NCBI GenBank assembly: GCA_011049175.1
Contig: DSCJ01000026.1
Coordinates: forward strand, 1-46,066
Direction: 5' to 3'
DNA length: 46,066 bases
From: Bacteroidota bacterium
Lineage (GTDB): Bacteria; Bacteroidota; Bacteroidia; Bacteroidales; VadinHA17
Shown: piece by piece, positions 1-46,066 of the stretch
How the letters are laid out: each line of letters starts with the position of its first letter
Position numbering within the stretch: the first letter of the stretch is position 1
Made by a program: the position numbers and the translations under genes
The notes under the pieces: model-generated
What the model was told of the DNA's origin: nothing
Database searches by the model: none
What the model saw: only the letters and a program-made list of their open reading frames with translations

Positions 1-515
1 AAAAAACCCTTTGGCTGCTGATGCTTTTATGGAAAAACTACGGCGGGGGAAAGCCTGCCGCGATCCAAACCCGTCCCTGACGGCGCTGTGCCTGTCAGGG
101 ACTCAGACAGGATCGCTGCACAGACCATTGCGCAATTTCCCCCGCCTTGTTTTTCACATAAAACCCTCAGAGGCCGGGCCATTTCTGGTAATACGGGGAA
201 AAGGTATGTTTCAATAAAACATCTCTGTTATATTATATTTATTGATGATATTCGATAGACTTGCGAATTTAAGGATGTAGATTGCAGATACTAACCATCA
301 TAACAGCTATTACCTGGATAATAAAAGGAAATGTTTTGTTCCACCGCACCTGTGGAATTCATAAAACGGTTTTTACCGGGAATGGTATTTTTTTATTTTA
401 GCTGGTTGAATATTGAAAGTATAACTCAACAGGAGATGCCTGTAAAAAAAGTCAGGCAGGCAGGCTCCTCTTGGTTCGATGGTGGGAAAATGATTTTTGA
501 AATGATTTCTAAAAA
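1..515. other. Intergenic region with one hairpin, no convincing gene
   Basis: I see no recognisable gene here. The first 230 bases are GC-rich and the rest is AT-rich. Positions 73-81 (GTCCCTGAC) and 94-102 (GTCAGGGAC) form a perfect 9-bp inverted repeat with a 12-base loop, which may be a terminator-like or REP-like hairpin but has no T-run. Short open frames at 11-217 and 331-519 resemble no family I know and have no clear start signals. The left part may belong to a gene or element lying outside the window. Confidence 0.5.
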
Positions 516-884
516 ATGAAAGCAATGCAAAAAATCCTGATCATTATCAACGACGCCCCGTATGGTACGGAAAAAGCCTTCAATGCCCTGAGAATGGCTA
601 TGACCCTGCAGAAAGAGCACAGCGAAGAGGTGGAGGTGAAAATATTCCTCCTGGCTGATGCCGTTTTCTGCGGTATTCCAGGCCAGAAAACACCGACGGG
701 CTATTACAACCTTGAAAGGATGCTGAAATTGGTGATCCGCAGCGGCGGGGAGGTGAAAAGCTGCGGGGGGTGCTGCGAGGCACGTGGCATAACCGGAATG
801 GAATTTATTGAAGGAGTGAAGCTCAGCAACATGAAAGAGTTTGCCCGTTGGATGGTGGAATGCGACAAAGTGCTGACATTCTGA
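516..884 (+). CDS. DsrE/DsrF-like (YchN-type) small sulfur-relay family protein
   Basis: The product is a 122-residue cytoplasmic protein. Its N-terminus (KILIIINDAPYGTEKAFNAL) is a typical first beta strand and helix of the DsrE/DsrF/YchN fold, followed by a VFLLADAV-like second strand. A cysteine cluster CGGCC followed by ARG at about residues 87-94 matches the CxxC-x-ARG region seen in this family. DsrE-like proteins carry or relay sulfur through cysteines, usually as oligomers; the partner here is unknown. The start could be 516 or the Met at 525. It stands alone, with no sulfur-oxidation genes nearby, so its exact role is open. Family assignment is fairly safe; function is inferred only from the fold. 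Confidence 0.75.
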   Translation: MKAMQKILIIINDAPYGTEKAFNALRMAMTLQKEHSEEVEVKIFLLADAVFCGIPGQKTPTGYYNLERMLKLVIRSGGEVKSCGGCCEARGITGMEFIEGVKLSNMKEFARWMVECDKVLTF

Positions 885-1002
885 AAAAGCTGGAAAATTC
901 ATTAACTTGACCCTCTGAATACACGGAGTCAGACCTCATACGAGGCTCCGACGCTGCATGAATTTCATGCTGAATGTTAACCTGAACATAAACCAGAGAA
1001 CC

Positions 1003-2943
1003 ATGAAAAAAATTTTAACCGGTTTGTTTTTACTCCTCCTCACTCAGGCGGCAATGTTTCCTTCAGAGGTTCTCAAATCGCCTGATAGTAATACCGTTGT
1101 AACAGTCAGCCCGGAAGACCGTTTGAGCTTTTCCGTGACATTCCATGGTGAGGTGGTAATGAAAAATATCGATATCGACCTGCTGTTCAACGGTCAGTCA
1201 TTATATACACCGGGAAGATACTGGGTTGTCCGCAATACCGTTGCTTATTCTGTCATTCCGCAGATTCCTTACAAGAACAGCCGTATTCCCGTTGAATACC
1301 ATTCCCTGCTGATCCGGCTGAACCGGAAATTCAGCGTGGAATTCAGGGCTTTCAACCACGGGGTGGCTTACCGGTTTGTTACGGATATCCCTGAACAGGT
1401 GGAAGTGAATGAAACCATGGAATGTGAATTCGGGGATGATTACAAACTATGGACCTCACTCATTGAGGGATTTCAGTCGTCCTATGAATCCACTTTTGAA
1501 CCGCTTACGGTTTCCGAATTCCCCGAAGAGAAAAACTCTTACCTTCCTTTGCTGGCCGAAACAAACCGCCGGTACAAGATCCTGATCACGGAAGCCGACC
1601 TGTACGATTACCCGAATATGTTCCTGCAGAAAGGGGCAAAAAAAAATGTGCTTCAGGCCGTTATGCCTCCTTATCCTCTGGAAACGGAAGGGGTGGGCGA
1701 CAGGGGCAGCCGCATAACGAAAGCGGCAGAATATATTGCCCTGACCGATGGCCAAAGAAATTTTCCCTGGCGCCTGTTTATCCTGGCGGAGAAAGATGCC
1801 CGGCTGGTCGAAACGGAACTGGTGTATGTCCTTTCGCGGGAAGCGGAAAAGGCAGATTATTCCTGGATACAGCCCGGAAGGGTGGCATGGGACTGGTGGA
1901 ATGCTTCTAATCTGTACGGAGTGGATTTCAAAGCGGGACTGAATACCGATACCTGGAAATACTATGTGGATTTTGCCTCGGCATACGGACTGGAATACAT
2001 TATTCTGGATGAGGGCTGGTCTTTCTCCACCACCGATATCAGCCGCCCCAATCCGGATCTGGATCTCGATCACCTGATCGGGTATGCAAAATCGAAAAAT
2101 GTCGGGATAATCCTGTGGACTACCTGGCGGGCATTGAACGAACAGATGGATGTGCTGGACCTCTACAGGGAATGGGGCATAGCGGGGATTAAGGTGGATT
2201 TCATGAACCGTTCCGACCAGTGGATGGTGAATTTTTACGAAAAAGTAGCTGAGGAGGCCTTCCGGCGTGAACTCCTGGTCGATTTCCACGGAGCTTACAA
2301 ACCTGTGGGGCTGCGCCGGATATATCCCAATGTGCTGACATACGAAGGGGTTTATGGCCTGGAGAACTCCAAGTGGTCGGAACAGGTTACGCCGGAACAC
2401 AATTTGACCATCCCCTTTATCCGGATGGCCTGTGGCCCCATGGATTATACCCCCGGCGCCATGCGGAATTACCATTCCGGCAAGTTCACCCCCGTTTTTG
2501 ACCGGCCGGCCAGCATGGGAACCCGTTGCCATCAACTGGCCCTGTTCATCCTGTATGAATCCGGACTCCAGATGTTTGCCGACAGCCCCTCTAATTACCT
2601 GAGAGAAGAAGAAACCACCGGCTTTCTGGCAAAGATTCCGGTGGTGTGGCACGAGACCCGGGTGCTGGAAGCCCGGCTGGGTGAGTACCTGGTTATTGCC
2701 CGACGGAACGGGGATGCCTGGTATATCGGTGGGATCACAAACGGCGAAAGTCGTGCTTTTGATATAAACCTGTCTTTTCTCGGTTCAGAAAACTACCGGG
2801 CCACTCTGATGACCGATGGGATCAATGCCGGCCGGTTTGCGGAAGATTACAGAAAAACTACCCGGACCGTAACGAACCGTTCCACCCTGAAAATACAGAT
2901 GGCTGCTGAAGGGGGATTTGTTGTGATGATCGAACCCCAGTAG
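1003..2943 (+). CDS. Glycoside hydrolase family 97 (alpha-galactosidase/alpha-glucosidase-like), secreted
   Basis: This is a 646-residue secreted enzyme. The Met at 1003 is chosen because it opens a clear signal peptide (MKKILTGLFLLLLTQAAM); an in-frame Met at 958 would put 15 extra residues in front of it. An N-terminal beta-sandwich (about 25-280) precedes a (beta/alpha)8 barrel with the GH97 landmarks WDWWNASN, LDEGWSF and GIKVDFM. In GH97 the inverting members use a Glu base, while retaining members (BtGal97-type) use an Asp nucleophile. Here Asp399 lies in GIKVDFM, and Glu448 in TYEGVYG is a candidate acid/base, so a retaining alpha-galactosidase-like activity is the better guess. The C-terminal part is a small beta domain. 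It is not in a visible SusC/SusD locus. The family call is strong, the substrate uncertain. Confidence 0.9.
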   Translation: MKKILTGLFLLLLTQAAMFPSEVLKSPDSNTVVTVSPEDRLSFSVTFHGEVVMKNIDIDLLFNGQSLYTPGRYWVVRNTVAYSVIPQIPYKNSRIPVEYHSLLIRLNRKFSVEFRAFNHGVAYRFVTDIPEQVEVNETMECEFGDDYKLWTSLIEGFQSSYESTFEPLTVSEFPEEKNSYLPLLAETNRRYKILITEADLYDYPNMFLQKGAKKNVLQAVMPPYPLETEGVGDRGSRITKAAEYIALTDGQRNFPWRLFILAEKDARLVETELVYVLSREAEKADYSWIQPGRVAWDWWNASNLYGVDFKAGLNTDTWKYYVDFASAYGLEYIILDEGWSFSTTDISRPNPDLDLDHLIGYAKSKNVGIILWTTWRALNEQMDVLDLYREWGIAGIKVDFMNRSDQWMVNFYEKVAEEAFRRELLVDFHGAYKPVGLRRIYPNVLTYEGVYGLENSKWSEQVTPEHNLTIPFIRMACGPMDYTPGAMRNYHSGKFTPVFDRPASMGTRCHQLALFILYESGLQMFADSPSNYLREEETTGFLAKIPVVWHETRVLEARLGEYLVIARRNGDAWYIGGITNGESRAFDINLSFLGSENYRATLMTDGINAGRFAEDYRKTTRTVTNRSTLKIQMAAEGGFVVMIEPQ

Positions 2944-3178
2944 AGAAACAGCTGCACCGGTTACCAGCTGGGATGTTTCCTTTCCTGAGGGGCAGCGGGA
3001 CAGTTCCGGCCATCCCTCTTAATTGGAGCATTATTTTTTAACCCGGTTTTTTTTACCTTTAAACTCCTGTTGGAACTTATGTAACCTATGTTTTCTTTCA
3101 GACTGCTTCTGCTGCTTATTGTATATCAGTTTATTAAATATCCATTATCGCATTAATTCATTAATTCCCTGTTTAATC

Positions 3179-4423
3179 ATGCAATATGTAACATCTCGTT
3201 TTTCGCTGCTTTTTATTTTTACTCTGAGTTTTTTCCCCGGGCACCTTTTTGCCCAGTCGCCTGATAAAATGAGTTATCAGGCTGTGATCCGCGATGGGAG
3301 CAACGATCTGCTCACCGAACAAACACTGGGTATGCGGATAAGCATCCTGCAGGGTGCGGCCGACGGAACGGCCGTGTATACCGAAACCCATACTCCGGTT
3401 ACCAATGCCTCGGGTGTGGTGACCGTAGAGATCGGAACCGGTACCACCACGGATGATTTTTCCTCTATTGACTGGTCGAATGGCCCGTATTTCCTGAAAA
3501 CCGAAACCGACCCGGCCGGCGGAACCGACTACACAGTTACCGGAACCACCCAGTTGCTGAGTGTCCCTTATGCCCTGTATGCCGATACGGTTGGCAGCTA
3601 TAATGAAAGTGATCCCGTGTTTGAGGCCTGGGATAAGAATTACAACGACCTGACCCAGGCCCCTGCCGCCATCAGCGACCTGAATATGGACGGGAACGGC
3701 GCCCCGGTTGAAAATGTGGCGGACCCTGCCAATCCTCAGGATGTGGCTACTAAACATTATGTGGACAGTATTGTCGTTCTGTTAATGAATGAATCGGCCG
3801 GGAGTAATGAAACCTTTCTTTCTCCGGACACAGGCATACTAACCGATGTAGAAAACAACAGCTACGGTATTATAAAAATTGGTACGCAGTGGTGGATGAC
3901 TGAAAACCTCAAAGCAACAAAATACAACGATGGCGATGACATCCCTCTGGTAGAAGACTATACATGGAGCGATCTGGATACGCCCGGGTATTGCTATTAT
4001 CAGAATGACCAAGCCACCTACGGAGAGCTTTACGGGGCCTTGTATAACTGGCATGCTGTGAATACCGGCAAACTATGTCCTGATGGCTGGCATGTCCCAT
4101 CCGATGAGGAATGGAAAGTACTGACCGACTTTTTGGGGGGTATCGATGTAGCCGGAGGAAAAATGAAAGAAACCGGTACGGAACACTGGCTTGATCCCAA
4201 TACGGGAGCAACCAATGAAAGTGGTTTTACCGGCCTTCCGGGAGGCGATCGCAGTTCCAGCGGGGCGTTCGGAACGGATGAAACCACAGGGCACTGGTGG
4301 AGCTCCACCGAACTCACCACCCTGAACAGTTGGTGCCGTGGCTTGCACTACGACAACGACGATGTAAACGAGCGGTATTATTATAAGCGCGGCGGCTTTT
4401 CCGTACGCTGTGTCAGAGATTAA
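3179..4423 (+). CDS. Secreted FISUMP-domain protein (Fibrobacter major paralogous domain)
   Basis: The product is a 414-residue secreted or surface protein of unknown function. The start at 3179 is preferred because it gives a good signal peptide ending near FAQSPDKMSYQAVIRD; the frame is open further upstream but that part looks non-coding. Residues about 25-140 match the Bacteroidota 'SYQAVIRD...' N-terminal module found before tail-fibre-like or FISUMP regions. The C-terminal ~190 residues carry the FISUMP signature: TQWWMTENLKATKYNDG, YGALYNWHAV, CPDGWHVPSDEEW, WWSSTE and the end FSVRCVRD. Such domains occur on many secreted Bacteroidota proteins and may bind surface ligands. No T9SS tail is present. 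Intergenic 2944-3178 shows nothing else. Confidence 0.85.
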   Translation: MQYVTSRFSLLFIFTLSFFPGHLFAQSPDKMSYQAVIRDGSNDLLTEQTLGMRISILQGAADGTAVYTETHTPVTNASGVVTVEIGTGTTTDDFSSIDWSNGPYFLKTETDPAGGTDYTVTGTTQLLSVPYALYADTVGSYNESDPVFEAWDKNYNDLTQAPAAISDLNMDGNGAPVENVADPANPQDVATKHYVDSIVVLLMNESAGSNETFLSPDTGILTDVENNSYGIIKIGTQWWMTENLKATKYNDGDDIPLVEDYTWSDLDTPGYCYYQNDQATYGELYGALYNWHAVNTGKLCPDGWHVPSDEEWKVLTDFLGGIDVAGGKMKETGTEHWLDPNTGATNESGFTGLPGGDRSSSGAFGTDETTGHWWSSTELTTLNSWCRGLHYDNDDVNERYYYKRGGFSVRCVRD

Positions 4424-4501
4424 ATGGTTCCGCCGGAAGAAATGCTCTAGCACGGCTGTTTGGCCTGGTTTTCAGGCACTGACCTGCCTGAACGGATTCT
4501 A

Positions 4502-5335
4502 TTAAAGAAAAATATCAATAAATCCGGCACCGGCTACCAGGTTTTTGTTTTTGATGGTGCGTTTCCCGTTTGACAGGCTGGTTACGACGCATTCCCTGAA
4601 TATTGTGCAGTTCCCATCCGGATCGGGTTTGTAGCCCCTGCAAACTCTCAGTACATCCGGAGAAATTTCATCAATAAGCACAATTTTCCCGTCTCCGTAT
4701 TTCAGCCGGCCCAGTTCGAATTTTCCGTCAATCACATGCAGGTTTTTCGAAGCAAATTCCGCAGAAACGATCTCAGCAATGTTCTTCACCAGTTCCACGC
4801 TCTGCTCAATCTCTTCCCGGTTCATGGCCCCTGTTTCTTCCAGTGCTTCCAGGGTGATCAGAATGTCGCTGTCGCCTTTTGTCCATGCCTCCACCACCTG
4901 GTGAAGATTTTTGCAGGGCGTGACAAAAGGATACCTTCTCCAGAAGCTTCCCGTGGCCTGGTTTCTCCAGGTGAACTCGAGATTCTGCAGGGGGGCGGAA
5001 CCGGATATTTCAGGGTGTTCCACCGGCATACCCAGGGGGGTGGCAGGTTCCACGATCATTTCGTTCTCGCTGATCGTGTCGATGTAATGCGAGGGAACGC
5101 CCTTTTCTTTCAGCAGCCTGAAGAAATAGGTGGCAAACCGGCAGGCAATGGCTCCTTTGCCGGGTATTTCCCCTACCACCGTATCGTACCCGGGATCAAA
5201 AACCGGTTTCCCGTTTTCCATATAGCCGGTGGCCCTGTCGGTGAAAACGAAAAGGTATTTACCGGTATGCGGCCCATCGGTAACTTTATATACATCTTTT
5301 GATTTTCCGCGGTATACCAGGTTTTGTTCTTCCAT
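4502..5335 (-). CDS. purC: Phosphoribosylaminoimidazole-succinocarboxamide (SAICAR) synthetase
   Basis: PurC joins aspartate to CAIR using ATP in purine biosynthesis in the cytoplasm. This 277-residue protein starts with the family glycine loop (VYRGKSKDVYKV, about residues 6-17), contains VPSHYID and the conserved substrate region, and has the late signature DEISPDVLRVC near residues 225-235, followed by the FRECVVTSL-type tail. The length is near the short bacterial PurC form (about 240-290 residues) and it looks divergent from the longer Bacteroidota PurC, so it may be a second isoform. No other pur genes adjoin it, and it is transcribed opposite to its neighbours. The product call is solid; whether it is the only copy is unknown. 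Confidence 0.88.
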   Translation of the reverse strand: MEEQNLVYRGKSKDVYKVTDGPHTGKYLFVFTDRATGYMENGKPVFDPGYDTVVGEIPGKGAIACRFATYFFRLLKEKGVPSHYIDTISENEMIVEPATPLGMPVEHPEISGSAPLQNLEFTWRNQATGSFWRRYPFVTPCKNLHQVVEAWTKGDSDILITLEALEETGAMNREEIEQSVELVKNIAEIVSAEFASKNLHVIDGKFELGRLKYGDGKIVLIDEISPDVLRVCRGYKPDPDGNCTIFRECVVTSLSNGKRTIKNKNLVAGAGFIDIFL

Positions 5336-5357
5336 GTTCGGTTGTTTTTTGTTCAGG

Positions 5358-5388
5358 TAAAAATAGGGTTCCCTGGGGATTATGCAAA
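5358..5388 (-). promoter_or_regulatory. Candidate Bacteroidota-type promoter for purC
   Basis: On the minus strand TTTG (5388-5385) and TATTTTTA (5365-5358) are separated by 19 bases and lie about 25 bases before the purC start. This resembles the TTTG/TAnnTTTG promoter of Bacteroidota, with one mismatch in the second box. Confidence 0.35.
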
Positions 5389-5407
5389 TCCTTTATAACT
5401 TTAATTC

Positions 5408-7273
5408 ATGAATAATTTATACACAGAAAAAATGAAAAACACCCTGGTTCTTGTTCTTGTTTATGTGCTGTTCCAGCCTGTAATACTCGCACAGGAGGAA
5501 CGAATGATGAATATTTTTGCCCGAAGGTGCACCGATTTTTCGGGGTTCTGGAAGTATATTGTCGATCCCTATGAAAACGGGTATTACAATTACCGGTGGG
5601 AACCCTTCGACCGGATGGAAAGGCCCGGCAAAGGAGCCTTTTTTCTGAATGCAAAACCTGATGCCCCTTCCGATCTGGTGGAATATGATTTCGACCGGTC
5701 GGATTCCATACAGGTGCCGGGCGACTGGAATACACAGAAGGAAAAGTTGTTCTATTACGAAGGAACCGTTTGGTACAAAAAATCCTTTGATTATCAAAAA
5801 GAAAGAGCTTCCAACCGGGTGTTTGTGTATTTCGGGGCGGCCAATTACCGGGCTGAAGTATACCTGAACGGAAAGAAGCTGGGAACGCATACGGGAGGAT
5901 TCACCCCGTTCCATTTCGAGATAACCGACCATGTCAGGGAAAGGGATAATTTTCTGATCGTGAAAGTGGACAACCGGAGGGAAAGGGAAGGAGTGCCTAC
6001 GCTCAATACCGACTGGTGGAATTATGGCGGACTGACCCGTGAGGTGATGCTGGTGGAAACCCCCGGGAATTTCATTCAGGATTATTTCATCCGCCTCCGC
6101 CCAGGCGATCCGACATGTATCGAAGCAACAATCCGGATGAACGGCCCGGAAGCGGCAGGTAAGTTTGTCCGGGTAAACATTCCGGAACTGGGCATCCGCA
6201 GTGAAGGGGTAACGGATGAGAATGGCTGGGCTGATTTAACAGTCCATTCGAAGGAAATCAGAACCTGGTCGCCGGAAGATCCTTATCTGTATGAGGTGAT
6301 TCTGGAAACCACAGAAGAAAGGCTGGCCGACCGGATCGGGTTCCGTACCATTCAAACCCGGGGCAGGTCGCTGCTGTTGAATGGCAGGCCGGTTTTTCTC
6401 AGAGGGATATCCATTCATGAGGAAAGCCCTTTCAGGAAGGGCAGGGCCTGGTCGGAGGAGGATGCCCGGCAGCTACTGTTATGGGCAAAAGAGCTGGGAT
6501 GCAATTTTGTACGCCTGGCACATTATCCCCATAACGAGCACATGGTGCGAATGGCCGATAAGATGGGCCTGATGGTATGGGCCGAGATACCGGTATACTG
6601 GACCATCCTGTGGGATCATGAGGAAACATACCGGAATGCCGAAAACCAGCTTTCAGAAATGATCCTTCGCGACAGGAACCGGGCTTCGGTTGTTATCTGG
6701 TCCGTGGCCAATGAAACGCCGGTAAGCGAAGCACGGAACCGGTTTCTTACCTCTCTGGCCGCAAAAGCCAGGGAACTGGACCCCACCCGGCTTATCAGTG
6801 CCGCCCTGGAGCAGACTGCCTACCGCGGGCAACCGGATGTTCGTACCATTCATGATCCTTTCGCTGAAGTGGTGGATGTGCTGAGCTTCAACCAGTATAT
6901 CGGCTGGTACGATGGACTGCCCGATAAATGCGGCAGAATCAGCTGGAAAATAGAACAGAACAAGCCGGTACTGATCACCGAGTTCGGGGCGGGGGCGAAG
7001 CAGGGCCTGCACGGGGAAAGAACCGCCCGGTGGACGGAAGAGTATCAGGAGTACCTCTACGAGGAAACGCTGAAAATGATCGGCCGGATCGACGGGTTGC
7101 AGGGATGCTCTCCCTGGATCCTGAAGGATTTCCGCTCACCCCGCAGGGTGCTGCCGGGCATACAGGACGGCTGGAACCGGAAAGGCCTGATATCGGAGGA
7201 TGGGAAGAAGAAGAAGGCGTTTACCGTGTTGCAGAGGTTTTACCTGGAAAAAGCCGGAGACGGCCGGGAATAA
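5408..7273 (+). CDS. Glycoside hydrolase family 2 beta-glycosidase (beta-glucuronidase/beta-galactosidase-like), secreted
   Basis: This 621-residue enzyme has a signal peptide at residues 9-29 (KNTLVLVLVYVLFQPVILAQ); the Met at 5432 is an equally good start. It has the GH2 order: jelly-roll sugar-binding domain (about 60-215, with YYEGTVWYKKSF and VYLNGKKLG), Ig-like sandwich (215-325), and TIM barrel (325-610). The barrel shows LLLNGRPVFLRGISIHEE, the acid/base Glu436 in WSVANETP and the nucleophile Glu525 in VLITEFGAGA. The length is close to bacterial beta-glucuronidases rather than long LacZ enzymes. It is expected to act in the periplasm or outside, releasing beta-linked sugars. The exact substrate cannot be read. 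It lies alone between purC and a terminator. Confidence 0.9.
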   Translation: MNNLYTEKMKNTLVLVLVYVLFQPVILAQEERMMNIFARRCTDFSGFWKYIVDPYENGYYNYRWEPFDRMERPGKGAFFLNAKPDAPSDLVEYDFDRSDSIQVPGDWNTQKEKLFYYEGTVWYKKSFDYQKERASNRVFVYFGAANYRAEVYLNGKKLGTHTGGFTPFHFEITDHVRERDNFLIVKVDNRREREGVPTLNTDWWNYGGLTREVMLVETPGNFIQDYFIRLRPGDPTCIEATIRMNGPEAAGKFVRVNIPELGIRSEGVTDENGWADLTVHSKEIRTWSPEDPYLYEVILETTEERLADRIGFRTIQTRGRSLLLNGRPVFLRGISIHEESPFRKGRAWSEEDARQLLLWAKELGCNFVRLAHYPHNEHMVRMADKMGLMVWAEIPVYWTILWDHEETYRNAENQLSEMILRDRNRASVVIWSVANETPVSEARNRFLTSLAAKARELDPTRLISAALEQTAYRGQPDVRTIHDPFAEVVDVLSFNQYIGWYDGLPDKCGRISWKIEQNKPVLITEFGAGAKQGLHGERTARWTEEYQEYLYEETLKMIGRIDGLQGCSPWILKDFRSPRRVLPGIQDGWNRKGLISEDGKKKKAFTVLQRFYLEKAGDGRE

Positions 7274-7355
7274 TCATGCCGCGATTCCTCCGGAAAGCCA
7301 TTTGGCTTTAGTGGAGGGGACGAATGTTTCGACTCCGTTTTTCTTCAGAAGGAAT

Positions 7356-7376
7356 AAAAACCTCCCGGGGGTTTTT
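7356..7376 (+). terminator. Rho-independent terminator after the GH2 gene
   Basis: AAAAACC (7356-7362) pairs with GGTTTTT (7370-7376) around a 7-base GC-rich loop, giving a stem ending in a T-run. It lies about 80 bases after the GH2 stop and could work in both directions. The rest of 7274-7482 holds nothing recognisable. Confidence 0.7.
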
Positions 7377-7482
7377 GCAGAACATTTGGTGTCTTGTTAT
7401 TTCTTTTGGATATTTGGTATGGAAGTAAGAAAATGAAATCAACTTTCCTGCACAAATCTAACAAACAGTATATCATATTGTT

Positions 7483-10179
7483 ATGAAATTTCACAGAAGA
7501 ATTGCCACATGGATCCTGTTTGCCGTTCTTCCTTCTGTGGTATCGCTGGCACAGCGGTTCCGCAGGGAAGCAGAACCCTCCGGCTTTGAATACCGTAATC
7601 TGGGAGCCTTCAGGGTCAGTGCCTGGGTGGGCGAACTGGCCGTTCCCCTGAATCCCGGCGAGAAACATAAAAATACATTCTATGTGGCCCCGAGGGCCGG
7701 AGGGGTTTGGAAAACCGAAAACAGGGGGACCACCTTCCGGCCGGTTTCCGATGCCATAGGGACGACCTCCATCGGGGATGTGGAAGTGGCTCCTTCAGAT
7801 CCCGATATCGTGTGGATCGGTACAGGCGAGGATTTCAATGCCCGCTCTTCCTATGCGGGGAACGGGATCTGGAAATCGACCGATGCTGGAGAAACCTGGG
7901 AATTCAAAGGGCTGGGCGATTCGCATCATATTGCCGAAATTGCCATTCATCCCACCAATCCGGATATTGTTTGGGTGGCCGTGATGGGCCATTTGTGGAC
8001 GGAGAACGAGGAACGGGGAGTGTTCAGGACCACCGACGGCGGGAATACCTGGGAGAAGGTACTCTATGTGGATGAAGCAACCGGGTTTATCGATCTGGCC
8101 CTGAACCCTGCCAATCCCGATATCATCTATGCCTCTGCCTATGAAAAGGTACGGTTGCCGTGGACCTTTGAACCGGGAGGCGAAAAAAGCCGGTTGTACA
8201 AATCGGTTGACGGGGGCCGTTCCTGGAAGGTGATCAGCGGGGGAGGCTTCCCCGACGGGCCCCTGGGGCGCATCGGGATAGATCTGCAATACAACCACCC
8301 CGACGTGCTGGTGGCCGTGGTTCAAAACCTGAACCTCAAACCGGGTATTGACCCCGATGCACCCGTTCCGTTCGACGAGTTTACCGACCACTCCTTTGAC
8401 AACCTGGTGGGAGGCGAATGCTACCGTTCCTTCGACGGAGGAAAAACCTGGGAAAGGCTTAATGATCCGGAAAAAATCGATGTGAGCGGGAAAGCCGCGT
8501 ACAGCTTCAACAAGATCTGCGTAGACCCGGACAACCCCGATAAGATATTCATTCTGAGCGCCGGAATGTTTTATACCCTGGATGGAGGCAAAACCTGGCC
8601 CACAGGCCGGGAAGCCGACCGGTTCCGTACCAATTTCGGCGACAACCGCACCCTGTGGATCGATCCGCGCGACGGAGACCATATGATCCTGGGCTCCGAC
8701 GGCGGAGTGTATGAAACCTGGGACGGCGGAAGGGAAATGATGCACCACCACCACCTGCCGCTGGGAGAGATATATATGGTGGAAGTTGACAATGAAGTGC
8801 CGTATAATATCTATATCGGCCTGCAGGACCATGAAACCTGGAAAGGACCTTCCAACAGCTGGTCGGGGGAGGTGTCTGTCGAAGACTGGGTAGTGACCGG
8901 CATGTGGGATGGCATGTATACCCGGGTGGATCCGCAGGACAGCCGGTGGCTCTATTTTACAAGCCAGTTCGGCGCCCACCACCGTGTGGATCAAGCCATT
9001 GGTGAGCGGGTAAGCATTGTTCCGCAGGCTCCCGAAGGGAGCGACCGGTACCGTTTTACCTGGACCCCTCCCATCATGATATCTCCCCACAACACACGCA
9101 CCATCTATGCCGGTGCCCAGAAAGTGTTGCGCTCAGACGACCGGGGCGATACCTGGAAAGAGGTAAGTCCCGACCTGACATACAACGACCGGGTAAAGAT
9201 TGCGGGTACCGGCCACGTGATGTACTGCACCATCACTACCCTGGATGAATCGTCCCTGCAGGAAGGACTGATATGGGCGGGTACAGACGACGGCCGCATC
9301 CACATGACCCGCGACGGGGGAGAACACTGGGCCGAGTTCACTGCCGATCTTGAAAAGCTGGGGATGCCTCATGAACGGTGGACCAGCCGGGTGGTCGCCT
9401 CGAAACACAGCACCGGCAGGGCCTATGTGGCCAAAAACGGGTACCGGAACGATGATTTCAGCCCGTACCTCTATATGACGGATGATTTCGGGAAATCATG
9501 GAAGGATATTTCTTCAAACCTTCCTGAATATCCTGTCAATGTGATTTTTGAAGATGCCCGGAATCCTGATCTTCTGTTCGTGGGAAATGACATCGGAGTA
9601 TATTATTCCACCAACAGGGGTCAAAGCTGGAACTCTCTCAGGGCCAATATGCCTCCGGTTGTTGTGCGCGACCTGTTGGTCCACCCCAGGGAAGGCGATC
9701 TGGTGGTGGGGACCTACGGCAGGGGTGCATGGGTTACGGATATCACCCCCCTGCAACAACTGACCCCGGATGTAATGGCAAAGGAATTCTATCTTTTTGA
9801 GATTGAACCGAAACCTCAGATGAACCGGTCACAGCAGGCTTCATGGGGCAATTACAACATCAAGGGCAGTAACCAGATCCGGACCCCGAATGAGCCGAAC
9901 GGCCTGGAGATATGGTTCCGTTTTGCAGAAACCGGCAACGAAAAAGCCACCCTCACCATTTCCGACAATCAGGGAACAGAGGTATACCGGCGTGAGATAC
10001 CGGTAAAGGAAGGGATATGGAAAGTCTACTGGAATACCATGCGTTCCGAACCCGGCACCTACCGGGTAACCCTCTCCTGGCGCGGGGAAGAGATCACCCG
10101 GGAAGGAGTGGTCACAGAACGGTGGTTATGGCCCGTGCTGAATTATCGCGCCAGAAAAAATGCGGCAATTAAGGAATGA
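7483..10179 (+). CDS. Secreted Asp-box (BNR/VPS10/sortilin-like) beta-propeller protein
   Basis: The product is an 898-residue exported protein with a signal peptide ending around VVSLAQ. It contains about ten Asp-box repeats of the S/T-x-D-x-G-x-T-W type between about residues 130 and 725, for example KSTDAGETWE, RTTDGGNTWE, KSVDGGRSWK, RSFDGGKTWE, YTLDGGKTWP and MTDDFGKSWKD. These mark two linked seven- or ten-bladed propellers as in sortilin and GH74-like proteins. The C-terminal ~130 residues form a beta-sandwich-like region (TLTISDNQGTEVYRREIP). No GH74 catalytic pattern is evident, so a glycosidase role should not be assumed. Similar proteins are common and multicopy in Bacteroidota with unknown function. 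No T9SS tail is seen. Confidence 0.8.
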   Translation: MKFHRRIATWILFAVLPSVVSLAQRFRREAEPSGFEYRNLGAFRVSAWVGELAVPLNPGEKHKNTFYVAPRAGGVWKTENRGTTFRPVSDAIGTTSIGDVEVAPSDPDIVWIGTGEDFNARSSYAGNGIWKSTDAGETWEFKGLGDSHHIAEIAIHPTNPDIVWVAVMGHLWTENEERGVFRTTDGGNTWEKVLYVDEATGFIDLALNPANPDIIYASAYEKVRLPWTFEPGGEKSRLYKSVDGGRSWKVISGGGFPDGPLGRIGIDLQYNHPDVLVAVVQNLNLKPGIDPDAPVPFDEFTDHSFDNLVGGECYRSFDGGKTWERLNDPEKIDVSGKAAYSFNKICVDPDNPDKIFILSAGMFYTLDGGKTWPTGREADRFRTNFGDNRTLWIDPRDGDHMILGSDGGVYETWDGGREMMHHHHLPLGEIYMVEVDNEVPYNIYIGLQDHETWKGPSNSWSGEVSVEDWVVTGMWDGMYTRVDPQDSRWLYFTSQFGAHHRVDQAIGERVSIVPQAPEGSDRYRFTWTPPIMISPHNTRTIYAGAQKVLRSDDRGDTWKEVSPDLTYNDRVKIAGTGHVMYCTITTLDESSLQEGLIWAGTDDGRIHMTRDGGEHWAEFTADLEKLGMPHERWTSRVVASKHSTGRAYVAKNGYRNDDFSPYLYMTDDFGKSWKDISSNLPEYPVNVIFEDARNPDLLFVGNDIGVYYSTNRGQSWNSLRANMPPVVVRDLLVHPREGDLVVGTYGRGAWVTDITPLQQLTPDVMAKEFYLFEIEPKPQMNRSQQASWGNYNIKGSNQIRTPNEPNGLEIWFRFAETGNEKATLTISDNQGTEVYRREIPVKEGIWKVYWNTMRSEPGTYRVTLSWRGEEITREGVVTERWLWPVLNYRARKNAAIKE

Positions 10180-10295
10180 CTCAAAAAAGGCCGGTAAGCC
10201 GACACCTCTTTGCATGAAAGCGGTGTGGTGATCAGGGGAAAGGGAACAGCCATTCCCCAAAAGCCCTTTTGTCAGAGCGGTAATTTGTCCGGCCA

Positions 10296-10360
10296 GACCC
10301 CGGAGGGGTCACATGTTTATAGAAACGCAGCCTCCCGGCTGCACCGACTCCCGAGGAGTC
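10296..10360. repeat. Triple-hairpin REP-like intergenic element
   Basis: Three short perfect inverted repeats follow one another in the 10180-10490 gap: GACCCC-GGA-GGGGTC (10296-10310), GCAGCC-TCCC-GGCTGC (10327-10342) and GACTCC-CGA-GGAGTC (10346-10360). A spacer containing TTTATAGAAAC links the first two. The layout looks like an interspersed palindromic repeat of the kind found many times in Bacteroidota genomes, but only one copy lies in the window, so repetition is not shown. The remainder of the gap holds a weak stem (ACACC/GGTGT near 10200-10230) and a promoter described separately. Confidence 0.6.
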
Positions 10361-10388
10361 GCATGGGCTAATTCCAAAAAATTTGTGA

Positions 10389-10417
10389 TTGTTTGTACGA
10401 AAGAAGATGTAATTTTG
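10389..10417 (+). promoter_or_regulatory. Candidate promoter for the flavodoxin-like gene
   Basis: TTG (10389-10391) and an exact TAnnTTTG box, TAATTTTG (10410-10417), are 18 bases apart and about 75 bases before the gene start. Confidence 0.5.
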
Positions 10418-10490
10418 CGATGGCTTTCCTGCAGGTATACCTTGCGGGAACCATAGATTGTATCAATCAGATACCCTTACACAACAACCG

Positions 10491-11036
10491 ATGAAAAAAG
10501 ATCTGGTAGTGTACTATTCCAGGACAGGAAACAATAAATACCTGGCCGGGAAAATGATCAACAGCCTGGGGTGTGATGCGGAAGCCATCCGGCCCAGAAT
10601 GGGAGGGTTCCTGTTCCTGCTGCTTTTCTCGTCCCTGAAAGGAGGTCCGGGGATCAGGAAACTAAAACATTCCGTCCAGGACTACGAACGGGTGATCCTG
10701 TGCGGGCCGGTATGGATGGGCATGCTGGTTGCACCCCTCCGGTCGTTTATAAAAAAATACGGAAAAAAACTCAACCGCCTGGTTTTTGTTTGCTGTTGTG
10801 CCAGCAGCATTGACAAAAAGGATGAAAAATTCGGACACGGACATGTGTTCCGGGAGGTGGAAAAATTGCTGGACGGTCCATGTGAAATGTGCCAGGCCTT
10901 TCCCGTGGGAATGGTCCTTCCCGAGGATAAAAGGGAAGACCCCGAGGCGGTGATGCAGGTCCGCCTGACGGATGAGAATTTCACCGGTATGATCATGGAC
11001 CGGTATAAGAAATTCATAAAAAAACTGAAGGAATGA
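10491..11036 (+). CDS. Flavodoxin-family protein
   Basis: This 181-residue cytoplasmic protein opens with a flavodoxin phosphate-binding loop (VVYYSRTGNNKYLA, about residues 5-18) and continues with the alternating strands and helices of the fold, including VILCGPVWMGMLVAPLRSFI, which resembles the second FMN-binding loop. It probably binds FMN and takes part in electron transfer or quinone-type reduction. Several cysteines (CCCASS and CEMC) are present in the later half; they are too irregular to call an iron-sulfur site. The Met at 10491 is chosen over an upstream frame opening at 10458 because family homology begins immediately after it. Partners are unknown. Confidence 0.8.
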   Translation: MKKDLVVYYSRTGNNKYLAGKMINSLGCDAEAIRPRMGGFLFLLLFSSLKGGPGIRKLKHSVQDYERVILCGPVWMGMLVAPLRSFIKKYGKKLNRLVFVCCCASSIDKKDEKFGHGHVFREVEKLLDGPCEMCQAFPVGMVLPEDKREDPEAVMQVRLTDENFTGMIMDRYKKFIKKLKE

Positions 11037-11047
11037 TCGGTAAAATT

Positions 11048-11070
11048 CCCGGCACCCACAGGCTGCCGGG
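11048..11070 (+). terminator. Hairpin after the flavodoxin gene
   Basis: CCCGGCA (11048-11054) and TGCCGGG (11064-11070) form a perfect 7-bp stem just after the stop codon. The following sequence has only scattered T residues, so it is a weak terminator candidate. Confidence 0.4.
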
Positions 11071-11106
11071 TGTTGTCATCATTGGTGTGGTTAACCTGGG
11101 TATATC

Positions 11107-11244
11107 ATGACCTTTAACGCTGGTAAGGGACCTGCTGGTGGGAGTGACCTTTGGCATGGTTTTTTTTTCCTGTTCTTTGCCCTGTTTGCCCTGGGTTCTA
11201 CCGTATACCTCTGGAAGATCCGCTATCTTTTCTGGAAATTCTGA
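11107..11244 (+). CDS. Small hypothetical membrane protein, 45 residues
   Basis: An open frame from ATG 11107 to TGA 11242-11244 encodes 45 residues. After a Gly-rich polar start (MTFNAGKGPAGGSDLW) comes one hydrophobic stretch (GFFFLFFALFALGSTVYLW) followed by a basic aromatic tail (KIRYLFWKF). This is a convincing single-pass membrane peptide with the positive end probably in the cytoplasm. There is no strong ribosome-binding site. The gene lies 70 bases after the flavodoxin-like gene and directly before a hairpin. I do not recognise a family, and the frame could still be chance. Confidence 0.4.
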   Translation: MTFNAGKGPAGGSDLWHGFFFLFFALFALGSTVYLWKIRYLFWKF

Positions 11245-11272
11245 AACCGGCTTCCGGGAAATCTCGCCGGTT
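11245..11272. terminator. Hairpin between convergent genes
   Basis: AACCGGC (11245-11251) pairs with GCCGGTT (11266-11272) over a 14-base loop, lying between the small plus-strand frame and the end of the minus-strand protease-like gene. It may terminate either side; the T-run is poor. Confidence 0.35.
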
Positions 11273-11302
11273 GCCGGCTGCTTTTCCTGCTTTCTTCCCT
11301 GT

Positions 11303-13840
11303 TTATTTTACCGCCAGCTTGCGAACCGTGATTCCTTCCGGTGTCTGCAGAAGGATCAGATAAAATCCGGGACCGTTCAGTTTTCCGGCAGGAATGGAGG
11401 TGTCACCATAGATATCGGCCGACCACAACGTTTGCCCGTTCAGGGTCAGTATCCTGGCGTATACGGGTTCTTCAGGGGGCATGGGAAATCGGATATGCAA
11501 CATCTTTCCGGCATTAACCGGATTGGGATAGATCTCCGCTTCCGGTTCGTTCATGATCTGATCGGATCCGTTCGTGGTGGAGATGGTCCGGGTCCAGTCA
11601 TACCACGGCTTGTAAATATCCGCCGTTCCTGTAATACCTTCCACCAGCTGCAGGCGGTAATCGAAATGTGCCTTGCGGGTTTCCTCTCCTTCATAGATAT
11701 AATCGGTGTTCGTGATCACGGCAAACACCACTTGATTTGCCGGTGCTTCATCGATGTAGAGTCTGCAGTTACCTCCGAATACGGGCTGGCTGTATACCGT
11801 TTCACCGTCTTTCGTCCGGTAGCAAAGCTGGCAGGTCATATTCGGACTGAGCGGGATGAAGTTTACGGTGACCGTTTCTCCCGTCACCACCAGGGGGATC
11901 TGGTTGGCTCCCGACCATCCCGGGGTGGTGCGGGCTTCTGGTGTTAGCAGGCCGTTGCCGTCGTTCGTGGTTTTTACGTAGGGGGTGGCTTTCCAGGGTT
12001 CCGGGTTTAGCCAGGAAGGTTCCCATTCGGCCTCTATGATCATGCCGAACTGGTCGTCCAGCAGCTTTTTGATGGCTCCGGTCCATTCTCCCATGTCGAG
12101 CAGGGCCTGTTTGGCCCGGTATTCCATGATCAGCCGTCGGATATGGCTTTCGCCCATAGCTTCGGCCATGCCTTCCAGAACCCTCGATTCAGCATATCTC
12201 CATATCCAGGGAACGCTGCCCTGTCCCAGGGTCATTCCCAGGAAGGTGGGGAAAATATTGCTGTATTGTACGCCTCCCAGGAGGTTCCTCCAGGTGCAGA
12301 CCTGGGTTCCTCCTGAAAACCTGTTTACCCCTTCGGCGGAAGGTCCTCCGAAACTGCCGTCCTGCAACCATCCGCTGTAGCATTCAATGGGCATGAAGGG
12401 CGCCAGGAAGGAGGCTCCGTTCAGGAATCCCATGCTGCTGTAATCGCCCGTTTGCCGGGCCTCCGCTTCCTGCTGCAGCCAGGTATTGCCTCCTTCGTGG
12501 AACCAGGCGGCATTTTTGCATCCCGGCAGATCGGCCAAAATGGCGTGGATGCCTTCATGGACTACCGCTCCCATCTGATATTCCCTGTCATTGTATGAAC
12601 AGGAGGGATCAAAACAATACACGGGATAATAGGATATCAGCACCATAGGCCAATCCTCCCCATCATAATGAATGTTTCCCATCCAGCCTCCCGTGGCAGT
12701 GTTGGGGGCATCGTCGGTACACAGGCCTGAGCCGTACAGGTATATGGCGCTTTTATATCCCCGTTTGGCCCGCTTGTCGGGAGGCCAGCCCATCTCATTC
12801 CTGAAATAGGCAAAATCGTGGTTCATCCTTTCCAGCATGGGTGTGATGGCTGCCTCCGTAACCAGGGGGTTTGCATCGGCCCCCCAACGGAAAGTCCACC
12901 ATCCCGATGATTGCGTGCCCTCCACCCCTTCGCAGTCTTCGAGAATGTTCTGCGGCTCTGTAAGGTCCGGGTATTCATCCCTGAAATCATAACTGATCAC
13001 AGGGTCGTAAGGTGTCCACGTTATCGGGGCTGCCGGGTCGTCGAGCGAAAGCACGGTCAGGTTGAAATATACGGTGGTGGATGCCCCGCATTCATTGATC
13101 AGGCAAACGGTGTATGTGCCCGCCTGGCTGGCCTCCACATCCCGCAGGGTTACTTCCTTTTCCAGAGCCGTGAACCCGCCGGGTCCCGACCAGCTCCAGG
13201 TTCCTTCATCAGGCGATGAAGGCATGAAAGTAACCGAATCGCCCGGAGAGAGAGTGGCAAAACTACTGTTTTCAGGCAAAATGTCGTTGATCCTGAGGTA
13301 CGGTGTGATTTCCGACGGATCACAGCCGTTGCTTTCATAGCCGTAAACCCTCCATTCCAGAATCCCCGTAGCCATGGAACTACTCATATAAATGCGGATT
13401 CTGGAAGTGCGGATATCGAGTTTCAGCGAATTGCAGCTATCCATATCCGTTCCAATACTGCCTGCAATCATCCAGAATGTTCCGGTCCAGTATTCGATTC
13501 GGGCTACGGAAGGTTGTTCGATGCCCTGCCCGTCGTCCCACCAGTAAACCGAGGTTGAGGTCAGATGCATAGCCAGTGGCCATTCGTACTGTACCCAGTT
13601 CCAGGTGCCGTAATTTTCTTCCCCGTTCCAGTTGCCGTATGCCCCATGGGTGTAATCGGATGAGGAAGAGGGGATGTAGCCGTCGTTTACGGCTGACAGG
13701 CTTTCCCAGGGCGATACGTATGAGGTGGAAACGGTGGCAGTCAGCGCCAGGTTGGCAGTGTCCTGGGGTTCTGACTGTGCCCCGGCTTTGAAGCATCCGG
13801 CAGTTACCAGCAGCATGAGGGAAGAAAGGATAAACTTCAT
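11303..13840 (-). CDS. Secreted multidomain protein with HEXXH site and T9SS sorting domain (putative zinc protease)
   Basis: The product has 845 residues: signal peptide (1-22), an F5/8 type C (discoidin/CBM32-like) domain at about 28-172, an Ig/PKD-like domain at about 195-265 (WSGPGGFTALEKEVTL, AGTYTVCLINECG), a catalytic-like region about 270-640, and a T9SS type A sorting domain about 765-845 (EIYPNPV to ITVRKLAVK). The central region has VVHEGIHAI (HEXXH at residues 428-432) and, 14 residues on, FHEGGNTWLQQE, which gives candidate third ligands, so a zinc metallopeptidase of gluzincin style is plausible. It resembles DUF6055-type proteins, but I am not certain. The tail predicts export through the T9SS to the cell surface or medium. 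Proteolysis is inferred, not shown. Confidence 0.75.
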   Translation of the reverse strand: MKFILSSLMLLVTAGCFKAGAQSEPQDTANLALTATVSTSYVSPWESLSAVNDGYIPSSSSDYTHGAYGNWNGEENYGTWNWVQYEWPLAMHLTSTSVYWWDDGQGIEQPSVARIEYWTGTFWMIAGSIGTDMDSCNSLKLDIRTSRIRIYMSSSMATGILEWRVYGYESNGCDPSEITPYLRINDILPENSSFATLSPGDSVTFMPSSPDEGTWSWSGPGGFTALEKEVTLRDVEASQAGTYTVCLINECGASTTVYFNLTVLSLDDPAAPITWTPYDPVISYDFRDEYPDLTEPQNILEDCEGVEGTQSSGWWTFRWGADANPLVTEAAITPMLERMNHDFAYFRNEMGWPPDKRAKRGYKSAIYLYGSGLCTDDAPNTATGGWMGNIHYDGEDWPMVLISYYPVYCFDPSCSYNDREYQMGAVVHEGIHAILADLPGCKNAAWFHEGGNTWLQQEAEARQTGDYSSMGFLNGASFLAPFMPIECYSGWLQDGSFGGPSAEGVNRFSGGTQVCTWRNLLGGVQYSNIFPTFLGMTLGQGSVPWIWRYAESRVLEGMAEAMGESHIRRLIMEYRAKQALLDMGEWTGAIKKLLDDQFGMIIEAEWEPSWLNPEPWKATPYVKTTNDGNGLLTPEARTTPGWSGANQIPLVVTGETVTVNFIPLSPNMTCQLCYRTKDGETVYSQPVFGGNCRLYIDEAPANQVVFAVITNTDYIYEGEETRKAHFDYRLQLVEGITGTADIYKPWYDWTRTISTTNGSDQIMNEPEAEIYPNPVNAGKMLHIRFPMPPEEPVYARILTLNGQTLWSADIYGDTSIPAGKLNGPGFYLILLQTPEGITVRKLAVK

Positions 13841-14047
13841 GGTTGTATATAAACGTATAATGTCCGATTTTTTGTTACACCAGGTAAATATATATCTCTT
13901 CCAGGGGAAACAAAAAAACGGAGTATCATGGGAAATACGGCTTCAGGCAAGATAAAACGATATCACCGTTATATTCAGGGTACTAAAGTATGTTGGCTAT
14001 ATTTTGCCCTTTTATTTGCGAATGATTAACTTTCGTCAATAAATTGA

Positions 14048-14812
14048 ATGATCATGAAACAAATTTTTACTTTCTGCCGGTTATCTCTGCTGATACCGGG
14101 TTTATTGATTGTATCGGGACTTACACAATGCAAAAAAGACGACAGCGAAAACAATTATGCTGTTTATTTAAACAGGGCCGATGAAGATTTCATTGATTTC
14201 GGGACTTTCGAAGGATTTACCACCGGTACCGACTGGTGCATTATCGAGAAGGTGAAGCTTCCCGCAGGCACCGGTTCCCAGGGGGGGTGGCATTTTTTCA
14301 GGGGAAAAGCCTGGGAGGACAAGGAAGGCGATATAGCCATTTCCTTTGCAGAGGACAGGGTATATGCCTGGTGCCGGAAGAACCAGGAGTGGGTGGATAT
14401 TGCGTATGTCGGCACGTTCAACGAAGACCAGTGGTATACCATTTGCTTGCAGTATGATGCCACGGAAGAATTGCTCGAATTGTATGTGGATGGTGAACAG
14501 GTTGGTGAACAGGCCCTGGCGCCCATGGATGATTCGAACAATAATAACCGGATGTTCTGGGGAGGGCAGGAGGTGGATAATCCCGATCTGGGCGACCTGT
14601 ATTCCGAAACAAGCATCATCATTGCCCACCAGGCCTGGCTGCAGAGGAAATTGAGCGGTTCCGAAATATCCGGATACGACGGGTACCTGGCACCTGAATC
14701 AGCCATGTTCTTCTCTTCAGAGATCGGTTCGAAATCGGTTAAAGATATTTCGGGGAACAACCGGAACGGCACCAACGGCAATTCGCCGGAATTCATCGTG
14801 ATCGGGGATTGA
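14048..14812 (+). CDS. LamG/concanavalin A-like lipoprotein
   Basis: This is a 254-residue predicted lipoprotein. A hydrophobic leader ends in a lipobox-like LTQC near residue 27, followed by KKDDSE, an acidic stretch of the kind that directs Bacteroidota lipoproteins to the surface. The body (about 35-235) has the jelly-roll pattern of LamG/ConA-like domains: a WCIIEKVKL strand, WYTICLQYDATEELLELYVDGEQVG (the typical VDG turn) and MFWGGQE. Such domains bind glycans or protein partners. Starts at 14048 or 14054 are both possible. It stands alone, divergent from the HEXXH protein gene; the shared 13841-14047 gap holds AT-rich promoter-like sequence only. Confidence 0.7.
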   Translation: MIMKQIFTFCRLSLLIPGLLIVSGLTQCKKDDSENNYAVYLNRADEDFIDFGTFEGFTTGTDWCIIEKVKLPAGTGSQGGWHFFRGKAWEDKEGDIAISFAEDRVYAWCRKNQEWVDIAYVGTFNEDQWYTICLQYDATEELLELYVDGEQVGEQALAPMDDSNNNNRMFWGGQEVDNPDLGDLYSETSIIIAHQAWLQRKLSGSEISGYDGYLAPESAMFFSSEIGSKSVKDISGNNRNGTNGNSPEFIVIGD

Positions 14813-14865
14813 CCCCGGAGGCGCCAGGAATTTAAAATGCCCGGGCTTTGTTCACCGGCTACCCA

Positions 14866-15690
14866 TTAAATAAACATCAGCAGGCTTACCGCCATCACGG
14901 CCATGCCGCCGATGAGGCCGTATACCGACAGGTGGTGTTCCCCGTATTCCTCGGCGGTGGGCAGCAGCTCGTCTATCGAGATGAACACCATGATCCCGGC
15001 CACGGCGCCGAACAGTATGCCGAATACCAAATCGTTCATAAAGGGCCGGAGAATGAGGTAACCCACCATGGCGCCCAAAGGCTCGGCCAGTCCCGAAAGG
15101 AACGAAAGGGAAAAAGCCTTTTTCTTCGAGCCGGTGGCATAGTATATGGGTACGGAAACAGCAATTCCCTCGGGAATATTGTGGATGGCAATGGCCACGG
15201 CAATGGCAATTCCGAGCCCGGAGTCGGTCAGGGCGGCGGTGAAGGTGGCCAGTCCTTCCGGAAAGTTGTGAATGGCAATGGCCAGGGCTGTGAACAACCC
15301 CATGCGCATCAGCCGGTTCTGTGACCTGATCACTCCGTTGCCGCTCATTTCTTCCAGGCGTTTGATCTCGTGCGGGTTTTCTGCTTCGGGTATGAACCGG
15401 TCGATCAGGCCGATCAGCAGGATCCCGGCGAAAAACGACCCCACCGTTGTCCAGTTGCCGGCCACGTGCCCCATTTCCCCTACCAGGGCCACACGGGCCT
15501 TGCTCATGATTTCCACCAGGGAGACATAGATCATGACTCCGGCTGAGAATCCCAGGGAAACCGACAGGAACTTGGGGTTGGTCCGCCTGGCAAAAAAAGC
15601 GATGGCGCTGCCTATGCCGGTGGATAACCCTGCAAAAAGGGTGAGCCCAAAGGCAAACCATATATTTTCATTTCCCATCATGTGATTCAT
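14866..15690 (-). CDS. zupT: ZIP-family metal transporter (ZupT)
   Basis: ZupT imports zinc and other divalent metals across the inner membrane. This 274-residue protein has eight hydrophobic segments and both ZIP metal-site motifs, HNFPEG and HNIPEG, in the fourth and fifth helices, plus GLAEPLGA. The length matches bacterial ZupT (about 260-275). A charged cytoplasmic loop ([19 protein letters not shown]) separates helices three and four. It follows a DtxR-type regulator gene by 45 very AT-rich bases on the same strand, so the pair is probably one metal-controlled unit. Starts at 15690 or at the MMGN codons slightly inside are possible. Confidence 0.92.
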
Positions 15691-15735
15691 TAAATAGTTA
15701 ATATAAATAAAATAAATAATTAATATATATGAATA

Positions 15736-16386
15736 TTATTTCTGTACATAAATATGTTCTGCCACCGTTTTGCTGAGGATGGTGCGGTAATTCTTTACGG
15801 AAACGATCACCGACTCGTCCATGCTGATCTTTCCGTTTACGGTAATGCGGCTTTTCAGGGTCAGGCCGATATCGGTAAAGAAATCCATCAGATCGTCGGA
15901 TTTATCGGTTACTCCCACAACGGTATAGGTGATCCCTGGTTCCGCTTCGGAGAGCGCCAGGATGTCTTTCCGGGTACGCACCCTTCCGTGCCTGTCGGGT
16001 ATGGGCTGGCCATGGGGATCGAAGGCCGGGTGACCCAGGAATTCGTCCAGGCGGTTGGCCAGGGCATCGGAAGTCTGGTGTTCAAGCATTTCCGCCTCCC
16101 GGTGCACTTCGTTCCAGCCCATTTTCAGGGCTTTGTGCAGGAACATTTCCCACAGGCGGTGTTTCCGGATGATGCCGGCCGCCAGTTCCCTGCCTTCCTG
16201 TGTGAGGGTCATGGGTCTGTAAGGGCGGTATTCCACCAGCCCGTCCTCCTGAAGGCGGTTGGCCATCTGGGTGATGCCGGGGGGACTGATGCCCAGGTGG
16301 CGGGCCAGCTCCGAGGCGGATATGCTGGCGCCTCTCAGCTCGGCCTGAAAGATGGCTTTCAGCAAATCGTCGGTGGATGGAGACAT
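15736..16386 (-). CDS. DtxR/MntR-family metal-dependent transcriptional regulator
   Basis: The 216-residue protein has a winged-helix DNA-binding domain (about 1-65, with ISASELARHLGISPPGITQMANRL as the helix-turn-helix), a dimerisation and metal-binding domain (about 70-140; WNEVHREAEMLEHQ and HPAFDPHGQPIP carry the usual His/Glu ligands), and a C-terminal FeoA/SH3-like domain (about 145-216). DtxR proteins repress metal uptake genes when bound to Fe or Mn. Lying directly before zupT, it probably controls that transporter and itself. Whether it senses Mn, Fe or Zn cannot be told from sequence. An operator was not identified with confidence, though both flanking gaps are rich in TTAAT/ATTAA steps. 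Confidence 0.88.
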   Translation of the reverse strand: MSPSTDDLLKAIFQAELRGASISASELARHLGISPPGITQMANRLQEDGLVEYRPYRPMTLTQEGRELAAGIIRKHRLWEMFLHKALKMGWNEVHREAEMLEHQTSDALANRLDEFLGHPAFDPHGQPIPDRHGRVRTRKDILALSEAEPGITYTVVGVTDKSDDLMDFFTDIGLTLKSRITVNGKISMDESVIVSVKNYRTILSKTVAEHIYVQK

Positions 16387-16815
16387 GGGTAGATGTTGTT
16401 ACACGTGAATAAAATTATTAAGTAAAGTAAATAAATAAATTAATAAAAAGAAAATATCTGGTGAAATGTTGGAATGTTTAAGGGTTTAGTTGTATAGAAG
16501 TTTAGGGATTTGGGGAGTTGGGAAGTTGGTGGCTATGCGACAAAAACCCTGGTTATTAGCAGAATAAGAATTGGCATGATGATTTCTGATGGCACGGATT
16601 GATTGTTTAATAGAGACGAAAACCTTTGTCAAAATTCCTTGCATTCGAAGTACCGGCTGTTCAGTTTGAAAAGCATCAAATCCGGGTCACTGATCTGATC
16701 TGAATGGTTGTGATTTTTCTCTGCTTAACGCTCTCTGCTTACTGCGTATCCCTTTATCAACAACCCCGGTTGAAAAAAAGCAGCTGCCGGCTGGAATACC
16801 CGGCATATATTTTAC
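16387..16815. other. Intergenic region between dtxR and the B12 operon
   Basis: The first ~80 bases are very AT-rich and should hold the dtxR-zupT promoter and operator; an imperfect dyad lies around 16409-16428 (TTATT to AATAA). A purine-rich stretch with degenerate GTTTAGGG/AGTTGGG repeats follows at about 16475-16535. No gene or known RNA is visible before the riboswitch promoter. Confidence 0.4.
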
Positions 16816-16823
16816 TACATTTG
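16816..16823 (+). promoter_or_regulatory. Promoter -7 box of the B12 riboswitch transcript
   Basis: TACATTTG is an exact TAnnTTTG box and lies five bases before the first riboswitch stem, which fits transcription starting at the aptamer. The upstream -33 box is weak (CTGG at 16791-16794). Confidence 0.55.
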
Positions 16824-16827
16824 TTCC

Positions 16828-16999
16828 GTGTGGTTTCCCGATCCGCTTTTGGGGAGGGAATGAAAAGGGAATCAGGTGAAAATCCTGAACAGTGCCCGCT
16901 GCTGTGATCTCCGGAATCTTCCGGGCATCCCTGCCACTGTCCCGGACACGGGATGGGAAGGCGCCCGGTAAGTGGAGTAAGTCAGAAGACCTGCCGCAC
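16828..16999 (+). ncRNA. Cobalamin (B12) riboswitch
   Basis: The conserved parts of the aptamer are in order: outer stem P1 (GTGTGG at 16828-16833 with CCGCAC at 16994-16999), the core GGGAATCAGGTGAAAATCC from 16867, CCCGCTGCTGTGA, GCCACTG, GGGAAGGC, and the B12 box AGTCAGAAGACCTGCC at 16980-16995 (one base off the usual form). Adenosylcobalamin-type ligands bind this RNA and reduce expression. It controls the BtuB-like gene and probably the whole uptake operon. The expression platform seems translational: ATGTT (17009-17013) can pair with AACAT (17021-17025) beside a start codon, and there is no clear intrinsic terminator. Confidence 0.95.
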
Positions 17000-17040
17000 A
17001 GAAACGAAATGTTCGGGTCAAACATGAAAAAGGTCTTCCA

Positions 17041-18993
17041 TTGTCCAACCGAATCTTTGTTATAGCCGCCTGGCTGCTGGCAGCCATGCATAGCCCCGGG
17101 GTTGCCGGTGTGCCCGATACCGTCGATCTGCGGGAGGTGAAGCTGGTGCACCGCAGGGAAGTGCTTTTCCATTCGGGACAGCAAGCCCTGACCCTCGACC
17201 GGGAAATGATTTTCCGCAGGGCCCAGGCTACCCTCGATGAACTGCTTTCCGTGCACCTGCCTTCGGGGATCCTGTCGTACGGAGCGGCGGGCTCCCTGTC
17301 AACCATCCGGCTGCGGGGAGCAGGCTCCAACCATACGCAGGTAAGCTGGAACGGGATCCCTCTGGGATCACTCACCACAGGAACCCCCGATCTTTCCCTG
17401 GTCCCCGCCTTTGCCGCCGACCGCCTCAGCCTGGTACCCGGCGCTTCGGGCTCACTGGCAGGAAGCGGGACTTTCGGCGGGGCGGTGTTCCTTTCAAATG
17501 AACCCGACTGGTCGTTCCCGGCCGGGGTGAGATGGAAAACGGAAACCGGCAGCTTCGGCGACCGGCGCCTGCAGGCGGCAGTGCGGGTCGGAAACAACCG
17601 GGTGCAGTGGGATACCCGGATAATCCACCACAGGGCTGCCAACAACTTTTCCTATCATGATCCTTACCTTCCGGGAAACCCTGTGGTTACCCAATCGCAC
17701 AGTTCCTTCCGCTCCCTGGGATTGATACAGCATGTGTTTCTGAGGCTTCCCCGGCACCATGACCTGAATGTCGGGGTGTGGTACCAGGACCGGGAAAAGG
17801 AGATCCCGGCTATCATGGGGGCGTATACACCCGGTACCGCCGTTCAGCGTGACAGTTCCCTCAGAATGTACGTGCAGTGGAGAAAACGGTATGCCCGCTC
17901 GGTAGTGTCGGCCCATGCGGCCACGGTGTTTGATTATATGCGGTATGACGACGCCGGAAACGGAGAGAACGGCGAAGGGCTGCACTCATTTTACCATACA
18001 CGGCAGGCCTTTGCAGGAACCGGGTACCGCCGGTATATCACCGACCGGCTGATGTGGGATGCCGGAGTGAGAACCGAATCACGCTATGCCGATGTGCCGA
18101 ATTATGGAAAGATCATCCGTGAAGTCCATATTCACACTTACAGCGGACTGAAATGGGAAACCGGCCCGGTAATCACGCAATTTTCCCTCCGGAAACCGTT
18201 TTATACCGGTTATTCCATGCCCTGGCTGGTTTCCCTGGCCACGCGATGGAATATATCGGCAGACCGGTGGTGGACCGGCATAACGGCCGGAAACCGTTAC
18301 CGACTGCCTTCACTCAACGAATGGTACTGGACACCGGGTGGCGATCCCGGCCTGAAACCGGAAACGGGATGGAGCCTGGAATGGATGAACGACGCCTATG
18401 TTCTCGGATCTGAACATGCGTTACCTTCTGTACTTGTGAGAACCAGCCTGTATACTTCCTCTGTCGGCAACTGGATACAATGGGTGCCGGGAGAAGCGTA
18501 CTGGTCGCCGGTCAACTACCGGAACGTATGGTCCAGGGGACTGGATATGAGCGCCATTTTTGAGCACCATACCGGTTCCTCGGTTATCAAAGGGAAGGTG
18601 GCCTGTCAGTTTATCCGTGCCACGAACAGGAAAGTTTACGATTCTGAGGATATTCCAAACAGGCAGCTTCCCTACATTCCTCTTCATTCGGGCAACATCA
18701 GCCTGTTGTGGGAAACAGCACGGGCAGGCATTCGCCTGGAGCAGCAATGGAACGGAAAGCGGTTTACCACGGCCGACAACCACCCGGCCTATGCCCTGGA
18801 TGCCTGGATGCGGACCGACCTGGAGGCCTCGTACAGGATACGTTTCACAGGGTGGACAATAGAGCTGAGCGGCCGGATCAGGAATATTTTTCATGCGGAA
18901 TACCAGCTTGTCCGCTCCTATGCCCTGCCGGGAAGAAGTTTTCACCTGGGCCTTTCCCTGAAATGGGATCAGGGTTCAATAAAAAGTAATTAA
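17041..18993 (+). CDS. btuB: BtuB-like TonB-dependent outer-membrane receptor for cobalamin
   Basis: The product (650 residues) is a TonB-dependent receptor: a plug domain (about 45-155, LSTIRLRGAGSNHTQVSWNGIPLGS, SLVPGASGSLAGSGTFGGAVFL) and a beta-barrel to the C-terminus (ending ...FHLGLSLKW). Location directly after a cobalamin riboswitch and before BtuG/BtuF/BtuC/BtuD-like genes makes B12 or corrinoid import the clear role. No carboxypeptidase-like N-domain precedes the plug. The start is odd: this frame opens with TTG at 17041, while an ATG at 17024 lies in another frame and stops after 13 codons. One extra A in the A-run at 17027-17031 would join them into a better signal peptide, so the true start may be 17024. 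Confidence 0.9.
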   Translation: MSNRIFVIAAWLLAAMHSPGVAGVPDTVDLREVKLVHRREVLFHSGQQALTLDREMIFRRAQATLDELLSVHLPSGILSYGAAGSLSTIRLRGAGSNHTQVSWNGIPLGSLTTGTPDLSLVPAFAADRLSLVPGASGSLAGSGTFGGAVFLSNEPDWSFPAGVRWKTETGSFGDRRLQAAVRVGNNRVQWDTRIIHHRAANNFSYHDPYLPGNPVVTQSHSSFRSLGLIQHVFLRLPRHHDLNVGVWYQDREKEIPAIMGAYTPGTAVQRDSSLRMYVQWRKRYARSVVSAHAATVFDYMRYDDAGNGENGEGLHSFYHTRQAFAGTGYRRYITDRLMWDAGVRTESRYADVPNYGKIIREVHIHTYSGLKWETGPVITQFSLRKPFYTGYSMPWLVSLATRWNISADRWWTGITAGNRYRLPSLNEWYWTPGGDPGLKPETGWSLEWMNDAYVLGSEHALPSVLVRTSLYTSSVGNWIQWVPGEAYWSPVNYRNVWSRGLDMSAIFEHHTGSSVIKGKVACQFIRATNRKVYDSEDIPNRQLPYIPLHSGNISLLWETARAGIRLEQQWNGKRFTTADNHPAYALDAWMRTDLEASYRIRFTGWTIELSGRIRNIFHAEYQLVRSYALPGRSFHLGLSLKWDQGSIKSN

Positions 18994-19005
18994 CCGAAAA
19001 TCAGA

Positions 19006-20091
19006 ATGGCAATGAAAAAAATGCGGTGGGTATGGGTTGTTATGCTGCTTACCATAGCAGCCTGTACAAAGGAAAACCCGGCTCCGGGCAAATACGAAGG
19101 CGGGGTTTGGATCTTGAACGAAGGGGTGTTCAACGGGAACAATGCCTCGGTCAGCTTTTATGAGCCCGGGCAAGGAAAGGTAACCGGAGAGGTGTTCCTG
19201 AATGAAAACCTCCGCCCTCTGGGCGATGTTTTGCAATCGATGCATATTCACCGGGGAAAAGGATACCTGGTGGTGAACAATTCGCAGAAAGTGGAGGTGG
19301 TGGATATCCACACTTTCCGGTCGTTACATACCATTACCGACCTGGAGTATCCCCGGTATTTCCTGGGAGTGGATGAAAACAAGGGGTATCTTACCGATGG
19401 GAATTACCAGGGCCGCGTGTACGTTGTTAACCTGGAAACCTTCGGGATTACCGGGCAGATACCGGCAGGGAGCGGACCCGAGGTACTGTTGCGGGCCGGC
19501 GATAAAGTATTTGTTGCCAACAGTGGCGGATGGGGTTACGACAGTACGCTGACCGTGATCGATGCGGTTACCGATGAAGTTTTGCAAACGGTAGAGGTAG
19601 GCCACCAGCCGGTGGATCTGGCGCTGGATGCTGACGGGTATGTGTGGGCGCTTTGCCAGGGGAAAGTGGTATGGACCGCTGATTTTTCGGCCATTGAATA
19701 CGAAACCCCGTCGCGCCTGGTACGGGTGGACCCCGCAACCTATGAGGTAATGAGCCTGGAAATCGGGTCTATAGGAGATTATTTCAATCCGAAACGGCTT
19801 GCGCTGGATGCATCCGGGAATATCCTGTATTTTGAAGAGGCGGGAGGTGTGTATGCACTGGACCTTTCTACGTTGGAAATTCCTGCCGGTCCCCTGATCC
19901 CTCTTCAGCCGTACGGGCTGGAGGTGGACCCGGACAACGGGGAGATTTATGTGCTCACTTCCGGCGGGGGCGATCAGCCGGGGAGTCTGCACCGGTATCT
20001 TCCCAACGGAGAACAAATTCAGTCGGTGGCGGTGGGGTTTTTCCCAAATGGAGCGGTTTTTCCGGAAGAGAACGGATCCGTGCAGGAATAA
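19006..20091 (+). CDS. btuG: BtuG-like surface lipoprotein, seven-bladed beta-propeller (cobalamin binding)
   Basis: This 361-residue protein has a lipoprotein signal (VMLLTIAACTKENP; lipobox Cys at about residue 23) and repeating YncE/DUF5074-type blades: VWILNEGVFNGNNASVSFYEP, KGYLVVNNSQKVEVVD, NKGYLTDGNYQGRVYVVNLETF, KVFVANSGGWGYDSTLTVID and so on. In Bacteroides, BtuG is such a propeller that caps BtuB at the surface and captures B12 with very high affinity. The position one gene behind BtuB and 12 bases after it strongly supports that role here. The start could be 19006 or 19012. Confidence 0.82.
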   Translation: MAMKKMRWVWVVMLLTIAACTKENPAPGKYEGGVWILNEGVFNGNNASVSFYEPGQGKVTGEVFLNENLRPLGDVLQSMHIHRGKGYLVVNNSQKVEVVDIHTFRSLHTITDLEYPRYFLGVDENKGYLTDGNYQGRVYVVNLETFGITGQIPAGSGPEVLLRAGDKVFVANSGGWGYDSTLTVIDAVTDEVLQTVEVGHQPVDLALDADGYVWALCQGKVVWTADFSAIEYETPSRLVRVDPATYEVMSLEIGSIGDYFNPKRLALDASGNILYFEEAGGVYALDLSTLEIPAGPLIPLQPYGLEVDPDNGEIYVLTSGGGDQPGSLHRYLPNGEQIQSVAVGFFPNGAVFPEENGSVQE

Positions 20092-20118
20092 GCAAATTTT
20101 TTATCTTTACCGTAGATC

Positions 20119-22278
20119 ATGTTCAGAATGGAGACAAAAGACCTGCACCGGACCCGTGCCCGCCTGAAGGCAGGCCTGTTTTTGATGTGTTCTATTGTTT
20201 GGATAACCTTTCCCGTGAAGGGACAGATCTCTGCCGGAGGCATTCCTGCATCCCGTGAGATCAAAGCTTTGGCGGAAATTCCTTTTGTTGTCCTGTCTGT
20301 CCCTGAAAAAAGCCGGGTGGAACAGGCCGATACTGGAATCAGGGCCAAAGCCCTGGTGTTTGCGCATCCTGTTGAAGTGAATATTTCGCCTGAAAATTCG
20401 GGACAATGGGAAACCCTGCCCGACGGGACCAGAATCTGGCGGGTGGGGATCCGTTCACCGGGGGCTTATTCCCTGAACCTGCTGTTTAAGCGGTATGTTG
20501 TTCCTGCCGGGGCCCGTGTGTTTGTTTATGATCCCGCGGGAAAGCATACCCTGGGCGCTTTTACCGGGGCCAACAACAAACCCTCGGGTGTGCTGGCCGT
20601 GATGCCGGTTCCCGGCGACGAGCTGGTGGTGGAATACAACCTGCCGGCCGGAGTGGAGGATACAGGTGAGTTGCTGATCGGCCAGGTGGGACATGATTTT
20701 TTGAACATCCTGAACGTGCTGGATGCCAGAGACGGGAGTTACGGAACAGCCGGCGAATGCAACCTGGATATTAATTGTGCTCCGGGATTCGACTGGCAGG
20801 AGATCAAACGTTCTGTGGTTCGTTTGCTGATCAATACGAACACACTTTGTACGGGCGTGTTGCTGAACAATACCGCGCGCAACGGGCATCCTTATATGCT
20901 GACCGCGCAACATTGCATCGATTCGGCCGAACTGGCTTCCGGTGTGGTAACCGTTTTTAATTACGAGAGTTCCTATTGCAACGGTCCCGATATAATAATA
21001 GATCATTCCATTTCAGGTACCGGATTTCTGGCATCCAGCATTCCTCTGGATTTTACCCTGGTTGAACTGAGCGAGGTTCCTCCCAGGGAGTTTATGCCCT
21101 GGTATGCAGGATGGTCAACTCTTCCAGGACCTGCAACCCATACCCTTTCCATTCATCATCCTTCAGGGGATGTGAAGAAAATTGCATGGGATGACGATCC
21201 CCCGGAAACATCCACTTTCACCGATCCTTCCGATACGGTGGATTATGTGGAGAACGGTTTCTGGAAAGTGCTGAAATGGGAGGGAGGAACCACGGAAGGC
21301 GGTTCGTCAGGCGCCCCCCTGTTCAATCCGTTCGGGCAGGTTGTGGGTGTGCTGACCGGTGGGGAGGCTTTTTGCGGAAGGCCGTGGAACGATTACTACA
21401 CGAAAATACCCTTTGACTGGGATTACTTTCCGGAACAGGAACATCAGCTCAAAGCCTGGCTGGATGCGGTGAGCACGGGTGAAGCCTCTATCGGGGGCAT
21501 GGACCCCTATGCCGGCGAGGCCCGGCAGGCCGATTTTACCTGGCATGCTTCGCGTATCTGTGAGGGCGACCCGGTAGTGTTTACCGATCTTTCTTCCGGG
21601 AATATTCTGCAATGGGACTGGAATTTCGGTCTGGATGCCATTCCGTCCACCGCCAGCGGACGCGGGCCTCACCGGGTGCATTATGCCACAGTGGGGAACA
21701 AAACGGTACAACTGACCATTACCACAAAAAACGGACAGGATGTGGCCATTAAATCTCTTCCCCTTACCGAGATGGACGATCCTCCTGTTCCCGGGTTCAG
21801 CTATGAGGAAGAGGAACCAAGGAAGATACGGTTCACCGATCTTTCCGACAATACCCTGTCATGGTACTGGGATTTTGGAGATTTCAGAACCAGTACCGTT
21901 CAGGAACCGGTGCATACCTACCTGTACGAAGGGTCTTTTCAGGTGCATCAGCGGGTTGAGAACGGAAGCTGCCTGGATACCATGGCAAGGAATGTGCTGG
22001 TTACCTCCATTTTTCATCCGGAAGAGGACCGGAAAAGCCTGATTGTGATCTTCCCGCAGCCTGCCCGCGGATATTGTTACCTGCGGCTGGATGATCCTGC
22101 GGAAAACGAATGGCATATCCAGCTTGTCCATATCGGCGGAAGTGCGGTGAGAGAATGGATACTTCAGGCCGGGACCCGGGAACTGTTTCTTGATTTGCAG
22201 GGACTGGCACCTGGTGTGTATATTTTGCGTGGAAGATCGGGGCAGGCTTCCTTTGCGGAAAAAATTACTGTGGAATGA
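20119..22278 (+). CDS. Trypsin-like (lysyl endopeptidase-type) serine protease with PKD domains and T9SS tail
   Basis: The 719-residue exported protein has a signal peptide around residues 16-37, an N-terminal beta region (about 40-200), a chymotrypsin-fold protease domain (about 225-455), two PKD-like repeats (about 475-555 and 560-635; WDWNFG, WYWDFGDF) and a T9SS type A sorting domain (about 640-719; IFPQPARGYCYLRL, GVYILRG). The catalytic triad is visible: His265 in LTAQHCID, Asp311 in PLDFTLVEL and Ser397 in GGSSGAP. It lies inside the B12 operon, 27 bases after btuG, and its stop overlaps the next start (ATGA). A TATCTTTA box just upstream (about 20102-20117) could give a second promoter. 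Its role in B12 uptake is unknown; freeing corrinoids from binding proteins is a guess. Confidence 0.85.
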   Translation: MFRMETKDLHRTRARLKAGLFLMCSIVWITFPVKGQISAGGIPASREIKALAEIPFVVLSVPEKSRVEQADTGIRAKALVFAHPVEVNISPENSGQWETLPDGTRIWRVGIRSPGAYSLNLLFKRYVVPAGARVFVYDPAGKHTLGAFTGANNKPSGVLAVMPVPGDELVVEYNLPAGVEDTGELLIGQVGHDFLNILNVLDARDGSYGTAGECNLDINCAPGFDWQEIKRSVVRLLINTNTLCTGVLLNNTARNGHPYMLTAQHCIDSAELASGVVTVFNYESSYCNGPDIIIDHSISGTGFLASSIPLDFTLVELSEVPPREFMPWYAGWSTLPGPATHTLSIHHPSGDVKKIAWDDDPPETSTFTDPSDTVDYVENGFWKVLKWEGGTTEGGSSGAPLFNPFGQVVGVLTGGEAFCGRPWNDYYTKIPFDWDYFPEQEHQLKAWLDAVSTGEASIGGMDPYAGEARQADFTWHASRICEGDPVVFTDLSSGNILQWDWNFGLDAIPSTASGRGPHRVHYATVGNKTVQLTITTKNGQDVAIKSLPLTEMDDPPVPGFSYEEEEPRKIRFTDLSDNTLSWYWDFGDFRTSTVQEPVHTYLYEGSFQVHQRVENGSCLDTMARNVLVTSIFHPEEDRKSLIVIFPQPARGYCYLRLDDPAENEWHIQLVHIGGSAVREWILQAGTRELFLDLQGLAPGVYILRGRSGQASFAEKITVE

Positions 22279-23438
22279 GGAAGAAAAGCCGGATGACCGG
22301 CCTTTTGAGATGGCTGATGGGATTGTTGGTCCTGAACATGGCGGGTTGCCGGTGGCAGGCGGAGGAGCCTTCCTCCCGTTCTCTTTCGGAAAGGCCGGGC
22401 AATCGTTATGCCAGGGGGTTTGAGATCATCAGGGATGCGGCCTTTACCCGTTTGAATGTGTACAATCCCTGGCAGGGTGCCCGCGAACAGGTGTTCAGTT
22501 ATTGTCTGGTTCCGGAGGGAATGCCTGTTCCAGCACAAATACAGGCCGAAAAGGTGATACGTACCCCGGTGAAAAAAGTAGTATGTTTTTCCACCACCCA
22601 GGTGGCCATGATCGAGTTTCTGGGCCGGGGAGATGCCATTGCCGGAGTTTCCGGGGCGGATTTCATCTATTCACTCCGGCTGCGGGAAAGGGTGAATCGC
22701 GGCCTGATCAGGGAAACCGGATACGATCAGGCGATTTCCTGGGAAACCCTGCTGGGATTGAGACCCGATGTGGTGCTGGCTTATGGAGTGACGGGAGCGG
22801 TGAACCGGAATGTCAGGCGAATGGAAGAGTACGGGATCCCGGTGGTGTTTACTGCAGGCTACCTTGAGCCGCATCCCCTGGGGAAGGCGGAATGGCTGAA
22901 GTTCATTGCTGCTTTTTTCGGCGCTGACGAAATGGCGGATAGTTTGTTTACATTAACGGAGCACCGGTACCTTGAGTTAACCCGGAAGGTGGCAGATGTA
23001 CAGGAGCGGCCCGATGTGCTCCTGGGTTTGCCCTGGAAGGATTCATGGTATATTTCCGGCGGTAAGTCTTATGCCGCCACACTGGTTCATGATGCCGGTG
23101 GGTCGTACCTGTGGAACGACCTGGACAGCCACGAGAGTCTTCCCTTCAGTGTGGAAGCGGTGTACCAGCGTTGCCTTCAGGCCGATGTATGGCTGAATCC
23201 CGGCGCGGCCCGTAGCAGGAACGATATGTTAGCCACCGATGCCCGCCTGGCGGAAATAAAAGCTTTCCGGAATGGAGCGATCTATAATAACGATGCCCGT
23301 ATGAGTAGCGGCGGGGGCAATGATTACTGGGAATCGGGCACGGTTTATCCTCAACGTATTCTGGCCGATCTGATCCGGATTTTGCATCCCGGATTGCTTC
23401 CCCCCGGCAGTATGTTTTATTACCGCAAGCTTCCCTGA
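22275..23438 (+). CDS. btuF: BtuF-like corrinoid ABC transporter substrate-binding lipoprotein
   Basis: The 387-residue protein starts with a lipoprotein signal (lipobox NMAGC near residue 25). The body is a class III periplasmic-binding protein: VKKVVCFSTTQVAMIEFLGRGDAIAGVSG forms the first lobe start, LRPDVVLAYGVTG the typical first-lobe strand, a long connecting helix follows (LEPHPLGKAEWLKFIAAFFG), and the second lobe includes SWYISGGKSYAATLVHDAGG. It delivers the corrinoid to the BtuC/BtuD importer. It overlaps the protease stop by four bases and lies one base before btuC. It could in principle bind a siderophore, but the B12 riboswitch argues against that. Confidence 0.85.
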   Translation: MRKKSRMTGLLRWLMGLLVLNMAGCRWQAEEPSSRSLSERPGNRYARGFEIIRDAAFTRLNVYNPWQGAREQVFSYCLVPEGMPVPAQIQAEKVIRTPVKKVVCFSTTQVAMIEFLGRGDAIAGVSGADFIYSLRLRERVNRGLIRETGYDQAISWETLLGLRPDVVLAYGVTGAVNRNVRRMEEYGIPVVFTAGYLEPHPLGKAEWLKFIAAFFGADEMADSLFTLTEHRYLELTRKVADVQERPDVLLGLPWKDSWYISGGKSYAATLVHDAGGSYLWNDLDSHESLPFSVEAVYQRCLQADVWLNPGAARSRNDMLATDARLAEIKAFRNGAIYNNDARMSSGGGNDYWESGTVYPQRILADLIRILHPGLLPPGSMFYYRKLP

Positions 23439-23439
23439 T

Positions 23440-24501
23440 ATGATACCCGGGCCCGATCGTCAGCCAGCATACACAGGCAGGCCACTGTTGCTCCTTTTTA
23501 CAGGCGGCCTGATCTTTCTTGCGGCTTTGTTTCTGGCCGACCTACTGCTGGGTTCTGTGAAGATTCCGGCTGAAGAGGTACTGCGTGTTCTTACGGGAGG
23601 TGAGGCAGCCCGGAGCGAATGGAAAGATATTATTCTGTATTTCCGGATCCCGCGGGCCTTTACGGCGCTGCTGGCCGGTATGGCTCTTTCGGTCAGCGGA
23701 TTGATGATGCAGACGGTATTCCGGAATCCCCTGGCAGGGCCTTATGTATTGGGGATCAGCGCCGGCGCCAGCCTGGGAGTGGCCCTGCTGGTGCTGGGTT
23801 TTGCCGGGGTTTTCGGAACCACAGGTTCGGGAGGCGGATCGGTATGGGCTATGGCGGTGGCTGCCTGGCTTGGGTCGGGGTTGATCCTGCTTCTGATCAT
23901 GGGCGTATCCCTGAGGGTGCGCGACATCATGACAGTGCTGATCCTGGGCATTCTGTTCGGCAGCGTGACCACCGCCGTGGTGAGCATATTGCAGTATTTC
24001 AGCGAATCGGCCTCCCTGAAATCGTTTATTGTATGGACCCTGGGAAGTCTGGGGAACGTGACCGGCGCGCAGCTCCGGGTATTGATGTTCAGTGTGGCGG
24101 GCGGCCTGCTGCTTGCTGTTTTTCTTCTTACTCCGCTGAACGTTTTGTTGCTGGGAGAATCCTATGCCCGCAGTCTGGGACTGGGTATCAGATGGGTGAG
24201 GTTCCTGGTATTCCTGGCCACCAGTATTCTGGCGGGAAGTGTGACTGCTTTTTGCGGGCCTATCGGATTTGTGGGAGTGGCGGTGCCGCATCTGGCCCGG
24301 ATGGTGTTCCGCACGGCCGACCACCGTATCCTGTTTCCGGGAACCCTGCTGGCCGGCGGTATTGTGTTGCTGTTCAGTGATATAGTATCGCAACTGCCGG
24401 GGAGCGATCAGGTGCTGCCGGTGAATGCCGTAACGGCCCTGGTGGGGATTCCCATGTTGATCTGGGTGATACTGAAGAACAGAAAAATCGGATTTGAATG
24501 A
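23440..24501 (+). CDS. btuC: BtuC-like ABC transporter permease (FecCD family)
   Basis: This 353-residue inner-membrane protein has about ten transmembrane helices and the FecCD landmarks: FRIPRAFTALLAGMALSVSG, MMQTVFRNPLAGPYVLGISAGASLG and, near the C-terminus, GPIGFVGVAVPHLARM, which includes the coupling helix region. Length and motifs fit BtuC/FecD. The gene overlaps the ATPase gene by four bases (ATGA). It forms the channel of the cobalamin importer with BtuD and BtuF. The family cannot distinguish B12 from haem or siderophore by itself; the operon does. Confidence 0.9.
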   Translation: MIPGPDRQPAYTGRPLLLLFTGGLIFLAALFLADLLLGSVKIPAEEVLRVLTGGEAARSEWKDIILYFRIPRAFTALLAGMALSVSGLMMQTVFRNPLAGPYVLGISAGASLGVALLVLGFAGVFGTTGSGGGSVWAMAVAAWLGSGLILLLIMGVSLRVRDIMTVLILGILFGSVTTAVVSILQYFSESASLKSFIVWTLGSLGNVTGAQLRVLMFSVAGGLLLAVFLLTPLNVLLLGESYARSLGLGIRWVRFLVFLATSILAGSVTAFCGPIGFVGVAVPHLARMVFRTADHRILFPGTLLAGGIVLLFSDIVSQLPGSDQVLPVNAVTALVGIPMLIWVILKNRKIGFE

Positions 24502-25511
24502 GCTGGAGGAAGGATATCATACTCGAACTGCACGACCTGGGGATCGGGTATTACCGCAAAGGACGGCCTGATTATGTTTTCCGGCACATCACCGCCGCGG
24601 CCGGGAGGGGAGAAATGATCGCCCTGATGGGACGGAACGGAATGGGGAAAAGCACCCTGCTCAGGTGTGTGGTTAGAATGCTCTGCCCACTGGAAGGACA
24701 AATTGAGCTGGAGGGGAAACCCCTTACGCGTTACAGCGGGAGGCAACTGGCGCGGAAATTGGCCTGGGTATCCACTGAGCCGGTGGGAGTGCAGCACCTC
24801 AGGGTATATGATCTGGTGTCGCTGGGCCGGTATCCCTGGACGGGATGGATGGGGGCACGGACCGACGCCGACAGGCGGGCCGTATGGCTGGCTCTTGAAT
24901 CGGTCGGGATCACCCGCCTGGCCGGCAGGGATCTGTACGAACTGAGCGACGGAGAGAGGCAGCGGGCCATGATCGCCAGGGCGCTGGCACAGGATGCCGA
25001 TCTCATTGTGCTGGACGAACCGACGGCTTTTCTCGATCTGGTGAACCGGTACGAGATCATACACTTGTTGCTTAATCTGAGCCGGCGGGAAGGCAAATGC
25101 ATCATTTTTTCCAGCCACGACTGGCATATTGCCACCGGAGAAGCCGACCTGATCTGGCTGATGGATGAGGAAGGATGGTTTGCCGGATCACCCGAAGACC
25201 TGGCCCTGGCCAACCGTTTCGAGCGACTGGTGGATTCGGCCACCATGGATTATGACCCCCGAACCGGGCAGGTAAAACTGGTGAGAGAGCCTGTGATGAA
25301 AGTGGCTGTGGAAGGAGAAGGCGAGGCGGTTTTCTGGACACGCCGGGCCATGGAACGTATCGGATGCACCCTGGATACACATCATCCCGAAATCACTATC
25401 ACGGCCGTTGACCGGGCAGAAGGAACGGTGTGGAAGGTAAGAAGAAAATCCGGTACCAGGCAATTCCCTTCACTATATGAACTGGTTCATTATATTCTTT
25501 GGAACCATTGA
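24498..25511 (+). CDS. btuD: BtuD-like ABC transporter ATPase with C-terminal extension
   Basis: The 337-residue cytoplasmic ATPase has Walker A GRNGMGKST (45-53), signature LSDGERQR (149-156), Walker B LIVLDEPT (169-176) and H-loop His207. It energises the BtuC permease. Two features are unusual: the Q-loop region reads WVSTEPVG near residues 90-97, with no Gln, and about 90 residues follow the normal end of the domain (about 245-337) forming a mixed alpha/beta extension with EGEGEAVFWTRRAMERIG. Similar extensions occur in Bacteroidota relatives as far as I recall. It ends the B12 operon and converges with the M14 peptidase gene. Confidence 0.88.
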   Translation: MSWRKDIILELHDLGIGYYRKGRPDYVFRHITAAAGRGEMIALMGRNGMGKSTLLRCVVRMLCPLEGQIELEGKPLTRYSGRQLARKLAWVSTEPVGVQHLRVYDLVSLGRYPWTGWMGARTDADRRAVWLALESVGITRLAGRDLYELSDGERQRAMIARALAQDADLIVLDEPTAFLDLVNRYEIIHLLLNLSRREGKCIIFSSHDWHIATGEADLIWLMDEEGWFAGSPEDLALANRFERLVDSATMDYDPRTGQVKLVREPVMKVAVEGEGEAVFWTRRAMERIGCTLDTHHPEITITAVDRAEGTVWKVRRKSGTRQFPSLYELVHYILWNH

Positions 25512-25536
25512 AGGAAATGCATCCGGATAAATGACC

Positions 25537-27198
25537 TCAGGGTTCCCTGGCAGCCTCGCTCTGTTTTGATAATAATTTTTCTGTTTCCAGGTTTTCTTTT
25601 CCCGTTACCTTATAAACCGGATATGGATAATATCCCCGTCCCCACTGGGGTACCAGGTAGGTGTCGAAAAAGTTCCACAGCAGCAGTCCGTCGTCGGTTT
25701 CGGGCTCCAGCAGGTAGGCGGCCAGATATCCCAGGGGCTGGGCCGTGCGTACCACCAGGGTCCCTTCGGGGAATTCCCGCTTTTCTTTTACAAAAGCGCC
25801 CTTTACCTCATTGGTATAATGCCCCTGGTTAAGACGGGGGGCAGGCGACAGTTCGGTGATGTTGAAACGTTCCACCTCCAGGGTATGCGTTCCGGCAAGT
25901 TTCTCCACCACGATACCGTGAATTCTCAGATTTTCCAGTACCAACGGATCGGGAACCGTGATAAGATAGGCGTACGGATACTTCACCCGGCGAACGGCTT
26001 CGTAATCGGCCAGGTAGGGCACCAGTAAGGTAACAGGCCGGTCGGTTTTCCGGTAACGGTTCCAGCCCTGTGGGTTTTCTACCGGTTCTACCTCATAGGT
26101 TTTGACCTGCAATTTCTCAGGGGTGGGCATGGCTTCATAGGTCAACGCAAAGGAATCGGCCGGGGAGGGATCCGTTCCTTTGTTTATGGCCCGCGTATCG
26201 GCACTAGCCAGCATGTTTTTTATTTCCTGCCGGTGCTCCGATACAAAATCCAGGAGTGAACGGATGAGAAAATAAGACCCGTGTACCCGGCTTTTAAAAT
26301 CGGCATATACGTAATTTTCGTTCAGGATAGCCAGCCGGTTGCGCAGCCCCAGATAATTCACAAAATAGCGGGGTTCGCAGGCGTAATTGAGATATCCCTC
26401 CTGAGGATTTCCCATATCCATAAATTCCCCGTAGAATGTGTTTTCCACTCCATAGGTTTCTCTCAGGGTATGGCTCATCTGGGGCATCATGCGGTCACGC
26501 ATATAGCGAATGAGCTCGCGGTCGCCGTTGGGATTGATCATCCACGAGAAGGTAACCGGCTCCTGGCGGTAAACGCCGTTGGTGGTGTGCATGTCCATGG
26601 TTACTGCCGGGTCCCACCGGTTGAGGATATTTTGGAATACCCCCCGCATTTCGCGGGTTTCCACTTTCATCGCGTCGCGGTTCAGATCCAGGTACCGGGC
26701 ATTGTGTCGCACACCTACTCCGTTGACCGGACCCACCTGGTTTGTGCGGTTCCGGGTGGATATCCTTTCGTTCCCGTCGGCATTCAGGTCGGGGCACATC
26801 AGCAGCACCACATCCCGGAACAGGGGATGGCTTCCCTGGCTGAGGATATCCCGTGCAAACATCAGCACCGCTTCTTTTCCTTCTACCTCACCGGCATGGA
26901 TGTTGGCCTGCACATACACCACGATGCGGGGATCGTTTTTCAGGTCCTGCGGCGATTCGGGCAGGGGATCGGCCAGGATCATCAGGGGAATATCCCGCCC
27001 TTCAACTGTGGTGGCAATGATTTCCGTACGGATGTACGGAGAAGCTTTTTCAAGCTCGCGGATAAACTGCATCACATCCTCGTACCGGGAAGTGGACCGG
27101 TAATCCGTGGCTTCGGCCACGGTTTGCATACCGAATTGTGCCTGTCCGTTCAGGAAGAAAGAAAAAAAGGCAATCAGCGTGAATGTTATCTTCTTCAT
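25537..27198 (-). CDS. Secreted M14-family zinc carboxypeptidase-like protein
   Basis: The 553-residue protein has a signal peptide (MKKITFTLIAFFSFFLNGQAQ). The peptidase domain (about 30-330) shows the M14 zinc ligands His101 and Glu104 in NIHAGEVEGKE, the third ligand His204 in TMDMHTTNG, the DLNRD region typical of the family (about 171-175) and a candidate catalytic Glu294 in LNENYVY. A C-terminal region of about 200 residues resembles a beta-rich or GATase1-like domain. It probably removes C-terminal residues from peptides in the periplasm. It is a single gene, convergent with btuD and divergent from a small membrane protein gene. Confidence 0.87.
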   Translation of the reverse strand: MKKITFTLIAFFSFFLNGQAQFGMQTVAEATDYRSTSRYEDVMQFIRELEKASPYIRTEIIATTVEGRDIPLMILADPLPESPQDLKNDPRIVVYVQANIHAGEVEGKEAVLMFARDILSQGSHPLFRDVVLLMCPDLNADGNERISTRNRTNQVGPVNGVGVRHNARYLDLNRDAMKVETREMRGVFQNILNRWDPAVTMDMHTTNGVYRQEPVTFSWMINPNGDRELIRYMRDRMMPQMSHTLRETYGVENTFYGEFMDMGNPQEGYLNYACEPRYFVNYLGLRNRLAILNENYVYADFKSRVHGSYFLIRSLLDFVSEHRQEIKNMLASADTRAINKGTDPSPADSFALTYEAMPTPEKLQVKTYEVEPVENPQGWNRYRKTDRPVTLLVPYLADYEAVRRVKYPYAYLITVPDPLVLENLRIHGIVVEKLAGTHTLEVERFNITELSPAPRLNQGHYTNEVKGAFVKEKREFPEGTLVVRTAQPLGYLAAYLLEPETDDGLLLWNFFDTYLVPQWGRGYYPYPVYKVTGKENLETEKLLSKQSEAAREP

Positions 27199-27270
27199 AC
27201 GTTATTTAATAAATCAGTGATCAAAATGAACCCTAAAGTTATTTTTTCCTGCAAAAAAACATGAAAAATG

Positions 27271-27302
27271 TTGGAAAAAAGGTGTGATATCGTATAACTT
27301 TA
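27271..27302 (+). promoter_or_regulatory. Candidate promoter for the small two-helix membrane protein
   Basis: TTG (27271-27273) and TAACTTTA (27295-27302, one base off TAnnTTTG) lie 21 bases apart and about 40 bases before the gene start. Confidence 0.35.
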
Positions 27303-27342
27303 CATATCCGGACTGCCCAGTTTTTGTTGAATCAAACAAAAA

Positions 27343-27573
27343 ATGACTATGGAAAATTCTGTAAAAAAGTTCATTGCCTATTTCCTGATCGGGCTTACCC
27401 TGTTTTTTACGGCCATTGCCATCCTGGGCATCTGGGATATTATCGATCTGGAAGACATTTTTAACAAGATCTTCTTCACACTTCTGGTGATCTTTGCAGC
27501 GGCGGCCGTGGTGCTTTTTGTCTTCACGGTACTGATCAGGTCAGATGATCACCGTTTGCCGGAGAAGGAATGA
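27343..27573 (+). CDS. Small hypothetical membrane protein, two helices
   Basis: The 76-residue product has two hydrophobic segments, about residues 9-32 (FIAYFLIGLTLFFTAIAILGI) and 43-66 (FFTLLVIFAAAAVVLFVFTV), joined by an acidic loop (IDLEDIFNK), with a charged C-terminus (RSDDHRLPEKE). It is a plausible inner-membrane protein of unknown function. The presence of a candidate promoter before it and a strong terminator right after it supports a real gene. The start could be 27343 or 27349. Confidence 0.65.
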   Translation: MTMENSVKKFIAYFLIGLTLFFTAIAILGIWDIIDLEDIFNKIFFTLLVIFAAAAVVLFVFTVLIRSDDHRLPEKE

Positions 27574-27596
27574 AGAAAGTGACAGGAAGCAATGAA

Positions 27597-27629
27597 CAAA
27601 CGCCTGAAATTTCAGGCGTTTGTTTTTTT
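27597..27629 (+). terminator. Strong rho-independent terminator
   Basis: CAAACGCCTGAAA (27597-27609) and TTTCAGGCGTTTG (27610-27622) form a perfect 13-bp palindrome followed by seven T residues (27623-27629). It ends the small membrane protein transcript. The stop codon of the converging minus-strand gene lies in the last bases, so that gene also runs into the hairpin. Confidence 0.9.
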
Positions 27630-28755
27630 ATGGTTCGGGTATACCGGTGTTGTATTGCAGTTCTTTAATCGTCATCCGGTACCAGGTGAAATCGCCGCTG
27701 TCGAGTTTCCAGGTAACCCTGACACCGGCCGGGATCCTGATGCCTGCCGATTCAATGGTTTGATCCGTATCCACTTCCACCAGCCACCGCTCCAGGGTGG
27801 GGCCTTCTTTCCGGGTGTAATACCTGTCGGCTTCAAAGCCGGTTATCTCTCCCTGTTCATTGAACAGGAAGGTGCCCGATGCCTGTATTTCGCCCCAGGC
27901 CATGGTGGCCCGGGCAGACAGGGAGTCGATGCTTTCCCATGTGATGTAGGGGCTGAGGGTGACCGTGGGAAACCAGATGGTTTCGCCCAGATACCTCAAA
28001 AGGGTGCCCTGGTCGATATGCCTGCCGGAGGCATCGGCTACGGTGACCAGCGACAGCAGTTTGATCAGCATGTGTCCTTTCCCGTTCATGTATTTGTCGC
28101 GGCCGGCCAGGTGGATCAGGGGAGCGGCTTTTACATCGGCTATCCAGATGAACCCGGGCATGTCGGTACGGAAATACTGTTCCGCTTTCAGCGGCATCCA
28201 TTTCCCTTCAGGGGTGGTCCGCATTTCGCCTTCCTGTTTCACGTAGACGGATCGTATTTCAGGGCTTCCCGGTACGCCGCTTTTTTCCATCCACTGCCGT
28301 ACAGGAAACGGTAGGTTTTTCAGGCTTTCCGACTGAACGGTGCGGGTTTCTTCGGGTATTCCTGAGCACAATTCTTTCAGTTCACGGTTGGCCATCCGGT
28401 GGAATGTCGTGTTTCCCATCCCCACAATGGTAACCGTAAGGATGATCAGGTTGGCTGCGGTGCCGAATTTTGCATCCTGCCAGTACAGTACAATGAGTAT
28501 CTGCGACAGGACGACCCCTGCCAGGGCGGGAATACACCACCCGTCTTTTTCAAGGATATATCCTGCTCCGGCTGTCAGAAAAAGGAGCGTGGCCAGCAGC
28601 CAGCCTGTGCCTGCCGCTCTGAGCAGGTTTTTGTTCAGGGGAACCAGGGTATTCCCCGACAATTGATCGACTTTTCCCAGGTCCCAGCCCTGGATGAAGC
28701 CCATCAAATGGATCAGGCCATGGACCATTATGATAATGAAAAACAGGATGCGCAT
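27628..28755 (-). CDS. DUF6544-like membrane protein
   Basis: The 375-residue protein has about four N-terminal transmembrane helices (roughly 1-20, 45-66, 73-92 and 98-120), followed by a soluble domain of about 230 residues with VRQWMEKSGV, VYVKQEGEMRTTPEGKWMPLKAEQYF and WYRMTIKEL. This matches the uncharacterised DUF6544 (DUF6920) type as I remember it. The gene begins 14 bases after the stop of the TlpA-like gene on the same strand, so the two are probably cotranscribed. No function can be given. Confidence 0.65.
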   Translation of the reverse strand: MRILFFIIIMVHGLIHLMGFIQGWDLGKVDQLSGNTLVPLNKNLLRAAGTGWLLATLLFLTAGAGYILEKDGWCIPALAGVVLSQILIVLYWQDAKFGTAANLIILTVTIVGMGNTTFHRMANRELKELCSGIPEETRTVQSESLKNLPFPVRQWMEKSGVPGSPEIRSVYVKQEGEMRTTPEGKWMPLKAEQYFRTDMPGFIWIADVKAAPLIHLAGRDKYMNGKGHMLIKLLSLVTVADASGRHIDQGTLLRYLGETIWFPTVTLSPYITWESIDSLSARATMAWGEIQASGTFLFNEQGEITGFEADRYYTRKEGPTLERWLVEVDTDQTIESAGIRIPAGVRVTWKLDSGDFTWYRMTIKELQYNTGIPEP

Positions 28756-28769
28756 GGTGTTTGATATTT

Positions 28770-30191
28770 TTAAATTCCCTGGCCGTTCAGCAGCCGGTTT
28801 ACCATATCCTCCAGTGTTTCCACAGAGATACGCTTGGCCAGGATCTTTTTGTCCCTATCCAGAAGGTAAATGGCGGGTGTGCTGATGATATGGTACCAGT
28901 ACCGGAAGTTGGTCTGGTGCATGGGGTCGTACACATTGATCCATTCCAGCCTGTTTTCGGCAATGTAATCCAGCCATTTGTCGCGGTTGTCGTGGGTATA
29001 TACGGCAAATACCTCGATATTCCGGTTTTTCCATTCTTTGTACAGTTCGCGCAGCTGAGGGGTCACCACCTTGCAATGTCCGCAATCGGGTTCCCAGAAG
29101 TACAGCACCGTATAATCGGCTTCCACCTGGTGCAGGCTGTGCCATTCTCCCGTGGAACTTTCCATGATGAGGTCGTGCCCGGTTTCCCCGATCAGGGTGG
29201 GAGCAACCCTGGCTACATTCTCCCTGAGTTCGGAAAGAAATTCATCTTCTGCCCAGAAGGCTTCGCCGCTGAGATATACCTGCCGGGCGATTCTTACGTA
29301 CACCTTGTCGTGCCCCATAATCTTGCTCTGCATGAAGTGGTTCAGCAAAAAGGCCGAAACGTACTGGAAAACGGAAGGATGCACTTTTGAACGGTCGATC
29401 AGGGTCAGGACCGGTACTGCCAGCGAATCGGGATGCTGGATAAGCACCCGGGTAATATAGTATTGCAACTTGTTTTGCAGAATGGGAGTGCGCAACATGC
29501 TCGAGTCGGCCCAGGCAAACCCATCGAAAAAATGATCGCGCATATACCCGTATTCCAGTACCATCTGCAGTGAATCGGGATTAGCGCATTCGGCAGGGAG
29601 GTCGAAATCAGGGATATGCGGCGGCTTCATGGCCTGAACGATATGTGCCAGCAGGCTGCCCCGGTGGGCCCGGATCACTTCGTCGTAGTACGATTCCACT
29701 TCCCGGTCAAGATCTGCCAGCTGTTTGCGGGCTTCCTCTGTATCCCGCGTATCCCATTCCGGTGGGGGATTTTGTATGTTTTTTCTCAGGGATTCCGACT
29801 TCTGGCGGAAAGAGATCATTTTCTGCTGGTATTCCAGAAAAGCATTATTGAGCGGTGATCCGGAAAACTGAAGTTCTCCTGCCAGGTTATCGCTACGGGT
29901 GCGCAGGGAAAAATCCTGGTCCTCCGTGATCAGCATCTCGAAATAGCTCTTATCAGGAAGCACAACCAGGTAAATGCCTCCGGCCAGCGGTTGGGAGCCG
30001 GTAAAGGTTCCTTTTCCATTTTCGTCCAGGATTGTGGTGTCGGCAATGAACTTCCGGTCGCCAAAATGATACCCCAGCAGCAGGGTATCGCCGGCCAGTC
30101 CGCCGATCTCCACCCCGATACGGTATCCCTGGGCCGCGACGGGCAGGCTGGTGGCAAGCAAAAGGAATACGGTGATCAGCCTTGTTCTCAT
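28770..30191 (-). CDS. TlpA-like thioredoxin-fold protein (DUF4369/DUF5106-type)
   Basis: The 473-residue exported protein has a signal peptide (MRTRLITVFLLLATSLPVAAQ); 30191 is chosen because the frame before it lacks coding character. An N-terminal DUF4369-like beta domain (about 22-125; GDTLLLGYHFGDRKF, GGIYLVVLPDKSYFEMLI), a helical linker (130-330) and a C-terminal thioredoxin domain (about 335-473) follow. The active site is CGHC (Cys370 and Cys373) in EPDCGHCK, and the cis-Pro region ISTPAIYLLD is present. It should act in the periplasm as a disulfide reductase, as in many Bacteroidota envelope proteins. Its target is unknown. Confidence 0.85.
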   Translation of the reverse strand: MRTRLITVFLLLATSLPVAAQGYRIGVEIGGLAGDTLLLGYHFGDRKFIADTTILDENGKGTFTGSQPLAGGIYLVVLPDKSYFEMLITEDQDFSLRTRSDNLAGELQFSGSPLNNAFLEYQQKMISFRQKSESLRKNIQNPPPEWDTRDTEEARKQLADLDREVESYYDEVIRAHRGSLLAHIVQAMKPPHIPDFDLPAECANPDSLQMVLEYGYMRDHFFDGFAWADSSMLRTPILQNKLQYYITRVLIQHPDSLAVPVLTLIDRSKVHPSVFQYVSAFLLNHFMQSKIMGHDKVYVRIARQVYLSGEAFWAEDEFLSELRENVARVAPTLIGETGHDLIMESSTGEWHSLHQVEADYTVLYFWEPDCGHCKVVTPQLRELYKEWKNRNIEVFAVYTHDNRDKWLDYIAENRLEWINVYDPMHQTNFRYWYHIISTPAIYLLDRDKKILAKRISVETLEDMVNRLLNGQGI

Positions 30192-30243
30192 GGTTCCAAC
30201 TGTAGGTGCAAATATATTGTTATTTTTACTGGTTTGAAAAAAG

Positions 30244-31176
30244 ATGCCCGCACAGATGATCTCCGTTCTCATACCGGTGTACAACCGGAAGGTAGTTTCC
30301 CTGGTGACATCCCTAAGGAACCAGGCAGTTAAGCTTCCGGCGGAAACGGAAATCGTGGTGCTGGACGATGGGTCTTCGAAACCTTTCCGGACAGAGAATG
30401 CCTTGATCTTGGAAATGGAAGGGGTGCGGTATGTGGAACTGCCAGAGAATACCGGACGGGCAGCGGCCCGGAACCGCCTGGCGGATGAAGCGGTGCATGA
30501 TCGTTTGCTGTTTATTGACGGCGATGCGGTGATCGGAAGGGAATCCTTCCTGGAGGAATACGTAAGCCACAGCGATGAACAAACGGTGGTATGCGGAGGA
30601 CTGGCGTATTTTCACCAGCCGCCTGAAGATCCTTCCGAACTTTTAAGGTACCGGGTGGGGGTTTCCCGGGAATGCCTGCCCGCTTCCGTTCGCAGAACCC
30701 GGCCGTACGGTTCGTTCCTGTCGTCTAATTTTATGATTCCTGCGAAGCTGTTTCACAGGATCCGGTTTGACGAGCGGATGAAAGGATACGGGCATGAGGA
30801 CACCCTGTTCGGCTTCCGGCTGAAACAGGAAAACATCCTGGTGCGGCATATTGATAATCCCGTGATTCATGGAAATCCGGAAACCAACAGGGAATATCTG
30901 GGCAAAGCCCTGGAAGCCGCAGGAAACCTGGTAAAAGCCTGGGGGTTTACCGGGTACGATCCGGATTTTGTGCAGGAGGTGAAATTGCTGCGAAGTGCAG
31001 TGGGCCTTCGCAGGCTGGGTATGTCCTTTCCCGTCAGGAAAATGGTGTCGCTGTTGCGGGAACCGGCTATGCGCAACCTTACGGGACCGCATCCGCACCT
31101 TGTTTTCTTCGATTTGCTGAAACTGGATGCCTGCCTGGAGGCCCTGCACGTAGCGAAGCGGAATACAGCCGGTTGA
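30244..31176 (+). CDS. Family 2 glycosyltransferase
   Basis: The 310-residue cytoplasmic enzyme has a GT-A fold: ISVLIPVYNR at the start, nucleotide-binding VVLDDGS (Asp41/Asp42), NTGRAAARNRLADEA and the metal-binding DGD motif at residues 92-94, followed by GYGHEDTLFGFRL, which resembles the acceptor-side ED motif. It transfers a sugar from a nucleotide donor to a glycan or lipid acceptor. No other polysaccharide genes adjoin it. The Met at 30244 or 30256 can be the start. It is divergent from the TlpA-like gene. Confidence 0.85.
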   Translation: MPAQMISVLIPVYNRKVVSLVTSLRNQAVKLPAETEIVVLDDGSSKPFRTENALILEMEGVRYVELPENTGRAAARNRLADEAVHDRLLFIDGDAVIGRESFLEEYVSHSDEQTVVCGGLAYFHQPPEDPSELLRYRVGVSRECLPASVRRTRPYGSFLSSNFMIPAKLFHRIRFDERMKGYGHEDTLFGFRLKQENILVRHIDNPVIHGNPETNREYLGKALEAAGNLVKAWGFTGYDPDFVQEVKLLRSAVGLRRLGMSFPVRKMVSLLREPAMRNLTGPHPHLVFFDLLKLDACLEALHVAKRNTAG

Positions 31177-31209
31177 AAAAATGCGGGAATAAATTCATTC
31201 CGGGGCCGT

Positions 31210-31237
31210 TTTGTCTGCCCGAGGCTTTGTATCTTTG
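31210..31237 (+). promoter_or_regulatory. Promoter of argS
   Basis: TTTG (31210-31213), a 16-base spacer and an exact TAnnTTTG box (TATCTTTG, 31230-31237) lie about 40 bases before the argS start. The same spacing is found before ffh. Confidence 0.65.
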
Positions 31238-31278
31238 TGGCCTGTTTGTTTGATCATCAGAAACAACTATTACCGGGA

Positions 31279-33072
31279 ATGGAAGCTGAAAAAATACTGA
31301 CAGCCGCCGTACAGGAGGCAATGAGAGCTCTTTACGGAGCGGAACTGAAGGAAGAGGAAATACTGATACAGCAAACCCGGAGGGAATTTGCCGGCGATCT
31401 TACCGTAGTGGTTTTTCCCTTTCTCAGGTATTCCCGGAAATCGCCTGCGGATACAGGAGAAGAACTGGGCCGGTACCTCACCGGCCATATAGGCATGCTC
31501 AGCCGGTATGAGGTGATCAAGGGATTCCTGAATCTGTCCTTTTCCATGGAATACTGGTCGGAACTGCTCAACCGCCTGATCCGGTCGGGTCACCACGGAC
31601 TGGGGGACCTGGATCCGCTGAACGGAAAGGTGGTGGTGGAATATTCATCTCCCAATACCAACAAACCCCTGCACCTGGGCCATATCCGGAACAATTTACT
31701 GGGTTTTTCCATATCGCGCATTCTGGAAGCACTGGGCAGTGAAGTGGTCAAAGTGAATCTGGTGAACGACCGGGGCATTCATATCTGCAAATCCATGCTG
31801 GCCTGGAAAAAATCCGGGAAAGGGGAAACGCCGGCTTCTTCAGGGAAAAAAGGAGATCATCTGGTGGGTGATTATTATGTGCTGTTTGAACAGGAGTACC
31901 GGAAACAGGTAGAAGAATTAAAAAAACAGGGCATGGCCGAGGAGGAGGCCAGGCGGAGGGCTCCCCTGATCGTGGAAGCGCAGGATATGCTGCGCCGCTG
32001 GGAAGAAGGCAATGAGGAGGTGAGGGAATTGTGGGCTATGATGAACGAATGGGTGTACGAAGGCTTTGACGAGACCTACCGTGCCCTGGGGGTTGATTTC
32101 GACCGGATCTATTACGAATCGGAAACCTACAGGCTGGGCAAATCGCTGGTGCTGGAAGGACTCGAAAAAGGCATCCTCCACCGCAGGGCCGACGGATCGG
32201 TATGGGCCGACCTCAGTGAGGATGGCCTGGATGAGAAGCTGCTGCTCCGTTCCGACGGAACCTCGGTGTACATGACACAGGACCTGGGTACTGCGCAGCA
32301 GCGCTATGAGGATTACCGGTTCGACCGGCACATTTATGTGGTGGGGAACGAGCAGAACTACCATTTCCAGGTGCTGAAGCTCATCCTGAAGAAGCTGGGG
32401 TACGACTGGGCTGACAGTTTGTACCATCTCTCCTACGGCATGGTGGAGCTGCCTGAAGGGAAAATGAAATCGAGGGAAGGAACGGTGGTGGATGCCGACG
32501 ACCTGATCGCCGGCATGGTGGATACCGCCCGGGAAATGTCGAAGGAGCTGGGCAAGCTGGAAGGTTTCGACCCTGCCGAAATTGAAGAGATCCTGCGGAT
32601 GATCGGGCTGGGGGCGCTGAAGTATTTCATCCTGAAGGTGGATCCGAAAAAGAATATGACTTTCAATCCCAGGGAATCGGTCGATTTCAACGGAAACACC
32701 GGCCCCTTTATTCAGTATACTTACGCCCGCATCCAGTCGGTTGTGCGAAAAGCCGGTGAAACGGGCAGAACGGTCGCCGCAGAGCTTCCCGGAGGCTATG
32801 TTCCCTGTGAAAAGGAAAGGGACCTGATACGGATCCTGGCCGGGTTTGCCGCCACCGTGCATGAAGCGGGCAGGGAATATAATCCGGCCGTGCTGGCCAA
32901 CTACCTGTACGAGCTGAGCCGGGAATACAACCAGTTTTACCACGATCACAGCATTCTGGGGGCGCCTGACGAAGATACCATCCATTACCGCCTGCTGCTG
33001 TCGGTGTATACCGGCCGGGTGATTGCCAGGGGTATGTACCTGCTGGGCATCGATGTTCCGCCCCGGATGTAA
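31279..33072 (+). CDS. argS: Arginyl-tRNA synthetase
   Basis: ArgS charges tRNA-Arg with arginine. The 597-residue protein has the N-terminal tRNA-binding domain (about 1-110), the class I HIGH motif as HLGH in SPNTNKPLHLGHIRNN (about 122-137), the Rossmann core, the KMSKS-like KMKSREG (about 395-401) and the DALR anticodon-binding domain ending VPPRM. Length is normal for bacteria. The Met at 31279 is chosen because family homology starts there, although the frame is open from 31237. It has its own promoter and is convergent with the serine hydrolase gene. Confidence 0.97.
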   Translation: MEAEKILTAAVQEAMRALYGAELKEEEILIQQTRREFAGDLTVVVFPFLRYSRKSPADTGEELGRYLTGHIGMLSRYEVIKGFLNLSFSMEYWSELLNRLIRSGHHGLGDLDPLNGKVVVEYSSPNTNKPLHLGHIRNNLLGFSISRILEALGSEVVKVNLVNDRGIHICKSMLAWKKSGKGETPASSGKKGDHLVGDYYVLFEQEYRKQVEELKKQGMAEEEARRRAPLIVEAQDMLRRWEEGNEEVRELWAMMNEWVYEGFDETYRALGVDFDRIYYESETYRLGKSLVLEGLEKGILHRRADGSVWADLSEDGLDEKLLLRSDGTSVYMTQDLGTAQQRYEDYRFDRHIYVVGNEQNYHFQVLKLILKKLGYDWADSLYHLSYGMVELPEGKMKSREGTVVDADDLIAGMVDTAREMSKELGKLEGFDPAEIEEILRMIGLGALKYFILKVDPKKNMTFNPRESVDFNGNTGPFIQYTYARIQSVVRKAGETGRTVAAELPGGYVPCEKERDLIRILAGFAATVHEAGREYNPAVLANYLYELSREYNQFYHDHSILGAPDEDTIHYRLLLSVYTGRVIARGMYLLGIDVPPRM

Positions 33073-33081
33073 GCTGCAGGC

Positions 33082-34443
33082 CTATTCTTCCTGTTTCAGG
33101 GCCCGGTAAACCAGCCGGCCCCGTTCCAGAACAAGCCCCCTGTTCGTGCTATCAGGCAGAATAGTGGGGTATGTTGTCGTTCCGTCAAGCGACAGGAAAA
33201 GGGTATCACCCTGTGGGAACAGGAGGGTGGATCGCTTTCCGCTCACCATGGCCAGTCCTTCAGGGGTTTGTCTCAATTCAAATTCCACCGGGGAATCCAT
33301 CACACGGTATTTTCCCTTCCATTCGGCTGTCAGCAGGGTGTCGTATGCCGGTAATGCCGGGCCTTCCGGTATGAACAGGCAGGCGAGGCGGTGGTGAATA
33401 TCTCCGTAGGGTGCATCCGACAGGTTACACACCATGGCCACGGCGACCTGTTGTTCCGGATAAATAATCAGCTGGGTGGTTCCGCCAATCGATCCTCCGC
33501 TGTGTCCGAACCAGGGCATGCCCAGGGCATTGGTGCGGGTAGCCCAGCCCAAGCCGTAATGGGTGGGTTCCCCGTCGGAGGTAGCCTGGCTGCGGATAAA
33601 TTCTTCCAGCACCGGCCGGCTGATAAAGCTGTCGGTCTGCACGGCCCGGGCAAAGCACAGAAGGTCTTCCGCTGTGGACAGGAATCCTCCGCCCGCCCAT
33701 TTATAGCTGTTATCCACATCGGGTGCGTGTACAATCCGCTCCAGGCTGTCGGTAACGTAAAAGTCCGTCCTTCCTGTTATGATACTGTCGCTGTAATCGG
33801 GCAGGGTATGTTCCATTCCGGCCGGACCGAACACTTCCTCTTCCATCAGGGTGAGGAAATCTTTTCCGGCTGCCTTCTCCAGGGTGGCGCTCAGCAGGTT
33901 GTATCCGTAGCTTGAATAGGAGTAACGGGTTCCCGGCCTGAACAGAAGACTGTCTGTGATGAAAATGGACAGACCCTCATCCACCGAAGGGTAAAACCGG
34001 TTATTCATGAATTCATCCCCCCGGTAATGCCTGATACCTGCCAGGTGACCCGCCACCATGCGCAGGGTGATACTGTCGTTTTTCCATGGGAAGGAGGGGA
34101 CATACACCTGTACCAGGCTGTCGGGTGAAATTTGTCCCTTATCGACCAGCCGGGCCATGGCTGCCGATGTAAACGATTTGGACACGCTGCCCACCCTGAA
34201 CAGGGTGGTACCCGGGTCAACCGGTACCCGGTGTTCCAGGTCGGCGTAGCCGAATCCCTGCGACCATACCCTTTCACCGTTTACCGAAACGGCAACGGCC
34301 AGTCCGGGTATGCCGGCCGTATCATAAAAGGCGCTTACGATTTCTTCCGCCCGGTTGATGGCTTCCGCCCGGGGTTCCGGGGCCCGGCAGGAGAACGCCA
34401 GAAAGATGCCGGGCAGGAGCAGAAGGGACAGATGTTTATTCAT
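33082..34443 (-). CDS. Serine hydrolase of the class C beta-lactamase family, lipoprotein
   Basis: The 453-residue protein has a lipoprotein signal (lipobox LAFSC, Cys19). The beta-lactamase/PBP fold (about 30-355) shows the nucleophile motif S86-V-S-K89 (SxxK), YSSYGYNLL in place of the usual YxN motif, and HSGGSIGG (HxG-like) near residue 315. The C-terminal ~95 residues resemble a DUF3471-type lipocalin-like domain. Such proteins act as peptidases or esterases in the envelope rather than as true beta-lactamases. The start overlaps the end of the preceding CMD-family gene by eight bases, so both probably share one mRNA. Confidence 0.88.
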   Translation of the reverse strand: MNKHLSLLLLPGIFLAFSCRAPEPRAEAINRAEEIVSAFYDTAGIPGLAVAVSVNGERVWSQGFGYADLEHRVPVDPGTTLFRVGSVSKSFTSAAMARLVDKGQISPDSLVQVYVPSFPWKNDSITLRMVAGHLAGIRHYRGDEFMNNRFYPSVDEGLSIFITDSLLFRPGTRYSYSSYGYNLLSATLEKAAGKDFLTLMEEEVFGPAGMEHTLPDYSDSIITGRTDFYVTDSLERIVHAPDVDNSYKWAGGGFLSTAEDLLCFARAVQTDSFISRPVLEEFIRSQATSDGEPTHYGLGWATRTNALGMPWFGHSGGSIGGTTQLIIYPEQQVAVAMVCNLSDAPYGDIHHRLACLFIPEGPALPAYDTLLTAEWKGKYRVMDSPVEFELRQTPEGLAMVSGKRSTLLFPQGDTLFLSLDGTTTYPTILPDSTNRGLVLERGRLVYRALKQEE

Positions 34444-34753
34444 TTTCCAGTATATCGTTGATCCATGATAGCCCGGCCATGATGCGGGGAAATCCGATGG
34501 TATTGGTAAGGATCAGTATGGCATGCCTGATCTCTTCCGCAGAGGCGCCGGCTTCCAGCGCCCGTTTGCAGTGGCTGTGCACGCCACCTTCCGAGCCGTT
34601 AGCCAGGGAAGCGGCCAGCCGGATGAGTTCGGTGCACTTCCGGTTCAGGGGACCGGCTTCTGCGGCGGCTTCCCCCAGTTTTTCGACGGCCTCGAAAAAG
34701 CCGGGGTATTTCTCCTTCATCCGGAGGTAATGCGGTGCGATCTCTGTTTTCAT
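34436..34753 (-). CDS. Carboxymuconolactone decarboxylase/AhpD-like family protein
   Basis: The 105-residue cytoplasmic protein shows the helical CMD/AhpD pattern: NRKCTELIRLAASLANGSEGGVHSHCKRALEAGASAEEIRHAI. Instead of the AhpD CxxC it keeps one Cys in HSHCKRAL plus nearby His residues, so peroxidase cycling is uncertain. The Met at 34753 is chosen because upstream codons are low-complexity and do not match the family. It overlaps the serine hydrolase start and is likely translated with it. Confidence 0.8.
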   Translation of the reverse strand: MKTEIAPHYLRMKEKYPGFFEAVEKLGEAAAEAGPLNRKCTELIRLAASLANGSEGGVHSHCKRALEAGASAEEIRHAILILTNTIGFPRIMAGLSWINDILENE

Positions 34754-34883
34754 AGCGATGGAAGTGTTGGGTTTACAACGAAAATAATAAAAAAAACCGG
34801 TGTACAGGCTTTTTTTCTGAAACGATCTGCCGTTTCTGAGGAATGGACTGTTCCTGCTTTTTCCGGCTGGGCAACATCTTTTT

Positions 34884-34911
34884 TTTGTTTGGCCGTGTTT
34901 CACTACTTTTG
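34884..34911 (+). promoter_or_regulatory. Promoter of ffh
   Basis: TTTG (34884-34887), a 16-base spacer and an exact TAnnTTTG box (TACTTTTG, 34904-34911) precede the ffh start by 27 bases. Confidence 0.65.
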
Positions 34912-34938
34912 TAGCACTTTTTCAAACAAGCACAGGAT

Positions 34939-36267
34939 ATGTTTGACAATCTGACCGATCGACTTGAACAGGCTTTCCGGCTCCTTAAAGGACAGGGGAT
35001 GATCACCGAGATCAATGTGGCCGAAACCCTGAAGGACGTGCGCCGGGCTCTGCTGGATGCCGATGTGAACTACCGGATTGCTAAAAGCTTTACCGACCAG
35101 GTGAAGGAGAAAGCCCTGGGTCAGAAGATCCTCACGGCGGTAAAACCCGGCCAGATGATGGTCAAGATCGTACACGACGAGCTGGCCGAGCTGATGGGCG
35201 GGCAGATGGAAGATGTGGATCTGAAGGGAAATCCGGCCGTGATCCTGATCGCCGGTTTGCAGGGTTCCGGTAAAACCACCTTTTCGGCCAAGCTGGCCCG
35301 CCACCTGAAAAGCAAGAAAGGGCGGAATCCCCTGCTGGTGGCAGGCGACGTTTACCGGCCTGCCGCCATCGAACAGCTGAAAGTGCTGGGGGAACAGGCC
35401 GGCATACCCGTTTACACCGGGGAAGACAACAAGAATCCCGTTAAAATAGCCCGGGCGGCCGTCCGGCATGCCCGCCAGCAGGGTTACAACCTGGTGATTA
35501 TCGATACTGCAGGCCGGCTGGCCATCGATCAGGAGATGATGGATGAGATTGCCGCCATCAAGAAAGAGGTGAATCCGAACGAAACCCTGTTTGTGGTGGA
35601 TGCCATGACCGGCCAGGATGCCGTGAACACGGCCCGGGAGTTCAATAACCGGCTCGATTATGAAGGGGTGGTACTGACCAAGCTCGACGGGGATACCCGC
35701 GGCGGGGCTGCCCTGTCGATCCGGGCCGAGGTGAACAAGCCCATCAAATTCGTGAGTGCCGGGGAAAAGCTCGATGCCCTGGATGTGTTCCATCCCGACC
35801 GGATGGCCGACCGGATCCTGGGTATGGGCGATATTGTTTCGCTGGTGGAACGGGCCCAGGAACAGTACGATACGGCCGAGGCCCGGAAAATGACGAAGAA
35901 AATCGCCAAAAACCAGTTTAATTTCAACGATTTTCTGTCGCAGGTTCAGCAGATCAAAAAGATGGGAAATTTCAAAGACCTGGCGGGGATGATCCCGGGC
36001 ATGGGAAAGGCATTGAAGAACATCGATATGGACGACAATGCCTTCAGGGGCGTGGAAGCCATTATTCAATCGATGACTCCTGAGGAACGCGAAAATCCCG
36101 GCCTGCTGAACGGAAGCCGCCGGAAAAGGATTGCCGAAGGAAGCGGGACCAGCATTCAGGAAGTGAACCGGCTGGTGAAACAGTTCGAGGACACGCGCAA
36201 GCTGATGCGTTCGATGACGCAGGGAAAGAAAATGGGAAAAATGATGGGGAAAATGCCCGGCATGTAA
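34939..36267 (+). CDS. ffh: Signal recognition particle GTPase Ffh
   Basis: Ffh binds 4.5S RNA and signal sequences of nascent membrane proteins and targets them to FtsY at the membrane. The 442-residue protein has the N domain (1-90), the G domain with GLQGSGKTT (106-114), DTAGR (189-193) and TKLDGD (247-252), and the Met-rich M domain ending [13 protein letters not shown]. Length is typical. It lies 34 bases before folD on the same strand and both could share the promoter at 34884-34911. Confidence 0.97.
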
Positions 36268-36301
36268 TAAACAAGTCAGCAACCAACAGAACCGATATAT
36301 C

Positions 36302-37174
36302 ATGCAATTGATCGACGGCCGGCATGTAGCCGCGGAAATCAGGCGGGAAATTTACCGGGAAGTGGAAAACATCAAAGCCCGGGGGAAAAAAGTACCCCAC
36401 CTGGTGGCGGTGATCGTTGGTCACGATGGAGCCAGCGAAACCTATGTAGCCCATAAAGACAAAGCCTGCCGGGAGGTTGGGTTTGAATCCACCATCATCA
36501 GGCTGGAAGATACCATTACCGAGGCTGAGCTTCTGGAGGAGGTGGACCGTTTAAACCGGGACGGTTCGGTTGACGGTTTTATTGTACAGCTACCGCTTCC
36601 GGGGCATATATCCGAGTCGAAAGTGATTGAAGCCATTGATCCGGCGAAGGATGTTGACGGGTTTCATCCCGTGAACATCGGCCGGATGGTGCAGGGCCTG
36701 CCCTGTTTTGTGCCGGCCACTCCGGCAGGGATACTGGAGCTGATCAGTCGGTATAAGATCCCCACCGAGGGGCGTTCGTGCGTGGTGGTGGGCCGGAGCC
36801 AGATTGTGGGCACCCCGCTGAGCATCCTGATGTCGCGTAAGGCCTATCCCGGCAATGCCACCGTAACCCTGTGCCACAGTCGCACCCCCCATATAGAAAA
36901 ATATACCCGCGAAGCCGATATCGTGGTGCTGGCTCTGGGGAAGCCCGGTTTTCTGACGGAAGACATGGTGAAGGAGGGGGCCGTGGTGATCGATGTGGGC
37001 ACCACCCGCGTACCTTCGAAAGAAACCCGTTCAGGATTCCGTTTGAAAGGCGATGCCGATTTTGACCGGGTGGCTCCGAAGTGCAGCTATATCACTCCCG
37101 TTCCCGGGGGTGTGGGGCCCATGACCATCGTATCGTTGCTGCGAAACACCCTGCAGGCGGCAAAAAATCGCTGA
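36302..37174 (+). CDS. folD: Methylenetetrahydrofolate dehydrogenase/cyclohydrolase
   Basis: FolD interconverts 5,10-methylene- and 10-formyl-tetrahydrofolate. The 290-residue protein has the catalytic region [16 protein letters not shown] (Tyr48 and Lys52), the QLPLPGHI signature, [13 protein letters not shown], and the NADP-binding [14 protein letters not shown], ending with [11 protein letters not shown]. All are diagnostic. It is the last ordinary gene before the CRISPR-Cas island and is followed by a terminator. Confidence 0.97.
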
Positions 37175-37271
37175 ACATACCCCGGGCGCGCCTCTGATTT
37201 AATGCACAAATTTACACTGTTGGGCGACTTCCGGCAGTGCTTGTTTGTTAGTGAATTATTCTATTTATTTG

Positions 37272-37307
37272 ACCGGTAACAACTTTTCATTGTGGCCGGT
37301 TTTTTTT
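37272..37307 (+). terminator. Terminator after folD
   Basis: ACCGG (37272-37276) pairs with CCGGT (37296-37300), extended inside by ACAA/TTGT, and is followed by a run of eight T residues. It separates ffh-folD from the cas operon. Confidence 0.75.
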
Positions 37308-37326
37308 GTTTTTCTTAATGACGGTT

Positions 37327-37360
37327 AACAGAAAATTTTGTAATTTTCTAACTGAAAATT
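37327..37360. promoter_or_regulatory. Direct and inverted repeats upstream of cas3
   Basis: AACAGAAAATT (37327-37337) and AACTGAAAATT (37350-37360) are near-identical direct repeats exactly 23 bases apart, about two helical turns. Between them GAAAATT/AATTTTC (37331-37337, 37342-37348) forms an inverted repeat. This may be an operator for the cas operon; no regulator gene is seen nearby. Confidence 0.35.
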
Positions 37361-37390
37361 ATTAAACATATATCTTCTAACTAAATTTTA

Positions 37391-37417
37391 TTGAATCAGG
37401 AAAACCTGTTATATTAT
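37391..37417 (+). promoter_or_regulatory. Candidate promoter of the cas operon
   Basis: TTG (37391-37393), a 16-base spacer and TATATTAT (37410-37417) keep the spacing seen at argS and ffh, but the second box differs from TAnnTTTG in two positions. The spacer contains a small CAGG/CCTG stem. Confidence 0.3.
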
Positions 37418-37482
37418 TAAGAAAGGTATCTGAGCATATACAATGAATTTTTATTTCTGTGCTAATTTATCCTTTTTCACTA

Positions 37483-39633
37483 ATGGAGTATATTGCCCAT
37501 AGCAGTAATGAGGAAGGAAAAGAACATCCTTTAGCAGAACATCTTACATGTGTTGCTAAAATAATGGAGAAATTTTCTCCTAATGAATATTTCCTGCAGG
37601 TATTCAGAGTTACCGGCCTGGTTCATGATATAGGAAAATATAAAAATGAATTTCAGAGATACTTAAAAGAGGGAGGGCTAAGGGGAAGCGTCCCACATGC
37701 AAGCATTGGTGCTGCTTATTGCAAAATACTTAAGCAACAGGAAGCAGCTTTTGCTATTGACGGTCATCATAAAGGAATTCCTGATTTGGCTGAACTGCAA
37801 ACCGATATTGCTTCATATAAGAACAGGGAAAAAGAATTGAAGGAAATATCAGAACGATTTCTTTCAGAAATTTCCATAGAGGAAAGTGAATTAATACTAA
37901 AAAACAGCCTTGGACTTGAAGGAACGAAACGTGAATTTATTATACGATATCTTTTCAGTGCATTAACTGATGCCGACTGGATAGATACAGAAAAACACTT
38001 TAACAGAATAAAGGCTGAAAGCAGAATTTGTAAACCTCTGGATACTTCATATTTAATTGGAAAAATTGAAAAAGAGATTGACCAAAAAGACAAAAAAAGT
38101 CCGATTAATAAGTTACGAAATGAAGTGAGGGAATATGCTGTCTCCAAAGCAGGTGGTAGTGTCGGATTTTACTCCATGAATCTTCCTACCGGATTGGGAA
38201 AAACACTTGCTTCCGTTTCATGGGCACTGCATCATGCAAGGCAGAATAATTTGAGACGTATAATAATTGTATTACCGTTTATTAGTATTATTGATCAAAC
38301 TGCCAGCGATCTTAAAAAAATTTTTGGTGAGGAGTGGGTTCTGGAACATCATTCCAGTTATACAGATAATAAGGAATCGGATGATGATATTAAGAATGAA
38401 ACGGTTCAGGGAATTGATTATACCAAAAGACTGGCTGCTGAGAATTGGGATTTCCCGGTTATTGTAACCACATCTGTGCAGTTTTTTGAATCACTTTTTT
38501 CGAATAAACCCTCAAAATGCCGAAAGCTACACAATATAGCACAATCGGTAGTGATTTTTGACGAAGTGCAAACTCTTCCAAAAAAACTTGTGATTCCCAC
38601 ATTAACAATGCTCAAGGATGTACAGGGGGTAATGAACACTTCCTTCCTGTTTTGTACAGCCACGCAGCCGGCATTTGAAAAACGCGAAGGTTTCGAAGGG
38701 ATTGATAGTATCGAACCGCTGGTAAGGAATCCGAAATCAATTTTCGAAAAATGTCGGCGTGTGGAATATATTCCGGTAAATGAATATAAGCCGGTAAAGA
38801 TGGATGAATTGGCAGAACTGGTCAGTAAACAAGATAGTTCCTGTTTGTGTATTTTTAACACGAAGGCGAAAGCTTTTTCATTTTTCGAGGTAATTCGTTC
38901 ACTTTTGGGTTACCGTAAATTCCACCTTTCAACCCGAATGTATCCTGTACACCGTAAGAGGGTTATCGGACAAATCAGAGAAGCACTGGCAGGCAATGAA
39001 AATATCATTGTGGCATCTACTCAGCTGATAGAGGCCGGTGTTGATTTCGATTTTCCTTGTGTTTTCCGTGAAATTGCTCCACTGGAATCGATAATACAAT
39101 CTGCCGGCCGGTGCAATCGCAACAATAAACTGCCTCATAAGGGAAATGTGTATCTCTTCACACTTGAGGATTCGGCAGCACCGGATAAGCAATACCGGTC
39201 TCTTGCAGAATTTGCCAACAATATGTATGCAAACCGCGAGGATTTACTGCATGAGCACGATTTTTTTACCCAGTATTATCAAAAGGCATTGCGTCTGTTT
39301 TTTGATGAAGACCGGGAAAGAATAAATGAATCCAGAAGTCAGTACAAGTTTCATGCGGTAGCAGATTGTTACCGGTTAATTGATAACAAGACAATTCCTG
39401 TATTCGTACTCTGTGATGAAAGCAAGTTGGTATTTGATTCTGTGATACATAAGCCGGTATTATCAAGAGAAGATTTTCGGGAAATGCAGCAATACTCGGT
39501 TCAGGTTTATGAAAACTTTTTAAAAGAACATATTGGGAAATTAGGTAAAGAGCCACAGGGTTTTTGGGTATGGCATGGGGAGTATAATGAGGAAACAGGG
39601 ATTACCGGTGAAATGCAAAACTATGTTATTTAA
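37483..39633 (+). CDS. cas3: CRISPR-associated nuclease-helicase Cas3 (HD + helicase)
   Basis: Cas3 is recruited by the Cascade complex to nick, unwind and degrade target DNA. The 716-residue protein joins an N-terminal HD nuclease (HPLAEH at 15-20, His48-Asp49 in LVHDIGKY, His72, His95-His96) to a superfamily 2 helicase: motif I PTGLGKT (235-241), motif II DEVQ (360-363), the CTATQ motif III and motif VI QSAGRCNRNN. All catalytic motifs appear intact. The ATG at 37483 fits the family start better than the GTG at 37459. It opens the type I-C operon, 11 bases before cas5c. Codon use is much more AT-rich than in the genes to its left. Confidence 0.95.
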   Translation: MEYIAHSSNEEGKEHPLAEHLTCVAKIMEKFSPNEYFLQVFRVTGLVHDIGKYKNEFQRYLKEGGLRGSVPHASIGAAYCKILKQQEAAFAIDGHHKGIPDLAELQTDIASYKNREKELKEISERFLSEISIEESELILKNSLGLEGTKREFIIRYLFSALTDADWIDTEKHFNRIKAESRICKPLDTSYLIGKIEKEIDQKDKKSPINKLRNEVREYAVSKAGGSVGFYSMNLPTGLGKTLASVSWALHHARQNNLRRIIIVLPFISIIDQTASDLKKIFGEEWVLEHHSSYTDNKESDDDIKNETVQGIDYTKRLAAENWDFPVIVTTSVQFFESLFSNKPSKCRKLHNIAQSVVIFDEVQTLPKKLVIPTLTMLKDVQGVMNTSFLFCTATQPAFEKREGFEGIDSIEPLVRNPKSIFEKCRRVEYIPVNEYKPVKMDELAELVSKQDSSCLCIFNTKAKAFSFFEVIRSLLGYRKFHLSTRMYPVHRKRVIGQIREALAGNENIIVASTQLIEAGVDFDFPCVFREIAPLESIIQSAGRCNRNNKLPHKGNVYLFTLEDSAAPDKQYRSLAEFANNMYANREDLLHEHDFFTQYYQKALRLFFDEDRERINESRSQYKFHAVADCYRLIDNKTIPVFVLCDESKLVFDSVIHKPVLSREDFREMQQYSVQVYENFLKEHIGKLGKEPQGFWVWHGEYNEETGITGEMQNYVI

Positions 39634-39644
39634 ACATCAAACAT

Positions 39645-40355
39645 ATGCTTGATAAAGAAATATTAAGAGTTAAAGTGGAAGGGAAATATGCATGTTTTAC
39701 ACGCCCCGATCTGAAGGTGGAGCGAATGACATATCCATGCATGACCCCTTCTGCGGCACGTGGTATTCTCGATTGCATTTTATGGAAGCCTGAGTTTCAA
39801 TGGTGGGTACATCGAATACTGGTGCTTAATCCGGTAAAATTCATTTCAGTTAGACGAAATGAATTGAGTGAAAAACAATCAAAAAATCCGATCATTATCG
39901 AGAAAAACAGGCAGCAACGTCACAGTATTATTCTGAAAGATGTTTCCTATATCATTGAAGCCTCGATATTTCAGAAAATACTGGATAACAAGAATCCGCC
40001 GAAGAAATATGTGGAAATGTTCAGACGCAGGGTTAGGAAAGGACAATGCTGGCGAAGGTCTTTTCTGGGGACGCGGGAATTTGCCGCTGAATTCAGTGAA
40101 CCAACAGGCTCTGAACAGCCCATCAGTGATACCCTGCCAATCGGAAGCATGCTGTTCGATATTTATTATAATGACAAGGGCAAGCCTTCACCACTGTTTT
40201 TTTACGATGTTAAAATTGAAAATGGGGTGCTTGAATGTCCGCAGAAGGAAAATGAAATGATGATGCAATCAACGCATAAGCGTCCGACAATTGACGAAAA
40301 TGTCAGCTATGCTATTTATGAATTCAATCAAAACGAGGAAAAGGAGGAAATCTGA
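39645..40355 (+). CDS. cas5c: Type I-C Cas5 (Cas5c/Cas5d), crRNA-processing endoribonuclease
   Basis: In type I-C systems Cas5c replaces Cas6: it cuts the pre-crRNA at the repeat hairpin and stays in Cascade. The 236-residue protein has the typical start RVKVEGKYACFTRPDLKVER, TYPCMTPSAARGILD with the conserved Tyr30, and RRRVRKGQCW...LGTREFAAEF. Known Cas5d catalytic residues are Tyr46, Lys116 and His117 (B. halodurans numbering, from memory). Here the matching site reads KKY (Lys120-Lys121), so the His seems replaced by Lys. Whether cleavage is kept is uncertain. The stop overlaps the cas8c start (TGATG), with a strong AGGAGG at 40342-40347 for cas8c. Confidence 0.92.
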   Translation: MLDKEILRVKVEGKYACFTRPDLKVERMTYPCMTPSAARGILDCILWKPEFQWWVHRILVLNPVKFISVRRNELSEKQSKNPIIIEKNRQQRHSIILKDVSYIIEASIFQKILDNKNPPKKYVEMFRRRVRKGQCWRRSFLGTREFAAEFSEPTGSEQPISDTLPIGSMLFDIYYNDKGKPSPLFFYDVKIENGVLECPQKENEMMMQSTHKRPTIDENVSYAIYEFNQNEEKEEI

Positions 40356-42184
40356 TGATAAGGGAATTAGTTTATTTTGGTGAAAAATTAAGAAAAGAAA
40401 ATGGAGATAATGAAGATTCTTTAACAAAGGAGAGAATCGATATCATTATCGTAATAAATAATGATGGAGAATTTAAAAGTCTTTATGCAACTGATAAGGA
40501 GAGTATGGTAGAGGATGTAATTCGTTGTGAAGATAAAGGACGAACTAGTAGTACTGTTCCCCGTTTGCTGGTAGATAATGCGCAGTATGTTCTTGGTTTT
40601 CCAAAAGAAAAAAAAAGGGTCAGAAGTTGTTTTACGGCTTTCCTTGATAAACTGAATCAATTTCAACAATTGGAAGAATTAACACCTGTATTAAATTTTT
40701 ATAAAAATAAAAAAGTTGGTCTTGAAAAGGCATACGATGCATTTAAAGTCAAAAGTGTTAACAAAGAAATAAACCCGGGTGGGAACATTGCTTTTGTTCT
40801 TTTGGGCGAAGAACGATTTATACATGAACATCCATCTATACTTAAGGCAATAATTAAAAAATATGAAAAAGAAGAAATAGAAAAAAAAGGCGAAGAAAAT
40901 ACAAGGTGTGCAATTTGTGGGGATACTAAATATCGGTCAAAAAATATTTCGGTTCATGGTGTAATAAAAAGGGTGCCAGATGGACAACCATCTGGATGTA
41001 CACTTGTGTCATACAATCTCAAAGCTTTTGAATCATATGATTTAAATGGAAATGATAATGCAACCATTTGTACACATTGTGTCAAGAACTATGTCACTGG
41101 TTTGAATTGGTTATTGTCGCATGGGAATTATGTGCCTGTTGATACAAAAGGAAAAAAACAGAAAGTAAAATTTAAATACTCAAACAGGAAAAATTTTGGA
41201 ACAGACACTTCAATGGTTTACTGGACCCGGGAGAATACTGAACTGGGGGAACTCGATCTGCTGGATAAACCTGATCCGGAAGCTGTTGGCAGGCTGGTCA
41301 GTTCGGTTGCTACCGGGAAGCAGGATATTTCTAGAAATTTTGAAACAAACCGCTTCTATTCCCTTACCCTTTCGGGGGCTGCTGCTCGAATTGCGGTAAG
41401 AGACTGGATTGAAATTGGGCTTGATGAGTATAAGAAGAATATTGCCAGATGGTTTGAAGACATTGCGATAAAAGCATACGGAGTAATTCAGTATGCATCC
41501 ATTTACCAGCTGGCCGATTCATGCCATAAGATGTCAAAATCATCAAAAGACAATGATCCGGTTATTTCACGTGTAGCAACTTACTTGTGGAATGCTGCAT
41601 TAAAGAGTGATTCGATTCCTCCCCTCTGGATATTGACGGCAGTCTTGAAGCGTATTCGGGTAATTGAAATGACAGACGATGGCAGAAGCAGGGACACAAT
41701 GACACCTGTAAGAGCATCTTTAATCCGACTTATTCTGAACAGAAATTTCAAATACAAAAAAGGTTATACCATGCAAAAAGAAGAACTTGACCTAGAAAAC
41801 AAAAATCCGTCGTATCTGTGCGGCAGGATTTTCGCCGTTATGGAAGGCATTCAACGTGCTGCACTTGGTAAGAATCTCAATGCCGGAATTCGTGAAAGGT
41901 TTTTTTCCGCGGCATCTACCAATCCATCACCTGCATTCGGAAGGTTGATGCGTTTGTCACAAAACCATCTTTCCAAACTAAAACAGGAAAAACCCGGAGT
42001 TGCAGTAATTCTTGACAGGGAATTACAGTATTTGTGCTCTGCTATATCTGCTTTCCCGGCCATTCTGTCGCTCGAAGAACAGGGACAGTTCGCCCTGGGT
42101 TATTATCATCAAAAGCAGTATGATTTTGACCGGGCAAAAAAGCATGAAGAATTTAAGTCAATAACAGAAAATATGGAGGACTAA
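40355..42184 (+). CDS. cas8c: Type I-C Cas8c (Csd1), large Cascade subunit
   Basis: Cas8c recognises the PAM and stabilises the R-loop. The 609-residue protein begins right at the cas5c stop, with AGGAGG seven bases upstream. The middle of the N-terminal half has a zinc-ribbon type set Cys185-xx-Cys188 and Cys239-xx-Cys242 around VPDGQPSGCTLVSYNLKAFESYDL, a Csd1 signature. The C-terminal part (about 470-609) is the helical Cas11-like region. Base composition changes abruptly near 41220: 60-base blocks before it contain 15-16 G+C, the next ones 33 and 29. This suggests a chimeric gene. A probable internal start gives Cas11c. Confidence 0.93.
   Translation: MIRELVYFGEKLRKENGDNEDSLTKERIDIIIVINNDGEFKSLYATDKESMVEDVIRCEDKGRTSSTVPRLLVDNAQYVLGFPKEKKRVRSCFTAFLDKLNQFQQLEELTPVLNFYKNKKVGLEKAYDAFKVKSVNKEINPGGNIAFVLLGEERFIHEHPSILKAIIKKYEKEEIEKKGEENTRCAICGDTKYRSKNISVHGVIKRVPDGQPSGCTLVSYNLKAFESYDLNGNDNATICTHCVKNYVTGLNWLLSHGNYVPVDTKGKKQKVKFKYSNRKNFGTDTSMVYWTRENTELGELDLLDKPDPEAVGRLVSSVATGKQDISRNFETNRFYSLTLSGAAARIAVRDWIEIGLDEYKKNIARWFEDIAIKAYGVIQYASIYQLADSCHKMSKSSKDNDPVISRVATYLWNAALKSDSIPPLWILTAVLKRIRVIEMTDDGRSRDTMTPVRASLIRLILNRNFKYKKGYTMQKEELDLENKNPSYLCGRIFAVMEGIQRAALGKNLNAGIRERFFSAASTNPSPAFGRLMRLSQNHLSKLKQEKPGVAVILDRELQYLCSAISAFPAILSLEEQGQFALGYYHQKQYDFDRAKKHEEFKSITENMED
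41771..42184 (+). CDS. cas11c: Predicted Cas11c, internal translation product of cas8c
   Basis: In studied type I-C systems the small subunit Cas11c is made from an internal start near the 3' end of cas8c. Here an in-frame ATG at 41771 (Met473 of Cas8c) has AAAAAAGG ending seven bases before it and opens a 137-residue product, close to the known size. It begins just before LDLENKNPSYLCGRIFAVMEG, the conserved start of the helical small-subunit region. This is inferred from position and Shine-Dalgarno-like sequence; there is no direct proof. Confidence 0.6.
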   Translation: MQKEELDLENKNPSYLCGRIFAVMEGIQRAALGKNLNAGIRERFFSAASTNPSPAFGRLMRLSQNHLSKLKQEKPGVAVILDRELQYLCSAISAFPAILSLEEQGQFALGYYHQKQYDFDRAKKHEEFKSITENMED

Positions 42185-42187
42185 AAA

Positions 42188-43057
42188 ATGGAAAATAATG
42201 CAATACGGAACAGGTACGATTTCGTCTTTCTGTTTGATGTAAAAGACGGTAATCCCAATGGTGATCCCGACCAGGCAAATCTGCCCAGAGTTGATGCAGA
42301 AAATCAGGAAGGTTTGGTTACAGATGTGTGTATAAAAAGAAAGGTCAGGAACTATGTTTATTTAAAACACAAAGGAGAAGTCCCGTATGATATATTTATC
42401 AAACAGGGGAACATTTTAGGGAAAATTATTGACGAGACTAAAAAACAGGAGGATAAACATATTGAGAAAACTCAGCAGAAGCTTAACGAATTGTATTATG
42501 ATATCAGAACATTCGGCGCTGTTTTAAGCATTGGCAAAGAGGGTGGAGCCGGCACCATCCGTGGACCTGTACAATTTACTTTTGCACGTTCCCTTGATAG
42601 AATATATCAGGCTGAACATTCCATAACCCGGCTCTGTGTTGCAACGGAAGAAGAAGCAAAACGGCAGGAGGCACGTGAACATGCATCTACCTTTGGAAGA
42701 AAAGCAACAGTTCCTTATGCCCTCTATCGAATGCATGGCTTTATCTCTGCCGTCGATGCCATAAAAACTGGTTTCTCAGAGACTGACCTTCGACTGCTAT
42801 GGGAAGCATTGAAAAATGCTTTTGAGCACGACAGATCTGCAGCGCGTGGTGAGATGAATTACAGGAAACTTTTTGTATTTAAACATGATAGCCATCTGGG
42901 CTCAGCGCGTTCCGGTCAATTGTTTGACCTTATTCAGATCAAAAAGAAGGTGGAGCTTCCCAGGAAATGGGAAGATTATTCAGTTTCATCCAGTGCTGAG
43001 ATTACCGGGAAGGTTCCCCTTGGCGTTCAATTCATTGATGGAGATACTATTGGGTAA
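42188..43057 (+). CDS. cas7c: Type I-C Cas7 (Csd2), crRNA-binding backbone of Cascade
   Basis: Several Cas7 copies wrap the crRNA in Cascade. The 289-residue protein has the family start DFVFLFDVKDGNPNGDPDQA, PRVDAENQEGLVTDVCIKRKVRNYV, and a thumb/palm region with GPVQFTFARSLDRI and ASTFGRKATVPYALYRMHGFISA. The length is normal, so the downstream RAYT gene has not cut it. A good GGAGG (42175-42179) precedes the ATG by eight bases, three bases after cas8c ends. A small stem (AATCC/GGATT, 43057-43073) follows its stop. Confidence 0.95.
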   Translation: MENNAIRNRYDFVFLFDVKDGNPNGDPDQANLPRVDAENQEGLVTDVCIKRKVRNYVYLKHKGEVPYDIFIKQGNILGKIIDETKKQEDKHIEKTQQKLNELYYDIRTFGAVLSIGKEGGAGTIRGPVQFTFARSLDRIYQAEHSITRLCVATEEEAKRQEAREHASTFGRKATVPYALYRMHGFISAVDAIKTGFSETDLRLLWEALKNAFEHDRSAARGEMNYRKLFVFKHDSHLGSARSGQLFDLIQIKKKVELPRKWEDYSVSSSAEITGKVPLGVQFIDGDTIG

Positions 43058-43096
43058 ATCCGGGCAAAGGATTGTTCCAATATAAGCGTGGTAATA

Positions 43097-43717
43097 ATGT
43101 TTTTCGAGCCAAACCATTTATACCACATTTACAATCAAGGGAACAACAGGAATATGGTATTTTTTTGCAGAGATCATTACTTGTTTTTTAAAAGGAAACT
43201 TAAAAGGTATATTTTACCATTTGCCGATATTCTTGCCTGGTGCCTTATGCCTAACCACTTTCATTTGATGATTCATGTGAATAATGTGGAAGTTGATAAG
43301 AAATTGATTATTAATAAGTCCGGGCGCGACTTGAAGTCGCACCCGGACTTTAAACGAATTACCTTAAACCAATCCATTGGAATTATGCTGGCTTCGTATA
43401 CCCGGGCAATTAATAAACAAAGGAATCGGAGCGGTTCATTATTCCGAAAAGAAACCAAAGCAGTTTGCCTTTCCAGGTCTGACGGAATATCTCCTGCCTG
43501 GTATACCATACAGGGGATAACCAGCATTAATGTTCCTGATAATTTACATGAGTATCCAAATATATGCTACAGGTATATCTTATACAACCCGGTTCATGCC
43601 GGATTAGTTGGGGATGCAATGGATTGGGAATTTTCTTCCTTTAGAGAAATTGTGAAATCATGTAATGATAACCTCATTAGTACGGAAAGAATAATATACT
43701 ATGGACTTGAAATGTGA
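43097..43717 (+). CDS. RAYT-like Y1 HUH transposase (REP-associated tyrosine transposase) in the cas operon
   Basis: This 206-residue protein belongs to the IS200-like Y1 transposase/RAYT family: it starts NHLYHIYNQGNNR, has the HUH motif His54-Phe-His56 in CLMPNHFHLMIH, a candidate catalytic Tyr101 in LASYTRAINKQRNRSGSLFRKE, and the late YRYILYNPVHAGLV typical of RAYTs. These enzymes cut and rejoin single-stranded DNA at hairpins. No IS ends or target duplication are evident. It is 39 bases after cas7c, and its TGA overlaps the cas4 ATG (TGATG), so it reads as a built-in operon member. Residues 74-85 are encoded by a 35-base palindrome. The ATG at 43097 is preferred to a GTG at 43088. It is AT-rich like the 5' part of cas8c. 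Confidence 0.88.
   Translation: MFFEPNHLYHIYNQGNNRNMVFFCRDHYLFFKRKLKRYILPFADILAWCLMPNHFHLMIHVNNVEVDKKLIINKSGRDLKSHPDFKRITLNQSIGIMLASYTRAINKQRNRSGSLFRKETKAVCLSRSDGISPAWYTIQGITSINVPDNLHEYPNICYRYILYNPVHAGLVGDAMDWEFSSFREIVKSCNDNLISTERIIYYGLEM
43316..43350. repeat. Palindrome (REP-like) inside the RAYT coding sequence
   Basis: A 35-base palindrome centred on G43333 pairs 16 of 17 positions; the one mismatch is C43325 with A43341. It starts AAGTCCGGG and ends CCCGGACTT, with GCGACTT-G-AAGTCGC in the middle. It keeps the reading frame (KSGRDLKSHPDF). It is GC-rich within an AT-rich gene and looks like an inserted repeat unit. Confidence 0.85.
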
Positions 43718-44424
43718 TGGAAATAAAAAAAACAGGTAACCAGAAAAATACCTTTTCTGAGGATGAAATGTTAATGCTTTCAGGCATTCAGCATTATGCA
43801 TTTTGCCCGAGGCAATGGGCATTGATTCACATAGAACAAAAGTGGGTTGAAAATGTGTTGACTGTTGAGGGGCAATATATGCATGAAAAGGTAGAGGATC
43901 CCTTTTTTACTGAAAGCCGTGGAGATTTTGATATTATCCGATCTCTTTCGTTGGTTTCGAAAAATCTGGGCTTATATGGCAAAGCCGATGTAATTGAGTT
44001 CATTAAGACGGGTAAGAGCGAAGTGAATTCAATAATCCTTCCCGGGAAAGCTGGTCGTTGGAAACCGTATCCTGTAGAATATAAACGGGGTAAGCCCAAA
44101 CCCGATGCATGCGATGAAGTGCAGCTCTGTGCCCAGGCCATGTGTTTGGAAGAAATGTATCACATCAGGCTACAAAAAGGTTTTATTTATTATGGAAAAA
44201 CCCGGCACAGGCACGAGGTAATTTTTAGCGAAAATCTTCGGAAACTGGTAGCGCAGTACTCCGTTGAAATGCACAGATTGTTTCATGAAGGAATTACCCC
44301 ACCACCAGAGCCAAAGGCCGGTTGCAGATCGTGCTCGCTTCTTGATATATGTCTTCCGGAACCTTTGGCAGAAGGAATGAATGCACAGAAGTACAATGAG
44401 AGCGTGCTGAGTGCGGATATTTAG
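43717..44424 (+). CDS. cas4: Cas4 exonuclease, spacer acquisition
   Basis: Cas4 trims prespacers and checks the PAM side during adaptation. The 235-residue protein has the RecB-type nuclease residues Asp91 (GKADVIEF), Glu121 and Lys123 (PVEYKRGKP), and the iron-sulfur cluster cysteines Cys30 (YAFCPRQW) and Cys203, Cys206, Cys212 (CRSCSLLDIC). All are in place. Its ATG at 43717 overlaps the RAYT stop; a GTG three bases earlier is possible. cas1 follows nine bases later, in the usual I-C order. Confidence 0.95.
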   Translation: MEIKKTGNQKNTFSEDEMLMLSGIQHYAFCPRQWALIHIEQKWVENVLTVEGQYMHEKVEDPFFTESRGDFDIIRSLSLVSKNLGLYGKADVIEFIKTGKSEVNSIILPGKAGRWKPYPVEYKRGKPKPDACDEVQLCAQAMCLEEMYHIRLQKGFIYYGKTRHRHEVIFSENLRKLVAQYSVEMHRLFHEGITPPPEPKAGCRSCSLLDICLPEPLAEGMNAQKYNESVLSADI

Positions 44425-44433
44425 ATTGCTGTC

Positions 44434-45465
44434 ATGAGAAAGCTGCTGAACACTCTTTATATTACTTCGCCCGATGCTTATCTGGGAAGGGATGGTGAAA
44501 ACATTGTGGTACGTGTGGCCGAACAGGAAAAGTTCAGAATACCGGTTCACAACATCGAAGGCATTGTATGTTTCGGTTATCCCGGCGCCAGCCCGGCCCT
44601 GATGGGTTTATGCGCAGAAAGGAATGTGGGCCTCAGTTTTTTGACTGAGCACGGCAGATTCTGGGGACGGTTTTCCGGTCCTGTAAGAGGCAATGTGCTT
44701 CTCAGGAGGCGTCAGTACCGGTTGGCCGATGACGGGAATGTGAAATTGAAACTGAGCAAAGTATTCATTGCAGCGAAAATTGCAAACTGCCGGAATGTAA
44801 TCCGGCGTGCCATGCGTGACCATGGCCAGCGACAGGACCTTTCATTGCTTGAGGATGTTGTAAAACAACTGTCTGTGAGACAGAAACAGGCGCTGAAGGC
44901 TTCCGATTTACAAATACTCAGGGGAATCGAGGGGGATGCTGCCAATGCCTATTTTGGGGTATTCAATCATTTGATCGTTGCGCAGAAGAATGAGTTTAGG
45001 ATGAACGGGCGGACACGGCGCCCACCCAGAGATGCCGTGAATGCATTGCTCTCATTTATGTATGCCTTGCTGGCACATGAGGTTCAATCGGCTCTTGAAA
45101 CGGTGGGACTTGATCCCTATGTTGGATTTTTGCATACTGACCGTCCCGGTCGCCCCAGTTTAGCGCTTGATTTAATGGAAGAATTCAGGCCCTATCTGGC
45201 CGACCGGCTGGTATTGACATTGATTAACCGAAGGCAGGTGAGTGGGAAAGGTTTTATGAGCCAGACTGAATTCGGAATTCTGATGAATGATGAAACGCGC
45301 AAAGCAGTGCTTGAGTCCTGGCAGAAAAGGAAACAGGAAGAGATTCAGCATCCGTTTTTACAGGAAACCGTACCGGTGGGTTTACTACCTTATGCCCAGG
45401 CATTGTTGTTTTCACGATTTATTCGGGGTGATCTGGAAACGTATCCGGTGTTTGTAATGAAATAA
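44434..45465 (+). CDS. cas1: Cas1 integrase, type I-C
   Basis: Cas1 joins new spacers to the leader end of the array together with Cas2. The 343-residue protein shows an N-terminal beta domain (1-85) and a helical catalytic domain with the metal ligands Glu166 (RGIEGDAAN), His234 (GFLHTDRPGRPSLALD) and Glu249 or Glu250 (LMEEFRP). Length matches Cas1c. The composition is higher in GC than in cas3 or cas8c, suggesting a mosaic locus. cas2 starts seven bases later. Confidence 0.96.
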   Translation: MRKLLNTLYITSPDAYLGRDGENIVVRVAEQEKFRIPVHNIEGIVCFGYPGASPALMGLCAERNVGLSFLTEHGRFWGRFSGPVRGNVLLRRRQYRLADDGNVKLKLSKVFIAAKIANCRNVIRRAMRDHGQRQDLSLLEDVVKQLSVRQKQALKASDLQILRGIEGDAANAYFGVFNHLIVAQKNEFRMNGRTRRPPRDAVNALLSFMYALLAHEVQSALETVGLDPYVGFLHTDRPGRPSLALDLMEEFRPYLADRLVLTLINRRQVSGKGFMSQTEFGILMNDETRKAVLESWQKRKQEEIQHPFLQETVPVGLLPYAQALLFSRFIRGDLETYPVFVMK

Positions 45466-45472
45466 ATATATT

Positions 45473-45766
45473 ATGATGGTTCTGGTAACATACGATGTTG
45501 AAACTGTCACTGCCAGGGGAAGGAAAAGGTTGCGGAGGGTGGCGAAAGAATGTACCAATTTCGGGCAGCGTGTGCAGAACTCCGTGTTTGAATGTGTGAT
45601 AGATCCTGCTCAGATGGCGGAGTTAAAGCACAGGCTGGAAAACATCATTGACATAAAGAAGGACAGTTTACGGTTTTACTATTTGGGGAACCAATGGAAA
45701 AGAAGAGTGGAGCATTTGGGAACGAAACCAACTTATAACCCGGAAAGTGACACACTGCTTGTTTAA
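45473..45766 (+). CDS. cas2: Cas2, spacer acquisition
   Basis: Cas2 forms the dimer core of the Cas1-Cas2 integrase. The 97-residue protein has a ferredoxin-like fold beginning MVLVTYDVET (Asp8), with GRKRLRRVAKECTNFGQRVQNSVFEC and a C-terminus typical of I-C Cas2. The start may be 45473 or the next codon at 45476. It is the last cas gene and lies 171 bases before the array. Confidence 0.96.
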   Translation: MMVLVTYDVETVTARGRKRLRRVAKECTNFGQRVQNSVFECVIDPAQMAELKHRLENIIDIKKDSLRFYYLGNQWKRRVEHLGTKPTYNPESDTLLV

Positions 45767-45937
45767 AAACCGCGAACCTGGAGTGAACATGGTTTTCCCG
45801 GGAATTTCGCGTTCTTTGACATATTGGAAGTTAGGAGGTATGATCATGCCAAAGGGAAGTATTTCATACATAAAAAAGATTCATACGCGGATAATGTTTT
45901 GTAATATTAAGTAAATCAAATAAATACAATTATTACT
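45767..45937 (+). promoter_or_regulatory. CRISPR leader
   Basis: The gap between cas2 and the first repeat becomes AT-rich toward the repeat, as leaders do. It has an inverted repeat (CGCGAA at 45771-45776 with TTCGCG at 45806-45811), followed by TTCTTTGACAT, which may hold the promoter and integration signals. The last ~50 bases are almost all A and T. It should drive array transcription rightward. Confidence 0.75.
45846..45914 (+). CDS. Possible 22-residue peptide in the leader
   Basis: ATG 45846 opens 22 codons ending with TAA. An AGGAGG at 45833-45838 stands seven bases before it, the same arrangement that serves cas8c. The peptide (MPKGSISYIKKIHTRIMFCN...) is basic. It may be chance or a leftover of the leader. 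Confidence 0.25.
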   Translation: MPKGSISYIKKIHTRIMFCNIK

Positions 45938-46066
45938 GTCGCGCCCCTCGCGGGCGCGTGGATTGAAACACAGCTGGGCTCATTCCGCTTTTATGGAGAT
46001 TGGGTCGCGCCCCTCGCGGGCGCGTGGATTGAAACGCATGAGTGATGATCAGATACTACTCAAGCC
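45938..46066 (+). CRISPR. Type I-C CRISPR array (start only)
   Basis: Two identical 32-base repeats lie at 45938-45969 and 46004-46035; they begin GTCGCGCCC and end GTGGATTGAAAC, the type I-C pattern. Bases 3-9 (CGCGCCC) and 15-21 (GGGCGCG) form a 7-bp hairpin with a 5-base loop, and the part after it gives the 5' tag of the crRNA. Spacer 1 is 34 bases (45970-46003); spacer 2 (from 46036) is cut by the window end after 31 bases. The array continues outside. The leader-proximal position next to cas2 means these are the newest spacers. Confidence 0.97.

Follow-up and report, generated by a model that had tools for sequence, protein, structure and literature searches.

RAYT genes, which encode REP-associated tyrosine transposases (TnpA_REP), recur in the CRISPR operons of Bacteroidales, and the slot in which they are found follows the Cas1 lineage, the RAYT that occupies it being exchanged. 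The gene studied here belongs to the window, that is, the whole stretch of 46,066 nucleotides that was analyzed, where it lies between cas7c and cas4 of a type I-C operon. Cas-linked relatives of this gene are placed mainly between cas9 and cas1 of type II-C operons.

The RAYT Gene of the Type I-C Operon

The complete type I-C operon of the window (37459-45766) consists of cas3, cas5c, cas8c, cas7c, RAYT, cas4, cas1, and cas2, and every cas gene matched its own family in the profile search. The features are the following:

37459-39633, + strand: cas3 (TIGR01587, E 1.1e-42, plus Cas3 HD hits)
39645-40355, + strand: cas5c (TIGR01876, E 6.4e-44)
40355-42184, + strand: cas8c (csd1; TIGR01863, E 1.7e-98)
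42188-43057, + strand: cas7c (csd2; TIGR02589, E 1.1e-90)
43097-43717, + strand: RAYT (TnpA_REP) gene, alternative start GTG at 43088
43253-43264, + strand: HUH motif NHFH (H57 and H59 invariant in alignment A1)
43316-43350, + strand: in-frame REP-like palindrome (17-bp arms, one mismatch, 1-nt loop)
43574-43591, + strand: YILYNP, the TnpA_REP tyrosine motif (Y163 invariant in A1; motif as defined in Table 1 of PMC6006769)
43714-44424, + strand: cas4 (TIGR00372, E 4.4e-36), start overlapping the RAYT stop
44434-45465, + strand: cas1 (type I-C; TIGR03640, E 6.2e-147)
45473-45766, + strand: cas2 (TIGR01573, E 4.6e-21)
45938-46035, + strand: first two CRISPR repeats of 32 nt each, the only two in the contig, followed by the contig end

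The seven cas genes and the array place the locus in type I-C CRISPR-Cas, for which this gene order and a 32-nt repeat are usual; the operon differs by the extra RAYT between cas7c and cas4. The first-pass annotation, which had recognized an intact RAYT at this position, was correct. Read from its GTG, the RAYT ORF covers 43088-43717, and the ATG at 43097, which fits the alignment with relatives better, is the likely start. From this ATG, the distance to the cas7c stop is 39 bases, and the RAYT TGA (43715-43717) overlaps a cas4 ATG at 43717 (TGATG), both as originally described. The RAYT is single copy in its genome. A second CRISPR operon of the same genome, of type II-C (L093, on G000:C69), has overlapping cas9 and cas1 genes and no RAYT. 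The arms GTCGC-CCC are shared by the CRISPR repeat of the window (45938-46035) and the palindrome of the RAYT (43316-43350), perhaps by chance between GC-rich palindromes.

Identity and Subclass of the RAYT

The window gene is a RAYT. It matched the NCBIfam model REP_Tyr_transpos (NF047646) with E 1.6e-10 and 41 bits, below the curated cut-off of 80, under which the tested relatives also remain with scores of 44-59; the Pfam search at E 0.001 gave no match. The sole PDB match of the RAYT profile (E up to 0.1) was 4er8 (E 2e-4), the structure of TnpArep, itself a REP-associated tyrosine transposase, in complex with a REP hairpin. The same structure was the top fold match (E 5.7e-7, TMq 0.54, TMt 0.67) of the AlphaFold2 model of the protein (mean pLDDT 83.5). 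The HUH motif and the single catalytic Tyr (Y1) that define TnpA_REP are both kept, as NHFH and YILYNP, in agreement with the first description of the gene.

Between these motifs, the 35-bp palindrome, which the first-pass annotation had not mentioned, is inserted in frame. In the sections covered of Quentin et al. (2018, PMC6006769), a REP inserted in frame between the HUH and Tyr motifs is attributed to subclass 2.4 of TnpA_REP (Bertels group 4). The window RAYT shares with this subclass the NHFH motif and the variable in-frame insertion with its REP, and the likeness extends to the flanking REPs of many relatives, the low copy number, and the occurrence in Bacteroidetes. However, the motifs WQ and YIxNNP listed there for subclass 2.4 are replaced in the window RAYT by F-R at the W position and by YILYNP. 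Its relatives have F-R/Q and mostly YIHQNP or YIHNNP, which is nearer to the consensus of subclass 2.6. The in-frame REP fits subclass 2.4, but the motif details do not match it strictly. That paper uses the word CRISPR 0 times and does not place RAYTs in cas operons.

RAYTs in Type II-C Operons

The same-family search covered 117 genomes, 11 of which had a RAYT match, and besides the window one match was found in a type II-C operon with the order cas9-RAYT-cas1-cas2 (L021). In the same-order search, 92 of 393 genomes were positive at E<=1e-15; RAYT fragments shorter than 150 aa did not enter the counts. The closest set is formed by 53 genes with E<1e-50, and the first match below this set has 9e-38. 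At least 29 of these 53 genes, distributed in 28 loci, are located in or beside cas operons, namely those of the window and of 27 II-C loci. This is a lower bound, because the contig ends no more than 500 bp away from at least four genes in the unlinked group of 24 (L068, L069, L078, and L079). Directly upstream of cas1, with no other recognized gene between them, is where the RAYT is found at 25 of the 27 II-C loci. The exceptions are L081, whose contig ends after cas9 and the RAYT, and L070, where the RAYT is upstream of cas9.

A scan of named genomes gave at least 80 loci, among which 10 of the 34 closest RAYTs versus none of the 46 more distant ones were cas-linked (p 8e-5). Five of the ten linked loci are the same as in the order search, and the new ones are L164 (Perlabentimonas gracilis M08), L190, L192, L196, and L197 (Marinilabilia salmonicolor MSL42, with a shortened RAYT). 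The Cas1 search of the same genomes showed, among the matches listed (E 4.7e-37 and weaker), a RAYT beside 17 of 41 cas1 genes of the II-C kind, 13 being members of the window subfamily and four of a divergent subfamily (L101, L102, L122, and L126). Four of these 41 loci have no recognized cas9; of the 37 II-C operons picked through cas1 that do have one, 20 carry no RAYT, again among the matches listed.

Overlaps of 4 nt, or of stop and start codons, connect the RAYT with cas4 (the window and L252) or with cas1 (L096, L147, and L148). RAYT fragments are found near an intact RAYT in the II-C operons L190 (6843-7268), L095 (3424-3606), and L038 (2669-2788), as if an old occupant had decayed and a new one had come in.

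RAYTs and Other Genes in Class 1 Operons

Among 17 I-C loci (the window, L105-L118, L305, and L306), only the window has a RAYT. The original claim that the gene is built into the operon is partly supported: RAYTs recur in the cas operons of the order, but a fixed place in type I-C as such is not supported, the RAYT being no conserved cas gene of that type. Relatives with a clean empty site had been named beforehand as evidence against the claim, and for type I-C such a site exists in L106, where the cas7c-cas4 junction is empty (19 bp).

Nothing was recognized at this junction in 9 of the 16 other I-C loci. RhuM genes occupy it on the operon's strand in L110, L112, L115, and L116, and an IS200-type Y1 transposase in L105. 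In L305, the nearest family relative, with a cas7c 80% identical, a YhcG nuclease is found there, and in L108 the junction holds HicA, accompanied by a second small ORF in the opposite orientation. A Bro-N gene is located at the same kind of boundary between effector and adaptation genes in L131.

RAYTs were found in at least 4 of 42 class 1 loci with a Cas1 like that of the I-B operon L104 (six RAYT genes), all oriented with the operon. The order in L104 is cas6-RAYT-cas8-cas7-cas5-cas3-RAYT-cas4-cas1-cas2, L103 has cas6-RAYT-cas8, L281 carries a RAYT on each side of cas6, and in L252 the RAYT overlaps cas4 by 4 nt; the cas8 label in these loci is given by position, with no curated hit. The sample comes from 45 listed class 1 Cas1 rows with E 2.8e-94 to 8.8e-86, of which 42 (L103, L104, and 40 more) were examined and three left out, and the count is a lower bound because several stretches are short (L261, L263, L279, L280, and L283). 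The 49 rows listed at E 5.6e-77 to 2.1e-39 lie outside it.

Single-domain Y1 transposases of the IS200 type are also seen on the operon's strand in I-C and I-B cas operons, namely, L105 (4835-5269), L247 (7330-7791), L253 (5807-6274), L262 (9655-10116), and L277 (8327-8800). The one in L105 carries the YxxxQxxHH signature given for subclass 1.2. Other single-gene passengers of I-B-like operons (L247, L250, L262, and L277) are PDDEXK_3, 23S rRNA IVP, AbiEii, and SWIM proteins, and ORFs are similarly placed in L255, L263, L264, and L276.

Chance, Orientation, and Constraint

A chance landing in the operon, formerly regarded as the main alternative, is rejected: throughout the order, RAYTs recur in CRISPR operons, where they share the orientation of the cas genes, usually directly precede the adaptation genes, and are under constraint. 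Even with a generous eight cas junctions per 3000 genes, 29 of 53 gives p ~1e-60, and 10 of 34 in the named-genome set gives p ~1e-18. These values assume independence, which is weakened by shared descent, and the tree counts are the better test. In the neighborhood of the unlinked RAYTs, no Pfam family appears in more than two of the 67 proteins scanned (proteins of 100 aa or more at loci from L065 onward, less 3 of 70). The data suggest a real but unexplained link between RAYTs and CRISPR systems.

The downstream gene is on the same strand in all 32 cas-linked rows versus 32 of the 53 remaining ones (p 1e-5), the latter including L081 and L146, which are actually cas-linked and absent from the 32. 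In all, 57 rows had been classed as unlinked, at least these two wrongly. The respective numbers for the upstream gene are 29 of 31 versus 30 of 50, both linked exceptions being short ORFs in gaps. The strand counts, like the palindrome and flanking-REP counts below, leave out the divergent subfamily and some cut genes. The same-strand pattern would also be expected from selection against reversed insertions in an operon.

The dN/dS ratio is 0.11-0.19 in seven of nine RAYT pairs; synonymous change is saturated in two pairs, and dS is under 1 only in the three pairs within genome G328. All 44 linked genes retain HUH, and 41 of them also YxxxNP. The exceptions are L190 with YIHQNL, L197, in which the shortened gene has no such motif, and L122 (5404-6093), a RAYT in the cas9/cas1 slot with Phe at the catalytic Tyr.

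Longer arrays in the presence of a RAYT were considered and not found, the median being 24.5 with and 17 without (p 0.92; 10 rows with versus 11 without). The former were 15 rows less L190, L197, L144, and L147, with few repeats or with the array at the end of the contig or of the stretch, and less a duplicate of the L156 locus, and the latter 13 less L131 and L136; two loci with divergent RAYTs were taken as RAYT bearing, and the second array of L292, with 6 repeats, did not enter the count.

Phylogeny of RAYTs and the Slot on the Cas1 Tree

One clade of the RAYT tree, with 58 rows, intermingles 30 that are cas-linked with 28 that are not (L070 and L081 are labeled as cas-linked, L103 and L104 of the I-B operons as solo and outside the clade). 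Linkage needs 21 changes versus 24.7 after shuffling, with 38 and 44 of 500 shuffles as low, and is hardly clustered. A single clade of cas-linked RAYTs, as once expected, is rejected, at least 10 of the 21 changes being forced by the starred branches. L144 and L145, both II-C-linked, form a group with the RAYT of the window (support 99/92), and the I-C copy therefore most likely came from the II-C-linked lineage.

The presence of a RAYT on the Cas1 tree shows 7 changes versus 16.3 shuffled, and when only the 37 loci picked through cas1 are considered, 5 versus 12.6, with 0 of 500 shuffles as low in both cases; this clustering still includes host kinship. In detail, a supported Cas1 clade (98/95) has a RAYT in 18 of 19 loci, three of them of the divergent subfamily and nested among the others. 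In the cas1-picked sample, the same clade, which was chosen after the tree was seen, has RAYTs in 11 of 12 loci versus 6 of 25 elsewhere (p 2e-4). The subfamily in the slot has switched at least three times, as forced on the Cas1 tree. The slot follows the Cas1 lineage, and the RAYT in it is exchanged.

Co-inheritance of the RAYT with Cas1 or Cas9 was not recovered, the distances of 25 II-C loci showing no correlation (r 0.08, p 0.27 for Cas1; r -0.01, p 0.53 for Cas9). This is not special to the RAYT, because there is no correlation between Cas1 and Cas9 themselves (r 0.10, p 0.17). Judged from these distances, RAYT, Cas1, and Cas9 of II-C loci all look reshuffled.

Two II-C operons whose cas9 and cas1 genes are distantly related are present on the single contig of G328; the nucleotide identity of their RAYTs is 86-89% and is confined to 635 bp of the gene. 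In one operon the RAYT is a tandem pair, 92.7% identical over 715 bp including the REP, and the other copy seems to be without its usual start. Twelve REP sites of this RAYT type are present in the genome (control 0). The two loci, L087 and L099 on G328:C1, at about 1.21 and 1.125 Mb, are a case of apparent tnpA_REP gene movement. As to vehicles, no match was found in 50,697 phage records, and 5 of 72,556 plasmid records gave only weak matches (26-29%), so neither spread by phage nor spread by plasmid was retained.

REP Palindromes

The genome scan with the core of the window palindrome (up to three mismatches) detected five sites including its own, and the reversed-pattern control none; four REP-like sites besides that of the RAYT point only weakly to a cognate REP. 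An internal palindrome (score of 12 or more) is present in 29 of 32 cas-linked RAYTs versus 25 of 53 others (p 5e-5), which take in more distant members. Upstream palindromes occur in 13 of 32 linked and 21 of 53 other RAYTs, downstream ones in 13 of 32 and 19 of 53, and palindromes on both flanks in 8 of 32 and 14 of 53; the control gave 9 of 598 windows. From the flanking and internal counts, it follows that at some loci, linked or unlinked, the unit is a REP-RAYT-REP cassette. The palindrome scan of the flanks of the window RAYT gave no recognizable REP, and of the RAYT-less gaps only some hold a palindrome.

At linked loci, 15 of 26 flanking REPs match the internal REP of the resident RAYT and 11 do not. 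The latter may have been left behind by earlier occupants or inserted in trans. Seven of the 11 match the internal REP of another RAYT at 0.9 or more, and in the control 51 of 69 internal REPs do the same. Because internal REPs match likewise, a foreign flanking match names no former occupant, and naming former occupants from REP types is thereby weakened. The CRISPR repeat is also unlikely to be the REP of the RAYT: the II-C repeats appear different from the REPs, and the arms shared by the I-C repeat of the window and its REP are of a kind that GC-rich palindromes may have in common.

Discussion

The reading that we favor, tentatively and at a little under an even chance, is that a REP-RAYT cassette has repeatedly occupied an inherited slot at the effector/adaptation boundary. 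The unit would be the HUH/Tyr TnpA_REP enzyme, whose gene carries its own REP palindrome, together with the REPs that lie beside it in many relatives. Every linked RAYT observed has the orientation of its operon and lies at a boundary between functional blocks, mainly the effector/adaptation boundary, that is, cas9/cas1 in II-C, cas7c/cas4 in the I-C operon of the window, and cas3/cas4 in I-B. The enzyme would nick and rejoin single-stranded REP hairpins, cassettes would copy or recombine into a slot already carrying REPs, and insertions on the operon's strand would survive because cas1-cas2 stay expressed. The copy of the window would descend from the II-C-linked lineage and would have moved into the I-C operon. 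The cassette, being harmless, may persist as a passenger of CRISPR operons that are transferred horizontally, with no role in immunity. Counting against this reading, the clustering on the Cas1 tree and the dN/dS values fit a selected immune role equally well, 20 of the 37 cas1-picked II-C operons have no RAYT, the window has no recognizable flanking REP, and the flanking REPs of foreign type could have come in trans. The absent correlation between Cas1 and Cas9 and the control on foreign-type REPs each make this reading slightly less probable. In addition, no mobility of the tnpA_REP gene is known according to PMC8266576, in which RAYTs are called tamed transposases and a host benefit is inferred.

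It is possible, although rather doubtful, that the RAYT genuinely serves CRISPR adaptation as an accessory. Bacteroidales would then use a tamed HUH transposase in their II-C and I-B operons, and here in I-C, where the protein, made with cas4-cas1-cas2 or cas1-cas2, would nick or process single-stranded hairpins (those at forks, in ssDNA of phages or plasmids, or of the repeat), thereby supplying or trimming prespacers. The slot would belong to the Cas1 lineage and the RAYTs would be interchangeable; their exchange is accounted for because different RAYTs can fill the job, and the apparent movement of tnpA_REP between CRISPR operons would be part of the same picture. The specific link with cas operons, always on the operon's strand, argues for such a role, as do the presence that tracks the Cas1 lineage despite replacement by a different subfamily, the conserved HUH and YxxxNP motifs under purifying selection, the overlaps with cas4 and cas1, and the same boundary in II-C, I-C, and I-B. 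On the contrary, 28 of the 58 members of the RAYT clade are unlinked, array lengths show no difference with and without the gene, RAYT distances do not covary with those of Cas1, linked RAYTs have motif defects (L122, L197, and L190), some I-B RAYTs adjoin cas6 or cas8 instead of adaptation genes, and unrelated genes occupy the same boundaries. A part of the RAYT in spacer acquisition is possible, with no support from array length.

These unrelated genes (RhuM, IS200-type Y1, YhcG, HicA, and Bro-N) are what would be expected if the boundary were simply a permissive spot, where any single gene on the operon's strand is tolerated between the effector and adaptation blocks and RAYTs are merely the commonest. 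We consider this improbable, as it leaves unexplained both the clustering on the Cas1 tree and the placement there of 29 of the 53 genes of one RAYT subfamily, for which no second favored neighborhood was found. That the palindrome is the selected part, its hairpins in the operon mRNA setting how much cas1-cas2 is made compared with the effector, would agree with the excess of internal palindromes in linked RAYTs over a comparison set that includes more distant members, but is very hard to maintain when the protein itself is constrained, REPs alone would do without a gene of 200 codons, and only some RAYT-less gaps hold a palindrome.

In the literature, as far as titles and the beginnings of abstracts extend, no description of RAYTs in cas operons was found; most subscription papers and all preprints are outside this scope. 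Nor was the pattern found in the parts covered of PMC6452270, PMC5513706, PMC4624362, PMC4607530, and PMC7606416. The nearest record is a "Y1 Tpase" among putative CRISPR auxiliary genes in the legend of Fig. 6D of PMC10910872 (2023). It is likewise a Y1 HUH enzyme linked to CRISPR loci, but it is a legend label, and the parts covered of that paper give no subtype, position, or distinction between RAYT and IS200 type. As regards the II-C boundary, according to the parts covered of the respective papers, RhuM genes lie between cas1 and cas9 in B. fragilis (PMC5704556), passengers at the same boundary as RAYTs but of an unrelated protein family; cas9 and cas1 of R. anatipestifer are separated by 12 bp (PMC5006608); and IS elements occur in a II-C locus (PMC10309648).

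The recurrent place in CRISPR operons gives RAYTs a functional neighborhood. Two questions become testable, namely, by what means REP-RAYT cassettes move and whether RAYTs take part in acquiring spacers. The same placement also singles out the junction of the effector and adaptation blocks as a site at which operons exchange parts.
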